A DNA stretch of 64,000 nt from Solimonas terrae. Lineage in GTDB: Bacteria > Pseudomonadota > Gammaproteobacteria > Nevskiales > Nevskiaceae. A model generated the notes under the pieces. The model searched no databases. It was not told the DNA's origin and saw only the letters and a program-made list of their open reading frames with translations. Positions 1-64,000 of this stretch are shown here, in pieces. The stretch is from positions 372,001 to 436,000 of the forward strand of contig NZ_JAAMOW010000001.1 in NCBI RefSeq assembly GCF_011067135.1. The letters run 5' to 3'. A program made the translations under genes and the position numbers. Position 1 is the stretch's first letter. Each line of letters begins with the position of its first letter.

Positions 1-658
1 TCGACTCAGCCCTCGCCATGTCGGTCTGGTAGCCGTCGGCGAGCTTTTCGAAATGCTCGCGGCCATCGCCGGCAATGAAATCGAACGGCGACGCGTGGCG
101 GCTGACGAGGCGGAACAGCGCATCGGGCGCGAAGTGCAGATCGCCGACCGATTCGCCGTAACCGTTGTAGTTCAGATAGGTGCCAAGGTCTTCGAGCTGG
201 CGCAGCTGCGCTTCGCTGACATCGAGACCCTTGGCGATCGTCTCGGCGCTCTTTTTCAGGTTGTCACCGAACGCACCGACGACGGCCCAGGCGAGAAAGC
301 GGTTCTTCAGGTAACCGTTGACGAGCAGGCTCGTGCAGACATCCGGCGCCTCGTTGATGATCGTCTTCAGCTTGTCACCGGACGGCCCATCGTTGGGAAT
401 GGCTCCAGCGAAGTGGTGATCGACATAGAACACCTCGGCGCCGGCGGCGAGCAGACGCACGACGCCCTCGCGATTCTTGTCGAGCGAGACGTCGAGCACC
501 GTCACGCGATCGCCGGCCCTGGCTTCGACCTGATCGAGCAGCTCGATATCGCGCTTCACGCCGGTGACAAGGCGCGCGTCGCGCGGTTCGGCGAGATGCA
601 GCTGCGTCAGTGCGCAGATGCCGTCGGCATCGCCATTGAATACGTCGATAAAAGCCAT
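1..658 (-). CDS. DHH-family phosphoesterase (3' end outside window)
   Basis: The gene opens at an ATG at 658 and stays open to the window edge, so only the first ~219 residues are visible. It belongs to the DHH superfamily of metal-dependent phosphodiesterases. Seen: FNGDADGIC (residues 7-15), DVSLDKN (56-62) and the signature VDHH (79-82), the expected order of metal-binding motifs for this fold. The natural substrate (cyclic dinucleotide, nanoRNA, polyphosphate-like or other) cannot be told from this part. It lies downstream of sat on the same strand, separated by a strong hairpin, so it is probably transcribed separately. No upstream ATG fits better, because the region above is the hairpin. 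Confidence 0.85.
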   Translation of the reverse strand, partial: MAFIDVFNGDADGICALTQLHLAEPRDARLVTGVKRDIELLDQVEARAGDRVTVLDVSLDKNREGVVRLLAAGAEVFYVDHHFAGAIPNDGPSGDKLKTIINEAPDVCTSLLVNGYLKNRFLAWAVVGAFGDNLKKSAETIAKGLDVSEAQLRQLEDLGTYLNYNGYGESVGDLHFAPDALFRLVSRHASPFDFIAGDGREHFEKLADGYQTDMARAES

Positions 659-715
659 CGGGGGAATCCTCGCTGCGTGCGTCGTCGCTGGTTCTTCGGC
701 CTTTCACAAACAGAA

Positions 716-746
716 CGGGCCGGATTTGCGCAGCAAACCCGGCCCG
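716..746 (-). terminator. Intrinsic terminator of the cysC-sat unit
   Basis: Arms 716-728 and 734-746 pair over 13 bp with a single G-T pair and a 5-nt loop. Read on the minus strand, the stem is followed by a U-rich tail (TTCTGTTTGTG). It sits just after the sat stop codon and before the DHH gene. Confidence 0.75.
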
Positions 747-760
747 CTTGACCGCTACGC

Positions 761-1957
761 TCAGGCCTTCCTGGCGTCTTCGATCTGGTAGTACTCCATC
801 AGCACCTTGGCCACTTCCGGGCGCGAGAATTCCGGCGGCGGCGCGATGCCGGCGCCGAGCATCTGGCGCACCTTGGTGCCCGACAGCGCAACGAAGTCAT
901 CCGGCACGTGATCCGGCGCTTCGCGCATCATCACCACGCGGCCGAGCTTCTTGCTGAACGCGGTGTTGTCGGCGCGGAAGATCTCGATCTGCAGCGCACC
1001 CTTCGGCACCTTCTCGTCGAAGATGGCCTGCGCGTCGAACGGACCGTAGTAGTCGCCGACGCCGGCATGGTCGCGGCCGACGATCAGGTAATCGGCGCCC
1101 ATGTTCTGACGGAACAGCGCATGCAGCACAGCCTCGCGCGGACCGGCGTAGAGCATGTCGAAACCGTAGCCGGTGATCATCACCGTGTTCTTCGGGAAGT
1201 AATGGTCGACCATCGTGCGGATGCACGCGTCACGCACCGGCGCCGGGATGTCGCCTTCCTTGAGCTTGCCGAGCAGCATGTGGATGACGATGCCGTCGGT
1301 GCCGAGGCGCTCGTGCGCCATGCGGCACAGCTCTTCATGCGCGCGGTGCATCGGGTTGCGCGTCTGGAACGCGACGACCTTCTTCCAGCCACGCTCGGCG
1401 ATCTCGTTGCGGATTTCGACGGCGGTACGGAAGGTGTCCGGGAACTCGCTCTGGAAGTAGCTGAAGTTCAGCACATCGATCGGGCCCGACAGCACGGTGT
1501 TGCCGAGACCGAGGAAGGTCTTGACGCCAGGGTGCTTCTCGTCGAGGTTGCCGAAGATTTCCTTGGCCATCATGCGCAGCTGCTCGTCGCTGACCGCTTC
1601 GACGCCCTGCACGTCCATCACCGCGAGCACCGGGTTGCCTTCGACGTTCGGATCGCGCAGCGCGATGCGATCACCGGCCTTGATCCCCGACTCCTTCGTG
1701 ATGTTGAGGATCGGCACCGGCCAGAACAGCCCCGACGTGGTCTTCAGGTCCTTGGCGACGCTGAGCGCGTCGGCCAGATTCATGTAGCCGGACAGCGGAT
1801 TGAAATAGCCGGCGCCCAGCATCACGGCGTTGGCGGCGGCGGCCGAATTGAGCAGCAGGCTCGGCAATGACTGCGCTTCCTTGCTCAGCGCTTCGTGCCG
1901 GGCGGTGTCGTAGACAAAACGCGGCTGCAGGGAATCGGAACCGTGGGGCTTGATCAT
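761..1957 (-). CDS. sat: Sulfate adenylyltransferase (ATP sulfurylase, homo-oligomeric type)
   Basis: Catalyses ATP + sulfate to adenosine 5'-phosphosulfate (APS) + PPi, the first step of sulfate activation in the cytoplasm. The 398-aa protein is the single-chain Sat type rather than the CysD/CysN heterodimer. Seen: the nucleotide-binding motif QTRNPMHRAHEEL (198-210) and GRDHAGVG (294-301), both diagnostic. There is no C-terminal kinase domain; APS kinase is the separate gene cysC, 29 bp upstream. Sat and CysC together make PAPS for assimilation, which fits a LysR regulator reading away on the other side. This Sat type can also run in reverse in sulfur oxidisers, but no sulfur-oxidation genes are visible here. 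Confidence 0.95.
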   Translation of the reverse strand: MIKPHGSDSLQPRFVYDTARHEALSKEAQSLPSLLLNSAAAANAVMLGAGYFNPLSGYMNLADALSVAKDLKTTSGLFWPVPILNITKESGIKAGDRIALRDPNVEGNPVLAVMDVQGVEAVSDEQLRMMAKEIFGNLDEKHPGVKTFLGLGNTVLSGPIDVLNFSYFQSEFPDTFRTAVEIRNEIAERGWKKVVAFQTRNPMHRAHEELCRMAHERLGTDGIVIHMLLGKLKEGDIPAPVRDACIRTMVDHYFPKNTVMITGYGFDMLYAGPREAVLHALFRQNMGADYLIVGRDHAGVGDYYGPFDAQAIFDEKVPKGALQIEIFRADNTAFSKKLGRVVMMREAPDHVPDDFVALSGTKVRQMLGAGIAPPPEFSRPEVAKVLMEYYQIEDARKA

Positions 1958-1986
1958 GTCGTCGTCTCTGTTGTCTGTTCGGGGAT

Positions 1987-2607
1987 TCAGGCGGCCGGCA
2001 GGATGCCGCGCGCGCCCAGCAGCTTCAGCAGGGCTTCGACTTCTTCCTGCAGGCTCATCTGGTGGCTCGGCAGCACCAGCTCGGCCCGCTCGGGCGCTTC
2101 ATACGGATCGCTGATGCCGGTGAAGTTCTTGATCTCGCCGGCGCGCGCCTTCTTGTACAGGCCCTTGGGATCGCGCTTCTCGGCTTCGGCCAGCGGCACG
2201 TCGACGTACACCTCGATGAAGTCGATGCCGGCGTCATCGTGCAGCTTGCGGACCAGATCGCGGTCGGCGCGGTACGGCGAGACGAAGCTCGACAGCACGA
2301 TCACGCCGGCGTCGACGAACAGCTTCGCCACCTCACCGATGCGGCGGATGTTCTCCGCGCGGTCTTCGGCGGAAAAGCCGAGGTTCTTGTTGATGCCGAG
2401 ACGCACATTGTCGCCGTCGAGCCGGTAGGCCAGACGTCCCTGCGACTGCAGCACCTTCTCCAGCGCAACGGCGACCGTGCTCTTGCCGGAACCGGACAGG
2501 CCGGTGAACCAGATCGTTGCGCCCTTCTGCCCGAGCAGGCGGTTGCGGTCGGCGCGGGTCACTTCACCTTCGTGCCAGGTGACGTTGGTAGCTTTCTGTT
2601 CGGTCAT
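1987..2607 (-). CDS. cysC: Adenylylsulfate (APS) kinase
   Basis: Phosphorylates APS to PAPS with ATP, the second activation step. The 206-aa protein is a usual length. Seen: P-loop GLSGSGKST near residues 36-44, then [18 protein letters not shown] and [16 protein letters not shown], the substrate-binding core of APS kinases, and the lid motif [14 protein letters not shown]. It is the first gene of a cysC-sat pair, and its start faces a divergent LysR gene across a 156-bp AT-rich region with inverted repeats, so LysR control is likely but unproven. Confidence 0.95.
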
Positions 2608-2689
2608 TGTTGCTCGGGAGATTTTGCGTGGGCGGTACGGCGTTACCGGCCAAACGCCGGAACGGCCGACATCATAGGCGCTTGCTTTC

Positions 2690-2743
2690 CATATTTAAAA
2701 TGCAATATATGAAAATATGAGTTCTCTTTTATTCATGCATGAA
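2690..2743. promoter_or_regulatory. Divergent cysC / lysR control region with inverted repeats
   Basis: In the 156-bp gap the base composition turns sharply AT-rich. CATATTT (2690-2696) is matched by its inverse AAATATG (2713-2719), and TTCATGCATGAA (2732-2743) is a perfect 12-bp palindrome 20 bp before the LysR ATG. LysR regulators typically bind such dyads (T-N11-A type) between themselves and a divergent target. The repeats are read directly; binding by this LysR is inference. Confidence 0.5.
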
Positions 2744-2763
2744 AATTCGCCCGGCGTGAGCAC

Positions 2764-3657
2764 ATGAATCTCAATCACCTCGCGATCTTCCAGGCCGTTG
2801 CCGCCGGCAGCAGCGTCAGCGCCGGCGCGCGCCGACTCAACATCAGCCAGTCCGCCGTGTCCAAACAGCTCGCCGAATTCGAGCGCAGCGTCGGCGTCAG
2901 CCTGTTCCATCGTCTGCCACGCGGCATGCGCCTGACCGAAGCCGGCCGTGTGCTGCTGGGCTTCGCCAATCGGTTGTTCGCCATCGAGGCCGAGGCCGAA
3001 CTGGCGCTGCGCGATCTGCGCCAGCTCGCGCGTGGCCGCATCGCGATCGGCGCCAGCCGCACGATCGGCGCCTACATGCTGCCGCAGGTGCTGGCCGCAT
3101 TTCGCGAACAGCACCCGGGCGTCGAGCTGGCACTGCAGGTCGAGAACACGCAGGCGATCGAGGACAAGCTGGTTGCCGGCGAGATCGACATCGGCTTCGC
3201 CGAAGGCATCGTCCGCAGCGACGTGCTCGACTATCAGGTCTTCGCACAGGACGAGCTGGTGCTGATCGCCGCTCCGCACCATCAGGCTGCGGGCGCGGCA
3301 GCACTGAGCCTTCAACAATTGGCGAAGCTGCCGTTGCTGATGCACGAACCGGGTTCCGGCACGCGCGCCGTCACCGAACGGGCACTGCTGTCCAAAAAGC
3401 TCGATGTGCGGCCGGCGATGACGCTGGCGAGCACGGAGGCAATCAAGCACACGGTGGCGACCGGTGTCGGTCTCGCAATCCTGTCGGCGCTCGCCGTGCA
3501 GACCGAACTGCGCGCAAGAACGCTGGTCGTCGTACCGGTCAAGGACCTGCGCATCCGCCGCCCGCTGTATCGCGTGCAGCTGAAGAACATCTGGCCCAGC
3601 CCGTCGCTCGAGGCCTTCCTGCCGTTCCTGCGCTACGCGACCACGACGACCTCGTGA
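2764..3657 (+). CDS. LysR-family transcriptional regulator, likely of sulfate activation
   Basis: A 297-aa protein with an N-terminal winged helix-turn-helix (ARRLNISQSAVSKQLAEFE, about residues 22-40) and a C-terminal periplasmic-binding-like effector domain (from ~90), the standard LysR layout and length. It is divergent from cysC-sat, which makes those genes the most probable target. By family the effector would be a small molecule (for CysB/Cbl, O-acetylserine or APS), but nothing in the sequence fixes it, and it does not look like a full-length CysB (~324 aa). It ends 3 bp before the stop of the convergent nuclease gene. Confidence 0.85.
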   Translation: MNLNHLAIFQAVAAGSSVSAGARRLNISQSAVSKQLAEFERSVGVSLFHRLPRGMRLTEAGRVLLGFANRLFAIEAEAELALRDLRQLARGRIAIGASRTIGAYMLPQVLAAFREQHPGVELALQVENTQAIEDKLVAGEIDIGFAEGIVRSDVLDYQVFAQDELVLIAAPHHQAAGAAALSLQQLAKLPLLMHEPGSGTRAVTERALLSKKLDVRPAMTLASTEAIKHTVATGVGLAILSALAVQTELRARTLVVVPVKDLRIRRPLYRVQLKNIWPSPSLEAFLPFLRYATTTTS

Positions 3658-4140
3658 CGATCAGTCCCTGCGCGGATGATCGCGACGCCATTGCCACGGC
3701 GGCTGCGGATCGGGGGCCGCCCAGAGACCGCGCCCGGCGGCGCGCGCCGCAGCCAGCGTCGTTCGACAGGCGCGCGTCGGTCGCATGCCGCACCAGGCCA
3801 GACCATCGGCGACCAGCTGCAGACCGATATCGCCGGCATCGTTGTCGATCTGCGCAACGGTACGGCCATAGCGATCGATCGCCCGGGACGTCACGGCGAT
3901 CGGCCGTCCATGCACATGTTCGACCAGGGCCTCGCGCGCCGCCACGCCGTAAGCCTGCTGCAGTTCCGGGGCATCGATATCATCGACGCGCAGCGTCATG
4001 GCGGCGTGGTCGCCGCAGCGCACCGTCAGCGTATCGCCGTCATGAACCCGCAGCACGTCGGCCTGCCGACAATGCCAGGCGTATGCGGACGGTGCGCACA
4101 GCCACCCGAGCAACAGCCACGGCAGCGAGCGGCAGAACGA

Positions 4141-4167
4141 AAAAAGCCCCGCTTTGCGGGGCCTTTT
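4141..4167 (-). terminator. clpX terminator (T-runs on both strands)
   Basis: Stem GCCCCGC/GCGGGGC with a TTT loop. On the minus strand it is followed by a run of six T; on the plus strand by CCTTTT. It begins ~20 bp after the clpX stop and lies inside the annotated N-terminus of the nuclease ORF. Confidence 0.85.
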
Positions 4168-4186
4168 GCCGTTCGCGGCGGCCGTG

Positions 4187-5461
<1,275 letters not shown>

Positions 5462-5560
5462 CTCACATCCTCATCCGGTCGCTGATGCCCGGCGACCTCT
5501 GTATAGCACAGGGTCATTTTTCTGCAAAACTTGGCTCTCTGCCCATTCAAAGACGACCGT

Positions 5561-6181
5561 TCAGGTGGCCGAACCGCCCCGTTGGGTCAGAATCTGGTCG
5601 ATCAGACCGTATTCCTTGGCCTGATCGGCATTCATGAAGTAATCGCGCTCGACATCGCGCTCGATCTTGTCGATCGCCTGACCGGTGTGTTCGGCCATCA
5701 GCCTGTTGAGTTTTTCGCGCAAATACAGGATCTCGCGCGCCTGGATTTCGATATCGCTGGCCTGCCCCTGCGCACCACCGGATGGCTGGTGAATCATCAC
5801 ACGCGCATTCGGCAGCGCGAAGCGCTTGCCCTTGGCGCCCGCCGACAGCAGGAATGCACCCATGCTCGCCGCCTGACCGATGCACATGGTCGAGACATCC
5901 GGCTTGATGAACTTCATCGTGTCGTAGATCGACATGCCGGCCGTGATCACACCGCCCGGCGAGTTGATGTAGATGTGGATGTCCTTGTCCGGATTTTCCG
6001 ATTCAAGGAACAGCAGCTGCGCGACGACCAGGTTTGCCATGTGATCTTCAATGCCGCCGACGATGAAGATCACCCGCTCCTTCAGCAGGCGGGAGTAGAT
6101 GTCGAACGCGCGCTCGCCACGGGCGGTCTGTTCAACCACCATCGGCACGAGGTGCTGGGCGCGGGTCACTATGTCGTTCAT
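5561..6181 (-). CDS. clpP: ATP-dependent Clp protease proteolytic subunit ClpP
   Basis: Serine peptidase that forms the barrel partner of ClpX. The 206-aa protein has all triad residues in place: Ser106 in GQAASMGA, His131 in VMIHQP and Asp180 in ERDVERD. The first residues before [10 protein letters not shown] look like the usual autoprocessed propeptide. It lies between tig and clpX on one strand. Confidence 0.98.
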
Positions 6182-6246
6182 GGCGTTTCTGGATTCCTGG
6201 AGTGGAGGCGTGGCGCTGCGGTTCCCTGACCTGCAGCAGTGGAGGC

Positions 6247-6277
6247 GAAAGCGCGCCGTTCAAGCCGGCGCGCTTTC
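6247..6277 (-). terminator. Hairpin in the tig-clpP gap (attenuator-like)
   Basis: Arms GAAAGCGCGCCG (6247-6258) and its exact inverse (6266-6277) form a 12-bp stem with a 7-nt loop, 10 bp after the tig stop. No T-run follows on the minus strand, so it may stabilise or partially terminate the tig transcript rather than separate it cleanly from clpP. Confidence 0.5.
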
Positions 6278-6286
6278 CGGCTCCGC

Positions 6287-7621
6287 CTACGCGCCCTGCG
6301 GCGCCTGCGGATTGAGCAGTGCTTCGAGCGCCAGCGGCTTTTCGCTGAGCGTGACGCCGTCGATCAGACTGTCGACGACCTGATCCTCGAGCACCATGGC
6401 GCGCAGGCCCTGCAGCATTTCCGGACGCGAGCGGTAGTAGGCCTTGACCTGTTCAGGCTGCTCGTAGTCGCCGGCGATGCCGTCGAGTGCGGTTTCGACA
6501 CGTGCGCTGTCGAGCTTGATGTCACGCGCCTTGATCACTTCGCCGATCAGCAGGCCGAGCGCAACGCGCTGGCTTGCGGTCTGCTCGAACAGCGCATCCG
6601 GCAGCAGCTCGTCACGCTTCGCCGGATCGAGGTTCGCCATGTTCATGCGCGCGGCTGCCTCCTGGCGCAGGTTCGGGATTTCCTGCTTGATCAGTGCCTG
6701 CGGCAGTTCGATCGGGTTGGTCTTCAGCAGCTGTTCCAGCGCCTGGCTCTTGAGACGATTGCGAATCGCCTTGTCGCGCTCCTTCTCGAGCGCAAGCTTG
6801 CACTTCTCGCGCAGGCCCGCTTCGCCGGCCGCTGCGTCGACCTGATGAGCCTGCAGGAACTCGGCGTCGATTTCCGGCAGCTTCGGTTCGCGCAGTTCCT
6901 TGATGGTCACCTCGAACTGTGCGGTCTTGCCACGCAGATCCTCGGCGCGATAGTCCTCGGGGAAGTTGACGTCGACGACAAATGATTCGCCCGTCGCATG
7001 ACCGGCGATTCCCGCTTCGAGATCCAGCAGGAAGCGGCCCTCGCCCAGCTCGAACTGCACGTCCTTGCCTTCACCGCCGGCGAACGGTGCACCGTCGACC
7101 TTGCCAAGGAAATCGACCTTGACCTGGTCGCCGTTCTGCGCGGCACGCGCCGCTTCGTTGAACTCGCGGCGTGCCTTGCGCAGATTGCCGATCAGGCGAT
7201 CGATATCGGCATCGGTGATCTCGACGACCGGCTTTTCGATCTGCAGCGTGTCCAGGGCATTCAGCGTCACTTCGGGATAGACCTCGAAGTTGGCGACGTA
7301 CTCGAAGGGCTCGCCCGCCTTTTCGGCGGTGATGTCGATCTGCGGCTGACCCGCCGGGCTGACGCCGGCCTGGCTCAGCGCCTGCGGATAGGTCTGCTGG
7401 ACCAGATCGGAGATCGCTTCCATGCGCGCCGACTCACCGAACTGCTGTTCGATGACCTTGCGCGGCGCCTTGCCCGGACGGAAGCCCGGCAGCTTGGCAC
7501 GGCTGGCCGCACGATTGAGCCTTGCGTCGATCGCCTTGGCGACCTGATCGGCAGGCACACGGACACGCATCTGCCGGCGCAGTCCGCCCGGCGAATCGAC
7601 TTGAACTTCCATTTCTAACAC
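6287..7621 (-). CDS. tig: Trigger factor (ribosome-associated chaperone)
   Basis: Ribosome-bound chaperone and peptidyl-prolyl isomerase acting on nascent chains. The 444-aa protein has the three expected parts. The N-terminal ribosome-binding domain carries the signature GFRPGKAPRKVIEQQFG (~residues 46-62), the middle is an FKBP-like PPIase domain (~160-245), and the C-terminal helical arms run to the end. It is the first gene of tig-clpP-clpX and sits 31 bp after a tRNA-Leu on the same strand. Confidence 0.97.
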   Translation of the reverse strand: MLEMEVQVDSPGGLRRQMRVRVPADQVAKAIDARLNRAASRAKLPGFRPGKAPRKVIEQQFGESARMEAISDLVQQTYPQALSQAGVSPAGQPQIDITAEKAGEPFEYVANFEVYPEVTLNALDTLQIEKPVVEITDADIDRLIGNLRKARREFNEAARAAQNGDQVKVDFLGKVDGAPFAGGEGKDVQFELGEGRFLLDLEAGIAGHATGESFVVDVNFPEDYRAEDLRGKTAQFEVTIKELREPKLPEIDAEFLQAHQVDAAAGEAGLREKCKLALEKERDKAIRNRLKSQALEQLLKTNPIELPQALIKQEIPNLRQEAAARMNMANLDPAKRDELLPDALFEQTASQRVALGLLIGEVIKARDIKLDSARVETALDGIAGDYEQPEQVKAYYRSRPEMLQGLRAMVLEDQVVDSLIDGVTLSEKPLALEALLNPQAPQGA

Positions 7622-7652
7622 TCTGAGGGCTATTGGTTATTTGAGGACAGCT

Positions 7653-7737
7653 TGGTGCGAAAGGCGAGACTCGAACTCGCACGCCTTGCGGCACGGGAAC
7701 CTAAATCCCGGGCGTCTACCAATTCCGCCACTCTCGC
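7653..7737 (-). tRNA. tRNA-Leu (anticodon UAG)
   Basis: An 85-nt class II tRNA read on the minus strand from 7737. The 7-bp acceptor stem is GCGAGAG/CTTTCGC, the D-arm has GG in AATTGGTAGA, and the anticodon stem CGGGA/TCCCG encloses the loop TTTAGGT (anticodon TAG). A long variable arm (TGCCGCAAGGCG) follows, then a T-arm with GTTCGAGTC, and the 3' CCA is encoded. The long variable arm and UAG anticodon identify leucine. Confidence 0.96.
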
Positions 7738-7824
7738 AAAGGGGCCGAAGTATATCAGTCGCTTGCGCGACAGCATCGGCCGATCGTCGCGGTCGAATGG
7801 CAGAAATCGGACGCCTCGCATCGC

Positions 7825-7853
7825 TTGACTCGTTAATGAGAATCATTATTATC
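7825..7853 (+). promoter_or_regulatory. Fur-controlled promoter of hemP
   Basis: A -35 element TTGACT (7825-7830), 16 bp and a -10 element TATTAT (7847-7852). Overlapping the -10 is AATGAGAATCATTATTATC (7835-7853), very close to the 19-bp Fur consensus GATAATGATAATCATTATC. Iron-replete Fur would block RNA polymerase here. The hemP ATG lies 28 bp downstream. Confidence 0.85.
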
Positions 7854-7881
7854 AAAGGCCAACACGCACGAGGGCCATGCC

Positions 7882-8061
7882 ATGGATGAGTTCCGCACGA
7901 TGCACCCGACGACCGCCCAGATCGAGCAGCGCGACGGTGCGGCGCCACGCGTGCGCAGCGACGAGCTCCTGCGCGGGGCGCGCGAAATCATCATCGAGCA
8001 TCGCGGCCAGGAATATCGGCTGCTGCGCACCCGCAACGATCGGCTGATCCTCAACAAATGA
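7882..8061 (+). CDS. hemP: HemP family hemin-uptake-associated protein
   Basis: A 59-aa protein. The C-terminal half SDELLRGAREIIIEHRGQ followed by EYRLLRTRNDRLILNK is the HemP family pattern (a strand-rich segment ending in a conserved LILNK/LILTK). HemP proteins sit at the head of heme or iron uptake loci. In some bacteria they act as small activators of heme-receptor expression, in others their role is unknown. A Fur box directly upstream and the ABC importer genes downstream agree with a heme/iron role. The ATG at 7882 is chosen because the other nearby ATGs are out of frame. Confidence 0.88.
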   Translation: MDEFRTMHPTTAQIEQRDGAAPRVRSDELLRGAREIIIEHRGQEYRLLRTRNDRLILNK

Positions 8062-8108
8062 GCTGAAGTTCTCAACGCGCTGTGCGCCGGCTGGCACAAT
8101 GCCGGCGA

Positions 8109-9152
8109 ATGAGCGATCCCGACCTGCGCCGCGTTCCCGTTTCCGTCTGCGCGGCTCTGCTGCTGATCGCACTGGCGTGCCTCGCGTTCTGGGCCGCGCT
8201 GGCCGGACCCTTCCCGCTGTCGTTCGCCGATCTGCAACATGCCGTCGGGTCCGGACCGGCCCTGAGCCCGGCGCAACACAGCGTACTCCTGCGCCTGCGC
8301 CTGCCGCGCCTGCTCGCCGCCGTCGCCATCGGCGGCGGTCTGGCGATCGCCGGCTGCAGCTTTCAGGCCGTGCTGCGCAATCCGCTCGCCGATCCCAGTT
8401 TCATCGGCGTCTCCGGTGGTGCCGCCGTCGCCGCTGCCGCCTGCCTGGCATCACTCAGCCATTTGCACTTCATCGCACTGCCACCGCAGATCCTGATCGC
8501 GATCTCGGCACTCGCCGGCGGCCTTGGCAGTGCGGCGCTGGTTCTGCGCATCGCGCGCGTCGATGGCGACGCGCAGCCGATCACCTTGCTGCTGGCGGGA
8601 CTGGCGATCAATGCACTGGCCGGTGGCCTGCTCGGCCTGATCGCCTACAGCTCGAACGATCCGACGCTGCGCGCGATCACGCTCTGGCTGTTCGGTTCGC
8701 TGGACCGTGCAGGCTGGCCGGAACTCGCAGTCGCGGCGCCGGCGATCCTGCTCGCCGCACTGTCGCTGTGGCGCCTGGCACCGTCGCTGAACGCATTGCT
8801 GCTCGGCGAGGCCGAAGCGGCCCATGTCGGCGTCCACGTCGCCGCGGTCCGACGCGGCACCATCGCGCTCGCCGTGGTCTGCACGGCCTGCTCGGTCGCG
8901 CTTGCCGGCGTCGTCGGCTTCATCGGCCTGATGGTGCCGCACATGCTGCGCATGCTGATCGGCCCCGACCATCGCAGCCTGATGCCCTTGTCGTTCCTCG
9001 GTGGCGCCGCGCTGCTGACACTGGCCGACACGATTGCGCGTATCGCCGTGCAGCCTGCAGAAATTCCGGTCGGCATCCTCTGTGCGCTGCTAGGTGCGCC
9101 ATTCTTTCTCGGCTTGCTGCTGCACTGGCGCCGCAGCCCGGTACTGAGCTGA
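8109..9152 (+). CDS. hmuU: FecCD/BtuC-type ABC importer permease, probably heme
   Basis: A 347-aa polytopic inner-membrane permease of the FecCD family (heme, siderophore or cobalamin import). Seen: many hydrophobic segments starting at residues ~10-30, LLRLRLPRLLAAVAIGGGLA near the N-terminus and the conserved coupling region GFIGLMVPHMLRMLIG toward the C-terminus. The start at 8109 is preferred over one 27 bp upstream because it follows better spacing and matches the family's short N-terminus. It lies 47 bp after hemP, and its stop overlaps the ATPase start (TGATG). Heme as substrate is inferred from hemP and Fur; no substrate-binding protein or outer-membrane receptor is next to it. Confidence 0.85.
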   Translation: MSDPDLRRVPVSVCAALLLIALACLAFWAALAGPFPLSFADLQHAVGSGPALSPAQHSVLLRLRLPRLLAAVAIGGGLAIAGCSFQAVLRNPLADPSFIGVSGGAAVAAAACLASLSHLHFIALPPQILIAISALAGGLGSAALVLRIARVDGDAQPITLLLAGLAINALAGGLLGLIAYSSNDPTLRAITLWLFGSLDRAGWPELAVAAPAILLAALSLWRLAPSLNALLLGEAEAAHVGVHVAAVRRGTIALAVVCTACSVALAGVVGFIGLMVPHMLRMLIGPDHRSLMPLSFLGGAALLTLADTIARIAVQPAEIPVGILCALLGAPFFLGLLLHWRRSPVLS

Positions 9153-9946
9153 TGCTGCGTACCGACCAGCTCGCGTTCTCGATGCAGGGCCGGCTGTTGC
9201 TGGCGCCGCTGAGCGTGTCATTCCAGCCCGGCCGCCTGCATGCGATCTTCGGTCCGAACGGCGCCGGCAAGTCGACCCTGTTGCGGCTGCTGTCACGTGA
9301 ATGGGGCACGGCGCGCGGACAGATCCTGCTCGACGATCGCCCGCTGAGCGACTGGGCCGCGGCGGACCTCGCCCGACACCGTGCGATCCTGCCGCAGCAG
9401 CATGCCCTGACGTTCGCGTTCAGCGCGGCGGAAGTCGTCGCGCTCGGCCGCCTGCACGCCGAGCGCCGCACGGCAACGCGCGAGCGGCAGATCGTCGCCG
9501 ACGCCCTCGCCGCCTGCGGCGCCGGCACGCTCGCGGCACGCTCCTATGCACGACTGTCCGGCGGCGAACGGGCCCGCGTGCAGCTGGCGCGCGTACTGGC
9601 GCAGATCTGGGAAGCCCCGGCCGGCCGGGCGCGTTATCTGATGCTGGACGAGCCGACCGCGCACCTGGATCTGGCATTCCAGCATGCCTGCTTGCGGCTG
9701 GCGCGCGACTGGCTGCAGGCCGGGGTTTGCGTGATCGCCGTATTGCACGATCCGAATCTGGTTCTGGCCTATGCCGACGATGTGCTGGTGCTCGATCACG
9801 GCCGCCTGCGCGCGCAGGGTTCGCCATCGAGCGTGCTGAATGCCGAGCTGATGCAGGAGATCTACGGACTCGGTGCCGAGCGCCTGCAGACGCCGGATGG
9901 ACAGCATTGGCTTGCGGTACGCGCAAATCGCGCGGCGACGCCCTGA
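9152..9946 (+). CDS. hmuV: ABC importer ATP-binding protein, HmuV-like
   Basis: A 264-aa nucleotide-binding subunit that energises the adjacent permease. Seen: Walker A GPNGAGKST (34-42), Q-loop PQQHA, signature LSGGERARVQLARVLAQ, Walker B YLMLDEPTAHLD and switch HDPNLVLAYAD. The insertion in the signature-to-Walker-B stretch (QIWEAPAGRARYLMLDEP) is typical of HmuV heme ATPases compared with FecE/BtuD. It is translationally coupled to the permease (one-base stop/start overlap). No further gene of the system follows; the next gene is on the other strand. Confidence 0.88.
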   Translation: MLRTDQLAFSMQGRLLLAPLSVSFQPGRLHAIFGPNGAGKSTLLRLLSREWGTARGQILLDDRPLSDWAAADLARHRAILPQQHALTFAFSAAEVVALGRLHAERRTATRERQIVADALAACGAGTLAARSYARLSGGERARVQLARVLAQIWEAPAGRARYLMLDEPTAHLDLAFQHACLRLARDWLQAGVCVIAVLHDPNLVLAYADDVLVLDHGRLRAQGSPSSVLNAELMQEIYGLGAERLQTPDGQHWLAVRANRAATP

Positions 9947-10077
9947 ACGAGGCCGAGCATCGCCGGGAAACAGCTCATATCGAGATCGTGCTGCAGCAGC
10001 CGGCTTTGCGGAGCGTGCCGCAGCGGCATGTGCTCGCTGCGTCGGCTTGCGGCACCGTCAACGCGAACCCGCTGGCA

Positions 10078-11763
10078 TTACGGCCAGACTACCGGCTGGC
10101 CGCGCTTCTGCCACTCGGCGAACTGCGGCGCATAAGTCTTCTCGATCTCGTTGCGCTTGATTTTCATGGTCGGCGTGATGAACCCGTTCTCGACCGTCCA
10201 CTGTTCGCGCACGACCGTCAGGAAATCGAGGCGCTCATGAGGGTCGACACGCGCATTGACCGCTTCGCGCAAGGCCCGCAGTTCGGCATCGACGGTCGCC
10301 CGCAGCGCCTGATCACGTGAGGTCGCGGCCGACAGCTCGGCCGGCAGCATCAGCAGGGCGAATGGCTGCGCATGATCGGCACCGGCCACGCAGACCGCTT
10401 CGATGCGCGAGTGCGCGCCGAGCAGATTCTCGATCGGCGCCGGCGCCACGTATTTGCCCTTGCTGGTCTTGAACTGCTCCTTGGCGCGGCCGGTGATGCG
10501 CAGCCGCCCGAGCTCGTCGATGTCGCCGAGATCGCCGGTGCGCAGCCAGCCGTCGGCGGTCAAGGCCTCGGCGCTGCGTTGCGGATCGCGGTAGTAGCCC
10601 TGCATCAGCCAGGGCGCCTTGACCAGCACCTCGCCGATCTCCGACAAGGTGCATTCGACATGCGGCCAGGGTGCGCCGACATAACCGACGCGCATCGTCT
10701 CCGGCCGCGAGGTGTGCGACAGGCCGAAGTTCTCGGTCATGCCGTAAACCTCGAGCAGATCGAGCCCCAGGCTGCGATACCACGCGATCACTTCGGCCGG
10801 CAGCGGCGCGGCGCCGGTCGCCGCAAAGCGCACGGCATCGAGCCCGAGCTGACGGACGATCTTGCGCTTCAGCGCCGCACCCAGAAACGGAATCCTGATC
10901 AGGCGATCGAGTTTCTTCTTCGGCAGTCTGGCGAACACCGCCTGCTGGAACTTGACCCACAGACGCGGCACGGAGAAGAAAACGGTCGGCCGCGCACGCT
11001 GCAGATCGTCGGCGAACGTATCGAGCGACTCGGCGAAATAGACGCGGAAGCCGTGATACAGCGAATTGGCCTCGACCCCGATGCGCTCGGCCACATGCGC
11101 CAGCGGCAGATACGACAGCACGCGCTCGTCCGCACCGAAGCGGAACACCTCGCCCATGGTCCTGGCCGTCGTCGCGATATTGGCAAAGCTGTGCATCACG
11201 CCCTTGGGCATGCCGGTCGTGCCGGAGGTGTAGATGATGGTCGCCAGTTCGTCGGCACCACGCACGGCCACGTCCTGCAGCGGCGCCACGCCGGCGATCA
11301 CCGTATCCCAGTCGGGGTCGGCCGTCGGCGGCGCCAGCGGAAAACGGATGCGGACGATGTCATCCGGCACGCCCGACGCCATCGCCTCCCAGCCATCGAG
11401 CTTGCCGATGAAGATCGCGCGTGCCTGCGAGTGTTCGAGGATCTGCCGGATCGAAGCGGCGGCCAGGGTCGGATAGATCGGCACGCTGACGTGCCCGGCC
11501 ATCCAGATCGCGAAGTCGGCGATCAGCCAGTGCGCGCAGTTCTTCGACAGGATCGCGATGCAGCTGCCGGCCGGCCATGCAAACGCGCGCAAGTGCGCCG
11601 CCATGCGCCGCGCCTCGTCGACGGTCTGCGCCCAGCTGAAATCACGTGTCACGCCGTCGCCCGTCGGTTGCGTCAGATAGATGCGCTGCGCGAACTCGCG
11701 CTCCCAGCGGAACAGGCGCTGCAACGGCAGGTCGTCATCGTCGAGCCGCGGCGTAAGCTCCAT
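10078..11763 (-). CDS. atuH: Acyl-CoA synthetase (AMP-forming), AtuH-like
   Basis: Activates a carboxylic acid to its acyl-CoA using ATP. The 561-aa protein is an ANL-superfamily enzyme with the P-loop YTSGTTGMPKGVMHS near residue 180, YGMTENFG, GWLRTGDLGDIDELG, the hinge GRAKEQFKTSKGKYVAPAPIEN and the C-terminal catalytic-Lys region PTMKIKRNEIEKTY. Long-chain FadD-like features are present, so it could serve ordinary fatty acids. Its position, divergent from atuD and next to the other atu homologues, makes citronellic or geranic acid activation the likely role, as for AtuH in Pseudomonas aeruginosa. The 79-bp divergent gap must hold both promoters. Confidence 0.75.
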   Translation of the reverse strand: MELTPRLDDDDLPLQRLFRWEREFAQRIYLTQPTGDGVTRDFSWAQTVDEARRMAAHLRAFAWPAGSCIAILSKNCAHWLIADFAIWMAGHVSVPIYPTLAAASIRQILEHSQARAIFIGKLDGWEAMASGVPDDIVRIRFPLAPPTADPDWDTVIAGVAPLQDVAVRGADELATIIYTSGTTGMPKGVMHSFANIATTARTMGEVFRFGADERVLSYLPLAHVAERIGVEANSLYHGFRVYFAESLDTFADDLQRARPTVFFSVPRLWVKFQQAVFARLPKKKLDRLIRIPFLGAALKRKIVRQLGLDAVRFAATGAAPLPAEVIAWYRSLGLDLLEVYGMTENFGLSHTSRPETMRVGYVGAPWPHVECTLSEIGEVLVKAPWLMQGYYRDPQRSAEALTADGWLRTGDLGDIDELGRLRITGRAKEQFKTSKGKYVAPAPIENLLGAHSRIEAVCVAGADHAQPFALLMLPAELSAATSRDQALRATVDAELRALREAVNARVDPHERLDFLTVVREQWTVENGFITPTMKIKRNEIEKTYAPQFAEWQKRGQPVVWP

Positions 11764-11842
11764 TACTTCACTCCTCGTTCTATAGTCGGCGCGCTGCCTG
11801 CAAGACCATCAGACAGCGTTTCGTTCTCCTGCGCAACGGGTA

Positions 11843-12994
11843 ATGAATGTGACCGGACCGTCGCCCTTCTACACAGAAGACCACGCCAGTTTTCGCGAGC
11901 AGGTGCGGCGCTTCGTCGAACGCGAAATCACGCCGAACGTCGAGCGCTGGGAGGCCGCCGAGGAATTGCCGCGCGAGCTGCACCGACGCGCGGCCGAAGC
12001 CGGCCTGCTGCAGATCGGCTTCCCGGAACACTGTGGCGGCGTCAAAGTACCGGACCTTTTCTACATGATCGTGCTGACCGAGGAACTGGCACGCGCCGGC
12101 AGCGGCGGCGTGATCGCCAGCCTGCTGTCGCACGGCATCGCCTCGCCGCCGATCGCGCATGTCGGCAGCATCGAGCAGCAACAGCGCTTTGTCGCGCCGG
12201 TGTTGGCGGGCGAGAAGATCGCGGCGCTGGCGATCACCGAACCCGGCGGCGGTTCGGATGTCGCCAATCTCGGAACCCGCGCAGTCCGCGACGGCGATCA
12301 CTACATCGTCGACGGCAGCAAGACCTTCATCACGTCCGGGATGCGCGCCGATTTCATCACCACGGCAGTGCGCACCGGCGGCGACGGCATGGGCGGTATT
12401 TCCCTGCTGGTCGTCGAAACCGATACGCCGGGCTTCTCGCGCTCGCCGCTGAAGAAGATGGGCTGGTGGTGCTCGGATACGGCAACGCTGTATTTCGACG
12501 GCTGTCGCGTGCCGGTGGCCAATCGCATCGGCCCGGAAAACCAAGGCTTCATCGCGATCATGATGAACTTCAACCAGGAGCGCCTGATGCTCGCCGCCCA
12601 GGCCTGCGGCTTCGCGATGGTCTGTTACGAGGAATCCCTGGCCTACGCCCGCGAGCGCCAGACCTTCGGCCGCCCGCTGATCCGCAATCAGGTGATCCGC
12701 CACAAGCTGGTCGACATGCAGATGAAGATCGCTGCAGTACGGGCCAATCTCGATCTGCTCGCGTGGCATGTTTCGTGCGGAAGAACTCCGGTTGCGGAAG
12801 TCTGCATGCTCAAAAACCTGGCGACGACGACGCTCGAGCAGGTTGCCAACGACGCGCTGCAGATATTCGGAGGGGCCGGCTATCTTCAAGGCACCAAGAT
12901 CGAGCGTATCTACCGCGAGACCAAGGTGCTGACGATCGGTGGCGGTTCACTCGAAATCATGAAAGACCTTGCCGCCCGGCAACTCGGTCTCTGA
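11843..12994 (+). CDS. atuD: Acyl-CoA dehydrogenase, AtuD-like (citronellyl-CoA dehydrogenase)
   Basis: FAD enzyme that introduces an alpha,beta double bond and passes electrons to ETF. The 383-aa protein has the ACAD signatures AITEPGGGSDVANL (~129-143) and QIFGGAGYLQGTKIERIYRE (~340-359). The usual catalytic Glu of the MCAD type (E in the EGT motif) is replaced here (GGGSLEIM, residues 366-373). A Glu at 246 in NFNQERLML sits where isovaleryl-CoA and long-chain dehydrogenases keep theirs, consistent with a branched substrate. In the atu pathway the step is citronellyl-CoA to cis-geranyl-CoA. ETF and ETF-QO genes lie 8 kb away in the same cluster. Confidence 0.78.
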   Translation: MNVTGPSPFYTEDHASFREQVRRFVEREITPNVERWEAAEELPRELHRRAAEAGLLQIGFPEHCGGVKVPDLFYMIVLTEELARAGSGGVIASLLSHGIASPPIAHVGSIEQQQRFVAPVLAGEKIAALAITEPGGGSDVANLGTRAVRDGDHYIVDGSKTFITSGMRADFITTAVRTGGDGMGGISLLVVETDTPGFSRSPLKKMGWWCSDTATLYFDGCRVPVANRIGPENQGFIAIMMNFNQERLMLAAQACGFAMVCYEESLAYARERQTFGRPLIRNQVIRHKLVDMQMKIAAVRANLDLLAWHVSCGRTPVAEVCMLKNLATTTLEQVANDALQIFGGAGYLQGTKIERIYRETKVLTIGGGSLEIMKDLAARQLGL

Positions 12995-13266
12995 TCCAAT
13001 GCGGCGGTGACTGCGCACCCCGATGGAACGCTCCATCGCGGTGCGACGCGAACAGCAAAGGCGCGGCAATCGCACTTCCATTGCCTGCCGATGCGACGAA
13101 CGCTGCGCCCTGCAGGGCGCGTTCGGCCGGCGCGAACGGTCATCGGTGCGGCGGACCTGTCGTTCTCCTGCGTTTCTTCCGGCTGTTGCTTGCGGGCGTG
13201 TCTGTCTGCACGTTGCCGCCCGAGATCAGATCATTCGTCGACCACTAGCGGGACCCGGGGGTTTTC

Positions 13267-14964
13267 ATGAACAAGTTGAAACGCGCGCAGCAAACGCTGC
13301 TGGCCGGTCTTGCGGGCCTGTGCGCCCTGTTGCAGATGCCGACGGCGGCGGCCTACACGCCGGGTTGGTATTTCGAGCTCGACGGCCTCTACAGCGACAC
13401 GCGCGACTCGCACGGCACCACCACGCAGCCGGCCACGTCCGGCACTGCCGGCACGCCCGGCTCCAGCTGCGCGCTCGGCAATCTGCTGGGTCTGGGTTCG
13501 CTGCTGGATTCGCTCGGAGGTATCGGTGACAGTGGCTGTCTGCTCGGCCTGCTCGGGCCGGGCATCGCACCGGTCGATCCGACGGCCGGCACGCCGGCGG
13601 CCAGCTTCGACACCATCATTCGCTACAAGGGCGGCATCGGTGGCGGCGGCACCGTCGGCTACCTGTTCGACGGCGGCCTGCGTACCGAACTCGATTTCAC
13701 GTACTCGCAGGCCGACTGGGACCGGATCACCCTGACCGATACCGTCGGCAACAGCGTCACCAGTTCCACCGACTCGGCGAAGCTCAAGGCCATGCGGGCG
13801 ATGGCCAATGCCTGGTACGACATCGACTTCGGCAGCTGGGTCGTGCCCTATCTGGGCGGCGGCGTCGGCTACCAGCGCAGCGAAGTGTCGTCGAGCGGCA
13901 GCGATGACAGCGACAGCGGCTTTGCCTGGCAGCTCGGCGGCGGCCTCGGTTTCCTGCTCAGCGATCGCATCACGCTGTCGCTCGACTATCGCTACGTCGA
14001 CGCCGGCAATCCGCAGTACGGCACCGCGGACGGCGGCAAGCTGAAGACCTCGTACCAGTCGCACAACGTCGGCCTCGGGCTGCGTTACGCGTTCGGCGCC
14101 AACATCAAGGACAGCGATGGTGACGGCGTGCCGGACCGCCTCGACAAATGCCCGAACACACCGGCCGGCGTCACCGTCTATTCGAACGGCTGTCCTGTCG
14201 ATGTCGACGGCGACGGGGTCCCCGACTATCTCGACAAGTGCCCGAACACGCCGCCCGGCGTGCAGGTCGACGTCAGCGGCTGCCCGCTCGATTCCGACGG
14301 CGACGGCGTACCGGACTACCTCGACAAATGTCCGGGCACGCCGAAGGGCATCAAGGTCAGTGCCGACGGCTGCTCGACCGCCGATTCCGATGGCGACGGC
14401 ATTCCGGACGATCTCGACAAATGTCCGAACACACCGGCCGGAGTCACCGTCGGTCCGGACGGCTGCCCGCTCGATTCGGACGGTGATGGCGTTCCGGACT
14501 ACCTCGACGAGTGCCCGCATTCGCCGCCGGGCGCCAAGGTGCTGCCGAACGGTTGCGCGCTGGTCGGCGACTGCCGCAAGCCGCACCCGGGCGAGCAGGT
14601 CGACGCCAATGGCTGCGCGGTCGAACAGAACTTCATTCTGCGTGGCGTGAAGTTCGAGTTCGACTCCGACCGCCTGACGCCGGAAGCGCAGCGCATCCTC
14701 GATCAGGTGGCGATCACGCTGCAGTCCTATCCCAAGGTGCAGGTCGAGGTCGAAGGACACACCGACAACATCGGTTCCGATGCCTACAACCTCGGCCTGT
14801 CGGAACGCCGTGCAATCGCCGTCAAGAAATACCTGAGCGACGCGGCGGTGAGCGCTGCGCGCATGACGCCGGTCGGTTACGGCGAAACGCGTCCGATCGA
14901 CACCAACGAGACCGACGCCGGCCGCGAAAACAACCGCCGCGTCGAACTGCACGTCGTCGACTAG
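13267..14964 (+). CDS. OmpA-family outer-membrane protein with five calcium-binding (TSP type 3) repeats
   Basis: A 565-aa exported protein. The signal peptide is ~1-29 (ends TAAAY). A predicted outer-membrane beta-barrel (~30-280, with alternating aromatic strands such as GWYFELDGLYS and ITLSLDYRYVDAG) is followed by five tandem thrombospondin type-3-like repeats, each DSDGDGVPDYLDKCPNTP-like with a closing GCP (~280-450), which bind calcium in other proteins. The OmpA peptidoglycan-binding domain is C-terminal (VKFEFDSDRLTPEA, GHTDNIGSDAYNLGLSERRA, GYGETRPIDTNE). The barrel suggests a porin or adhesin anchored to the wall. It sits between atuD and atuF and converges on atuF, so a link to uptake of hydrophobic substrates is possible but only contextual. 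The 272-bp leader upstream contains no gene. Confidence 0.88.
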   Translation: MNKLKRAQQTLLAGLAGLCALLQMPTAAAYTPGWYFELDGLYSDTRDSHGTTTQPATSGTAGTPGSSCALGNLLGLGSLLDSLGGIGDSGCLLGLLGPGIAPVDPTAGTPAASFDTIIRYKGGIGGGGTVGYLFDGGLRTELDFTYSQADWDRITLTDTVGNSVTSSTDSAKLKAMRAMANAWYDIDFGSWVVPYLGGGVGYQRSEVSSSGSDDSDSGFAWQLGGGLGFLLSDRITLSLDYRYVDAGNPQYGTADGGKLKTSYQSHNVGLGLRYAFGANIKDSDGDGVPDRLDKCPNTPAGVTVYSNGCPVDVDGDGVPDYLDKCPNTPPGVQVDVSGCPLDSDGDGVPDYLDKCPGTPKGIKVSADGCSTADSDGDGIPDDLDKCPNTPAGVTVGPDGCPLDSDGDGVPDYLDECPHSPPGAKVLPNGCALVGDCRKPHPGEQVDANGCAVEQNFILRGVKFEFDSDRLTPEAQRILDQVAITLQSYPKVQVEVEGHTDNIGSDAYNLGLSERRAIAVKKYLSDAAVSAARMTPVGYGETRPIDTNETDAGRENNRRVELHVVD

Positions 14965-14971
14965 CGTGAAA

Positions 14972-15015
14972 CGCGCGCAGACCCGCCCCGTCTATGCGGG
15001 GTGGGTCTGCGCGCG
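14972..15015. terminator. Large hairpin between convergent ompA-family gene and atuF
   Basis: CGCGCGCAGACCC (14972-14984) pairs with GGGTCTGCGCGCG (15003-15015), and inside it CCCCG pairs with CGGGG around a TCTATG loop. The near-continuous stem is ~18 bp. There is no clear T-run on either side, but its place between two converging stop codons indicates a bidirectional transcription end. Confidence 0.7.
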
Positions 15016-15037
15016 CACAGGGGGTCGGCGCCGCGGC

Positions 15038-17035
15038 TCAGCCCGCGAGACGAAGATGCGCGAGCAGCTGGCGGCTCTTGACCTGCTGACCCGGCTGTAC
15101 GCCGATCGTCTCGACCGTACCGCCGACCGGCAGCGCGAGCTGGAATTCCATCTTCATCGCTTCCAGCACGATCAAGGTCTGCCCTTTGCCGACGATATCG
15201 CCGGCTTGCACGTGCACGGCGACGATCTTGCCGTCGGAGTGCGCGAGCAGGCGGCCGTCCGACCCGGCCACGGCGGCCTCGGCAGGTGCCAGGGTGACAT
15301 CACGATAGACACCCGCCCGGCCGTCGGCGTCGATCCAGATCAGATCGCCATCGCGCGCGCAGCGGGCCTGGTACTGCACGCCGTCGCAGCGATAACGGAA
15401 TTCGCCGGCCGCGCTGTGCGTAACGACGATTTCGACACGCTGCTCCGCCGCGTCGATCACGAACTGCCGGCCGCCGCTCACCAGCACGGCAAGGCGATAT
15501 TCGTGTTCGCCGTACTTCAGACGGTATTCGCCCGGCGTGTCGTGCGAACTGCGCCAGCCGATCAATTCCGGCACCAGCTGCCGCGTCTCGGCGAGCGTGG
15601 CAGCTGCGTCGAGATACAGTGCGACCACGGCCAGCGCCAGATGCCGAAGCGACGGCTGCTCGTCGGCGATACGCGTCTGCGGGAAATGGCGACCGACAAA
15701 GTCCGTGCTGAACTGGCCGGACGCAAAGTCCTCGTGCGCCAGCATTGCCGCAAGATGATCGCGGTTGTGGACGACGCCGAGCAGCGTGGTGTCACGCAGC
15801 GCGCTCAGCAGACGGGTGCGTGCGATTTCGCGATCTTCGCCCCAGGCGATGATCTTGGCCTGCATCGAATCGTAGAACGCACCGATCTGCTGACCCTGAC
15901 GCAGATAGCTGTCGACGCGCACGCCGGCGCCCGCCGGCTCTCGCCAGCACAGGATCTGACCGGTCTGCGGCAGATAGCTTCGCCGCGGATCTTCGGCGCA
16001 CAGGCGCACTTCGATCGCCCAGCCGTGCTTGCGCGAAAGGATCTGCTCCTGCGTCAGCGGCAAGGCCTCGCCCTGCGCCACGCGCAGCTGCCATTCGACG
16101 AGATCGACGCCATAGACCAGCTCGGTCACCGGATGCTCGACCTGCAGGCGCGTGTTCATTTCGAGGAAGTAGAACTGGCCGTCCTTGCCGAGCAGAAACT
16201 CGACCGTGCCGGCGCCGACATAATTGACGGCTCGCGCCGCCGCCACCGCCGCCGCGCCCATGCGCAGGCGCAGCGCCGCGTCGACCGCCGGACTCGGCGC
16301 TTCCTCGATCAGCTTCTGGTTGCGGCGTTGCACCGAGCAGTCGCGTTCGCCGAAGTGCACGACCTGGGCGTGACGATCACCGAAAACCTGGATCTCGACG
16401 TGGCGCGCGTCGATTACCGCCTTCTCGATCAGCAGCTGGCCACTGCCGAAGGCGTTGCTCGCCTCCGAACGTGCCGAGGCGATCGCGACCGCCAGCTCGC
16501 CATCGTCGTGCACCAGCCGCATGCCACGGCCGCCGCCGCCAGCCGCCGCCTTCACCATCACCGGCAGGCCGATCTTTCCGGCTTCTGCGATCAGCGTCGC
16601 ATCGCGCTGATCCTCGCCCTGGTAACCGGGCACGCAGGGCACGCCGGCCGCAAGCATGCGGATCTTCGATGCCGACTTGTTGCCCATCGCCTCGATCGAC
16701 GCCGGATCGGGACCAATGAAGATCAGTCCGGCTTCCTGCACGGCCTGCGCGAAGTCGGCACGCTCTGACAGGAAACCATAACCGGGATGGATCGCCTCGG
16801 CGCCGGACTGCTTCGCGGCAGCCAGGATCGCGTCGATCAGCAGATAGGAGTCCTTCGCCGGCGCCGGACCGATGCGCACGGCCTCGTCGGCTTCCAGCAC
16901 ATGCAGGGCACCGGCGTCAGCATCGCTGTAAACCGCGACCGTGCGATAGCCGAGACGGCGCGCACCGCGCAGCACGCGGACCGCGATCTCGCCGCGATTG
17001 GCAACCAGGACCTTGCTGAATCGTCTGTCTGTCAT
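15038..17035 (-). CDS. atuF: Biotin-dependent acyl-CoA carboxylase alpha subunit, AtuF-like (geranyl-CoA carboxylase)
   Basis: Biotin carboxylase plus biotin carrier subunit: carboxylates its own biotin with bicarbonate and ATP, then hands CO2 to AtuC. The 665-aa protein has an N-terminal domain KVLVANRGEIAVRVLR, ATP-grasp glycine loop KAAAGGGGRGMRLV, active-site stretch EMNTRLQVEHPVTE and a C-terminal carrier with biotinyl lysine in EAMKM (~residue 624). The start at 17035 (MTDRRFSKVL) is chosen; the longer open frame upstream lacks homology. It is the last gene of atuB-C-E-F. Methylcrotonyl-CoA carboxylase (LiuD) is the closest alternative; AtuA and AtuB nearby and no HMG-CoA lyase favour geranyl-CoA. 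Confidence 0.82.
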   Translation of the reverse strand: MTDRRFSKVLVANRGEIAVRVLRGARRLGYRTVAVYSDADAGALHVLEADEAVRIGPAPAKDSYLLIDAILAAAKQSGAEAIHPGYGFLSERADFAQAVQEAGLIFIGPDPASIEAMGNKSASKIRMLAAGVPCVPGYQGEDQRDATLIAEAGKIGLPVMVKAAAGGGGRGMRLVHDDGELAVAIASARSEASNAFGSGQLLIEKAVIDARHVEIQVFGDRHAQVVHFGERDCSVQRRNQKLIEEAPSPAVDAALRLRMGAAAVAAARAVNYVGAGTVEFLLGKDGQFYFLEMNTRLQVEHPVTELVYGVDLVEWQLRVAQGEALPLTQEQILSRKHGWAIEVRLCAEDPRRSYLPQTGQILCWREPAGAGVRVDSYLRQGQQIGAFYDSMQAKIIAWGEDREIARTRLLSALRDTTLLGVVHNRDHLAAMLAHEDFASGQFSTDFVGRHFPQTRIADEQPSLRHLALAVVALYLDAAATLAETRQLVPELIGWRSSHDTPGEYRLKYGEHEYRLAVLVSGGRQFVIDAAEQRVEIVVTHSAAGEFRYRCDGVQYQARCARDGDLIWIDADGRAGVYRDVTLAPAEAAVAGSDGRLLAHSDGKIVAVHVQAGDIVGKGQTLIVLEAMKMEFQLALPVGGTVETIGVQPGQQVKSRQLLAHLRLAG

Positions 17036-17126
17036 TGTTCTCGTTCCTGTCCGCACATCCCGGCCACCCGGCGCGACCGCGCTATCGGCTTCCGGACGAT
17101 CAGGCACCGACGTCCAGTCACGTCCA

Positions 17127-17975
17127 TCACGGCAAGCCCGACGCGCCTGCCCAGCGCGGCGCGCGCTTCTGCAGGAAGGCGGCAATGCCTTCCGGCGCTT
17201 CGCTGCCGCGCACGCTGGCTGCGAATTTCTGCGCAGCGTCATCGAGCACCGCGTCCATGTCGCGCCTGCCGACTTCGAGCAGGATCTGCTTGGTCACGGC
17301 AGTGGCCAGCGGCGCGCACTGCATCAGCTGTGCGAGCGTCGCGGCCAGCATGGCCTGCAGTTCATCCTCGCCGGAGAAGCACTCGTGGACCAGCCCGAGC
17401 CGCAAGGCTTGCTCGCCGCGAAACGAGGCGCCGGTCAGGCACAGCCGGCGCGCCTGCGTCAGACCGATGCGCTCGACGACGAACGGGGCGATCTGCGCCG
17501 GCGGCAGGCCGCGCGTCGTCTCCGGCATGCCGAACTTCGCATCGACATGCGTGAACGCGATGTCGGACACGCAGGCCAGACCGAAGCCGCCGCCGAGCAC
17601 CGCGCCTTCGCAGATCGCGATCACCAGCTGCGGCGCCTGCGCCACCTTGCGAAGCATCGTGCCGAACGCGCGATTGACCGCCGCGATCGGGTCGGCACCG
17701 TTCGCTGCGGCGTCGCCGCCGCCGGCCGTCATCATCGACTTCAGATCACCGCCGGCGCAGAAGTGACCGCCGGCACCGCGCAGCACGATCGCGCGCACGG
17801 CGCGGTCGTCGCGCACCGTGTCGATCGCGTGTTCGATCTCGGCCAGCATCGGCGCGTTCATCGCATTGCGCGCTTCCGGCCGGTTCAGGGTCAGGTGCAG
17901 AACACCCCGCTCGCTGCGCACGCACACCGTACTGTCGCGATCCTTGTCCATCGCCGTTTCGCCTTGCATCGCCAT
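17127..17975 (-). CDS. atuE: Enoyl-CoA hydratase family, AtuE-like (isohexenylglutaconyl-CoA hydratase)
   Basis: Crotonase-fold enzyme. In the Atu pathway it adds water to isohexenylglutaconyl-CoA, the product of geranyl-CoA carboxylase. The 282-aa protein has the oxyanion-hole motifs HFCAGGDLKSM (~71-81) and GAVLGGGFGLACVSDIAF (~124-141), and the frame EARNAMN typical of the family. It begins with an ATG whose A overlaps the stop of atuC (TGATG), so the two are translationally coupled; an internal ATG at 17950 is an alternative start. 3-methylglutaconyl-CoA hydratase (LiuC) is the closest paralogue and cannot be excluded by eye. Confidence 0.8.
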   Translation of the reverse strand: MAMQGETAMDKDRDSTVCVRSERGVLHLTLNRPEARNAMNAPMLAEIEHAIDTVRDDRAVRAIVLRGAGGHFCAGGDLKSMMTAGGGDAAANGADPIAAVNRAFGTMLRKVAQAPQLVIAICEGAVLGGGFGLACVSDIAFTHVDAKFGMPETTRGLPPAQIAPFVVERIGLTQARRLCLTGASFRGEQALRLGLVHECFSGEDELQAMLAATLAQLMQCAPLATAVTKQILLEVGRRDMDAVLDDAAQKFAASVRGSEAPEGIAAFLQKRAPRWAGASGLP

Positions 17976-19612
17976 CAGAGGCGCGCAACGCCGAAACTGC
18001 TGGCGAAGGTCTGCCGGGCCCTGGCTTCGCGACAGACCGACAGGCACAGACCCAGCACCTTGCGCGTGTCGCGCGGGTCGATCAGGCCGTCGTCGAACAG
18101 GCGTGCGGTCGCGGCAAACGCGTGCGACTCGCGATCGAACTGGTCGATGATGTTCTTGCGGATCATCGCCAGCATCTTCTCGTCCGTCTCGCCCATCTGC
18201 TTGCCCTGCTTCGCCCACTTCTCGCGGGTGATGATGTCCATCACGCCGGCAGCCTGCTCGCCACCCATCACCGAGGTGCGCGAATTCGGCCATGCAAAGA
18301 TGAAATGCGGACCGAAACCACGCCCGCACATGCCGTAATTGCCGGCACCGAAGGAGCCGCCCATGACGATCGTCAGCTGCGGCACCGTCGCGTTGGCAAC
18401 CGCCTGGATCATCTTCGAGCCGTGCTTGACGATGCCGCCCTGCTCGGATTCGGTGCCGACCATGTAGCCGGTCGTGTTCATCAGGTAGACGATCGGAATG
18501 TCGGCCTGGCAACAGAGCTGGATGAACTGACCGGCCTTGGTCGCGCCCTTGGACGTGATCGGCCCGTTGTTGGAGATGATGCCGATCGCATGGCCGTGCA
18601 GTACCGCGCGTCCGCAAATCGTCTGCTGGTCGTATTCGGTCTTGAAATCGAGAAACTCGGAGCCGTCGACCAGGCGTGCGATCACCTCGCGACAGTCAAA
18701 AGGCTTGCGGTAGTCCGGCGGCACCACGCCGCACAGCTCCTCGATGTCGTGGAGCGGTGCACGAATCGGCAGCAGCGCGGGCGCCACACGCTGCCGCGAC
18801 GCCGCCGCGTTCCAGTTCAGGTTGCCGACGATCTCGCGCGCGATGCGCACACCGTCGGCATCGTTCTCGGCCACGAACTCGGTGGTGCCGGCGATCTGCG
18901 CATGCATCTGCGCGCCGCCCAGCGATTCCTCGTCGGCGATTTCGCCGGTCGCCGATTTCAGCAGCGGCGGCCCGGCGAGAAAAACCCTGGCACGCTTGCG
19001 TACCATCACGACGTAATCGGACAGGCCCGGCAGGTAGGCGCCACCGGCGGTCGACGAACCGTGCACGACCGTGACCTGCGGGATGCCGGCCGCCGACAGG
19101 CGCGCCTGATTGGCGAAGGTGCGACCGCCCGGGATGAACAGCTCGGCCTGATACATCAGATTGGCGCCGCCGGATTCGATCATCGAAACCATCGGCAGCT
19201 TCTGCTGCAAGGCGATCTCCTGCATCCGCAAACCCTTCTGCACGCCCCAGGGTGTCATCGTGCCGCCCTTGATCGCCGAGTTTGACGCACCGACGAGGCA
19301 GCGCACGCCGGACACGTAGCCGATGCCGGCAATCTGGTTGCCCCCGGCCAGCGCGCCGTCCTTGTCGTCGTGCATCCTGTAACCGGCGAGCGTCGACAAC
19401 TCCAGCCATGGCGAACCGCGATCGAGCATCAGATGCACGCGCTCGCGCGGCAGCATCTGTCCGCGCCGGTGATAGTGCTCGCGCTTGCCGTCTTCCTCGC
19501 TGCGCCCCCTGGCCTCGATCGCGCGCCATTCGGCGATCAGCTTCAGCATGGCCTCGCGGTTCTGCTGGAACTGCGCGCTGCCGCTGTCGATCTGCGAGTC
19601 GATGATCGCCAT
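17975..19612 (-). CDS. atuC: Acyl-CoA carboxylase beta (carboxyltransferase) subunit, AtuC-like
   Basis: Transfers CO2 from biotin on AtuF to the gamma-methyl carbon of an enoyl-CoA. The 545-aa protein is a two-domain crotonase-fold carboxyltransferase. Seen: RGQMLPRERVHLMLDRGSP, LAGGNQIAGIGYVSGVRC, the N-half oxyanion ESGGANL, the C-half VYLMNTTGYMVGTESEQGG and GGSFGAGNYGMCGRGFGP. The whole chain follows the methylcrotonyl/geranyl-CoA carboxylase beta type, not propionyl- or acetyl-CoA types. It heads the coupled atuC-atuE-atuF set. Substrate (geranyl versus methylcrotonyl) is inferred from context. Confidence 0.82.
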   Translation of the reverse strand: MAIIDSQIDSGSAQFQQNREAMLKLIAEWRAIEARGRSEEDGKREHYHRRGQMLPRERVHLMLDRGSPWLELSTLAGYRMHDDKDGALAGGNQIAGIGYVSGVRCLVGASNSAIKGGTMTPWGVQKGLRMQEIALQQKLPMVSMIESGGANLMYQAELFIPGGRTFANQARLSAAGIPQVTVVHGSSTAGGAYLPGLSDYVVMVRKRARVFLAGPPLLKSATGEIADEESLGGAQMHAQIAGTTEFVAENDADGVRIAREIVGNLNWNAAASRQRVAPALLPIRAPLHDIEELCGVVPPDYRKPFDCREVIARLVDGSEFLDFKTEYDQQTICGRAVLHGHAIGIISNNGPITSKGATKAGQFIQLCCQADIPIVYLMNTTGYMVGTESEQGGIVKHGSKMIQAVANATVPQLTIVMGGSFGAGNYGMCGRGFGPHFIFAWPNSRTSVMGGEQAAGVMDIITREKWAKQGKQMGETDEKMLAMIRKNIIDQFDRESHAFAATARLFDDGLIDPRDTRKVLGLCLSVCREARARQTFASSFGVARL

Positions 19613-19646
19613 TATCGTGATTACCGGAATTTGAGCTACAGACTCG

Positions 19647-19652
19647 ATTCTA
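19647..19652 (-). promoter_or_regulatory. Candidate -10 element for atuC-E-F
   Basis: Reading the minus strand, TAGAAT lies 35 bp before the atuC ATG, with a weak TGAATT 17 bp further up. The 116-bp gap to atuB is locally AT-richer than its surroundings. Only the -10 resembles the consensus well. Confidence 0.3.
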
Positions 19653-19728
19653 GGCTCGTTCTCCCAGCAAATTCACGAACAATATACATTTCCATGATGC
19701 GGGATTTCGGTCGCGGTACGGTGCGATC

Positions 19729-20598
19729 TCAGCCGCCGACCGCCTTCGGCTTCACGGCGCGGTGAAAGCCGCGATACGGCTTCGAGTTCTGGTGATCGAG
19801 CAAGGGGTATGCCGGGCTGCGGCCGAGGCTGGCGCCGCCATCGATCTTGATGCAGGTGCCGGACACGAATGCCGCACCTTCGCTGAGCAGCCAGACGATC
19901 GCCGAGCTGACCTCCGCCTCCTCGCCCAGCCGCTTGAGCGGTGCCTGTCCGGCCAACACCGGAATGACGTCCCGGGCAAATGTCGGGTCGTAGTGATCCA
20001 TGCCGCTGGACTGCACGTAGCCCGGCGCCACGGCGTTGACCCGCACACCCGAAACGCCCCACTCGATCGCGGCGGTTTCCGTGAAATTGAGCATGCCGGC
20101 ACGCGCAGCGCCGCTGTGCCCCATGCCCGGCATGCCACCCCACATGTCGGCGATCATGTTGACGATCGCACCGCCGTTTTTCTGCATCCACTGCGTGTAG
20201 GTCTCGCGCGCCACCAGGAAGCCGCCGGTCAGATTGCTCGCGACCACCGCATCCCAGCCCTTCTTGCCGATCGCCGCCAGCGGCATCGGATACTGGCCGC
20301 CGGCATTGTTGACGAGGCCGTCGATGCGGCCGCGTTCGGCGAGTACCGTGCCGATCGCCTGCCTGACCGCCTCCTCGTCGCGAATGTCGAACAGCAGCGA
20401 CGAGACACTGCCGCCGTCCTCGCGAATTTCGGCGACGGTCTTGCCCAGCTTCTCCGCCTTGCGGCCGGTAACGACGACGTGCGCGCCGAGGCTAGCGAGT
20501 TCATGCGCCGTGCAGCGGCCGATGCCGGAACCGCCGCCGGTGACGATGATGGTCTGCCCTTCGAACAAGCGTGCACGAAAAACCGATTGGTAAGCCAT
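19729..20598 (-). CDS. atuB: Atypical short-chain dehydrogenase/reductase, AtuB-like
   Basis: A 289-aa SDR-fold protein with an intact dinucleotide site TGGGSGIG (20-27) and NNAGG (97-101). The catalytic YxxxK is missing: at the equivalent place the chain reads HSGAARAG, giving Ser162 and Arg166 instead of Tyr and Lys, and the upstream catalytic Ser region is IADMWGG. SDRs of the 2,4-dienoyl-CoA reductase type also depart from YxxxK, so a CoA-ester reductase role is more likely than a plain alcohol dehydrogenase. AtuB in Pseudomonas is an SDR of unsettled function. The start at 20598 (MAYQSVFRA) is chosen over a longer frame that enters the etfA terminator. Confidence 0.78.
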   Translation of the reverse strand: MAYQSVFRARLFEGQTIIVTGGGSGIGRCTAHELASLGAHVVVTGRKAEKLGKTVAEIREDGGSVSSLLFDIRDEEAVRQAIGTVLAERGRIDGLVNNAGGQYPMPLAAIGKKGWDAVVASNLTGGFLVARETYTQWMQKNGGAIVNMIADMWGGMPGMGHSGAARAGMLNFTETAAIEWGVSGVRVNAVAPGYVQSSGMDHYDPTFARDVIPVLAGQAPLKRLGEEAEVSSAIVWLLSEGAAFVSGTCIKIDGGASLGRSPAYPLLDHQNSKPYRGFHRAVKPKAVGG

Positions 20599-20618
20599 AT
20601 TCCTGCTCCCGGAAATGA

Positions 20619-20644
20619 CGAAGGCCGGCAAGAGCCGGCCTTCG
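20619..20644 (-). terminator. Terminator hairpin after etfBA, before atuB
   Basis: CGAAGGCCGGC (20619-20629) and its exact inverse (20634-20644) form an 11-bp stem with a 4-nt loop, followed on the minus strand by TCATTTCC. It separates the etf genes from atuB although all run in the same direction. Confidence 0.7.
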
Positions 20645-20670
20645 TTTCAACACTCAGACGCGGTGACGCA

Positions 20671-21603
20671 TCAGACCTTGCCCTGCAGCTCCGGCACGAC
20701 CTGGAACAGATCGCCGACGAGGCCGTAATCGGCGACTTCGAAGATCGGCGCTTCGGCATCCTTGTTGATCGCGACAATGGTGCGCGCGTCCTTGATGCCG
20801 GCCAGATGCTGGATCGCGCCCGAGATACCGACCGCGAAGTACAGCTCCGGCGCGATGATCTTGCCGGTCTGGCCGACCTGCAGATCGTTCGGCACATAGC
20901 CCGAGTCGACCGCGGCGCGCGAAGCACCGACGGCGGCGCCGATCTTGTCGGCGAAGTCGTAGATGACCTTGAAGTTCTCGCTGGAGCCCAGTGCACGGCC
21001 GCCGGACACGACCTTGGCGGCCGCCTGCAGGTCGGGACGCTCGGATTTCTGCGCCTCCATCTTCACGAAGCGCGTGTGCGACGGCAGCGCCGCCGAGGTG
21101 CTGGCCGCTTCGATCGCAGCCGAGCCACCCTCGCCGACCGCTGTGAACGAAGCCAGACGCACCGTCGCGACGACCGTGCCCGCCGGCGCTTCGACGGTGG
21201 TGATCGCGTTGCCGGCATAGATCGGACGATCGAAGCTGCTCGCGCCATGCACATGCATGATGTCGCTGAGCTGCTGCACGTCGAGCTTGGCGGCGACGCG
21301 CGGTGCGATATCCTTGCCGAACGCGGTGCCGGCAAACAGCACGTGGCTGTAGTCCTTGGCGAGTTCGGCAATCTGCGGCGCGAAGGTCGCCGCGAGAATG
21401 TGCTCGTTCTCGGCGCGTTCGACCTTCAGCACCTTGGCAACGCCGTCGAGCTTGGCGGCGGCATCCGCCGCAACGCCGACATCCTTGCCGAGCAACGCAA
21501 TGACGATGTCGCCGCCGATGCCCTTGGCGGCGGCCACGACCTTGGCGGTACCGGAATTCAGCTTGCCGTCGGCGATTTCGCCGATGATCAGAATCTTGCT
21601 CAT
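20671..21603 (-). CDS. etfA: Electron transfer flavoprotein alpha subunit
   Basis: FAD-binding subunit of ETF, which collects electrons from acyl-CoA dehydrogenases and delivers them to ETF-QO. The 310-aa protein is a usual length. Seen: N-terminal [16 protein letters not shown], the C-terminal FAD signature [19 protein letters not shown] and [31 protein letters not shown]. The longer in-frame extension is a shadow; the ATG at 21603 follows etfB by 23 bp and starts the conserved N-terminus. Confidence 0.97.
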
Positions 21604-21626
21604 GTCTTGATCTCTATCCTTCGTGC

Positions 21627-22373
21627 TCAGAGCAGGCCCTTGGCCTTCAGGGCGGCGACGAGTTCGTCGACGGTCTTCACCATGACGCCCTTGCTGCGCG
21701 TCGGCGGCGGTACGGTCTTGGTCACCTTGAAGCCGGCGCCCGGCGTGACACCGAGATCGGCAAACGTGGTCGCGTCGAGCGGCTTCTTCTTCGCCTTCAT
21801 GATGTCCGGCAGCTTCAGATAGCGCGGCTCGTTGAGGCGCAGGTCGGTCGTGATGACCGCCGGCAGATCGACCTCGATGGTCTCCAGGCCGGCATCGACT
21901 TCGCGCGTCACTGTTGCCTTGTTGCCGTCGACCTCGACCTTCGACGCAAACGTCGCCTGCGCGATGTCGAGCAGCGCGGCGACCATCTGGCCGGTCTGGT
22001 TGGCGTCGTCGTCGATCGCCTGCTTGCCGGCGATGAACAGCTTGGCGTCTTCCTTCTTGAGCACGGCAGCGAACGCCTTGGCGGCCGTCAGCGGCTGCAC
22101 TTCGCCTTCTTCCTTGATGTGGATCGCGCGGTCGGCACCGAAGGCCAGCGCGGTGCGCAGGGTCTCTTCGTTCTTGGCGCCGCCGATCGTCACGGCGACG
22201 ATTTCGGTGAGCTTGCCTTTTTCCTTGAGGCGCACCGCTTCTTCCATCGCGATCTCGTCGAACGGATTCATCGAGTGCTTGACGCCGTCGGTGACGACAC
22301 CCGAGCCATCGGACTTCACCTGGACGCGGACGTTGTAGTCCACCACGCGCTTGACGCTTACTAGGGCTTTCAT
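21627..22373 (-). CDS. etfB: Electron transfer flavoprotein beta subunit
   Basis: AMP-binding partner of EtfA. The 248-aa protein begins [20 protein letters not shown], has [17 protein letters not shown], and the C-terminal beta-subunit motif [21 protein letters not shown] that interacts with dehydrogenases. It is transcribed with etfA, 23 bp apart, and follows ETF-QO on the same strand, so the three form one electron-transfer unit within the atu cluster. Confidence 0.97.
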
Positions 22374-22478
22374 TCGCTCTTTTCCTGATACCTACCGAGT
22401 GAAATGGTGTGCTGGAACCGGCACATTGATGCTTGAAGGGCGATGCCGCCTGCCCTCCGTGCCGGCTGCTTGCGGAAC

Positions 22479-24140
22479 TTACATATTGGCGTAGTTCGGA
22501 CCGCCGCCGCCTTCCGGCGCGACCCAATTGATGTTCTGCGCCGGATCCTTGATGTCGCAGGTCTTGCAGTGCACGCAGTTCTGCGCATTGATCTGGAAGC
22601 GCTTGTCCTTGGCTTCGCCGACGACCTCGTAGACACCCGCCGGGCAATAGCGCTGCGCCGGCTCGTCGTACATCGGCAGATTCTTCGCGATCGGGATCGA
22701 TGGATCCTTGAGCTGCAGATGGACCGGCTGGTCTTCCTCGTGATTGGTGCTCGACAGGAACACCGACGAGAGCTTGTCGAAGCTCAGCTTGCCGTCCGGC
22801 TTCGGATAAATGATCTTCTCCGAATCCTTCGCCAGCTTGAGCGTCTCGTGATCCTTCTTGAGATCACGGAAGCTCCACGGCGCCTTGCCGCCGAAAATGT
22901 TCTGCTCGATCCAGTTGATGGTGCCGCCGATCAGCGCGCCGAACTTGTGGATCGCGGCACCGAAGCTGCGGCTCTTGTCGAGCTCGTCGAACAGCCAGCT
23001 CGCCTTGAACTTCTCGGGCAGGGCGGTCAGCACATCGCCGCCTTCGGAACCGGCCTTGAGTTTCTCGGCGACTGCCTCGGCGGCCAGCATGCCGGACTTC
23101 ATCGCCGTATGGCTGCCCTTGATCTTGGCGAAGTTCAGATAGCCCGCATCGTCGCCGATCAGCGCGCCGCCCGGGAACACGGTCTTGGGCAGGGCATTCA
23201 GGCCGCCCTTGACGATGGCACGCGCGCCGTAGGACAGGCGCTTGCCGCCTTCCAGATACTTGGCTGCGACCGGATGGTGCTTGAAGCGCTGGAAATCATC
23301 GAACGGCGACAGATACGGATTGGTATACGACAGATCGACGATCAGGCCGACCACGACCTGGTTGTTCTCGAGGTGATAGAGGAACGAGCCGCCGGTGCTG
23401 TCCGTGCCGGTGACCGACAGCGGCCAGCCCGCACCATGCACCACGAGACCCTGCTCGTGGCGGCTCGGATCAATCTCCCACAACTCCTTCAGGCCGATCG
23501 CGTAATGCTGCGGATCGGCGCCTTCGGCGAGCTTGTAACGCTCGATCAGGCGCTTGCCGAGATGCCCGCGGCAGCCCTCGGAGAACAGCGTGTACTTGGC
23601 GCGCAGCTCCATGCCCGGCGTGTAGCCGTCCTTCGGCTGGCCGTCGTGACCGACGCCGAGATCACCGATCTGCACGCCGCGCACGACGTCGTCCTCGATG
23701 AGGATTTCCTGCGCAGCGAAGCCCGGATAGATCTCCACGCCCAGGCCTTCGGCCTGCGTTGCCAGCCAGCGGCAGAGATTGCCCAGCGAGATCACGTAGT
23801 TGCCGTGATTGTGCATGGGCTTGGGAATCATGAAGTCGAGGAAGCGGAACGACTTCTGCGGGCTGTAGAAAAAATGCAGTTCGTCGCGCTTGACCGGTGC
23901 ATTGAGCGGCGCGTCGAGTTCCTTCCAGTTCGGGAACAGTTCGTTCAGGGCACGCGGCTCGAACACCGCGCCGGAGAGGATGTGCGCACCGACTTCCGAG
24001 CCCTTTTCGACGACGCAGACGCTGATTTCCTGGCCGGATTCGGCGGCAATCTGCTTCAGGCGGCAGGCGGCGGACAGACCGGCCGGGCCGGCACCCACCA
24101 CCAACACGTCGTATTCCATGACATCGCGTTCGACGGACAT
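22479..24140 (-). CDS. Electron transfer flavoprotein-ubiquinone oxidoreductase
   Basis: Membrane-associated FAD and [4Fe-4S] enzyme that takes electrons from reduced ETF and reduces ubiquinone. The 553-aa protein has the N-terminal dinucleotide fold VVGAGPAGLSAACRLK (residues ~14-29), GCRGHLGKRLIERYKLA, and a C-terminal ferredoxin-like cluster site CPAGVYEV and NCVHCKTCDIKDPAQNINW. Length and motifs match the bacterial and mitochondrial ETF-QO family. It is placed just upstream of etfBA and downstream of atuA. Confidence 0.96.
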   Translation of the reverse strand: MSVERDVMEYDVLVVGAGPAGLSAACRLKQIAAESGQEISVCVVEKGSEVGAHILSGAVFEPRALNELFPNWKELDAPLNAPVKRDELHFFYSPQKSFRFLDFMIPKPMHNHGNYVISLGNLCRWLATQAEGLGVEIYPGFAAQEILIEDDVVRGVQIGDLGVGHDGQPKDGYTPGMELRAKYTLFSEGCRGHLGKRLIERYKLAEGADPQHYAIGLKELWEIDPSRHEQGLVVHGAGWPLSVTGTDSTGGSFLYHLENNQVVVGLIVDLSYTNPYLSPFDDFQRFKHHPVAAKYLEGGKRLSYGARAIVKGGLNALPKTVFPGGALIGDDAGYLNFAKIKGSHTAMKSGMLAAEAVAEKLKAGSEGGDVLTALPEKFKASWLFDELDKSRSFGAAIHKFGALIGGTINWIEQNIFGGKAPWSFRDLKKDHETLKLAKDSEKIIYPKPDGKLSFDKLSSVFLSSTNHEEDQPVHLQLKDPSIPIAKNLPMYDEPAQRYCPAGVYEVVGEAKDKRFQINAQNCVHCKTCDIKDPAQNINWVAPEGGGGPNYANM

Positions 24141-24284
24141 GCGCTCTCTTTTCCTGGCAGCCTCGCGGCTGGCTTGGGCAGTCTGGACGGTTTAAAGGGC
24201 GCGTATTGTATTACGTGCAGGGCAATGACGCAGCGCCGCATTTACAGGAGCGTGCTGTCGCAGAAGTCAAAAATACCGAATGGA

Positions 24285-26093
24285 CTAAAGCTGTTGCGCG
24301 AGCGCGGCCGGAATCGCGACTGGAATGTCGAGCAGCATCTGCGCAAAGGCCTTGCCCTGCGGATCGGTGCGCAGGCTCGCCGCACCGCCGCCGCCGAGGG
24401 CATGACGCAGCAGGATGTTGAACGAATCGCTGCCGGGCAGGCGCCAGCGCGCGACCGATCCGGGCCCGTCGTCGGCCAGCACATGCGCGAAATACCGGCG
24501 CAGCACCTCGGTGCCAAGCGCCGATTCGATCCAGGGCAGGTACTCCGGTTTGCGGGCGATGACGCCGATATTGGCATGGTCACCCTTGTCGCCGGAGCGC
24601 GCCAGCGCCAGCTTGATCAGCGGCACCCGCACCGCATCGAGCAGCTCGTGCGGCGCATCAGCGGCAAAATCATGGCCGGATGGCGGTACATGGCCACCAG
24701 CCAGCGGCACTTCGACGGCCAGGCGCTGATCGCCGATCGCGACCTCGATCGGCACGCGATCCTTGGCAACCAGCGTCGAAAAAAGCTTGGGCACCATGTG
24801 CGGTTCCGGACGTCCGGAGGCGAAATAACCGGTAAAGCCGGGGGCCATGCCGGTAGCGGCCTGCGCGACCTCGCGCGCGAACAGTTTCAGTGCCTTCGGG
24901 TTCGGATGCTGCACGGCGATCTTGACGACCACTTCGCGCGTCGCCGCAGCACCCGCCCGCGCATGCGGACCGTAGCTTTCCTCGGCACCGATGCAGTGAA
25001 TATCGACACCACTGAAATCACCAAGCTTCTGCGCCAGCAGCTGACGCCGGACCTTGTCGACGATGGCGCCGGCCGATGCCCGTCCCTTTCGGGCCGCATC
25101 GATGCCGCCGATCATGAACAGCGCTGCGCAACGCAGGCCGGCTGGATAGGTGGCGCTGAGCTTGTACGACGCCGTCGGCGGCGAACCGCGCGCACCGCCG
25201 ACACGAACCCGGTCCCCGGCTTCCTGTACCAGCTTCACCCGGGTGAAATCGCAGCTGACATCCGGCAGCAGGTAGGCACGCGGATCGCCGATTTCATACA
25301 GCATCTGTTCAAGCACCCCGTGAACGGTCACGCGACCGCCGGTGCCGGCCGGCTTGGTGACGACGAACCCGCCATCGGCTTCGACCTCGACGATCGGAAA
25401 CCCCATGTTCGCGAACCCGTCGCGCATCGTTTCCCAGTCGGTGAAATTGCCGCCCGTGCACTGCGCGCCGCACTCGATGATGTGCCCGGCCAGCGACCCG
25501 GCGGCCAGCCGGTCGTAATCGTCGACACGCCAGCCGAACTCGTGCATCAAGGGCCCGAGCGCGAGCGCCGAGTCGACGCAGCGGCCGGTGACGACGACGT
25601 CGGCGCCTGCCGCCAGCGCGCGCGCGATCGGAATCGCGCCCAGGTAGGCATTCATCGAGATGGTTGTCGCCGGCAGCGTCGGCGCGCTGCCCGGCGCGGC
25701 ATCGAGTTCGACGCAGTCCACGAACTCCTTGCGGCGCGCATTGAGATCGTCGCCGAGCACGACCGCTACACGCAGCGCGACGCCGGCCATTTCCGCAACT
25801 TTTTCGAGCGCGGCCTTGCAGGCCAGCGGATTGACGCCGCCGGCATTGGCAACCACCTTGAGGTTCTGCTCGCGCATGCGCGGCAGCAGCGGTGCCATGA
25901 CGTGCTCGACGAAATCGCCCGCATACCCGTCGTTCGGATCGCGCATGCGCTTGGCGGCGAGTATCGACATCGTGATCTCGGCCAGATAGTCGAACACCAG
26001 ATAATCAAGCGCGCCGTGCTCGACGAGTTGCGCCGCCGCGGTGTTGGTATCACCCCAGAATGCCGAAGCGCAGCCGATCCGAATTTTCTTCAC
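24285..26093 (-). CDS. atuA: AtuA-like protein (DUF1446 plus ferredoxin-fold C-terminal domain)
   Basis: A 602-aa protein starting at GTG 26093 (VKKIRIGCASAFWGDTN) with GGAG six bases upstream; the longer frame to 26162 is not conserved-looking. The N-terminal ~450 residues carry KVVANAGGVNPLACKAALE and VVVTGRCVDSALALGPLMHE, and the C-terminal ~110 residues carry LALARSGDKGDHANIGVIAR, which together define the AtuA family. AtuA is required for growth on acyclic terpenes in Pseudomonas, but its reaction is not established; a role late in the pathway after AtuE has been considered. It leads the minus-strand series atuA, etf genes, atuB-C-E-F. Confidence 0.88.
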   Translation of the reverse strand: MKKIRIGCASAFWGDTNTAAAQLVEHGALDYLVFDYLAEITMSILAAKRMRDPNDGYAGDFVEHVMAPLLPRMREQNLKVVANAGGVNPLACKAALEKVAEMAGVALRVAVVLGDDLNARRKEFVDCVELDAAPGSAPTLPATTISMNAYLGAIPIARALAAGADVVVTGRCVDSALALGPLMHEFGWRVDDYDRLAAGSLAGHIIECGAQCTGGNFTDWETMRDGFANMGFPIVEVEADGGFVVTKPAGTGGRVTVHGVLEQMLYEIGDPRAYLLPDVSCDFTRVKLVQEAGDRVRVGGARGSPPTASYKLSATYPAGLRCAALFMIGGIDAARKGRASAGAIVDKVRRQLLAQKLGDFSGVDIHCIGAEESYGPHARAGAAATREVVVKIAVQHPNPKALKLFAREVAQAATGMAPGFTGYFASGRPEPHMVPKLFSTLVAKDRVPIEVAIGDQRLAVEVPLAGGHVPPSGHDFAADAPHELLDAVRVPLIKLALARSGDKGDHANIGVIARKPEYLPWIESALGTEVLRRYFAHVLADDGPGSVARWRLPGSDSFNILLRHALGGGGAASLRTDPQGKAFAQMLLDIPVAIPAALAQQL

Positions 26094-26385
26094 CCGCGTC
26101 TCCGTCCCATGGCGTCTTTGCGCAGGAGAATGGGTGCAGCGGCGCGAGCGACGCAAGGACAATTTTCCTTACGCCGGACATGCGGATGACGCCGGGGAGG
26201 CGCTGCGCAGCTTGGCGCGCGGGCGCCTGCGCTGCCCGCCGGAGCGCAGGAATCGCAGTGCATGCAGCAGTACATGAGCGCATGTGGCGCATCGGGAAGT
26301 GACTCGATGTCACGCTCCGACCCGGCCAGATGCGAGCACCGCGGGGCGGCTTCAGGCGCACGCGCAGTCGCCGTGCAGTGCCGCC

Positions 26386-26922
26386 CTAGAACGGCAGCAG
26401 CCAGCGACGCAGCACGAACAGCACGGCGGCCGCGCCGATGCCGGCGACGATGTCGTCGATCATGATGCCGAAGCCGCCATGCACATGGCGATCGATGAGG
26501 CGGATCGGCCAGGGCTTGACGATGTCGAAGACGCGGAACAGCACGAACGCGATCACGATGCCGGCAATCCAGCCGCCGACGCTGGCCGGCGCCAGCCAGA
26601 CCAGCGGTGCCGCGGCCACCAGATAGCCGACGATCTCGTCGAACACGATGCCGCCGTAATCATGCACGCCGAGCAGACGCGCACTGGCACCGCAGATGAA
26701 GCAGCCCGCGACGAACAGCAGCAGGCTCGCGGCCGCGAATACCGGCCACGGCAGCCACAGCAGCGCGAGGAAAAACAGGATGCCGACCAGGGTGCCGAAC
26801 GTGCCCGGCGCCCGCGGCGCCAGTCCGGCGCCGAAACCGAAGGCGAGCACGTGTTCCGGCGTCGACCAGATCAGTTCGGCGGGCGGTCTCGGAAACGCGT
26901 CGGTCTTGGATTTCGGCTTCAT
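26386..26922 (-). CDS. pgpA: Phosphatidylglycerophosphatase A
   Basis: Inner-membrane phosphatase that converts phosphatidylglycerophosphate to phosphatidylglycerol. The 178-aa protein has the family motifs GFGAGLAPRAPGTFGTL (~29-45), VFDEIVGYLVA and VFDIVKPWPIR...HGGFGIMIDDIVAG, with four hydrophobic stretches. The start at 26922 overlaps the thiL stop (ATGA), a coupling common in this operon. The ~290 bp between its stop and the atuA start hold no convincing gene. Confidence 0.94.
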   Translation of the reverse strand: MKPKSKTDAFPRPPAELIWSTPEHVLAFGFGAGLAPRAPGTFGTLVGILFFLALLWLPWPVFAAASLLLFVAGCFICGASARLLGVHDYGGIVFDEIVGYLVAAAPLVWLAPASVGGWIAGIVIAFVLFRVFDIVKPWPIRLIDRHVHGGFGIMIDDIVAGIGAAAVLFVLRRWLLPF

Positions 26923-27875
26923 GAAAAGTGGCGATAGGCCTGCGCTGGGGAGGTGACGATAGCACCCGCAGCATCGCGCAACCGGATGCCGGGTACCTCG
27001 ACGATGCGGCCGATCACCGTCAGCGGCAGAGCGCCGTAGGCCTTGCGTACGGCTTCCAGTTGCGCCGGCGGCACGCACAGGCACAGTTCGTAGTCGTCGC
27101 CACCGGCAATCTGCAGACCCAGGCGCGCGTCCGTCGGCGCCAGTGCGGCGAAGGCCGGCGACGCCGGCAGCTCGCCGATCGCCAGCTCGGCGCCGACACC
27201 ACTGGCCTGACAGATGTGCCCGAGATCACCGAGCAGGCCGTCCGACAGATCGATCGCGGCGTGGGCAAGCCCTCGCGAAGCCACACCGGCGGCGTTGCGC
27301 GGTGTCGGTCGATCGAGTCGCGCGCGCAGCATCCGTTCGTGCGCGCTTGCGGGTGCGCGTCCGTCCTGCCAGAAGCGCAGCGCCAGTGCCGCGTCGCCGA
27401 GCGTGCCACTGACGCAGATCAGATCGCCAGACCGTGCCGCGTCGCGTCGCAGTGCCGTTTCCGGCGGCAAATGGCCGAGCACCGTGATCGTGATCGACAG
27501 CGGGCCGCGCGTCGTGTCGCCACCGACCAGCGCGATACCTGCAGTCCGCGCGCATTCGCGCAGGCCATCGGCAAATCCGGCAAGCCAGGGTTCGTCGACG
27601 GCCGGCAGGCTCAGTGCCAGCGTGAAGGCGAATGGCTGCGCGCCCATGGCGGCCAGATCGGACAGGCTGACAGCCAGCGATTTCCAGCCGATGTCGGCGG
27701 CTGTCGTCTCCTGCGGAAAATGCCGGCCGGCGATCAGCGTATCGGTGCTGATCGCCAACTGCGCGCCCGGCGGCGGCACCAGCAAGGCGCAGTCGTCGCC
27801 GATCCCGAGCGCAATGCCCTCGCCCGGCGGCGTCAGCTCCGCGAACCAGCGCCGGATGAGGGAAAACTCATCCAT
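26919..27875 (-). CDS. thiL: Thiamine-monophosphate kinase
   Basis: Phosphorylates thiamine monophosphate to thiamine diphosphate. The 318-aa protein starts MDEFSLIRRWFAEL and shows IALGIGDDCALL (~22-33), SLSDLAAMGAQPFAFTLAL and GGDTTRGPLSITITVLG, with a C-terminal IAGGDDYELCLCVPP, all typical of the ThiL/PurM fold. It lies between nusB and pgpA, the conserved gammaproteobacterial order. Confidence 0.95.
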   Translation of the reverse strand: MDEFSLIRRWFAELTPPGEGIALGIGDDCALLVPPPGAQLAISTDTLIAGRHFPQETTAADIGWKSLAVSLSDLAAMGAQPFAFTLALSLPAVDEPWLAGFADGLRECARTAGIALVGGDTTRGPLSITITVLGHLPPETALRRDAARSGDLICVSGTLGDAALALRFWQDGRAPASAHERMLRARLDRPTPRNAAGVASRGLAHAAIDLSDGLLGDLGHICQASGVGAELAIGELPASPAFAALAPTDARLGLQIAGGDDYELCLCVPPAQLEAVRKAYGALPLTVIGRIVEVPGIRLRDAAGAIVTSPAQAYRHFS

Positions 27876-27907
27876 GCCGCGTCATCGTCGGGTGCAAATC
27901 GCGGCGC

Positions 27908-28384
27908 TCAGAAGCCGCGCATTTCCTGCGGGCGCATGGCGTGCGCGAGCTTGTCGAGCACGCCGTTGACGAATTTGTAGCCGTCTTCGGCACCGAACAT
28001 CTTGGCCAGATTGACCGACTCGTTGACGGCCACCTTCCAGGGCACGTCGCGACGATGTTCGAGCTCGTAGGCCGCCAGCAGCAGGATCGCGTGTTCGACC
28101 GGGTCGAGTTGCGTGATCGGACGATCGAGATGCGGCGCGATCGCCATCGTCAGTTCCGGTGCGTGCGCGACGATGCCGTTCAGCAGTTCCTCGAAATACT
28201 GCGGGTCGGCACGACCCAGGCCTTCGTCCTGCTCCCGGAACTGCTTGAGCAGCGCCGCCGGTTCGCCTTCGTTGAGCAGCCACTGGTACACGGCCTGCAC
28301 GGTCACGCGGCGCGCCAGGCCGCGGCGGCTCTGTGGCAGGCTCTGCGCCTGCCCGGCACCCTGCACATTGCGCGCCTCGCTCAT
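27908..28384 (-). CDS. nusB: Transcription antitermination factor NusB
   Basis: Binds boxA RNA with NusE (S10) in rRNA antitermination. The 158-aa protein has RRVTVQAVYQWLLN near residue 25, DPVEHAILLLAAYEL and VPWKVAVNESVNLAKMFGAEDGYKFVNGVLD, the signature C-terminal helices. The start at 28384 overlaps the ribH stop by ATGA. An N-terminal Gln-rich lead (~20 residues) is longer than usual. Confidence 0.95.
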   Translation of the reverse strand: MSEARNVQGAGQAQSLPQSRRGLARRVTVQAVYQWLLNEGEPAALLKQFREQDEGLGRADPQYFEELLNGIVAHAPELTMAIAPHLDRPITQLDPVEHAILLLAAYELEHRRDVPWKVAVNESVNLAKMFGAEDGYKFVNGVLDKLAHAMRPQEMRGF

Positions 28385-28914
28385 TTCAGCTCCTTGCCCA
28401 GCCGCAGCATTTCGAGCATCGCGGCAGCAGCCTCGTAGCCCTTGTTCGATGAACCCGGCCCCGCACGTTCGACGGCCTGCTTGACGGTATTGACCGTCAG
28501 CACGCCGAAACCGACCGGCTTGCCGGTCTGCAGTTGCACGTCGATCAGGCCGCGCGCGCACTCGCCGGCGACGAAATCGAAATGCGGCGTGTCGCCGCGA
28601 ATCACCGCGCCCAGCGTCACGACCCCATCAAAGCCGCTGTCCAGCAGCAGTTTTGCCGCGAGCGGAATCTCGTAGGCGCCGGGCGCGCGATGAAAGCTGA
28701 CGCGCTTGTCGGCAACGCCCCAGTCCTTGAGACAGGCGCGTGCGCCCGCCACCAGCGCATCGACGATCTCGACATTCCAGCGGGTCGCGACGATCGCGAT
28801 CTTCGCCTTCGCGAATTCGCCCGCCGCCGGCTTGCCCGGCGCGGCGTATCCGGTCTTGGCGTCGGCCGGCGCGCCGGTCTTTGCTTTTCCTGCCGTCCTG
28901 GTCTTGCTCATCAA
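28381..28914 (-). CDS. ribH: 6,7-dimethyl-8-ribityllumazine synthase
   Basis: Condenses the ribityl-pyrimidine and dihydroxybutanone phosphate into lumazine. The 177-aa protein has KIAIVATRWNVEIVDALVAGA, the catalytic APGAYEIPLAAKLL and VTLGAVIRGDTPHFDFVAGE. About 35 extra N-terminal residues, rich in Lys, Ala and Gly, precede the core; they could be an unstructured tail on the icosahedral particle, or the true start could be internal. It overlaps ribBA by 4 bp (ATGA). Confidence 0.95.
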   Translation of the reverse strand: MMSKTRTAGKAKTGAPADAKTGYAAPGKPAAGEFAKAKIAIVATRWNVEIVDALVAGARACLKDWGVADKRVSFHRAPGAYEIPLAAKLLLDSGFDGVVTLGAVIRGDTPHFDFVAGECARGLIDVQLQTGKPVGFGVLTVNTVKQAVERAGPGSSNKGYEAAAAMLEMLRLGKELK

Positions 28915-30047
28915 TCGCAGGCCACGTATTCCACCACTTCGAGGCCGAAGCCGGAGATGCCCTGCATGCGCTTGGGCGCCGACAGCACGCGCATCCGTCG
29001 CACGCCCAGATCGGAAAGAATCTGTGCGCCGATGCCGTAGGTGCGCAGCAGCGGGCGGACGTCGTGCGGCGTCTCGTCCTGCATGTTCAGGGACACGATC
29101 TGCTGCACCAGTTCGCGCGAGTTCTCCGGCTTGCGCAGCAGCACGACGACACCGCTGCCTTCGTCGGCGATGCGCTTGAGCGCGCGCCGCAAGGGCCAGG
29201 CGAAGTCCTCGTGCTCGACGCCGAGCACGTCCTGCAGCGTATTGCGCAAGTGCACGCGCACCAGTGTCGGCGAGGCAGAATCCAGATTGCCCTTGACCAT
29301 CGCCAGATGCACGGTGTTGTCGATCGTGTCCTGGTAGGTCACCAGGCGGAAATCGCCGAACTCGGTGTTCACATGCGTTTCGGCGACGCGCTCGACGGTA
29401 TGTTCGTTGTCGAGGCGATAGCGGATCAGGTCGGCGATCGTGCCGAGCTTGAGATCGTGTTCGCGCGCGAACTTCTCGAGGTCGGGGCGGCGCGCCATCG
29501 TGCCGTCCTCGTTGAGAATCTCGACGATCACGGCCGCCGGCTCCAGACCGGCGAGACGCGCGAGATCGCAGCCGGCCTCGGTATGGCCGGCGCGCGTCAG
29601 CACGCCTCCGGGCTGCGCCATCAGCGGGAAGATATGCCCCGGCTGCACGACGTCCTCGGGGCGCGCGTCGTGCTTGACAGCGGCCTGCACGGTGCGCGCG
29701 CGGTCGTGCGCGGAAATGCCGGTCGTCACGCCCTGCGCCGCCTCGATCGACACCGTGAACGCGGTCTTGTGGTTCTCCTCGTTGCGCGAGACCATCTGCG
29801 GCAGACGCAATTGACGGCAGCGTTCCTGCGTCAGCGTCAGGCAGATCAGGCCACGGCCGTAGCGGGCCATGAAATTGATGTCCTCCGGCCGGATCAGGGA
29901 GGCCGCCATCAGGATGTCACCCTCGTTCTCGCGGTTCTCGTCGTCCATCAGGATGACCATCTTGCCGGCCTTGAAGTCGGCCAGGATGTCCTCGATGGAA
30001 TCGAGCTTGCTCGAACGTGCTTCGTCGATGTTCGCAACTTTCGTCAT
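28911..30047 (-). CDS. ribBA: 3,4-dihydroxy-2-butanone-4-phosphate synthase fused to a degenerate GTP cyclohydrolase II domain
   Basis: The N-terminal half (1-~205) is an intact Rib[30 protein letters not shown] and [14 protein letters not shown] carry the metal and substrate residues that make dihydroxybutanone phosphate from ribulose 5-phosphate. The C-terminal half has the RibA fold outline, but the zinc-binding cysteines are gone: where RibA has HSECLTGDVFGS this chain reads [12 protein letters not shown]. So it should not have GTP cyclohydrolase activity, and a separate ribA is expected elsewhere. The start at 30047 is chosen for its GAGGA spacing; an ATG at 30053 is possible. Confidence 0.92.
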
Positions 30048-30122
30048 GTTCATTCCTCGTGTGCATCCTGCACGGGATGGCGCCATCCATGACGCCGACT
30101 TTCAAAACAGGCAGATCGCTCT

Positions 30123-30725
30123 TCAGACCACATCATTTCTGCTGTCGAGCAGACGCTCCAGATAGCGGGCAAGCAGATCGACTTCCAGGTTGACCACTTG
30201 CCCCGGCTGCAAGCGACCCAGGGTCGTATGGGTCAGCGTATGGGGAATGATGTTAACGCCAAACCGGGCGCCTTCGACGTCGTTGACCGTGAGGCTGACG
30301 CCGTCGATGCAGATCGAGCCCTTGCGCGCGACATAGCGCGCAAGGCCTTGCGGCAGCTCGAAACGCATGCGCGTCGAGCGCGCGTCCCCGAAGCGTTCGA
30401 GCAGGGTGCCGGTGCCGTCGACGTGGCCGACAACCATGTGCCCGCCCAGGGGCTTGCTCGGTGTCAAGGCGCGTTCGAGATTGACTGCGGCGCCGGACTG
30501 CCAGCCGCCTGCCGTCGTCAGCTTCAAGGTCTCGGCCGACAGATCGGCGACAAAGCCGTCATCGACGAAGCGGGTCGCCGTCAGGCACACGCCGTTGACC
30601 GCGATGCTGTCGCCGATCTGTGTGCCGGCGAGCAGACCGGGCGCAGTAAAGCGCATGCGGCAGTCACCGCCGACGACCTCGATGTCGGCGATGCTGCCGA
30701 GCGCTTCGATGATGCCGGTGAACAT
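30123..30725 (-). CDS. ribE: Riboflavin synthase (alpha chain)
   Basis: Dismutates two lumazines into riboflavin. The 200-aa protein starts MFTGIIEALGSI and consists of two similar lumazine-binding domains, each with an SIAVNGVCLT or SICIDGVSLTVND motif, and the GGHMVVGHVDGTG linker region. It lies 3 bp after ribD on the minus strand and ~75 bp before ribBA. Confidence 0.95.
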   Translation of the reverse strand: MFTGIIEALGSIADIEVVGGDCRMRFTAPGLLAGTQIGDSIAVNGVCLTATRFVDDGFVADLSAETLKLTTAGGWQSGAAVNLERALTPSKPLGGHMVVGHVDGTGTLLERFGDARSTRMRFELPQGLARYVARKGSICIDGVSLTVNDVEGARFGVNIIPHTLTHTTLGRLQPGQVVNLEVDLLARYLERLLDSRNDVV

Positions 30726-30728
30726 GAC

Positions 30729-31823
30729 TCAGGCGGCCTCGCGACGGCCGGGTCGCAGCGTGATGCGCAAATCGCTGCCAATCTGTCGGGTGTCGACGAA
30801 TGTCAGCTCGATGCGCTGCGACAGCTGCTCCAGCCCGGGCAGATAAGCGAACGGTCGGGCCTCGTGACCCAGCAGCGTCGGCGCCAGATACGCCACCACC
30901 TCGTCGACCAGGCCGGCGGCAAGAAACGCGCCCGCCAGTCGCGGCCCGCACTCGAGCAATACTTCGTTGACGGCACGCGCCGCGAGCGCGGCCAGCGCGT
31001 CCAGCAGGCGAATGCTGCCGTCGTCGCCGCAGGCGACTTCAATGAGTTCGACCCCCTCAGGCCGGACCGCTGGCGGCCGACCGACCAGCCAGTAGCGCCG
31101 GGCATCGCCTTGCCAGACCCTTGCCGTCAGCGGTACGCGCGCCGACGAATCGAGCACGATACGGTCCGCCTGCCGAACCGCAAAGCCGGTATCGCGGGCG
31201 GTCAGCTGCGGATCGTCGGCCAGCACGGTGGCGCCGCCGGTCATCACGCTGCCAGCCGCTGCGCGCAGACGATGCACGTCGGCGCGTGCCGCCGCCCCGG
31301 TGATCCACTGGCTTTCGCCGCTCGCCATCGCGGTGCGGCCATCGAGGCTGGCGGCCAGCTTCAGCGTCAGCCACGGCCGACCGCGCGTCATGCGCGAAAC
31401 GAAGCCGCGATTGAGTTTTCCCGCTTCGCCTTCCAGCAGCCCGGTTTCGACTTCGATACCGGCTGCGCGCAGGCGCGCGATTCCGCGGCCGCTGACTTGC
31501 GGATTCGGATCGACCATCGCGACCGTGACCTTGCGAACACCGGCGGCGATCAGCGCATCGGCGCAGGGCGGCGTACGACCATGATGCGAACAAGGTTCCA
31601 GCGTCACGAACAGCTCGGCGCCGCGCGCGCGTTCGCCCGCCATGCGCAGGGCATACACCTCGGCATGCGGCTCGCCTGCACGCAGATGCGCGCCTTCGCC
31701 CACGACCAGGCCATCGGCCACGATGACGCAGCCGACGCGTGGATTCGGTTGCGTCGTGTAAATGCCGCGCTCGGCCAGCCGCAGCGCATGCGCCATGAAC
31801 CCCGCGGCGGCGGCCGGCGTCAT
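30729..31823 (-). CDS. ribD: Bifunctional riboflavin deaminase/reductase
   Basis: Deaminates and then reduces the pyrimidine intermediate after GTP cyclohydrolase II. The 364-aa protein has an N-terminal zinc deaminase domain (GEPHAEVYAL and LEPCSHHGRTPPCADALI) and a C-terminal reductase domain (LKLAASLDGRTAMASGESQWIT, GGATVLADDPQLTAR). It begins 11 bp after nrdR, the usual nrdR-ribD arrangement. No FMN riboswitch fits in the short gap. Confidence 0.96.
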   Translation of the reverse strand: MTPAAAAGFMAHALRLAERGIYTTQPNPRVGCVIVADGLVVGEGAHLRAGEPHAEVYALRMAGERARGAELFVTLEPCSHHGRTPPCADALIAAGVRKVTVAMVDPNPQVSGRGIARLRAAGIEVETGLLEGEAGKLNRGFVSRMTRGRPWLTLKLAASLDGRTAMASGESQWITGAAARADVHRLRAAAGSVMTGGATVLADDPQLTARDTGFAVRQADRIVLDSSARVPLTARVWQGDARRYWLVGRPPAVRPEGVELIEVACGDDGSIRLLDALAALAARAVNEVLLECGPRLAGAFLAAGLVDEVVAYLAPTLLGHEARPFAYLPGLEQLSQRIELTFVDTRQIGSDLRITLRPGRREAA

Positions 31824-31834
31824 CGGCAAAGCGC

Positions 31835-32365
31835 TCAGCCGTTCTTGCCGCGACGGCGCGTGGTCGTCTCGGCTTCCAGCAACGGCAACTGCGATTTGCG
31901 CTCCGCCGCGCTCGGCTGCGCTTGCAGGCGCTCGATCTCCTCGCGGAATGCATTGACGTCCTCGAACGCGCGGTAGATCGAAGCAAAACGCACGTAGGCA
32001 ACGTGGTCGAGATCGCGCAGTTCTTCCATCACCCACTCGCCGACCTGTCGCGACGGCACTTCACGCTCGCCCGTGCCGCGCAGCTTGCGCATCACGCTGT
32101 CGATGGCGTGATCGACCATTTCCGGCGACACCGGCCGCTTGTAGATCGCATGGCCGATGCCTTCGCGCAGCTTGTCCTCGCGAAACGGTTCGGGATCACC
32201 GCTGCGCTTGACGATATTCGGCATCGTCAGCTGCGCGCGCTCGAAGGTCGTGAAGCGGCCACCGCATTTCTCGCATTCGCGGCGACGGCGAACCTGCGTA
32301 CCGTCCTCGGCAAGCCGCGAATCGACGACGCGCGTATCCGGCGTCTTGCAGAAAGGACATTGCAC
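31835..32365 (-). CDS. nrdR: Ribonucleotide reductase regulator NrdR
   Basis: Zinc-ribbon and ATP-cone repressor that senses ATP/dATP and controls nrd genes. The 176-aa protein has the zinc finger [17 protein letters not shown] and [16 protein letters not shown], then the ATP-cone [18 protein letters not shown]. It is the first gene of the nrdR-rib run, 71 bp after glyA. Confidence 0.97.
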
Positions 32366-32436
32366 CCGGGCCGCCCTCTAGCGAGCCGCCCTGAACGGCA
32401 GCCCGAGTCGCGAACCGCTGGCGCGTTGCGAACTCA

Positions 32437-33723
32437 TCAGATCGCGCGCAGGCGGGCACCGTACACCGGGAACCGCGCACACAGGCCTTCGACTTCGCCG
32501 CGCACGCGCGCCAGCGCCGCCTCGACGTCGCCACCCGAACTCATGGTGTCGACGATGTCGGCAATCCAGCCGGCGACCTTGGCCATCTCGGCTTCCTTGA
32601 AGCCGCGCGTGGTCGACGCCGGCGACCCGAGACGCAGACCGGAAGTCACGAACGGCGACTTCGGATCGTTCGGCACCGAGTTCTTGTTGACGGTGATGTG
32701 CGCCTTGCCAAGCGCCGCTTCGGCGTCCTTGCCGGTGACGTTCTTGGCGATCAGGTCGAGCAGGAACAGGTGATTGTCGGTGCCGTCCGAAACGACCTTG
32801 TAGCCCCGGTCGAGGAAGACCCTGGCCATCGCGCGCGCATTCGCGACCACCTGCTTCTGGTAAACCTTGAAGCTCGGATCGAGGGCTTCCTTGAACGCCA
32901 CGGCCTTGGCGGCGATCACGTGCATCAGCGGGCCACCCTGGATGCCCGGGAACACCGCCGACTGGAACTTCTTGTTGAAATCCTCGCCCTGGCCCTTGGT
33001 CAGGATGATGCCGCCGCGCGGGCCGCGCAGGGTCTTGTGCGTGGTGCTGGTGACGACGTGCGCGTAAGGCAGCGGGCTCGGATACTCACCGGCGGCGACG
33101 AGACCGGCGATGTGCGCCATGTCGACCCAGAAGTACGCGCCGACCTTGTCGGCGATCTCGCGCATGCGCTTCCAGTCCTTGACGCGGCTGTATGCCGAGA
33201 AACCGCCGATCAGCATCTTCGGCCTGGTTTCGAGCGCGATACGCTCCATCTCGTCGTAATTGATCAAGCCGGTCTCGGTATCGAGTCCGTACGGCACGAT
33301 CTTGTATTGCTTGCCGGAGAAGTTCGCCGGGTTGCCGTGCGTGAGGTGGCCGCCCTGCGCGAGATTCATGCCCATCACGGTATCGCCGGGCGAGACCAGC
33401 GCAAGGAAGATCGCAGCGTTGGCCTGGGCGCCGGAATGCGGCTGCACATTGGCGTAGTCGCAGTCGAAGACTTTTTTGATGCGGTCGATCGCCAGCTGTT
33501 CGGCGATGTCGACGTATTCGCAGCCGCCGTAATAGCGCTTGCCCGGATAACCTTCGGCGTACTTGTTGGTCAGCTGCGAACCCTGCGCCTCCATCACTGC
33601 CGGGCTGCAGTAGTTCTCCGACGCGATCAGTTCGATATGCGCTTCCTGGCGACCAGCCTCCTGCTGCATCGCGGCGTTCAGTTCAGGATCGAAGTCGGCA
33701 AGGCGCGGGGCGCGTTCGAACAT
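32437..33723 (-). CDS. glyA: Serine hydroxymethyltransferase
   Basis: PLP enzyme interconverting serine and glycine with tetrahydrofolate. The 428-aa protein has [35 protein letters not shown], the PLP lysine in [15 protein letters not shown] (~residue 233) and [20 protein letters not shown] near the C-terminus. It is upstream of nrdR on the same strand; a TAGAAT-like -10 sits ~50 bp before the ATG. Confidence 0.98.
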
Positions 33724-33814
33724 GGGCGAGAGTCCCTTTGGCGGAGATGGCGGGAAAAGCGGGCGCGTATTCTAGCCGAGACCCCAGAAATTGGGTCGAT
33801 CTGCCGGCGCCGCT

Positions 33815-34510
33815 CTACTTCTTGTGTCGCACGTCCGGATCGGCGCGCCATTGTTCGGCGCCAAGGAACACCAGACGGATCTGGCTGATGAAGTTCTCTT
33901 CCAGTTCGCGGGTCAGCTGCGGCTGGTCGGCCGGCAGATCGAGAATGTCGCTGGCGGCGTTGAGCATGGTGTTGATGACCAGGCTGCAGATCATCTCCAG
34001 CGCTTCGGTCGGCAGATCGGAGCGGTACCCGATCAGGCGCAGGTCCTGCGCCATCTCGCGCACGAAATGACCGACTTCGTTGCGGATCGCCTGGCGCATC
34101 GCCGGCGAACCGCCGTTGCGCTCGCTGGCCGCCGTGCGGAAATGGCGCGGATGGGCGCGCACGTACTGCAGATAGATCGCCACCGAGTGGCGAATGATGT
34201 CGGTGGTGGGCACGCCGGCCTTGCGCACTTCGCGCAACAGGCGCCGCAGGGTCAGCCCGCATTCCTCGACCAGCGCCAGTCCCAGCTCGTCCATGTCGTG
34301 GAAATGCCGGTAGAAAGCGGTCGGCACGACACCCGCCTCGCGCGTCACCTCGCGCAGGCTCAGACTCGGAAAGCTGTTGCCGCCGCTCATCAGGGTCAGC
34401 GCCGCATCGAGCAGACGCTCGCGCGTCATCTGCTTGCGCGCACCACGGCCGGCGCCCGGAGCTTCCACTCCGGCAGCGGATTCCAGCTTTCGACGAGCAG
34501 ACATGTTCAC
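33815..34510 (-). CDS. desT: TetR-family repressor, FabR/DesT type
   Basis: A 231-aa TetR regulator. Its DNA-binding half reads FPSLSLREVTREAGVVPTAF, then YRHFHDMDELGLALVEECGL, which closely follows FabR/DesT, the repressors of unsaturated fatty acid genes that sense the saturated/unsaturated acyl-CoA or ACP ratio. The C-terminal ligand domain is longer than in FabR. It is divergent from a reductase-desaturase pair, the same neighbourhood as desT-desCB in Pseudomonas, and the shared promoter region carries strong inverted operator arms. Regulation of membrane-lipid desaturation is therefore very likely. Confidence 0.85.
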   Translation of the reverse strand: MNMSARRKLESAAGVEAPGAGRGARKQMTRERLLDAALTLMSGGNSFPSLSLREVTREAGVVPTAFYRHFHDMDELGLALVEECGLTLRRLLREVRKAGVPTTDIIRHSVAIYLQYVRAHPRHFRTAASERNGGSPAMRQAIRNEVGHFVREMAQDLRLIGYRSDLPTEALEMICSLVINTMLNAASDILDLPADQPQLTRELEENFISQIRLVFLGAEQWRADPDVRHKK

Positions 34511-34570
34511 AATATAACATCAATCATGACAATGAGTTGAATATATAAGTAAAGCATTGGAAATTTTTCA

Positions 34571-34628
34571 GTGAACAAGTGTTGACATTCTGCTGCGGCG
34601 CAGCAACTATATGTGCACACTTGTTCAC
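34571..34628 (+). promoter_or_regulatory. Desaturase promoter bracketed by paired operator sites
   Basis: GTGAACAAGTGT (34571-34582) is perfectly inverted as ACACTTGTTCAC (34617-34628). Each arm extends into its own imperfect 16-bp palindrome of the form GTGnACAnnTGTnCAC or a close variant. A consensus -35 TTGACA (34582-34587) overlaps the left arm, and a -10-like TATATG (34608-34613) abuts the right arm (spacing 20, longer than ideal). TGCTGCGGCGCAGCA, another near-perfect dyad, sits between. Two repressor dimers here would enclose the promoter. Confidence 0.75.
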
Positions 34629-34641
34629 AGACAGCACGTCG

Positions 34642-35748
34642 ATGCCCACACCGGTCCTGCCTCTCCGTCTCCGTGATCACGCCAGCCGCATGCTGCGTTC
34701 ACCCTTGCTGCACCCGTTGAACGATGCCGACGCGATCAACGATCTGCTCGCCCTCGCCAACCCGCGCTGGTCGTTGACCGAGATCCGCGCCGAGGTCGTC
34801 GGCCGCGAGCAGCAGACCGCCGATACCCTCCGCTTCTGGCTGCGCCCGAACCGGCGCTGGAAAGGCTTTCGCGCCGGTCAGCATGTGGCGATCACGGCCG
34901 AGATCGACGGTGTCCGTCACACCCGCGTCTACAGCCTGTCCTGCGATCCGGCCGTGCCGGGCCTGCTGACGCTGACGGTCAAGCGCCAGGCCGACGGCCG
35001 GGTGTCGAACTGGCTGCACGATCAGCTGCGCGTCGGCAGCATCGTCACCCTTGGCGATGCCGACGGCGACTTCGTGCTGCCGACCCATGGCGGACCGCTG
35101 CTGCTGCTCAGCGCCGGCAGCGGCATCACGCCGATGCTCGCACTGCTGTACGAATTGCGGGCTCGCGTCCGCGCCGGCGATACCGAACAAGACATCGTGC
35201 TCGTGCACGTCTGCCGCGATGCCGGCGACCAGATCTTCGCCAACGAAGTGCGCGAACTCGCCGCCGACTGGCCGGCGCTGCGCATCGAGACCTGGCACAG
35301 CGCGAGCCGCGGCCGGCCTGCACCGGATGCCCTGCTCGCCGCCGTCCCCGATTACGCCACGCGCGACACCTTCCTGTGCGGACCATCTGCCTTCATGGCC
35401 GACATCGAAGCGCACTGGGCCGATCGCGGCATCACCGAACGCCTGCGCCTCGAACGCTTCGGCGCCGCGCCGCGCAGGCTCGAAACCGGCGATGCCTCGG
35501 AAGTGCGCTGCGCGCGCTCCGAACGCATTTTCACGACCGAAGCCGGCGAAGCCCTGCTGCCGGCCGCCGAGCGCGCGGGCCTGAAGCCCGCCTACGGCTG
35601 CCGCATCGGCGTCTGCCGCACCTGTCTCTGCCACAAGCGCGGCGGCACCGTCGAAAACCTCGTCACTGGCGAGCGCTCCGGCAACGGCGACGAATGGATT
35701 CGTCTCTGCGTCAGCACCCCGCGCAGCGACCTCGAACTGGAGATCTGA
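34642..35748 (+). CDS. Ferredoxin-NAD(P)H reductase-type oxidoreductase, desaturase electron donor
   Basis: A 368-aa flavoprotein with a C-terminal plant-type [2Fe-2S] domain. Seen: FAD site HTRVYSLSCDP (~93-103), NAD(P) loop SAGSGITPMLALLYEL, FLCGPSAFM, and cluster cysteines in GCRIGVCRTCLC plus a fourth Cys in RLCVST near the end. It moves electrons from NAD(P)H to the desaturase encoded 2 bp downstream, like DesC of Pseudomonas or Rv3230c of Mycobacterium. The start at 34642 is chosen because the longer frame overlaps the promoter and operators. Confidence 0.88.
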   Translation: MPTPVLPLRLRDHASRMLRSPLLHPLNDADAINDLLALANPRWSLTEIRAEVVGREQQTADTLRFWLRPNRRWKGFRAGQHVAITAEIDGVRHTRVYSLSCDPAVPGLLTLTVKRQADGRVSNWLHDQLRVGSIVTLGDADGDFVLPTHGGPLLLLSAGSGITPMLALLYELRARVRAGDTEQDIVLVHVCRDAGDQIFANEVRELAADWPALRIETWHSASRGRPAPDALLAAVPDYATRDTFLCGPSAFMADIEAHWADRGITERLRLERFGAAPRRLETGDASEVRCARSERIFTTEAGEALLPAAERAGLKPAYGCRIGVCRTCLCHKRGGTVENLVTGERSGNGDEWIRLCVSTPRSDLELEI

Positions 35749-35750
35749 AG

Positions 35751-36842
35751 ATGAGCACCCTGAACCGCAAACGCCTCAGTCGCGAAGACGCTGCCGCCCT
35801 GCAGACCGATCTCGACGCGGTCCGCGACAGCGTCATGAACACGCTGGGCGAAAAGGATGTCGCGCACATCCGCCGGATGATCCGTCGCGCCCGCGGCAGC
35901 GCGATCGCCGGCCGCGCGATGATCGGCCTGGGCTTCGACCCGGTCACGTTCGTCGTCGGTGTCGCCGCCCTGGCCCACGCCAAGATCGTCGAGAACATGG
36001 AGATCGGCCACAACGTCATGCACGGCCAGTACGACTGGACCAACGATCCGGCGCTGAACTCGCAGCGCTACGAATGGGACAACGTCTGCGATGCCGGCAT
36101 GTGGCGTCATTTTCACAACTACGAACACCACACCTACACCAACATCCTGGGCAAGGATCGCGACTTCGGTTACACCATTCTGCGCATGTCCGATGAGCAG
36201 AAATGGCATCCGTTCTTCCTGTTCCAGCCGGTCTGGAACGCGATCCTCGCGCTGGCGTTCGAATGGGGCGTGGGCGGTCACGACATCGGCGCCGAGCGCC
36301 TGCTCGACGGCAAGATGAGCTGGAAGGAATTCAAGGAACGCTCACGTCCGTTCCACAAGAAAATCCGCAAGCAGCTGTTCAAGGACTACGTGCTGTTTCC
36401 GCTGCTGACGTTCTGGAACGCGCCGCGTGTGCTGCTCGCCAATCTGCTCGCCAACCTGATCCGCAACCTGTGGTCGTACGCGATCATCTTCTGCGGCCAC
36501 TTCCCGGAGGGCACGCAGGTCTTCAGCGAAGCCGACAGTGACAACGAAACGCGCGGCGACTGGTACTACCGCCAGCTCTGCGGCTCGGCCAACATCGAAG
36601 GCAGCCGCGCGTTCCACGTGCTCAGCGGCCACCTGAGCCACCAGATCGAGCATCACCTGTTCCCCGACATGCCGGCCCACCGCTACGCCGAGATCGCGCC
36701 GCAGGTGCAGGCGATCTGCGCCAAGTACGGTATTGCCTACAACACCGCGAGCTTCGCGCGGCAGTACGGCACGGTGCTGGGCAAAGTGTTCCGCCATGCG
36801 CTACCGTCACGTCGGACCACCCCGGTTCTCGCCGAAACGTGA
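35751..36842 (+). CDS. Membrane fatty-acid (acyl-CoA) desaturase
   Basis: Di-iron membrane desaturase of 363 aa. Seen: three histidine boxes HNVMH (87-91), HNYEHH (122-127) and HQIEHH (297-302), with hydrophobic helices between (~52-78, 155-173, 212-250). The third box in QxxHH form places it in the DesA3/linoleoyl-CoA-desaturase-like family (COG3239), not the DesB/stearoyl-CoA family usually paired with DesT. The most probable reaction is O2-dependent desaturation of a saturated acyl-CoA using the upstream reductase; regiospecificity cannot be read from sequence. Confidence 0.88.
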   Translation: MSTLNRKRLSREDAAALQTDLDAVRDSVMNTLGEKDVAHIRRMIRRARGSAIAGRAMIGLGFDPVTFVVGVAALAHAKIVENMEIGHNVMHGQYDWTNDPALNSQRYEWDNVCDAGMWRHFHNYEHHTYTNILGKDRDFGYTILRMSDEQKWHPFFLFQPVWNAILALAFEWGVGGHDIGAERLLDGKMSWKEFKERSRPFHKKIRKQLFKDYVLFPLLTFWNAPRVLLANLLANLIRNLWSYAIIFCGHFPEGTQVFSEADSDNETRGDWYYRQLCGSANIEGSRAFHVLSGHLSHQIEHHLFPDMPAHRYAEIAPQVQAICAKYGIAYNTASFARQYGTVLGKVFRHALPSRRTTPVLAET

Positions 36843-36850
36843 AACGACCG

Positions 36851-37255
36851 ATGAAACCGCTGCAGCGACTCGAACTTCTCAAGGATCTGGTGCAGCAGGC
36901 CGTCGACCGCGGCGCGACCTCGGTCGAGGCCATCCACCAGCAGATCGCCGCGCTACCGTTCGAGATGCTGGAGAAATCCGGCCTGCTCGACGACGACAAG
37001 CTGCGCCTGCGCGACAAGCAGCAGCGCACGATCGGCACGGTCTACGACGCGATCCGCCGCATCAACCGCCAGGTCGGCGAACTGATCTCCGACCAGTTCG
37101 AGCTGGTCGAGGACAGTGCGCACATCAAAAAAGTGCTCGACGAGAAGGACGCCGCCAAGGCTGCGGCGCGTCCACGAAAGACAGCGACGAAAGCGGAACG
37201 CGCACCGGCGAAGAAGCCGCTGAAGGCGAAGAAGACAAAGACGTCCAGGTCTTAG
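36851..37255 (+). CDS. Hypothetical basic-tailed helical protein
   Basis: A 134-aa protein 8 bp after the desaturase stop; a GTG at 36839 overlapping that stop is an alternative start. Residues ~1-90 are charged and predicted helical (LQRLELLKDLVQQAVDRG, IRRINRQVGELISDQFELVE). The last ~40 residues are a Lys/Ala/Arg/Thr-rich tail (ARPRKTATKAERAPAKKPL) that could bind nucleic acid or acidic surfaces. I do not recognise the family. Its position suggests co-transcription with the desaturase pair, perhaps as a phasin- or granule-like helper, but that is only a guess from context. Confidence 0.6.
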   Translation: MKPLQRLELLKDLVQQAVDRGATSVEAIHQQIAALPFEMLEKSGLLDDDKLRLRDKQQRTIGTVYDAIRRINRQVGELISDQFELVEDSAHIKKVLDEKDAAKAAARPRKTATKAERAPAKKPLKAKKTKTSRS

Positions 37256-37304
37256 CAGGCCGTGTCGTTCTCGATCTGACCTTTGCTTTCGCCCTATGGG
37301 GCGA

Positions 37305-37770
37305 GTTCCTTTTCTTTGCTTGTCCAAAGAAAAGGAACCAAAAGAAACGACACCCTGGCTACCGCGTCGGTGCTGCGCACCGATACCCTGCGATGCTCGC
37401 CACGCCGGCCGCCGCTGAAACTCGCGCTGCTGCGCAGCGCTCGAACAGTCAGCGACGGACAGCCCCGGCGTGCCTGTGCTTCTCGGCGCTTCGCAAAGGG
37501 GCCCGGACGTCAAAAGCGGGAACGGCCGCCCGCTGTTGCGTCTGCTTTTGACTTTCGGGGGCCCCTCAGGACCGCACCGAGCAGCGCAGCGCGCGCAGGG
37601 GGCGGCATGCCAGGACGGCACGCCGAGTCGCCGTCGCGGCAGGGACGCCGCGTCGGCGACGACCCCGAGCACGGGAGCAGCGCAGGCTCCGCTCGCACAG
37701 CGAGCGGTGCGGCTCTCAGGGGCGTGCTTTCTCTTGCCTACTTCTCTTTGCACAAGCAAAGAGAAGTAGG
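37305..37770. repeat. Non-coding extragenic element bounded by two long perfect hairpins
   Basis: The 616 bp between 37255 and 37872 hold no credible gene. The left end is a 14-bp perfect hairpin (37305-37318 with 37325-37338, 6-nt loop) built from GTTCCTTTTCTTTG. The right end is a 15-bp perfect hairpin (37737-37751 with 37756-37770, 4-nt loop) built from CCTACTTCTCTTTGC. The two ends are related (CTTTG, CAAAG and a CTTGT/ACAAG loop) and point in opposite directions. The GC-rich interior has smaller dyads such as CCGCTCG/CGAGCGG. Both strands spuriously encode similar FSLLVQR- or SLHKQRE-like peptides from these ends. Elements of this look are dispersed repeats in Xanthomonadales-like genomes. 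Confidence 0.7.
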
Positions 37771-37871
37771 TCGCGCCGCAGCGCGAAACAAAATGCCAGA
37801 CTGGAAAACGAAACGAGCAGCGACAGCGCTTCACGCACCTCTCCTGCAAACGGGAGAGGAAACTGTATGGA

Positions 37872-38969
37872 TTAGTCGACCACTTCCAGCATCAGATTCA
37901 ACGCCGCCCGCGCCGGCTCGGCAATCTCCTCCGGCACGCGGATGCGATTGACCGGCTGCCCGGCGACGATATTGTCGAGCGTCCACGCCAGATGCTGCGG
38001 GTCGGTACGGAACATCGTCGAGCACATGCACACGGTCGGCGACATGAACTCCACCGTCACACCCTTTTCCTTCATCTCGTCTGCAACGCGATTGACCAGA
38101 TTCAGCTCGGTGCCGATCAGCCAGTGGTCGCCCGGCTGCGATGCGCGCACGGTTCGCAGGATGTATTCGGTCGAGCCCACATAGTCGCTGGCTTCGCAGA
38201 CGGCGAGCGCGTTCTCCGGATGGCTGATGACCTTGCCGTTCGGCACGCGCTTGCGGAAATTCTCGATGTGCGACGGCTGGAACATCTGGTGCACCGAGCA
38301 GAAGCCGCGCCAGAGAATCATCTTGGCGGCCTTGATCTGCTCCGGCGTGTTGCCGCCGAGCGGTTTGGTGAAGTCCCAGACGATCATTTCGTCGAGACTG
38401 ATGCCCATGTTCTTCGCGGTATTGCGGCCGAGATGCTGGTCGGGGAAGAACAGCACTTTCTCGCGACGCGCGAACGACCATTCAAGCACCGCGCGCGCAT
38501 TGCTCGACGTGCAGACGATGCCGCCGTGGCTGCCGCAGAACGCTTTCAGGTCGGCCGCCGAGTTGATGTAGGTGACGGGCGTGACATGCTGATCGGGATC
38601 GAGCACTTCGGAAATCTCGGCCCAGCACCTGCGCACTTTGACAAGGTTCGCCATGTCGGCCATCGAACAGCCGGCGGCCAGATCCGGCAGGATCACGGTG
38701 CGCTTGCCGAAGGTCAGGATGTCGGCGACTTCCGCCATGAAATGCACGCCACAGAAGACGATGAACTCGGCGTCCGAGTTCGCCGCCAGCTGCGAGAGCT
38801 TCAGCGAATCGCCGGTGAAGTCGGCGTGCTTGAAGACCTCGTTGCGCTGATAGTGGTGGCCAAGGATACAGAGCCGGTCGCCGAGGACCTTCCTGGCGGC
38901 GACGATGCGCGCATCGCATTCGCCATCGTCGAGCAGATTGAATTCGTCGAGCTTCAGTACGGCAGCCAT
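37872..38969 (-). CDS. nadA: Quinolinate synthase
   Basis: [4Fe-4S] enzyme condensing iminoaspartate with dihydroxyacetone phosphate to quinolinate, for NAD synthesis. The 365-aa protein has ILGHHYQRNEVFKHADFTGD (~35-54), FCGVHFMAEVADIL with a cluster cysteine, and a C-terminal CMCSTMF. The ATG at 38969 is preferred over a longer frame that extends to 39002. Its product feeds NadC, encoded in this window at 47.7 kb; nadB is not here. Confidence 0.97.
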   Translation of the reverse strand: MAAVLKLDEFNLLDDGECDARIVAARKVLGDRLCILGHHYQRNEVFKHADFTGDSLKLSQLAANSDAEFIVFCGVHFMAEVADILTFGKRTVILPDLAAGCSMADMANLVKVRRCWAEISEVLDPDQHVTPVTYINSAADLKAFCGSHGGIVCTSSNARAVLEWSFARREKVLFFPDQHLGRNTAKNMGISLDEMIVWDFTKPLGGNTPEQIKAAKMILWRGFCSVHQMFQPSHIENFRKRVPNGKVISHPENALAVCEASDYVGSTEYILRTVRASQPGDHWLIGTELNLVNRVADEMKEKGVTVEFMSPTVCMCSTMFRTDPQHLAWTLDNIVAGQPVNRIRVPEEIAEPARAALNLMLEVVD

Positions 38970-39004
38970 CGTCCTGTCCTTCCGGGCGCGAGCCCGGACC
39001 AAAC

Positions 39005-40423
39005 CTAATCCAGAGCCTGAATCTTCAGCGGCACGGTGACCGTCGGCGCGTCCGAAGCGCTGCCCAATGCAGCCGTCACGTCCACCGACACCGGACCGTC
39101 GGTCGGTATCGTCAACGAGAACAGATCGCCGGACTTGATCGACAGATTGTTGCCGATCGTCGCCACCGACGCGTCGGACACCGACCAGATCACGTGCCGC
39201 GTGATGTCCTGCGTCGTGTTGTCGGTGAAGGTCGCGATACCCGAATACTGCAGATCGTCGAGCGCCGTCAGCGTCTGCTCGTCGGCCGGCGAGATTGCGA
39301 GGCTCTTGAACGTGCGCTCGCCACCTGTGACCGTCACCGGCGCCGAGGTGACCGGATCGACATCGTCATAGACCGGATTGCCGTCGGCATCGATCACCGG
39401 AAAACTCGCCGTGATGTTGGCGGTGCCGGCTTTCAGCACCGACACGTAACCGATCACCGGGGCAATGACCGTGCTGTCGCTCGACTGCAGCGTCACCTGC
39501 CCCGACAGATCCTGCGTATCGGACACACCGTCGCCGAAGCCGGCGATCGTCTTCATGGTTTCGGTCGTGTTCACCGTCTGCGTCTTGGTGTCGGCCGTAT
39601 AGGTCATGACATTGATCGCCTGGCTCGCCGGAAACTCCGGCGTCAGGCTCAGTGTCTTGAGCTCGCGGACATTGACCGGAATCTGCAGCGCCGCCTGGGC
39701 CATCGCCGCCACGTCGCTGCCGTCCGGGCAGTTCAGCGCCATTTGCGCGGTGCGCGTGCCCAGGGTGTCACCGGCCACCAGCGTGACGCCACTGGAGGAC
39801 GAGGCCAGCTGCACGACGCTGTCGAGCGGATTGTCGCTGCTGTCCGTCGAGGTCGTGCTGCCGGTGACCTCATCGGCAGGTTGATCGGTGAACGACCAGG
39901 TGCCGAAGCCAGTGACCGTTCGCGTGTAACCGTCGACGACGGTCTTGGCATTGATCGGCGTGCTGGTGTGCTTGACCATCGACACGCTGGACTGGTCGAC
40001 ACTGAACGAGGTCGGGGTTTCCACCGTCAGATCGTAGCTCACGTTCAAGGACGAAAAGCTGGCCGTGATCGTGGTCGTACCCGGCTGATTCGGAATCACG
40101 ACACCGGCGCCGTACGCCAGCGTCGTGCTGCCCGGATACAGGATGTCGCCGTTGCTGACCGCGGCGACATCGGGATTCGACGACGCCCAGTGAGCGCGCG
40201 TCGCGAAACCGCTGTCGTAGTGTCCGTTGTCGAACACGATCGACAAGGTCAGCGCCTCCGGAAAACACAGGAACGACTTGCCCGAGTTCAGACCCAACAG
40301 ACCGTTGGTCTGCGCGATGACCAGATGGTCAGGCTTCGAACCATGGCCCACACCACTGCACGCAGCGACCATGCAGCTCAACGCGGCGCACCAGCACAGC
40401 AACAAGCATTTCTGAAATTTCAT
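39005..40423 (-). CDS. Putative lipoprotein with Ig-like (BIG2-type) repeats
   Basis: A 472-aa exported protein. The lipoprotein signal is MKFQKCLLLCWCAALSCMVA followed by AC (lipobox VAAC, Cys22). The rest is Ser/Thr/Asp-rich and beta-strand-like, with repeated phrases of bacterial Ig-like domains: WASSNPDVAAVSNGD, GTTTITASFSS, LQSSDSTVIAPVIGYVSVLK, GTANITASFPV and VIWSVSDASVATIGN. That suggests three or four such domains. It is probably surface or periplasmic, attached by lipid. Function unknown. It lies between aspS and nadA, with a codon and amino-acid style unlike its housekeeping neighbours. Confidence 0.75.
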   Translation of the reverse strand: MKFQKCLLLCWCAALSCMVAACSGVGHGSKPDHLVIAQTNGLLGLNSGKSFLCFPEALTLSIVFDNGHYDSGFATRAHWASSNPDVAAVSNGDILYPGSTTLAYGAGVVIPNQPGTTTITASFSSLNVSYDLTVETPTSFSVDQSSVSMVKHTSTPINAKTVVDGYTRTVTGFGTWSFTDQPADEVTGSTTSTDSSDNPLDSVVQLASSSSGVTLVAGDTLGTRTAQMALNCPDGSDVAAMAQAALQIPVNVRELKTLSLTPEFPASQAINVMTYTADTKTQTVNTTETMKTIAGFGDGVSDTQDLSGQVTLQSSDSTVIAPVIGYVSVLKAGTANITASFPVIDADGNPVYDDVDPVTSAPVTVTGGERTFKSLAISPADEQTLTALDDLQYSGIATFTDNTTQDITRHVIWSVSDASVATIGNNLSIKSGDLFSLTIPTDGPVSVDVTAALGSASDAPTVTVPLKIQALD

Positions 40424-40462
40424 GAGTCCGGCCCCCTGAGCGCCGGCTTTTTGAATTCGTGA

Positions 40463-42238
<1,776 letters not shown>

Positions 42239-42382
42239 TAATGAAGATTCGTGAGAAATCCGCCTGCGCGGATCGAATGACGGGGAGAGCCGGAAAACCT
42301 GGGTTCCGCTCCGGGCCGCGTAGTGTAACCGCGTGCCGGCGCCGCAGCCACGCAGCTCGCCGGCCGGGCATGGCGCCTCGGT

Positions 42383-42736
42383 TCAGGCCGAAGCTTCGCC
42401 CTTGCCCGATGCCGCCGGTTTGCTGTCGCCTGCCTTGGCCGCCGGCGCACTGGCGGGACTGTCGGCCTTCTTCGTTTCCGTCTTGGCGCTGTCGTCCGCC
42501 TTGGTCGCGGCCGGCTTGTCGCCACTTTGTTCGCCGGCCAGATTCTTCTTGCCGCCTGACTTGAAGTCGGTCTCGTACCAACCGCCACCGCTCAGGCGAA
42601 AACCGGCAGCCGAGACCTGCTTGACCAATGCCGGCTGGCCGCATTCCGGACAGATCGTTTCCGGCGGATCGGAAATCTTGTGCAGGATCTCGCTGTCGGC
42701 CTTGCAGGCCGTGCAGTGGTAGTCGTAAATCGGCAT
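42383..42736 (-). CDS. FmdB-family zinc-ribbon protein
   Basis: A 117-aa protein. The N-terminal FmdB/CxxC regulatory domain MPIYDYHCTACK has zinc cysteines 8, 11, 29 and 32, and FRLSGGGWYETDF is conserved. From ~65 on the chain is a low-complexity Lys/Ala/Asp/Ser tail. The family often lies just upstream of aspS, as here; its molecular role is not settled (regulatory zinc ribbon suspected). Confidence 0.88.
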   Translation of the reverse strand: MPIYDYHCTACKADSEILHKISDPPETICPECGQPALVKQVSAAGFRLSGGGWYETDFKSGGKKNLAGEQSGDKPAATKADDSAKTETKKADSPASAPAAKAGDSKPAASGKGEASA

Positions 42737-42785
42737 CGCGTTCCTCGAAACTGGTCATCCCCGCATGGGGTCGCGGCGCGTATTC

Positions 42786-43886
42786 TCAAGAACCGCGTTG
42801 CTGCGGTCCAGCACTATTCGCGGCTGCGCCCTGCGGCCGCGCGCGCGTCGGCAACAACAGGTGTATCTGTGCGCCGCCGTCGTGCGGCTCCGCCCAGATC
42901 TCGCCATCGTGATAGGCCGCGATCTTGCGGCAGATCGCCAGCCCCATGCCGGTACCACTGTAGTCGGCCTGCGCGTGCAGGCGATGAAACGGCGCGAAGA
43001 CGTGATCGACCTGTTCTGCGGGAATGCCGATGCCGTTGTCGGTGAACGTGAAATGCCATTCGTCGCGCTCGGCACGGGCTCGCACCGCCAGGCGCGGCAC
43101 ACGCCCGGCCGGCTGGTATTTCAGCGCATTGGCGATCAGGTTCTGGAACAGTTGCGCCAGCAGCGCATGATCGGCCTCGATCACCGGCAGTTCGGGCACG
43201 ATGATCTGCGCGTCCAGTTGTGCAATCTCGCTGGCCAGTTGCTCGCGCGCCTGGGCAAAAGCCTCGTCCAGGGGACGCATCTCGATACGGGCGTCGCGCC
43301 GACCGATCCGCGACAACTGCAGCAGGGCATCGACCAGCTTCTGTGTCTGCTGCACGCCTTGCCGGATCTGCGCGACAAAGCTGCGCGCGTCGCTGTCCAG
43401 CGTTTCGCCATAGCGCTGATCGAGCAGCCGCGCGAAGCCTTCGATGTTGTGCAATGGTGTCTGCAGGTCATGCGACGCCGCATAGGCAAACTGCTCGAAA
43501 TCGGCCGCCGAGCGCTTGTACTGCTGCAATGCATTGCGCAAACGCTTTTCGCTGGCTTCGTGCAGCAGCAGTTCCTGACGCAGATGGTCCTGCGCAGCCG
43601 GGGATGGGTCGACTGCATTGCTCGTCACCTCGCGGCGCCACTGCCGCATCATGGCCAGCGCCGCCAGCAAGACGACGATCGTCATCGTCGCCGCCGCCAT
43701 CTTCCAGCCGCTGCCGATCAGGACGACGGCAAGACCCAAGGCGATCAGCAAGGCGCAGCAGACGACGCGCTCGCGATGTCGTGGCCAGGCCAGCGGCCAG
43801 ACGCGCGCCAGGCCGAAGCCGGCAAGCAGCCAGCAGATCGCGGCCAGCAATGCGGACATCAGCGGTGGCGACAGCAAGGCATTCAT
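42786..43886 (-). CDS. Orphan membrane sensor histidine kinase
   Basis: A 366-aa kinase with two or three N-terminal membrane helices (~9-30, 41-58, 62-80) and a short coiled segment. The phospho-acceptor is His139 in AYAASHDLQTPL, and the ATPase domain has an N-box QNLIANALKY, G1 DNGIGIPAEQV and G2 GTGMGLAICRKIA. There is no PAS or HAMP domain, and hardly any periplasmic loop, so sensing is probably within the membrane or by partners. No response regulator is adjacent on either side. Confidence 0.88.
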   Translation of the reverse strand: MNALLSPPLMSALLAAICWLLAGFGLARVWPLAWPRHRERVVCCALLIALGLAVVLIGSGWKMAAATMTIVVLLAALAMMRQWRREVTSNAVDPSPAAQDHLRQELLLHEASEKRLRNALQQYKRSAADFEQFAYAASHDLQTPLHNIEGFARLLDQRYGETLDSDARSFVAQIRQGVQQTQKLVDALLQLSRIGRRDARIEMRPLDEAFAQAREQLASEIAQLDAQIIVPELPVIEADHALLAQLFQNLIANALKYQPAGRVPRLAVRARAERDEWHFTFTDNGIGIPAEQVDHVFAPFHRLHAQADYSGTGMGLAICRKIAAYHDGEIWAEPHDGGAQIHLLLPTRARPQGAAANSAGPQQRGS

Positions 43887-43983
43887 TCGATGTGGCGCAA
43901 GGATCGGGGCGGTCCGTTTCTGCGCGAATTCTGACTCAAAGCCCAGTACTTCTGGTCGCCGCCGGCCGGTGCAGGCACGCCGT

Positions 43984-44757
43984 TCAGTTGTCCGCCGCCG
44001 GGGCTGCCAGCGGCTCGATCGTCAGATCCGGAAAGCGCAGCAGACCCTCGGCAAAAGCGCGATAGGCCGCTGCCGCTACCGCGGCACGACCCTTGAAGCC
44101 GAACTCGATGTGCCGCGGCCCGCCCGCGATCGCGCGCGACGGCAGGCTCGACAGCTTCAGACCCGGGTGGCCGGCCAGGGTGTCGCGCATCAGATCGAGC
44201 AGATCGCCCTCGCCGCTGCTGCCGATCGCGCGCAGCCGGAACTCGACATCAGGCTCGGCACAGTGCAGGTAGCGCAGCTGCGTGTCGAGCACCCATTCGA
44301 GCATCGGCCAGGCCATCTCCGGAAAACCCGGCACGAAGTAGCAGTGCCCGAAACTGAAGCCGGGAACCTGATTGACCGGATTCGGGATCAGGCCGGCGCC
44401 GAGCGGAAAATCGGTCATCAACAAGCGATTCGGCGTCGCCGCCGCACCGTAGTGCTCGACCAGCATCTGCTCGGCTTCGCGATGCCGTTGCAGCGGCACG
44501 CCGAACGCCAATGCCGCCGCCTGCCGCGTGCAATCGTCCGGCGTGGCGCCGATGCCGCCGCAGGACAACAGCTCATCACCACGCGTCACGACCGCGCGAA
44601 CGGCCTCGGCGATCGCCAGCTCGTCATCGCCGAGGAACTGCGCCCAGCCGAGTTCGATGCCGCGGGCGCGCAGCAGCTCCAGCACCTTCGCAAAATGCCG
44701 GTCCTGGCGTTTGCCGCTGAGAATTTCGTCGCCGATGACGAACAAACCGAGAGCCAT
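43984..44757 (-). CDS. MoaB/Mog-domain protein (CinA N-terminal-like)
   Basis: A 257-aa protein with the molybdopterin-binding fold: LFVIGDEILSGKRQDRHFAK (~5-24), SCGGIGATPDDCTRQAAALA and NRLLMTDFPLGAGLIPNP. This resembles the N-terminal COG1058 half of CinA without the C-terminal nicotinamide-nucleotide amidase. Related stand-alone proteins are annotated as competence/damage-inducible proteins or ADP-ribose pyrophosphatases; the true activity here is not known. Confidence 0.8.
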   Translation of the reverse strand: MALGLFVIGDEILSGKRQDRHFAKVLELLRARGIELGWAQFLGDDELAIAEAVRAVVTRGDELLSCGGIGATPDDCTRQAAALAFGVPLQRHREAEQMLVEHYGAAATPNRLLMTDFPLGAGLIPNPVNQVPGFSFGHCYFVPGFPEMAWPMLEWVLDTQLRYLHCAEPDVEFRLRAIGSSGEGDLLDLMRDTLAGHPGLKLSSLPSRAIAGGPRHIEFGFKGRAAVAAAAYRAFAEGLLRFPDLTIEPLAAPAADN

Positions 44758-44977
44758 GCGCGTTTCCGTGTGCCGATGCGATGAGGGCGGCTGACGCCGC
44801 CCCCGTATTCTGCCGCGTAACGGTGTGTGCCACTCGTCCGGCCAGCCGAATTTCCCTCAGGCCTCGGAGATGTCGGTCTCGGTGCCCTGCCTTTTTTCGC
44901 CATTCGCACGAAAGCCTGACGTGCCGCCACGGCATGGCATGCCTGAGCGGCAATTCGCCTTTTCGCATCGCGGAGTT

Positions 44978-45007
44978 TGTACGCGGAATTTTGCGGCCGT
45001 TATGCTG
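44978..45007 (+). promoter_or_regulatory. Candidate promoter of the yajL-like gene
   Basis: The 307-bp divergent gap (44758-45064) has no gene I can support. It contains TTGTAC (44978-44983), 18 bp, then TATGCT (45002-45007), a plausible sigma-70 pair 58 bp before the ATG, and a GGAGAAGAG ribosome site just before 45065. Confidence 0.4.
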
Positions 45008-45064
45008 CAGCCGGCGAAACCGAAAACCCCACAAGCCCTGCGCTTCACGCATTGGAGAAGAGCG

Positions 45065-45610
45065 ATGAATGTGCTGATCCCGATTGCCGACGGTTCCGAA
45101 TCGCTGGAAACCGTCACCCTCACCAACGTCCTGCGACGTGGCGGCCTCAGCGTCACGCTCGCAGCGATCGGTCGCAAGACCGAAGTCAACGGCACACGCG
45201 ACATCGGCCTGCGCGCCGACACGCTGTTCGATGCGGTTTCAGACCGCGATTTCGATGCCATCGTTCTGCCCGGCGGTGAAGCCGGCGCCAGCGCACTCGG
45301 CGCGCATCCGGCGCTGGTCGAGAAGCTGCATGCGCAGCGGCTCGCGCATCGCTGGTTCGGCGGCATCTGCGCCGCCCCGGCGCTGGCACTGGCGCCGCAT
45401 GGCCTGCTCGATGGCAAGCAGGCAACCTGTTATCCGGCATTCCGCGACAAACTGCTGCACTGGGTCGACCAGCCGGTGGTCGCCGATGGTCATTGCCTGA
45501 CCAGCCAGGGTCCGGCGACCGCCATCGCTTTCGGCCTTGCGCTGATCGAAAAGCTGGCAGGCCACAACACCCGGCAACGCGTCGCCGCCGATCTGCTGGC
45601 CGAGAGCTGA
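45065..45610 (+). CDS. DJ-1/PfpI family protein, YajL-like
   Basis: A 181-aa DJ-1 superfamily protein. Seen: MNVLIPIADGSESLETVTL with Glu14, and the reactive nucleophile-elbow Cys102 in WFGGICAAPALAL, the two residues that define the DJ-1/YajL site, and SQGPATAIAFGLALIEKL at the end. YajL proteins act in protection against oxidative or carbonyl damage (chaperone/deglycase claims vary). It faces a glutaredoxin and lies near Fe-SOD, so a stress grouping is plausible. The longer frame upstream (44825) is not conserved-looking. Confidence 0.9.
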   Translation: MNVLIPIADGSESLETVTLTNVLRRGGLSVTLAAIGRKTEVNGTRDIGLRADTLFDAVSDRDFDAIVLPGGEAGASALGAHPALVEKLHAQRLAHRWFGGICAAPALALAPHGLLDGKQATCYPAFRDKLLHWVDQPVVADGHCLTSQGPATAIAFGLALIEKLAGHNTRQRVAADLLAES

Positions 45611-45621
45611 TGCCGGCACAA

Positions 45622-45654
45622 CGAAAAACGCCCGCTTGCAGCGGGCGTTTTTCG
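45622..45654. terminator. Bidirectional terminator between yajL-like gene and grxD
   Basis: CGAAAAACGCCCGC (45622-45635) is followed by a 5-nt loop and its perfect inverse (45641-45654). The AAAAA/TTTTT arms give a T-run on both strands, fitting two convergent genes. Confidence 0.9.
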
Positions 45655-45671
45655 CTTCAGCAAGCGCGGGT

Positions 45672-45998
45672 TCAGGCCGCTTTCTTGTCGACGGCTTCGG
45701 TCAGCATCTTTTTCAGCTCGCCGCTCTGGTAGAGATCGAGGGTGATGTCGCAACCGCCGATCAGTTCGCCCTTCACGTACAGCTGCGGGAACGTCGGCCA
45801 GTTCGCGAACTTGGGCAGCGCGCGATAGACCTCTTCGTCCTCGAAAATGTTGACGTAGGCGAACGGCGCTTCGCAGGCCTTCAGTGCCTGCACCACACGG
45901 GCGGAAAACCCACACTGCGGAAAATCGGGCGTCCCCTTCATGTAGACGATGATCGGGTTGTCGGTAACCTGCTTCTTGATTCTTTCGAGTGCATCCAT
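45672..45998 (-). CDS. grxD: Monothiol glutaredoxin (Grx4/GrxD family)
   Basis: A 108-aa glutaredoxin that binds or carries [2Fe-2S] clusters with glutathione and BolA partners. Seen: active site MKGTPDFPQCGFS with Cys29 in CGFS, WPTFPQLYVKGELIGGCDI and a C-terminal LYQSGELKKML. The ATG at 45998 (MDALERIKK) is chosen over a 9-residue longer frame. Its own promoter region has a consensus -10 within an inverted repeat. Confidence 0.95.
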   Translation of the reverse strand: MDALERIKKQVTDNPIIVYMKGTPDFPQCGFSARVVQALKACEAPFAYVNIFEDEEVYRALPKFANWPTFPQLYVKGELIGGCDITLDLYQSGELKKMLTEAVDKKAA

Positions 45999-46027
45999 TA
46001 CGTCTCTCCGGACGAGGGAGTTCAAAC

Positions 46028-46048
46028 GGCGGCGGATTATACGCCGCC
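46028..46048 (-). promoter_or_regulatory. grxD -10 element inside an inverted repeat
   Basis: On the minus strand a perfect TATAAT (46041-46036) lies 37 bp before the grxD ATG. It is flanked by exact 7-bp arms GGCGGCG (46028-46034) and CGCCGCC (46042-46048). No good -35 is visible, so an activator or a repressor acting on the dyad is possible. Confidence 0.5.
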
Positions 46049-46070
46049 ATTCACGGGAAGGTGATTCCTA

Positions 46071-46100
46071 TTGAATTGTCTGGGGGTATTCGCCTATTTT
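46071..46100 (+). promoter_or_regulatory. Candidate sodB promoter
   Basis: TTGAAT (46071-46076), 18 bp, then TATTTT (46095-46100), 62 bp before the sodB ATG; AAAAGGAA ribosome site at ~46147-46154. Confidence 0.4.
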
Positions 46101-46162
46101 GTCGATCCCCCGAGCCAGTACGTGCAGCTCGCACCGACACCAGCAGAAAAAGGAACACCGAC

Positions 46163-46738
46163 ATGGCATTGACGCTCCCCGAACTCCCGTACGCCCGCGA
46201 CGCGCTGACACCGCACATGTCCGCGGAAACCCTCGATTATCACTATGGCAAGCACCACAAGGCCTATGTCGATAACGGCAACAAGCTGATCGCCGGCACT
46301 GAATTCGAAAGCATGCCGATCGAGGACATCATCAGGAAATCCTCCGGCAAGATCTTCAACAATGCCGCGCAGGTCTGGAATCACACGTTCTTCTGGAACT
46401 GCCTGACGCCGAAGCAAGGCGCGCCGGGCAAGAAGTTGACCGACGCTCTGGTCAAACAGTTCGGCGGAATCGACGATTTCAAGAAACAGTTCACTGAAAC
46501 CGCGGTCGGCACCTTCGGTTCCGGCTGGGCCTGGCTGGTGCAGAACGCCGACGGCACGCTGGCCATCACCAGCACCGCGAATGCCGACAACCCGCTGACC
46601 AAGAACCAGAAGCCGCTGCTGACCTGCGACGTCTGGGAACACGCCTACTACGTCGACTACCGCAATGCCCGGCCGACCTTCCTCGAACACTTCTGGTCGC
46701 TGGTGAACTGGGATTTCGTCGAGAAGAATCTGGGTTAA
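46163..46738 (+). CDS. sodB: Superoxide dismutase (Fe type)
   Basis: Converts superoxide to H2O2 and O2 in the cytoplasm. The 191-aa protein has metal ligands His27 (YHYGKHHKAYV), the second His in WNHTFFW, and Asp/His in DVWEHAYYVDY. The Gln in NNAAQVWNHTFFW and the GSGWAWLV strand are of the iron type rather than the manganese type. It is followed by a strong terminator. Confidence 0.97.
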   Translation: MALTLPELPYARDALTPHMSAETLDYHYGKHHKAYVDNGNKLIAGTEFESMPIEDIIRKSSGKIFNNAAQVWNHTFFWNCLTPKQGAPGKKLTDALVKQFGGIDDFKKQFTETAVGTFGSGWAWLVQNADGTLAITSTANADNPLTKNQKPLLTCDVWEHAYYVDYRNARPTFLEHFWSLVNWDFVEKNLG

Positions 46739-46758
46739 AATCGGCCAATCCGATGAGT

Positions 46759-46784
46759 CGAGAGCCGCGCTTGCGCGGCTCTCG
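46759..46784 (+). terminator. sodB terminator
   Basis: CGAGAGCCGCG (46759-46769), loop CTTG and its perfect inverse (46774-46784), then GCTTTCTGGG; 20 bp after the sodB stop. Confidence 0.75.
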
Positions 46785-46820
46785 GCTTTCTGGGTTCCCG
46801 TTTTTCGAGGAAGCTGCACG

Positions 46821-47729
46821 ATGCCGCGTCATTTTCTCAAGCTGTCCGATCTGAGCGCCGCCGAGGCACGCAGCCTCATCGAGCGCGCAATCGCGCTCAA
46901 GGCGCAGGCAGCGGACACCCGCTATCGTCCTTTCGTCGGCAAGACGCTGGCGATGATCTTCACCAAGAACTCGACGCGCACGCGAGTCAGCTTCGAAGCC
47001 GGCATGGCGCGTTACGGCGGCCACGCCCTGTTCCTGTCGGCCGGCGTCACCCAGATCGGCCGTGACGAACCGATCAGCGACACGGCCAAGGTGCTGTCGC
47101 GGATGTGCGACGCCATCATGATCCGCAACGATTCGCAGGCCGATCAGGCCGAGCTCGCGGCCAATTCGCGCGTGCCGGTCATCAACGGTCTGTCGGACCA
47201 GCATCACCCCTGCCAGCTGCTGGCCGACATGCAGACCTGGTTCGAGCACCGCGGCGACCCGCGCGGCAAGATCGCAGCCTGGATCGGCGACGGCAACAAC
47301 AATGTCTGCCATTCGTTCATCGAGGCAGCCGTGATGTTCGGCTTCACGCTGCGCATCGCCGCGCCGGCCGGCTATGCGCCGGACGCGGATCTGGTGAAGG
47401 CGGCCGGCGCCGCCGTGCAGATCGTCGACGCAGCCGCGACGGCGGCAAAGGGCGCCGATCTGGTCGTCACCGATACCTGGACCAGCATGGGCCAGGAAGC
47501 CGAACAGAAGAAGCGGCTGGCGGCGTTTGCGGCCTATCAGGTCGATGCCGGATTGATGGCGAGCGCACATGCCGATGCGATCTTCCTGCACTGCCTGCCC
47601 GCCCATCGCGGCGAAGAGGTGACTGCGGAGGTGATCGACGGCGCGCAATCGGTCGTGTTCGACGAAGCCGAAAATCGCCTCTGGGCGCAGATGGCGCTGG
47701 TCGAATTCCTGCTGCAGCCGCAGCACTGA
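46821..47729 (+). CDS. argF: Ornithine carbamoyltransferase (anabolic)
   Basis: Makes citrulline from ornithine and carbamoyl phosphate in arginine synthesis. The 302-aa protein has the carbamoyl-phosphate loop STRTRVSFEAG (51-61), the HPCQLLADMQT motif and the catalytic HCLPAHRGEEV near residue 255. Single compact form, not the catabolic ArcB type. The nadC gene starts 17 bp downstream. Confidence 0.96.
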   Translation: MPRHFLKLSDLSAAEARSLIERAIALKAQAADTRYRPFVGKTLAMIFTKNSTRTRVSFEAGMARYGGHALFLSAGVTQIGRDEPISDTAKVLSRMCDAIMIRNDSQADQAELAANSRVPVINGLSDQHHPCQLLADMQTWFEHRGDPRGKIAAWIGDGNNNVCHSFIEAAVMFGFTLRIAAPAGYAPDADLVKAAGAAVQIVDAAATAAKGADLVVTDTWTSMGQEAEQKKRLAAFAAYQVDAGLMASAHADAIFLHCLPAHRGEEVTAEVIDGAQSVVFDEAENRLWAQMALVEFLLQPQH

Positions 47730-47746
47730 CGGCCGGAGCCACGCGC

Positions 47747-48601
47747 ATGAGCGGTCCGAGCATTCCGGCCGATGTCGCACTCAGCGTACGTCGCGCGCTC
47801 GACGAGGATATCGGCAGCGGCGACGTCACCGCGCAGCTGGTTCCGGCCGACGAGATGGCCGATGCCACCGTGATCTCGCGTGAGGCTGCGGTGATCTGCG
47901 GCCGGCCGTGGGTCGACGCGGTCTTTCACGCGCTCGACCCCGGCATCGCGGTCGGCTGGCAGGTCGACGAGGGCGAACGGGTCGAACCCGACCAGCCGCT
48001 CTATCTGCTGCGCGGCCCGGCACGCGCCCTGCTGACCGGCGAGCGCACAGCGCTCAATTTCCTGCAGACCCTGTCCGGGACCGCGACGGTCGTGCGCCAG
48101 TACGTCGACGCCGTGGCCGGCACCGCTTGCCGGATCGTCGACACGCGCAAGACGCTGCCCGGCCTGCGCACTGCACAGAAGTACGCCGTGCGGTGTGGCG
48201 GCGGCGACAATCATCGCATCGGGCTCTACGACGGCATCCTGATCAAGGAAAACCACATCGCCGCGGCCGGCGGCATCCGGCCGGCGATCGCCAACGCGCG
48301 CGCACTGAATGCCGACGTGCCGCTGATGACCGAGGCCGAGGATTTCGATGAAGTCGACGCCGCGCTCGCGGCCGATGTCGAGCTGCTGCTGATCGACGAA
48401 TTCAGCGACGACGAAATTCGCGAGGCCGTGCGCCGCACCCACGCGCATCGCGCGCGCGGCGGCAAGACCGTCATCGAATATTCCGGCGGGGCGACGCTCG
48501 ACACCGTACGCCGTATCGCCGAGTGCGGCGTCGATCGCATCTCGATCGGCGCGATCACCAAGCACGTGCGCGCCATCGATCTGTCGATGCGGTTCCGCTA
48601 G
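47747..48601 (+). CDS. nadC: Nicotinate-nucleotide pyrophosphorylase (carboxylating)
   Basis: Converts quinolinate and PRPP to nicotinate mononucleotide, after NadA. The 284-aa protein has EDIGSGDVTAQLVP (~20-33), GERTALNFLQTLSG, RKTLPGLRTAQKYAV and CGGGDNHRIGLYDGILIKEN, the type II phosphoribosyltransferase signatures. The ATG at 47747 is in frame with a much longer shadow frame that overlaps argF. Confidence 0.96.
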   Translation: MSGPSIPADVALSVRRALDEDIGSGDVTAQLVPADEMADATVISREAAVICGRPWVDAVFHALDPGIAVGWQVDEGERVEPDQPLYLLRGPARALLTGERTALNFLQTLSGTATVVRQYVDAVAGTACRIVDTRKTLPGLRTAQKYAVRCGGGDNHRIGLYDGILIKENHIAAAGGIRPAIANARALNADVPLMTEAEDFDEVDAALAADVELLLIDEFSDDEIREAVRRTHAHRARGGKTVIEYSGGATLDTVRRIAECGVDRISIGAITKHVRAIDLSMRFR

Positions 48602-48629
48602 AAGCTTCTCCGGAATCCGGCGAAACTCG

Positions 48630-49412
48630 TCAGGTGTTCGCCGCGAGCAGACGCTCGATCACCGGCGCAACGCTTGCCCGGTCGCCACTGGTGCGCCATT
48701 CCAGCGTGCCGGCATGCGCGGCATCGGCCAGCAAGCCCTCGCGCTCGAGGACTCGCCGGGTCTGTCGTGCTACCGCCTCTCCGGTATCCAGCAGGCCGAC
48801 CCGCGGCCCGACCAGCGCGGAAAGCGCGGGGCGCAGGAACGGATAGTGGGTACAGCCGAGGACCAGGGTGTCGGCGCCGTCCGCGAGCAGCGGAGTGACG
48901 TACCGCTCCAGCAGGACGCGCAGTGCCGGGCCCTCGAGCTCGCCGCGCTCGACGAATTCGACCAGCCCGGGACAGGGCTGGGTGATGACGCGGACCTGCG
49001 CACCGTGCTGCGCGCGCAGTTTCAGGAACTTGTCGCCGGCGAGTGCCGCGCCGGTCGCGAGCACGCCGACGACGCCGCTGCGGGTCTGCGCGACGGCAGG
49101 CTTGATCGCCGGTTCGATGCCGACGAAGCTCAGCGGATAGATGGCGCGCAGGCGCTCGATCGCCGCGATCGTCGCCGTGTTGCAGGCGACCACGATCAGC
49201 TTGACGCCAGCCGCCAGCAATTCATCAGTGATTGCCACCGCGCGCGCGCCGATCTCGTCGGCAGACTTGCCACCATAGGGGCAATGGCCGCTGTCCGCGT
49301 AATACAGCAGGTTCTCCTGCGGCATCAGGCGGCGGATCTCTCGCAGCACCGACAGTCCGCCGACACCGGAATCGAAAATGCCGATCGGCGCGGCGCGGTC
49401 GTCGGTGTTCAC
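48630..49412 (-). CDS. murI: Glutamate racemase
   Basis: Supplies D-glutamate for peptidoglycan. The 260-aa protein has IGIFDSGVGGLSVLREI, YYADSGHCPYG, the first catalytic cysteine in VVACNTAT and the second in LGCTHYPFL. It starts at a GTG (49412) that overlaps the stop of the upstream hydrolase gene (GTGA); the longer ATG frame is only a shadow in that gene. Confidence 0.95.
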   Translation of the reverse strand: MNTDDRAAPIGIFDSGVGGLSVLREIRRLMPQENLLYYADSGHCPYGGKSADEIGARAVAITDELLAAGVKLIVVACNTATIAAIERLRAIYPLSFVGIEPAIKPAVAQTRSGVVGVLATGAALAGDKFLKLRAQHGAQVRVITQPCPGLVEFVERGELEGPALRVLLERYVTPLLADGADTLVLGCTHYPFLRPALSALVGPRVGLLDTGEAVARQTRRVLEREGLLADAAHAGTLEWRTSGDRASVAPVIERLLAANT

Positions 49413-50302
49413 GACGGTCCGGCCACGTCCGGCATCGGCGCCGGTTCCGGCTCGCTGCTGGCCAGGGCTTCGGCCGCACGGGCTCGCATGCCGGCGTCGT
49501 GCGTCTCGCGTGGCGCATCGGCTGTGCGCAGGAAGCGCATGACGAGCCGGTTGAAAACCTCCGGCATTTCCGACGGCAGGGCGTGATGGGCACCGGCGAC
49601 GATGTGCAGACGGCCACGCGGCAGCGCGTGCGCGAACCGCACTGTTTCCTCGCGGGTGTAGTAATCGTGCTCGGCGGCAAGGATCAGTACCGGCAGGCGC
49701 ATCTCGCCGAGGCGCTCCAGCACCGACCAGCGGCCGAGCCCGGCAAGCGCGGCCAGATACGCATAGCGCGAGGTGTGCGCGCCGCGCGCCGCACTCTTCT
49801 CGCGCTCGGCGGCCTGGTCTTCGCGGGGATACATGCGCTGTGCACCGATCCGTGACAGGCGCGCCGGCCCGAGCAGGCCCATGACCAGCCAGCGATACGC
49901 GAACTCGGCGACATGCCGGCGGGTCTGCGGCCTGAACATCGGCATGCTGTTGGCGACCACCAGCCTTTGCACACGCTGCGGATGGTCGAGGCTCAGCTGC
50001 TGGACGATCGCACCGCCCATCGAATGGCCGATCAACTGACACTGCGCGATACCCAGCCGGTCGAGCAGCAACACCACGTCCTGCATCAGGCGCCGGATCG
50101 AAAACAGGCGCCGGCCCGTCCCGCTGCGGCCGAAGCCGCGCAGATCCGGCGCGATCACGCGAAAGCGCGTCGCCAGCACGCCGATCTGATGTTCCCAGTC
50201 GAGATGGCTGCCGCCGAGCCCGTGGATCAGTACGAGTGGCGGGCCGGAGCCCGCCTCCACGTAGTGCATGTCGATGTCATCGACGCGAACGACCGCCATC
50301 AA
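49409..50302 (-). CDS. Alpha/beta-fold hydrolase
   Basis: A 297-aa serine hydrolase. Seen: oxyanion HGLGGSHLDWEHQI, nucleophile LIGHSMGGAIVQQLSL with Ser94, acid AAEHDYYT and catalytic His in AGAHHALPSE, the full triad order. The cap region has a long insert with many Arg and Tyr. The last ~40 residues are an extended acidic/Pro tail. Substrate unknown; haloperoxidase/esterase-like homologues are the closest. It lies one base after sppA on the same strand, with its stop overlapping the murI start. Confidence 0.85.
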   Translation of the reverse strand: MMAVVRVDDIDMHYVEAGSGPPLVLIHGLGGSHLDWEHQIGVLATRFRVIAPDLRGFGRSGTGRRLFSIRRLMQDVVLLLDRLGIAQCQLIGHSMGGAIVQQLSLDHPQRVQRLVVANSMPMFRPQTRRHVAEFAYRWLVMGLLGPARLSRIGAQRMYPREDQAAEREKSAARGAHTSRYAYLAALAGLGRWSVLERLGEMRLPVLILAAEHDYYTREETVRFAHALPRGRLHIVAGAHHALPSEMPEVFNRLVMRFLRTADAPRETHDAGMRARAAEALASSEPEPAPMPDVAGPS

Positions 50303-52174
50303 TCAGTGTCCGCGACTGCCCTGCTGCGGCGTGCAGAAGCACTGCGCGTACATGCCGCGCGGATCGTTGAACGACGACAGCCAGCGTTCGATGTCGGTCT
50401 TCTCGCTGATCGTCTGCAGCCAGCTGCGGGCCGCACTCGGCATCCAGGCATAACGCGCTTCGCTGGAGAAGTGCGACAGTATTTCCATCGCGAAATCGCG
50501 CTTCGGACTCATTTCCTCGACGTCGTATTCGTCGAGCTTCAGACCGGCGAGTTTGGCCGCCGCATCCTCGGCCTGCTTGAGTCCGCCGATCTCGTCGATC
50601 AGGCCGAGCTGTCTGGCATGCTCACCGCTCCAGACGCGGCCACGGGCAATTTCGTTGACCTTGTCGACCGGGATGTTGCGCGCCTTCGATACGCCGCCGA
50701 TGAAATCGCGATAGCCCTTGTCGATCTGCGCCTGGATGATCTGCCCGACTTCCGGCGACAAGGGCCGGTCCATCGCGAACGCGCCGGCCAGCGGCGTGGT
50801 GCCGACACCGTCGGTGTGGATGCCGAGCTTGGCCAGGCCGCGATCGATCGTCGGGATCATGCCGAAGATGCCGATCGAGCCGGTGATCGTCGAGTCGTGC
50901 GCGAAAATCTTGTCGGCGTCCATCGACACCCAGTAGCCGCCGCTCGCGGCGACCGTCGACATCGACGCGACGACCGGTTTGCCGGCCGCCTTCAGGTTGT
51001 CGACCGCGCGACGGATCTGCTCGGAGGCCCAGACGCTTCCGCCCGGTGAATTGACGCGCAGCACGACCGCCGAGACATCGTCGTCACGACGCGCCTGATC
51101 GAGCAGATCGGCGATCGCGTCGCCGCCGGCCTGGCCGATGTCGCCATCACCGTCGACGATCTCGCCTTGCACGAACACCAGCGCGACCGTGCCCTTGGCG
51201 GCGGCTTCCTTCTTCTTCTCGGCTTCGTTGCCGACGGCGGACAGGTAATCGAGGTAGTTGATCTGGCGGAAGCTGCCGATGTCGTCGTCCATGCCGACCT
51301 GCGCGCCCATGCGCTTGCGGAAGGCTTCCAGGGTTTCGACGCTGGTCACCAACCCGCTGGCTTTGGCATAGGCCGCAGCGTCGCCGCCATTGGCGACCAG
51401 GCCGCTGGCAAATTGCCTTACATAGCTGTCGGCTGCCGTCGCCGGCAGTTTGCGGCCCTCGCCGACGCCGGCGCCGTAGTCCTTCCACAGATCACCCAGC
51501 CAGTCGAGATCGGCAGTACGTGCGTCCGGCGACATGTCATTGCGCGTGAACGGCTCCACCGCCGACTTGTACTCGCCGACACGGAACACGTGCACGTCGA
51601 CCCCGAGCTTGTCGAGACCGTCCTTGAAATAGTTGTTGTAGGCACTGAAGCCTTCGAGCGAGAGGCTGCCCATCGGATCCATCACGATCTCGTCGGACTG
51701 CGCCGCCGCGTAGTAAGTAGACTGCTCGTACGACGGACTCCAGGCAATGATCTTCTTGCCGCTGGCGCGGAAGTCCTTCATCGCCGCGACCAGTTCTTCG
51801 AGTTGCGGCAGCCCGGCGTCGCTGAGGCCGTCGAGCTTGAGCACCGCGAACGGAATCCGCGCATCCTTCTTGGCGTCTTCGATCGCATCGATCAGATCGC
51901 GCAGCGAGGACTGTGCGGGCGGCGCACCGTTGACGTTGTCGATGATGCGCTTGCCCGGATCTTCGTCGAGCTGATCGACCAGCACCCCGGTCGGCGCCAG
52001 GATCAGCGGAACGTTCTTCTCGACGGTCACGCCATGACCGCCGCGCAGGCCGATCCAGGCCAGCGCGAAGCCGCCGATCACGATCACCATGACGATCAGC
52101 TTGAGGAAGCCGCTGACCAGCATCCAGAGAAAGTTGAACAGCCGGCCAAACAGGGAACGCGGTTTTTCATTCAT
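50303..52174 (-). CDS. sppA: Signal peptide peptidase SppA (67-kDa type)
   Basis: Membrane-anchored Ser/Lys peptidase digesting cleaved signal peptides on the periplasmic side. The 623-aa protein has an N-terminal membrane helix (~14-42) and two tandem S49 domains. The general-base lysine lies in the first domain (FRVGEYKSAVEPF) and the nucleophile serine in the second (STVAASGGYWVSMDAD). The start at 52174 (MNEKPRSLFG) is chosen over a longer shadow frame. Confidence 0.96.
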   Translation of the reverse strand: MNEKPRSLFGRLFNFLWMLVSGFLKLIVMVIVIGGFALAWIGLRGGHGVTVEKNVPLILAPTGVLVDQLDEDPGKRIIDNVNGAPPAQSSLRDLIDAIEDAKKDARIPFAVLKLDGLSDAGLPQLEELVAAMKDFRASGKKIIAWSPSYEQSTYYAAAQSDEIVMDPMGSLSLEGFSAYNNYFKDGLDKLGVDVHVFRVGEYKSAVEPFTRNDMSPDARTADLDWLGDLWKDYGAGVGEGRKLPATAADSYVRQFASGLVANGGDAAAYAKASGLVTSVETLEAFRKRMGAQVGMDDDIGSFRQINYLDYLSAVGNEAEKKKEAAAKGTVALVFVQGEIVDGDGDIGQAGGDAIADLLDQARRDDDVSAVVLRVNSPGGSVWASEQIRRAVDNLKAAGKPVVASMSTVAASGGYWVSMDADKIFAHDSTITGSIGIFGMIPTIDRGLAKLGIHTDGVGTTPLAGAFAMDRPLSPEVGQIIQAQIDKGYRDFIGGVSKARNIPVDKVNEIARGRVWSGEHARQLGLIDEIGGLKQAEDAAAKLAGLKLDEYDVEEMSPKRDFAMEILSHFSSEARYAWMPSAARSWLQTISEKTDIERWLSSFNDPRGMYAQCFCTPQQGSRGH

Positions 52175-52197
52175 GGAATTTCTGCTTTCCTGCCAGT

Positions 52198-53319
52198 TCA
52201 GATACGACGCATCACGACCGAGCCTGCCGAGTAACCGGCACCGAAGGCGCACAGCACGGCGACATCGCCGCTGCGCAGATCATCGTGATACTTGTGGAAT
52301 GCAATGACCGAGCCGGCCGAACTGGTGTTCGCGTACTCGTCGAGAATCACCGGCGCCTCCTCGGCCGAAGGATCGCGGCCCAGCACTTTACGGGCGATGA
52401 ATTCGTTCATGCCCAGATTGGCCTGATGCAGGAAGAAGCGCCGCACGCTGTTCGGTTCGATCGCCAGCGCACCGAGATGTGCGATCAGCAGTTCGGACAC
52501 CATCGGCACGACTTCCTTGAAAACCTTGCGCCCTTCCTGGCGGAACAGCACGTCGTCCCAGCGCCGCTGCGGCACTTCGCATTCGTTGAGAAAGCCGAAG
52601 TTGTTGCGGATGTTGTTCGAGAACTGCGTGGCCAGACGCGTGCCGAGCACTTCGAAACGGTCGTCGGAAACCGCACTGTCGAGCGGTTCGACCAGCACCG
52701 CGGTGGCGGCATCGCCGAAGATGAAATGGCAGTCGCGATTGCGCCAGTTCAGATGGCCGCTGCAAACCTCGGGATTGATCACCAGCACCGCGCGTGCGGT
52801 GCCGAGCCGCACCGCGTTGACCGCCGCCTGGATGCCGAACGCCGCCGACGCGCAGGCGACATTCATGTCGTAGGCGAAGCCCTGGATGCCGAGCGCGTTC
52901 TGGATCTCGACGCTCAGTGCCGGATAGCCGCGCGGCATGTTCGAGCAGGCCGCGATCACGAAGTCGACGTCGGCCGCCGTGCGGCCCGCGCTGGCCAGCG
53001 CCTGGTTCGCCGCCGCCACACCCATTTCCGCCAGCAGCGACAATTCGTCGTTGCCGCGCATCGGAATGCGCGGGCGCATGATGTCGACATCGAGCACGCC
53101 GGCCTTGTCGACCACGTAGCGCGCCTTGATCCCCGACGCCTTGACGATGAACTCGCTGCTCGACGGCGCCATCGCCGTCATCTCGCCGGCAGCGATCGCA
53201 GTGGCGTTGTCGGCGTTGAAACGCTCGACGTAGCGGTTGAAACAGGCCACCAGCTCGTCATTGGAAATCGACTGCTGCGGCGTGAACAGGCCGGTGCCGG
53301 TAATCGCGGCTGTTTTCAT
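52198..53319 (-). CDS. Beta-ketoacyl-ACP synthase III-like condensing enzyme
   Basis: A 373-aa thiolase-fold protein. Seen: catalytic Cys156 in DMNVACASAAFGIQ, His in FFLHQANLGMNEFI and Asn in LDEYANTSSAG, the KASIII triad, with GDAATAVLVEPLD and GAGYSAGSVVMR. It is ~50 residues longer than housekeeping FabH, with an extra segment near 30-90 (e.g. MRPRIPMRGNDEL). This long class includes Pseudomonas PA3286, reported to use beta-oxidation-derived medium-chain acyl-CoA to prime fatty acid synthesis, so a similar role is possible. No fab genes adjoin it. Confidence 0.85.
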   Translation of the reverse strand: MKTAAITGTGLFTPQQSISNDELVACFNRYVERFNADNATAIAAGEMTAMAPSSSEFIVKASGIKARYVVDKAGVLDVDIMRPRIPMRGNDELSLLAEMGVAAANQALASAGRTAADVDFVIAACSNMPRGYPALSVEIQNALGIQGFAYDMNVACASAAFGIQAAVNAVRLGTARAVLVINPEVCSGHLNWRNRDCHFIFGDAATAVLVEPLDSAVSDDRFEVLGTRLATQFSNNIRNNFGFLNECEVPQRRWDDVLFRQEGRKVFKEVVPMVSELLIAHLGALAIEPNSVRRFFLHQANLGMNEFIARKVLGRDPSAEEAPVILDEYANTSSAGSVIAFHKYHDDLRSGDVAVLCAFGAGYSAGSVVMRRI

Positions 53320-53351
53320 GAGAGGTTCGGTAGGGGCAAAGAAGCGCGATT

Positions 53352-54782
53352 CTACTCCAGCGCCCAGCTGGCCCTGGACATCGCCAGTTTCAGCGTATCG
53401 CGGACCTCGTGTTCGCTGCGGATCGACAGGTGCGAGCCCTGATACCACTGCACCGGCACATCCCAATGCCGGCTCAGCTGCAGCGGATGATCCGGCACCA
53501 CGATGCGGTCGCCCGTCGCCGCGACGATGAACAGGCGTTCGCGATCGACCAGCGGCGCGCGTGTCAGCGGCGACACCGCTCTCAGCACATTGCGATAGCG
53601 ATCTTCGTCGAGGCCGTGCTCGGCGTAGTAATGGCGATGCGCCGGCGGCGCGACACTCCACAGTGCCTGCGCCAGATCGATGACCGGAATGCCGGCGACC
53701 ACGAAATCCAGCTCCTTGTCGTAGCCGGACAGCAGCGCCGCGTTGTAGCCGCCGAGCGAAATGCCGTAGACACCGACGCGCGCACCCGGCTCGTTGCTGC
53801 GCAGCCAGGCCAGCGTGCGACGCAGATCCCAGAGCGCCTGCGACTCGGCGTAAACCAGCTCGGTCAGGTCACCGTCGAGATAGTGGTCGCCGGACCGCCA
53901 GCCGCTGCTGCGCGGACCATGCAGCGGCAGCACCGGCTGGATGATGTTCAGCCCGAGCTTCTGATGCAGCCAGCGCGGCGAGAACAGATTGAGGTCCATC
54001 CACGGCGCGCCCATGCGGTAGCCGTGGATGCAGAGCAGCCAGGGCCGCGGCCGCCCGGCGTGACGCAGGATGCGGACATGGCACTCGGCGTTGTTGACGT
54101 GGCTTTTCCAGACCGCCGCGTTCGGCAGCCCGGCCGGCGGCACATAGCCGCTGTCGAAGCGCAGGATCTCGAACTCGGCACCGTAGATGCGGCCGCGATC
54201 GACATAGGTTTCCTCGGGTGCCGCTGGTGCGGCATGCAGACTGGCCGGGTCGCGATCCCAGCCCTGACCGCGCAGGGCATCGTCCATGCGCAAGGTGTCC
54301 TCGCAGGCGCGCAGCGCCTCGGCGCCACTCGGCACGCGCGCGGCGCCGACGAAGTACCCGAGCACGGTTTCGTCGAACGCGACCTTGATGTCCATGCGCG
54401 TCGAGATTTCCGGCGCGGTCGCGCCCAGATACAGCGGCGCGCGCCGGATGCTCGCGCGACCGGCGGCCAGAAAGCTGGCAAACGACCCGAGGCCTGCGAA
54501 GAACGCAGTGCCCAGGTCGCTGAGCATCCAGGCAGGCAGGGTCAGCAGCATGCCGAGCAATGCACCGACCGCCATCAGACTGATCGTGCGCGGATCACCC
54601 GGCGTGACCAGCAGGCTGACGCCGGCCGCCAGCATCAGCGCGCCCGGCAACACGGCAAACAGGAGCCAGCCCGCACCGTCGTGCGCCAGCAGCCAGTACA
54701 GTCCGGCGATGATCGGCACCCAGCTCAGCGGGTCCCATTGCCGGGGCTTGGGATGTTCCATGCCGTTTCTCTCGTTGCTCAT
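53352..54782 (-). CDS. Membrane-anchored alpha/beta hydrolase
   Basis: A 476-aa protein. The N-terminal ~110 residues hold three or four hydrophobic helices (LSWVPIIAGLYWLLAH, LLFAVLPGALMLAAGVSLLV, ISLMAVGALLGMLLTLP). The C-terminal domain is an alpha/beta hydrolase with WLLCIHGYRMG (oxyanion strand), nucleophile YGISLGGYNAALLSG, acid in ATGDRIVVPDHP and His in QGSHLSIR. The hydrolase part resembles ABHD18-like proteins. Substrate unknown. Start at 54782; an internal ATG at 54761 is equally possible. Confidence 0.75.
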   Translation of the reverse strand: MSNERNGMEHPKPRQWDPLSWVPIIAGLYWLLAHDGAGWLLFAVLPGALMLAAGVSLLVTPGDPRTISLMAVGALLGMLLTLPAWMLSDLGTAFFAGLGSFASFLAAGRASIRRAPLYLGATAPEISTRMDIKVAFDETVLGYFVGAARVPSGAEALRACEDTLRMDDALRGQGWDRDPASLHAAPAAPEETYVDRGRIYGAEFEILRFDSGYVPPAGLPNAAVWKSHVNNAECHVRILRHAGRPRPWLLCIHGYRMGAPWMDLNLFSPRWLHQKLGLNIIQPVLPLHGPRSSGWRSGDHYLDGDLTELVYAESQALWDLRRTLAWLRSNEPGARVGVYGISLGGYNAALLSGYDKELDFVVAGIPVIDLAQALWSVAPPAHRHYYAEHGLDEDRYRNVLRAVSPLTRAPLVDRERLFIVAATGDRIVVPDHPLQLSRHWDVPVQWYQGSHLSIRSEHEVRDTLKLAMSRASWALE

Positions 54783-54806
54783 GGTCGAAAATTGCAGGCG
54801 CGGCAC

Positions 54807-55100
54807 CTAGCCGAGCGCGCGGACGATCCAGCCGGTGCCCGTCGCCAGACCGGCGAGCAACGTCACCTCGGCGAACCAGCGGCCGGCGCGCAGACGCCAA
54901 TGACTCCAGAAAGCCCAGCCTGCGATCGCGGTCAATGCGGCAAACACCAGCGTCAGCTTCAGCACCGTGTACCATTCGCTGCGCATGCGCGGTGCCGCGT
55001 CCAGATGCGCGGCATACAGCACGCAGACCACCGCCAGTGTCAGCGCCACACTCGCCATCAGGGCGAGCATCGCCGCGTTGAACAGATTCAGTGCCTTCAT
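54807..55100 (-). CDS. Small integral membrane protein
   Basis: A 97-aa hypothetical with three hydrophobic helices (~5-30, 45-66, 75-94). MKALNLFNAAMLALMASVAL is the first, and a charged turn RMRSEWY separates it from the second. No recognised family. It is placed between a membrane-anchored hydrolase and a basic hypothetical, all on the minus strand with gaps of 24 and 8 bp, so the three are likely one transcript. Confidence 0.6.
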   Translation of the reverse strand: MKALNLFNAAMLALMASVALTLAVVCVLYAAHLDAAPRMRSEWYTVLKLTLVFAALTAIAGWAFWSHWRLRAGRWFAEVTLLAGLATGTGWIVRALG

Positions 55101-55108
55101 CGTTTCGT

Positions 55109-55420
55109 TCAGCGTGAACGGCGCTGTCGGATCGGCAGCGCCAGCAAGGGAAAGATTTCGCGTGCCACGCGCGGCTGCTTCATCGCCGTGCGCAGCAGCA
55201 GGTTGACGAAACCGCGCAGTACGCGATCGCGATTGGCGATGATGCCACCGACCATCGGCACGCTGCGATTGTCGATCACCGTGACATGATCTTCGGGCTC
55301 GGCGCCGAAGTTGAAGCGCACGGTCAACTGCACGTCGAGCGGTTCCTTGCCGCGACGGCGCTTGCGTGGCGGCTTGCTGACCATGTCCGCATCCGGACTC
55401 TCTTTCGCTTTGCGTATCAT
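55109..55420 (-). CDS. Hypothetical basic protein
   Basis: A 103-aa protein, very basic at both ends (KPPRKRRRGKEPL and LPIRQRRSR). The middle reads LDVQLTVRFNFGAEPEDHVT, then VGGIIANRDRVLRGFVNLLL, suggesting a short beta-rich core and a helix. No recognised family. It is 8 bp upstream of the small membrane protein and faces a divergent esterase gene 27 bp away, so its start at 55420 is constrained. Confidence 0.5.
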   Translation of the reverse strand: MIRKAKESPDADMVSKPPRKRRRGKEPLDVQLTVRFNFGAEPEDHVTVIDNRSVPMVGGIIANRDRVLRGFVNLLLRTAMKQPRVAREIFPLLALPIRQRRSR

Positions 55421-55447
55421 GCGCCGACCTCATTCTCGGTGAATTCC

Positions 55448-55957
55448 ATGACCGAAAACCTGATCGTTTTCGCGCACGGCAAGGAAAGCGGCCCCTGGGG
55501 CACCAAGATCACGCAGCTTGCGAAAACCGCCGAGCGGCGCGGCTTCGATGTGATCAGTCCGGATTATAGTCATTCGCAGGAGCCGCAAGACCGCATCGAC
55601 CAGCTGCTGACGCTTGCCCCGCGCGCGCAGCGCCTGGTGCTCGCCGGCTCCAGCATGGGCGGCTATGTGTCGGCCATGGCCTGCGCCGCGCTGCAGCCGC
55701 AGGCCCTGTTCCTGATGGCGCCTGCCATCCATTTTCCGTTTCCGGGATGGGACGGCGAACCGCTCGGCATCCCGAAACGCTGCACGGTGGTGCACGGCTG
55801 GCACGACGACATCGTGCCGCTGGCCCAGGCGCAGCGCTTCGCCCGCGAGCACAACGCGGCGCTGCACATCCTCGACTCCGGCCACACGCTCAACGATCGG
55901 CTGCCGATGCTGGACCTGCTGCTCGACCAGTTACTGGCCGACGTCCTGCAGTCGTGA
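55448..55957 (+). CDS. Small alpha/beta hydrolase (YqiA/esterase-like)
   Basis: A 169-aa compact hydrolase. Seen: FAHGKESGPWG near the N-terminus, nucleophile LAGSSMGGYVSAMA with Ser69, acid HGWHDDIVPLAQ and catalytic His in DSGHTLND. No cap domain. It resembles YqiA-type esterases, although the substrate is unknown. The ATG at 55448 is chosen; the frame extends further up only as a shadow. Its stop overlaps a GTG of the DUF3293-like reading frame (GTGA), suggesting that the next gene was once coupled to it. Confidence 0.85.
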   Translation: MTENLIVFAHGKESGPWGTKITQLAKTAERRGFDVISPDYSHSQEPQDRIDQLLTLAPRAQRLVLAGSSMGGYVSAMACAALQPQALFLMAPAIHFPFPGWDGEPLGIPKRCTVVHGWHDDIVPLAQAQRFAREHNAALHILDSGHTLNDRLPMLDLLLDQLLADVLQS

Positions 55958-56425
55958 GCGCCGCGGCGGCGCCGGCGGACGCCTACGCGCAGGCGCGATT
56001 CGAGGTCCGCCTCGGTGGCGGAATCCGCGTGTTCCGCATCGGCGTCGGCAATGCCGGCAACGACCGCGCCCTGCAGCGCGCCGGCTGCAAACGACAGTGG
56101 CACATCCTGACACCCTGCAATCCACGCTCGCGACGCCTGGGCTCGGCACAGAACGGCGCGCGGCTGGCGTCATGCTGCAAGCCTCGCCTGCGCGGACGAC
56201 GGCAGCTGGCCCGAACCCGGTTTCTGTCTGTTCGATGTCGAACGCCGCTCGGTGCTGGCGCTGGCGCGTCGTTACCGGCAACACGCCATCGTCGGCGCGA
56301 AACTCGGCGCGGTGCCGCGGCTGCTGTGGACCACGCCAGCGGCGCTCAGGCGCCCGGAGCGCGCCTGGCATCGCTGTGCCCGAGATCACGATCCGGCGCG
56401 ATGCGATCGCGGATCGCCTGCTTGA
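55954..56425 (+). pseudogene. DUF3293-like gene broken by a frameshift/deletion
   Basis: The frame opened by the GTG at 55954 gives AYAQARFEVRLGGGIRVFRI, then QWHILTPCNPRSRRLGSAQN, the N-terminal pattern of DUF3293 proteins. Near 56165 the resemblance stops. It resumes in another frame from ~56180: ADDGSWPEPGFCLFDVERRS, RRYRQHAIVGAKLGAVPRLL, ending at a TGA (56423-56425). About a dozen residues normally between the halves are missing. So a frameshift with a small deletion, or an assembly error, has split the gene. The 3' end overlaps the minus-strand SelT-like gene. Confidence 0.6.
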
Positions 56426-56633
56426 GCAAGGGCAGATCGGGAAAGCCGCCATCGGCGGCACGATCGCTGAGGCGTTCCCCGTTGAGGTGGATCGCGAAGA
56501 CACCGCCGCGGCCGGGTTTCAGGGCCACTTCATCGAGTTCATCGGCAAACGTCGTCAGCAGCTCCTGCGCCATCCAGCTCGCGCGCAAGAGCCAGCGACA
56601 TTGCGTGCAGTAGTCGATTTCGATCCGATTCAC
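56346..56633 (-). CDS. SelT/SelW/SelH family (Rdx) protein, cysteine form
   Basis: A 95-aa thioredoxin-like Rdx protein: IEIDYCTQCRWLLRASWMAQ with the CxxC redox motif (Cys9, Cys12), VALKPGRGGVFAIHLNGE and the FPDLPLLKQAIRDRI tail. In selenoprotein relatives the second position is selenocysteine; here both are ordinary Cys codons. It starts at a GTG (56633) overlapping the stop of a shortened copy of the same gene just upstream. Function in the family is unsettled (redox, glutathione-linked). Confidence 0.85.
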   Translation of the reverse strand: MNRIEIDYCTQCRWLLRASWMAQELLTTFADELDEVALKPGRGGVFAIHLNGERLSDRAADGGFPDLPLLKQAIRDRIAPDRDLGHSDARRAPGA

Positions 56634-56785
56634 TTATGACATCCCTGTCGCTGCGCCCCGGCCCGACATCCCTGTCGGGCGTTCGCCGGCACCGATTGCC
56701 ATTCAAGGCGATCGGCGAAAGCCCGGCTCACCCAGCGACACTGCGTGCAGTATTCGATTTCGATGCGATGCCCGGCCTCGCTCAC
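56630..56785 (-). pseudogene. Truncated second copy of the SelT/SelW-like gene
   Basis: A 51-codon frame from a GTG at 56785 (overlapping the thioesterase stop) reads GHRIEIEYCTQCRWVSRAFA, nearly identical to the start of the intact gene that follows. It then continues into unrelated sequence made of the small CA-nGGA-TG hairpin repeats and stops. It ends in a TGA that overlaps the GTG of the intact copy. It looks like a partial tandem duplication whose body was replaced by repeats. Confidence 0.65.
56638..56680. repeat. Two copies of a short hairpin repeat (CA-nGGA-TG family)
   Basis: GACATCCCTGTC (56638-56649) and GCCCGACATCCCTGTCGGGC (56661-56680, 8-bp stem, 4-nt loop) share the inverted core CAGGGATG. 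A related unit lies at 61060-61079 with the core CATGGATG. Confidence 0.7.
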
Positions 56786-57249
56786 GACGCATCGCCTTCG
56801 CGCCGCGGCCAGGGTTTGTAGGCCTGGAACTCCGCCGGCATGCGCTTCGGCCGTCCGCTCTTCATGTCGACGCAAACCCACTGCGTCTGTCCGCGCAGCA
56901 CGGTTTTGCGATCCGCAGCGCGGACAATCTGGTAGCGGCGCCACATGCTGAGACGGAAATCGTTGTCGTGCACCCAGGTCGCCAGCCACAGCTGCTCGCC
57001 GGCGAAGGTCGGCGCCAGGTAGTCCAGTTCGTGGCGGCGCGCGACACAGCCGGCGCCGAGCTTTTCGTACGCGGCGAAATCCAGACCGAGACTTTCCGAG
57101 TGCGACCAGGCGACACGTTCGAGCAGCGAGAGGTACACCACGTTGTTGGTGTGACCGAAGCGATCGACGTCGCCCGCCGCGATCGTCGCCAGTTCGACAA
57201 ACGGTTTCGGCACGTCCCAGACCGCGTCGGTGGCAATGCTGTCGTTCAT
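56782..57249 (-). CDS. Acyl-CoA thioesterase (4HBT/YbgC-like hotdog)
   Basis: A 155-aa hotdog-fold thioesterase. Seen: DVDRFGHTNNVVYLSLLERV (~27-46), with the Asp and HxNN of the 4-hydroxybenzoyl-CoA thioesterase family, then ELDYLAPTFAGEQL and LRGQTQWVCVDMKSGRPKRM. Substrate unknown. Its ATG overlaps the stop of the FMN-dependent protein gene upstream (ATGA), so the two are translationally coupled. Confidence 0.88.
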   Translation of the reverse strand: MNDSIATDAVWDVPKPFVELATIAAGDVDRFGHTNNVVYLSLLERVAWSHSESLGLDFAAYEKLGAGCVARRHELDYLAPTFAGEQLWLATWVHDNDFRLSMWRRYQIVRAADRKTVLRGQTQWVCVDMKSGRPKRMPAEFQAYKPWPRREGDAS

Positions 57250-58898
57250 GCGCTGGCCAATCCTTGCGGATCGAAGCTGTGTGCGGATGCCATCGGCCAG
57301 TACATCTCGTAGACCGCATGCGCCGACGGATTGCGCAGCAGCTCGCCCGGCGCCAGGAACTTGAACAGCGTCGACACCAGACGGATTTCGTTGTGGACGA
57401 CACGCCGCACGATGTGATGCGGCTTGAGATCGCCGGGATGCGACAGGCCGGCGGCGCCGACCAGTTCGGCAAGCGCGTGCAGGGTGTGGCGGTGAAAGCT
57501 GGCGACGCGCTGTGCCTTGTCCGGCACCACCAGCGCCCGCTGCCGGCTCTTGTCCTGGGTGGCAACGCCGGTCGGACACTTGTCGGTATGGCAGCTCTGC
57601 GATTGCACGCAGCCGAGTGCGAACATGAAGCCGCGCGCGGCGTTGCACCAGTCGGCGCCGAGCGCCAGAGTGCGCGCCATGTCGAATGCGGAGATGATCT
57701 TGCCGCTCGCGCCAATGCGGATCTTCTCGCGCAGGTTCAGGCCGACCAGCGTGTTGTGCACGAGCAGCAGCGCCTCCTGCAGCGGCGTGCCGATGTGATC
57801 GGCGAACTCCAGCGGTGCGGCGCCGGTGCCGCCCTCGCCGCCATCGACGACGATGAAGTCCGGCAGCAGGCCGGTTTCCAGCATCGCCTTGCAGATGCCG
57901 AAGAATTCCCAGGGATGGCCGAGCGCGAACTTGAAACCGGTCGGCTTGCCGCCCGACAGCTCGCGCAGCCTGGCGATGAACTCGAGCAGCTCGACCGGCG
58001 TCGAGAACGCCGAGTGGCCGGACGGCGAAATGCAGTCGACACCGACCGGCACGCCGCGCGCCTCTGCGATCTCGGCCGTCACCTTCGGCGCCGGCAGCAT
58101 GCCCCCATGCCCCGGCTTGGCGCCCTGCGAAAGCTTGATCTCGATCATCTTCACCTGCGGCGTCTGTGCCTGCCGGGCGAATTTCTCGGCGTCGAAACGA
58201 CCCGCGTCGTCGCGGCAACCGAAATAACCGCTGCCCAGTTCCCAGATCAGATCGCCGCCCGGCTCGCCCGGCTCCTCCGGGCGGTGATAGCGGCTGATCG
58301 AGCCTTCGCCGCTGTCGTGCGCGAAGCGGCCGAGTTGCGCGCCGCGGTTCAGGGCCCGGATCGCGTTCGCCGACAAGGCGCCGAAGCTCATCGCCGAAAT
58401 GTTCAGCAGCGACGCCTGGTAAGGCTGCGTGCAACGGTCCCCGCCGATCGCGACGCGGAAGTCGGTATTGGCGATCTTGCGCGGACGCATTGAATGGTTC
58501 ACCCATTCATAGCCGTTGCTGTAGACATCCAGCTCGGTGCCGAACGGTCGCGCGTCTTCGGCGCCCTTGGCGCGCTGGTAGACCAGCGAACGCTGCGCTC
58601 GCGAAAACGGCGCCGCCTCGGTTTCCGATTCGAACAGGTATTGACGCAGCTCCGGGCGGATCGCCTCGACCAGCCAGCGGATGTTGCCGACGATCGGGTA
58701 GTTGCGGCGGATCGCATGCGACTTCTGCAGCAGGTCGTAGACGCCGAGCGCACACAGCAGCGCCGCAATCGCGGCCAGCACCCACCAGTCCGGACTCAGG
58801 CTGCGCGCGGCGAGAACCGACGCAATCAGCACCAGCACCGCCAGCGCGGGCGCGTAGTGACGTGGCGAAATCAGCTGCGGAATCTGGCGCATCAGCAT
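57246..58898 (-). CDS. FMN-binding glutamate synthase family protein with membrane anchor
   Basis: A 550-aa protein with two N-terminal hydrophobic helices (~15-32, 38-56) followed by the FMN/[3Fe-4S] synthase domain of glutamate synthase. Seen: SAMSFGALSANAIRALNRGA, SQGAKPGHGGMLPAPKV, DGGEGGTGAAPLEFADHIG and the cluster cysteines in CVQSQSCHTDKCPTG. It has no glutaminase domain, so it is not a normal GltB. This stand-alone group has no settled reaction. Coupled translation with a thioesterase is a clue to a CoA-related role. Confidence 0.85.
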   Translation of the reverse strand: MLMRQIPQLISPRHYAPALAVLVLIASVLAARSLSPDWWVLAAIAALLCALGVYDLLQKSHAIRRNYPIVGNIRWLVEAIRPELRQYLFESETEAAPFSRAQRSLVYQRAKGAEDARPFGTELDVYSNGYEWVNHSMRPRKIANTDFRVAIGGDRCTQPYQASLLNISAMSFGALSANAIRALNRGAQLGRFAHDSGEGSISRYHRPEEPGEPGGDLIWELGSGYFGCRDDAGRFDAEKFARQAQTPQVKMIEIKLSQGAKPGHGGMLPAPKVTAEIAEARGVPVGVDCISPSGHSAFSTPVELLEFIARLRELSGGKPTGFKFALGHPWEFFGICKAMLETGLLPDFIVVDGGEGGTGAAPLEFADHIGTPLQEALLLVHNTLVGLNLREKIRIGASGKIISAFDMARTLALGADWCNAARGFMFALGCVQSQSCHTDKCPTGVATQDKSRQRALVVPDKAQRVASFHRHTLHALAELVGAAGLSHPGDLKPHHIVRRVVHNEIRLVSTLFKFLAPGELLRNPSAHAVYEMYWPMASAHSFDPQGLASA

Positions 58899-58985
58899 CC
58901 TTCGACGAAATGGCAGTGCGCCGCTTATACCCTCAGCGCGGCATGATCTTCAAATCGGCAGCAGGCAACCGACCCGCCGCTGCTA

Positions 58986-59014
58986 TTCAAACCACCGCCC
59001 ACATCCGCTAGACT
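58986..59014 (+). promoter_or_regulatory. Candidate promoter of the suf operon
   Basis: TTCAAA (58986-58991), exactly 17 bp, TAGACT (59009-59014), 29 bp before the GTG of the regulator gene. The Rrf2 regulator probably acts here, but no clear dyad was found. Confidence 0.45.
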
Positions 59015-59043
59015 GGCAATCCGTACTGATCTGGTCCTGATTC

Positions 59044-59499
59044 GTGTTGAAGCTGAGCAAACTCGCCGACTACGCCACCGTGCTGATGACGGCGGCCGCG
59101 CGCGAACCGGCCCGCACGCTGACCGGTCAGGAACTGGCGGAGCGCACGCACGTGCCGCTGCCGACGGTCGCCAAGCTGCTCAAGGTGCTGACGCGCGCCA
59201 AGCTGCTGGAGTCGCTGCGCGGCGCGCGCGGGGGCTATCGGCTGGCGCGTCCGGCGGAAAAGATCTCGGTCGCCGACATCATCAAGGCGCTCGAAGGTCC
59301 GTTGGCGGTCACCGCCTGCTCCGGCCACCACGGTGAATGCAGCATCGAAACCAACTGCGCGACACGCGCCAACTGGCGGCTGATCAACAGCGCCATTCGC
59401 CAGGCGCTGGAAGCGGTGACGCTGGCGCAGATGGCGCAGGGCGGCGTGCCCTCGGCACGCGCCAAGACCCCCAGGGAATTTCCGCTGATCCGGGCCTGA
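59044..59499 (+). CDS. Rrf2-family SUF operon regulator
   Basis: A 151-aa winged-helix regulator. Seen: [20 protein letters not shown] at the N-terminus, HTH around residues 28-52 ([20 protein letters not shown]), the wing [12 protein letters not shown], and three cysteines in [14 protein letters not shown], placed as the [2Fe-2S] ligands of IscR/SufR-type proteins. It starts at GTG. It probably senses cluster status and regulates its own sufB-C-D-S operon. Confidence 0.9.
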
Positions 59500-59528
59500 C
59501 CCGGCAGCACGAACCGGATAGCGACCTC

Positions 59529-61001
<1,473 letters not shown>

Positions 61002-61021
61002 GCACCGATTTCCACAGGAAA

Positions 61022-61079
61022 TTGAAAGCCACATTGCGTGGCTTTCAAAGGCGCGAACGCCCGGCCATGGATGGCCGGG
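61022..61079 (+). repeat. Two hairpins in the unusually long sufB-sufC gap
   Basis: An 11-bp stem TTGAAAGCCAC (61022-61032 with 61038-61048), then CCCGGCCATGGATGGCCGGG (61060-61079, 8-bp stem, TGGA loop). The second matches the CA-nGGA-TG repeat family found at 56.6 kb; an imperfect third unit lies at 61108-61120. The whole sufB-sufC gap is 135 bp, whereas sufC-D and sufD-S overlap. Confidence 0.7.
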
Positions 61080-61136
61080 CCGGGGGTTATTCATCGAGCA
61101 GCCGTCGCGCCATGGACGGCATCCCAGAACAAACCA

Positions 61137-61894
<758 letters not shown>

Positions 61895-61898
<4 letters not shown>

Positions 61899-63133
61899 GC
61901 GACATCCACGCATCCTGGGGCGAGGCGTTTGCGCGCTTCGCCGGTGGCCTGCCCGCCGTCGATCACGCGGCACGCAGCGCCGCGTTCGACGAGTTCATCC
62001 AGCACGGCATGCCGGACGACGCCATCGAGCGCTGGCATTACACCGATCTCAGCGCCTTCCCGAAAAAGCCCGTGCAGCTGGCGACAGCGGCAGCGCTCGG
62101 CGGCTATGCACGCTGGCAGTTGAGCGGTTGCGACGAACGGATCTGGCTCAACGCCCGAAACGTGGCCGGCGCGTCTTCCGCGACCGCTTCGCTGCCGAGC
62201 CTCGATGCGCACGCCGGCATCGCCGGATTGCACCGCGCTTTCGCGCAGCCCGGCCTGCAGCTCGACGTCGGCCCCGGTACGGCGCTCGCCCGCCCCGTTC
62301 ATGCCCTGACGGTCACGACCGCCGATGCCGACGGCGAGATGACGCACCTCGCGCATCGCATCTCGCTGGCACGCGGTGCCGCGGCCACCGTGATCCTGCA
62401 GAACGTCGGCCTGCCGGGGGCAACGCGCTTCTCGACGCAAAGCCTCACGGTCGAGCTGGCCGAACAGGCGCAGCTGACGCTGATTCGCGTGCAGGACGAA
62501 AGCCGATCGACCACGCAGTGGCTGCAGACCGACGTCAACGTCGGCCGCGACGCCCGTTTCCAGCTGGTCAATGTCGATCTGGGCGGCAAGCTGATTCGCA
62601 ACGACTGGCGCGTCAAGCTCACCGGCCCCGGCGCATCGACCGAACTCGCCGGCCTGTTCGCTGCCGACGCCCGTGTCCATCTCGACAACCAGTACGAGAT
62701 CGACCACATCGCCCCGCACGGCACGAGCCATCAGTATTTCCGCGGCCTCGGCTTCGGGCCGAGCAAGGCGGTGCTGAACGGCCGCGTCGTCGTGCGGCCC
62801 GGCGCGCAGAAGACGGACTCCGAGCAACGCATCGCCAACCTGATGCTGGCCAAGGGCGCGGAAATCGATGCCAAACCCGAGTTGGAAATCTACGCCGACG
62901 ACGTGAAGTGCGCGCACGGCGCGAGCTGCGGACAGCTCGACGATACGGCCGTGTTCTACCTGCGCACGCGCGGCGTCCCGGAAACCCAGGCACGCGCGCT
63001 GCTGACCTACAGCTTCATCAACAGCGTGCTTGAAAGAATTGCGCACGCCGGCTTGCGCACGCGTATCGCGCGACAGGTGACCGCGCTGCTGGGGGCCGAC
63101 CTCGACTTCGACGCGATCGGAGATCTGTCGTGA
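61895..63133 (+). CDS. sufD: Fe-S cluster assembly protein SufD
   Basis: Partner of SufB in the scaffold. The 412-aa protein has a divergent N-terminal half and the C-terminal beta-helix motifs HGTSHQYFRGLGFGPSKAVLNG, GAQKTDSEQRIANLMLAKGAEI and DVKCAHGASCGQLD. The His in GTSHQYF and the C-terminal cysteine region are the expected cluster-forming residues. It overlaps sufC (ATGA) and sufS (GTGA). Confidence 0.96.
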
Positions 63134-64000
63134 CCGCCGGTGTCGGAATCGAAAAGCCGGGCGACGTCGCACCGGCCACCCTCGACCTGCAGGCGATTCG
63201 CGCCCAGTTCCCGATCCTGGCCGAGCGCGTGCGCGGCAAGCGTCTTGCCTACCTCGACAACGCCGCGACCACGCAGAAACCCGAGGCAGTGCTGCAGGCG
63301 CTCGATCACTACTACCGCACGTCGAATGCCAATGTGCATCGCGCCGTGCACGAGCTGGCCGAGCGTGCGACCACCGCCTACGAAGGCGCGCGCGACCGCA
63401 TCGCCGCGTTCATCGAGGCGCCGCGCGAGCAGATCGTCTTCACGCGCGGCACGACCGAAGGCATCAACCTCGTCGCACGCAGTTTCCTGCAGCCTCGCAT
63501 CCAGCCAGGCGACGAAGTGCTGGTGACCGGCATGGAGCATCACTCGGACATCGTGCCCTGGCAGCTGGCTGGCGCGAGGACCGTCGCCGCACCGGTGCTC
63601 GACGACGGCTCGCTGGATTTCGACGCCTGGCTGAAACTGCTGAGCCCGCGCACGAAACTGGTTGCCGTCGCACAGATCTCGAACTCCCTCGGCACGATCA
63701 ACCCGATCGCCGACATCATTCGCGAAGCGCATGCGCGCGGCATCCCGGTGCTGGTCGACGGCGCGCAGGGCATCGCTCATCTGCCGGTCGATGTGAAGGC
63801 GCTCGACGTCGATTTCTACGCGTTCTCGTCGCACAAGCTCTACGGACCGACCGGCTTCGGCGTGCTGTACGCGAAGCGCGAGCATCTCGAAGCGATGGAA
63901 CCCTGGCAGGGCGGCGGCGACATGATCCGCACCGTCGCCTTTGAGGGCAGCACCTGGAACGAGGTGCCGTACAAGTTCGAAGCCGGCACGCCCGACATGG
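63130..64000 (+). CDS. sufS: Cysteine desulfurase SufS (3' end outside window)
   Basis: PLP enzyme that delivers sulfur to the SUF scaffold. The gene starts at a GTG (63130) overlapping the sufD stop; 290 codons are visible and it remains open to the edge. Seen: AYLDNAATTQKPEAVLQAL (~40-58), TRGTTEGINLVARS, MEHHSDIVPWQ and the PLP lysine in FSSHKLYGPTGFG (~residue 239). The C-terminal active-site Cys lies beyond the window. No sufU or sufE is visible yet; one may follow. Confidence 0.95.
   Translation, partial: MTAGVGIEKPGDVAPATLDLQAIRAQFPILAERVRGKRLAYLDNAATTQKPEAVLQALDHYYRTSNANVHRAVHELAERATTAYEGARDRIAAFIEAPREQIVFTRGTTEGINLVARSFLQPRIQPGDEVLVTGMEHHSDIVPWQLAGARTVAAPVLDDGSLDFDAWLKLLSPRTKLVAVAQISNSLGTINPIADIIREAHARGIPVLVDGAQGIAHLPVDVKALDVDFYAFSSHKLYGPTGFGVLYAKREHLEAMEPWQGGGDMIRTVAFEGSTWNEVPYKFEAGTPDM

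Follow-up and report, generated by a model that had tools for sequence, protein, structure and literature searches.

A TetR-type repressor gene that is divergent from a reductase–desaturase pair raises the question of whether the locus is a DesT-desCB unit, as in Pseudomonas aeruginosa, or a departure from it. DesT is the repressor of desCB, and its binding is weakened by saturated and strengthened by unsaturated acyl-CoA; P. aeruginosa DesB is reported to carry out the Delta-9 desaturation of acyl-CoA in a DesC-dependent manner (PMC10634369). In a first-pass annotation of the window (the whole 64-kb stretch of DNA analyzed here), two departures from this scheme were proposed: a desaturase of another class than DesB and a doubled operator in place of a single one. 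Both fail, and the locus is, judged by its sequence and that of its relatives, an ordinary DesT switch that offers little new. Herein, repressor dimers on two operators, O1 and O2, would very probably block the desC-desB promoter in a manner tuned by acyl-CoA.

All features of the first-pass annotation—repressor, reductase, desaturase, and an exact 12-bp inverted pair—were found in the open reading frames and sequence of the window (Table 1). The repressor contains a TetR_N domain and is encoded divergently from the reductase gene, which is followed by the desaturase gene; the operators lie in the intergenic gap between. This gene order equals that of P. aeruginosa PA7. The reductase combines FAD_binding_6 (PF00970) and NAD_binding_1 (PF00175) with the 2Fe-2S ferredoxin domain Fer2 (PF00111) and adjoins desB, as expected of a DesC, and the desaturase matches FA_desaturase (PF00487). 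The 138-aa ORF downstream probably shares an operon with desB. A Pfam search with it gave no match. It is kept 3′ of desB in five other members of the genus, whereas three relatives from other genera (L102/L179, L104, and L126) have it opposite fabR in divergent orientation, and this conserved neighborhood suggests a lasting tie to the FabR regulon.

Table 1. Coordinates of the genes, operators, and promoter elements of the locus, given as positions in the window
Feature	Position	Strand	Remarks
fabR/desT-type TetR repressor	33815-34510	minus	231 aa; GTG start at 34510, alternative ATG at 34504
Weak third site GAGCAGACATGTTCAC	34495-34510	+	11/14 match; at the repressor start codon
Operator O1 GTGAACAAGTGTTGAC	34571-34586	+	right half holds most of the -35 element; conserved in relatives
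-35 element TTGACA	34582-34587	+	embedded in O1
Putative -10 element AACTAT	34605-34610	+	17-nt spacing; weak consensus match
Operator O2 GTGCACACTTGTTCAC	34613-34628	+	over the predicted start site; pair conserved
desC: ferredoxin/NAD(P)H reductase-like electron donor	34642-35748	+	Pfam domains; 35.6% identity to the PA7 reductase beside desT
desB: membrane fatty acyl desaturase	35751-36842	+	PF00487; 44.9% identity over 352 aa to PA7 DesB
Small ORF	36839-37255	+	138 aa; 4-bp overlap with desB

The assignment of the regulator to the FabR/DesT type is supported by two lines of sequence evidence. Against the NCBIfam FabR equivalog NF008402, it scores 175.8 bits and thus exceeds the curated cut-off of 151; it is the only FabR match above that cut-off in the whole genome. 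Its closest solved structure is DesT (PDB 3lsj, E 3e-37, 40% identity). The second line is the presence of GTGnACAnnTGTnCAC-like palindromes near the target promoter, two sites of which are found here and conserved in relatives. The first-pass annotation is borne out in this respect, and the identity of only 40% to DesT counts to that extent against the predicted DesT unit. FabR-family matches occur in nearly all of the 61 genomes searched, and 33 of these genomes have one above the FabR cut-off.

O1 and O2 are 16-bp imperfect palindromes with a distance of 42 bp from start to start. The inverted pair that had drawn attention to the promoter, GTGAACAAGTGT (34571-34582) and ACACTTGTTCAC (34617-34628), represents the outer 12 bases of O1 and O2, so that each arm does lie within its own palindrome. 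In each palindrome, the half that matches the consensus is the outer one, and this makes the arms inverted. Hence, the pair is no separate element, as O1 and O2 are each palindromic alone. In the 4.42-Mb genome, exact matches to GTGNACAANTGTKSAC occur only at O1 and O2, and its reversed pattern, taken as a control, gave no match. Allowing up to one mismatch adds a single place, within an hflX-like coding frame, and allowing two raises the count to 20, in which many places figure once per strand, compared with four in controls. Shuffled intergenic regions contained at least two such sites in 31 of 13,800 trials. Genome uniqueness and shuffles together show that the O1/O2 pair is not due to chance. 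The third site of Table 1 is a weak candidate for a possible autoregulation of the repressor; in three of the five other genus members aligned, a TGTTCAC/TGTACAC half is found near the start codon.

To see how the layout is distributed, 80 Pseudomonas or related loci were fetched with the solved DesT sequence and the window regulator. P. aeruginosa PA7 leads this set, its DesT being identical (100%) to the solved protein 3lsj throughout the matched region; in strain PAO1, desT is PA4890. The desT-desC region of PA7 contains GTGAACGCTTGTTGAC and GTGAACGATCGTTCAC, 43 bp apart. Sixty-six loci with a regulator divergent from a reductase gene were chosen by regulator homology and not by operator, and 57 of them carry an operator pair at a spacing of 32 or 40-43 bp. 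Within the order of the window, the pair is found in 51 of 85 genomes, with no match to the reversed pattern. The loci are related by descent, which means that these pair counts are not independent and overstate independence. A class-wide search with the exact strict pair pattern returned two of 369 genomes, the window's own and one relative of the same order; this pattern is too stringent for gauging spread across the class. Being unlike a single operator is, thus, no departure from DesT, since PA7 itself, most Pseudomonas, and most relatives within the order of the window carry the pair. A paired operator with the -35 element inside one half-site is, by this comparison, the usual layout of such promoters. 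Two relatives of one genus (L118 and L124) show a single recognizable site; a second operator can, hence, be dispensed with. In two other loci (L178 and L187), the operator pair and desCB stand away from fabR, an arrangement that fits a regulator acting in trans.

Further arrangements were observed among the collected loci. The intergenic region of L042, from a Pseudomonadaceae MAG, has three successive operators at 42-bp steps. In L103, L105, L107, L108, and L117, more distant FabR paralogues, which share about 29-33% of their residues with the regulator of the window, are divergent from reductase genes; here, another motif, ATATACAnnTGTATAGACAnnTGT-like in most of these loci and apparently in overlapping repeats, replaces the paired GTGAACA sites.

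The position of the promoter relative to the operators offers a simple and testable account of how the repressor would shut it off. A generic promoter scan did not call the desC promoter, which, like the weak consensus match of the -10 element, counts against this account; the evidence for the elements in Table 1 comes from the paired loci. The right half of O1 reads TTGAC in 55 of the 57 paired loci, whereas the palindrome would demand TTCAC. In all 57 of them, the -35 element is followed 16-18 nt later by a -10-like hexamer whose second base is A and whose sixth is T, compared with 10.9 expected from shuffles. Altogether, 87 distinct pairs were collected by a search that demanded TTGAC in O1 (hence, all carry it). 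They are spaced by either 32 or 38-43 bp, values of 33-37 bp do not occur, and the commonest spacing is 41-42 bp (49 of the 87). For pairs spaced by 38-43 bp, the end of the best -10 element falls from four bases before to one base past the first base of O2; for those spaced by 32 bp, this element lies inside O2. This suggests that the distance between O1 and O2 is set by the placement of the -35 and -10 elements and not by the helical face: the spacing in the 38-43 bp class follows from both elements having to fall there. Helical phasing had been considered on the basis of an early sample with spacings of only 32 and 40-43 bp and was dropped after many 38-40 bp pairs were found across the order; such spacings argue against a strict same-face requirement.

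The mechanism that we infer consists of repressor dimers binding both operators and repressing the divergent desC-desB operon. The dimer on O1 would cover the -35 element and the dimer on O2 would sit at the -10 element and start site, each blocking RNA polymerase separately. According to the established DesT scheme, saturated acyl-CoA would weaken this binding and unsaturated acyl-CoA would strengthen it. DesB, receiving electrons from DesC, would then make unsaturated acyl chains when these are scarce. The first-pass annotation had read the spacing as two dimers or a loop. The former part stands insofar as two operators enclose the promoter and are probably occupied by two dimers; the latter is unneeded, as two dimers that each block the polymerase explain the spacings of 32 and 38-43 bp.

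The alternative that survives best is that the two operators act jointly, through cooperative dimers or a short loop across the promoter. The strong conservation of the pair speaks in its favor, as does the helical repeat: the spacing of 41-42 bp seen in 49 of the 87 pairs corresponds to approximately four helical turns and the 32 bp class to approximately three. However, the other genera of the order often have spacings of 38-40 bp, which are not in phase with 42, and the 38-43 bp range is accounted for by where the -35 and -10 elements must fall, with the end of the -10 element at -4 to +1 relative to O2. Hence, we regard joint action as unlikely, and separate blocking by two dimers is retained.

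It is considerably less probable still that the main target of the repressor lies elsewhere, with the desCB sites being secondary. Precedents exist, since E. coli FabR controls fabA and fabB and DesT also binds fabAB (PMC10634369). However, no FabA above the family cut-off was found in the genome (best score 28.8 bits compared with 238), and only three of the 61 genomes searched have a FabA over it. Thus, an E. coli-type FabR regulon with fabA as its target is not seen, and the repressor, with FabA unrecognized in the genome, probably serves desCB alone. Equally against such a target is that the genome holds no further exact operator match and that a second desCB-like operon lacks the sites. 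This operon lies on contig C15 of the same genome, at about 428600-430940 (L009, L191), with a methyltransferase-like ORF after it. The desaturase that it encodes shares 45% identity with that of the window and 42% with PA7 DesB (tblastn), and neither FabR operators nor a FabR neighbor are present at the locus. desCB of the window is, thus, probably the sole clear target of the repressor in this genome, as far as operator matches indicate. With ten PF00487 matches, nine of them above the cut-off, the supply of unsaturated fatty acids may rest on several desaturases. Outside this genome, in two genomes from another family of the order (L185, at 2079-3181, and L192), an operator pair is followed not by desCB but by the gene of an AdeT1/2-type solute-binding protein, which is a possible extra FabR target.

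A broader reading, which we put forward tentatively and which falls somewhat short of being probable, concerns the lineage as a whole. As it is mostly without fabA, the repressor may have become a dedicated desaturase switch; the doubled operator would then be a conserved double lock, one dimer on the -35 element, whose TTGAC is at once an operator half, and the other at the -10 element and start site, placed by promoter geometry and giving a steeper response than a single operator.

That a DesT-like repressor was recruited to a non-DesB class of desaturase with a non-DesT operator layout, as the first-pass annotation had it, is scarcely tenable: the desaturase does belong to PF00487 and has the boxes HNVMH (residue 87), HNYEHH (122), and HQIEHH (297), but PA7 DesB is 44.9% identical to it over 352 aa (E 1.9e-99) with the same HNVMH and HQIEHH, paired operators occur in PA7 and other Pseudomonas, and the PA7 locus refutes it provided that this locus is desT-desCB, for which the full identity of its DesT to 3lsj in the matched region speaks. 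The histidine boxes had, thus, been read correctly and the class contrast drawn from them had not; DesA3/COG3239 and DesB form a false contrast, as DesB by its sequence belongs to that class. With three histidine boxes and homology to P. aeruginosa DesB, the desaturase of the window qualifies as a DesB, and a PDB search with it yielded no useful relative. The fit of the reductase to the DesT-DesC scheme is upheld by its identity to PA7 DesC (Table 1) and by the same divergent order of reductase and then desaturase beside PA7 desT.

FabR control of desABC has already been described by comparative genomics in several gammaproteobacterial lineages (PMC5343134). The locus extends this known membrane-lipid switch to another gammaproteobacterial order, and the scheme itself is unchanged.

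Compared with known systems, the repressor shares with E. coli FabR the same NCBIfam family above its cut-off and an operator pattern whose core recurs in the window sites, the E. coli motif being AGCGTACACGTGTTCGCT as quoted in PMC4273635. The two differ in that E. coli FabR controls fabA and fabB, whereas the genes adjoining the window repressor form an operon for an aerobic desaturase. The FabR-desA system of Shewanella oneidensis (PMC4273635) resembles the window in that fabR and the gene of an aerobic desaturase are divergently arranged, with a FabR-like site at the promoter; it contains a DesA-like desaturase and one described site, in contrast to DesCB and two sites here. The closest counterpart is DesT-desCB of P. 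aeruginosa, represented by the PA7 locus (L020). Both consist of a divergent TetR repressor and a reductase–desaturase operon with homologous proteins, both desaturases carry HNVMH and HQIEHH, and both promoters have two 16-bp operators, the first of which contains TTGAC. Identities are moderate (40/36/45% for repressor, reductase, and desaturase), the spacing is 42 bp in the window and 43 bp in PA7, and the second box is HNYEHH in the window and HTHNHIHH in PA7. In P. aeruginosa, fabAB is a further DesT target, whereas no FabA is recognized in the window genome, and the window locus has, unlike P. aeruginosa, an extra small ORF 3′ of desB.
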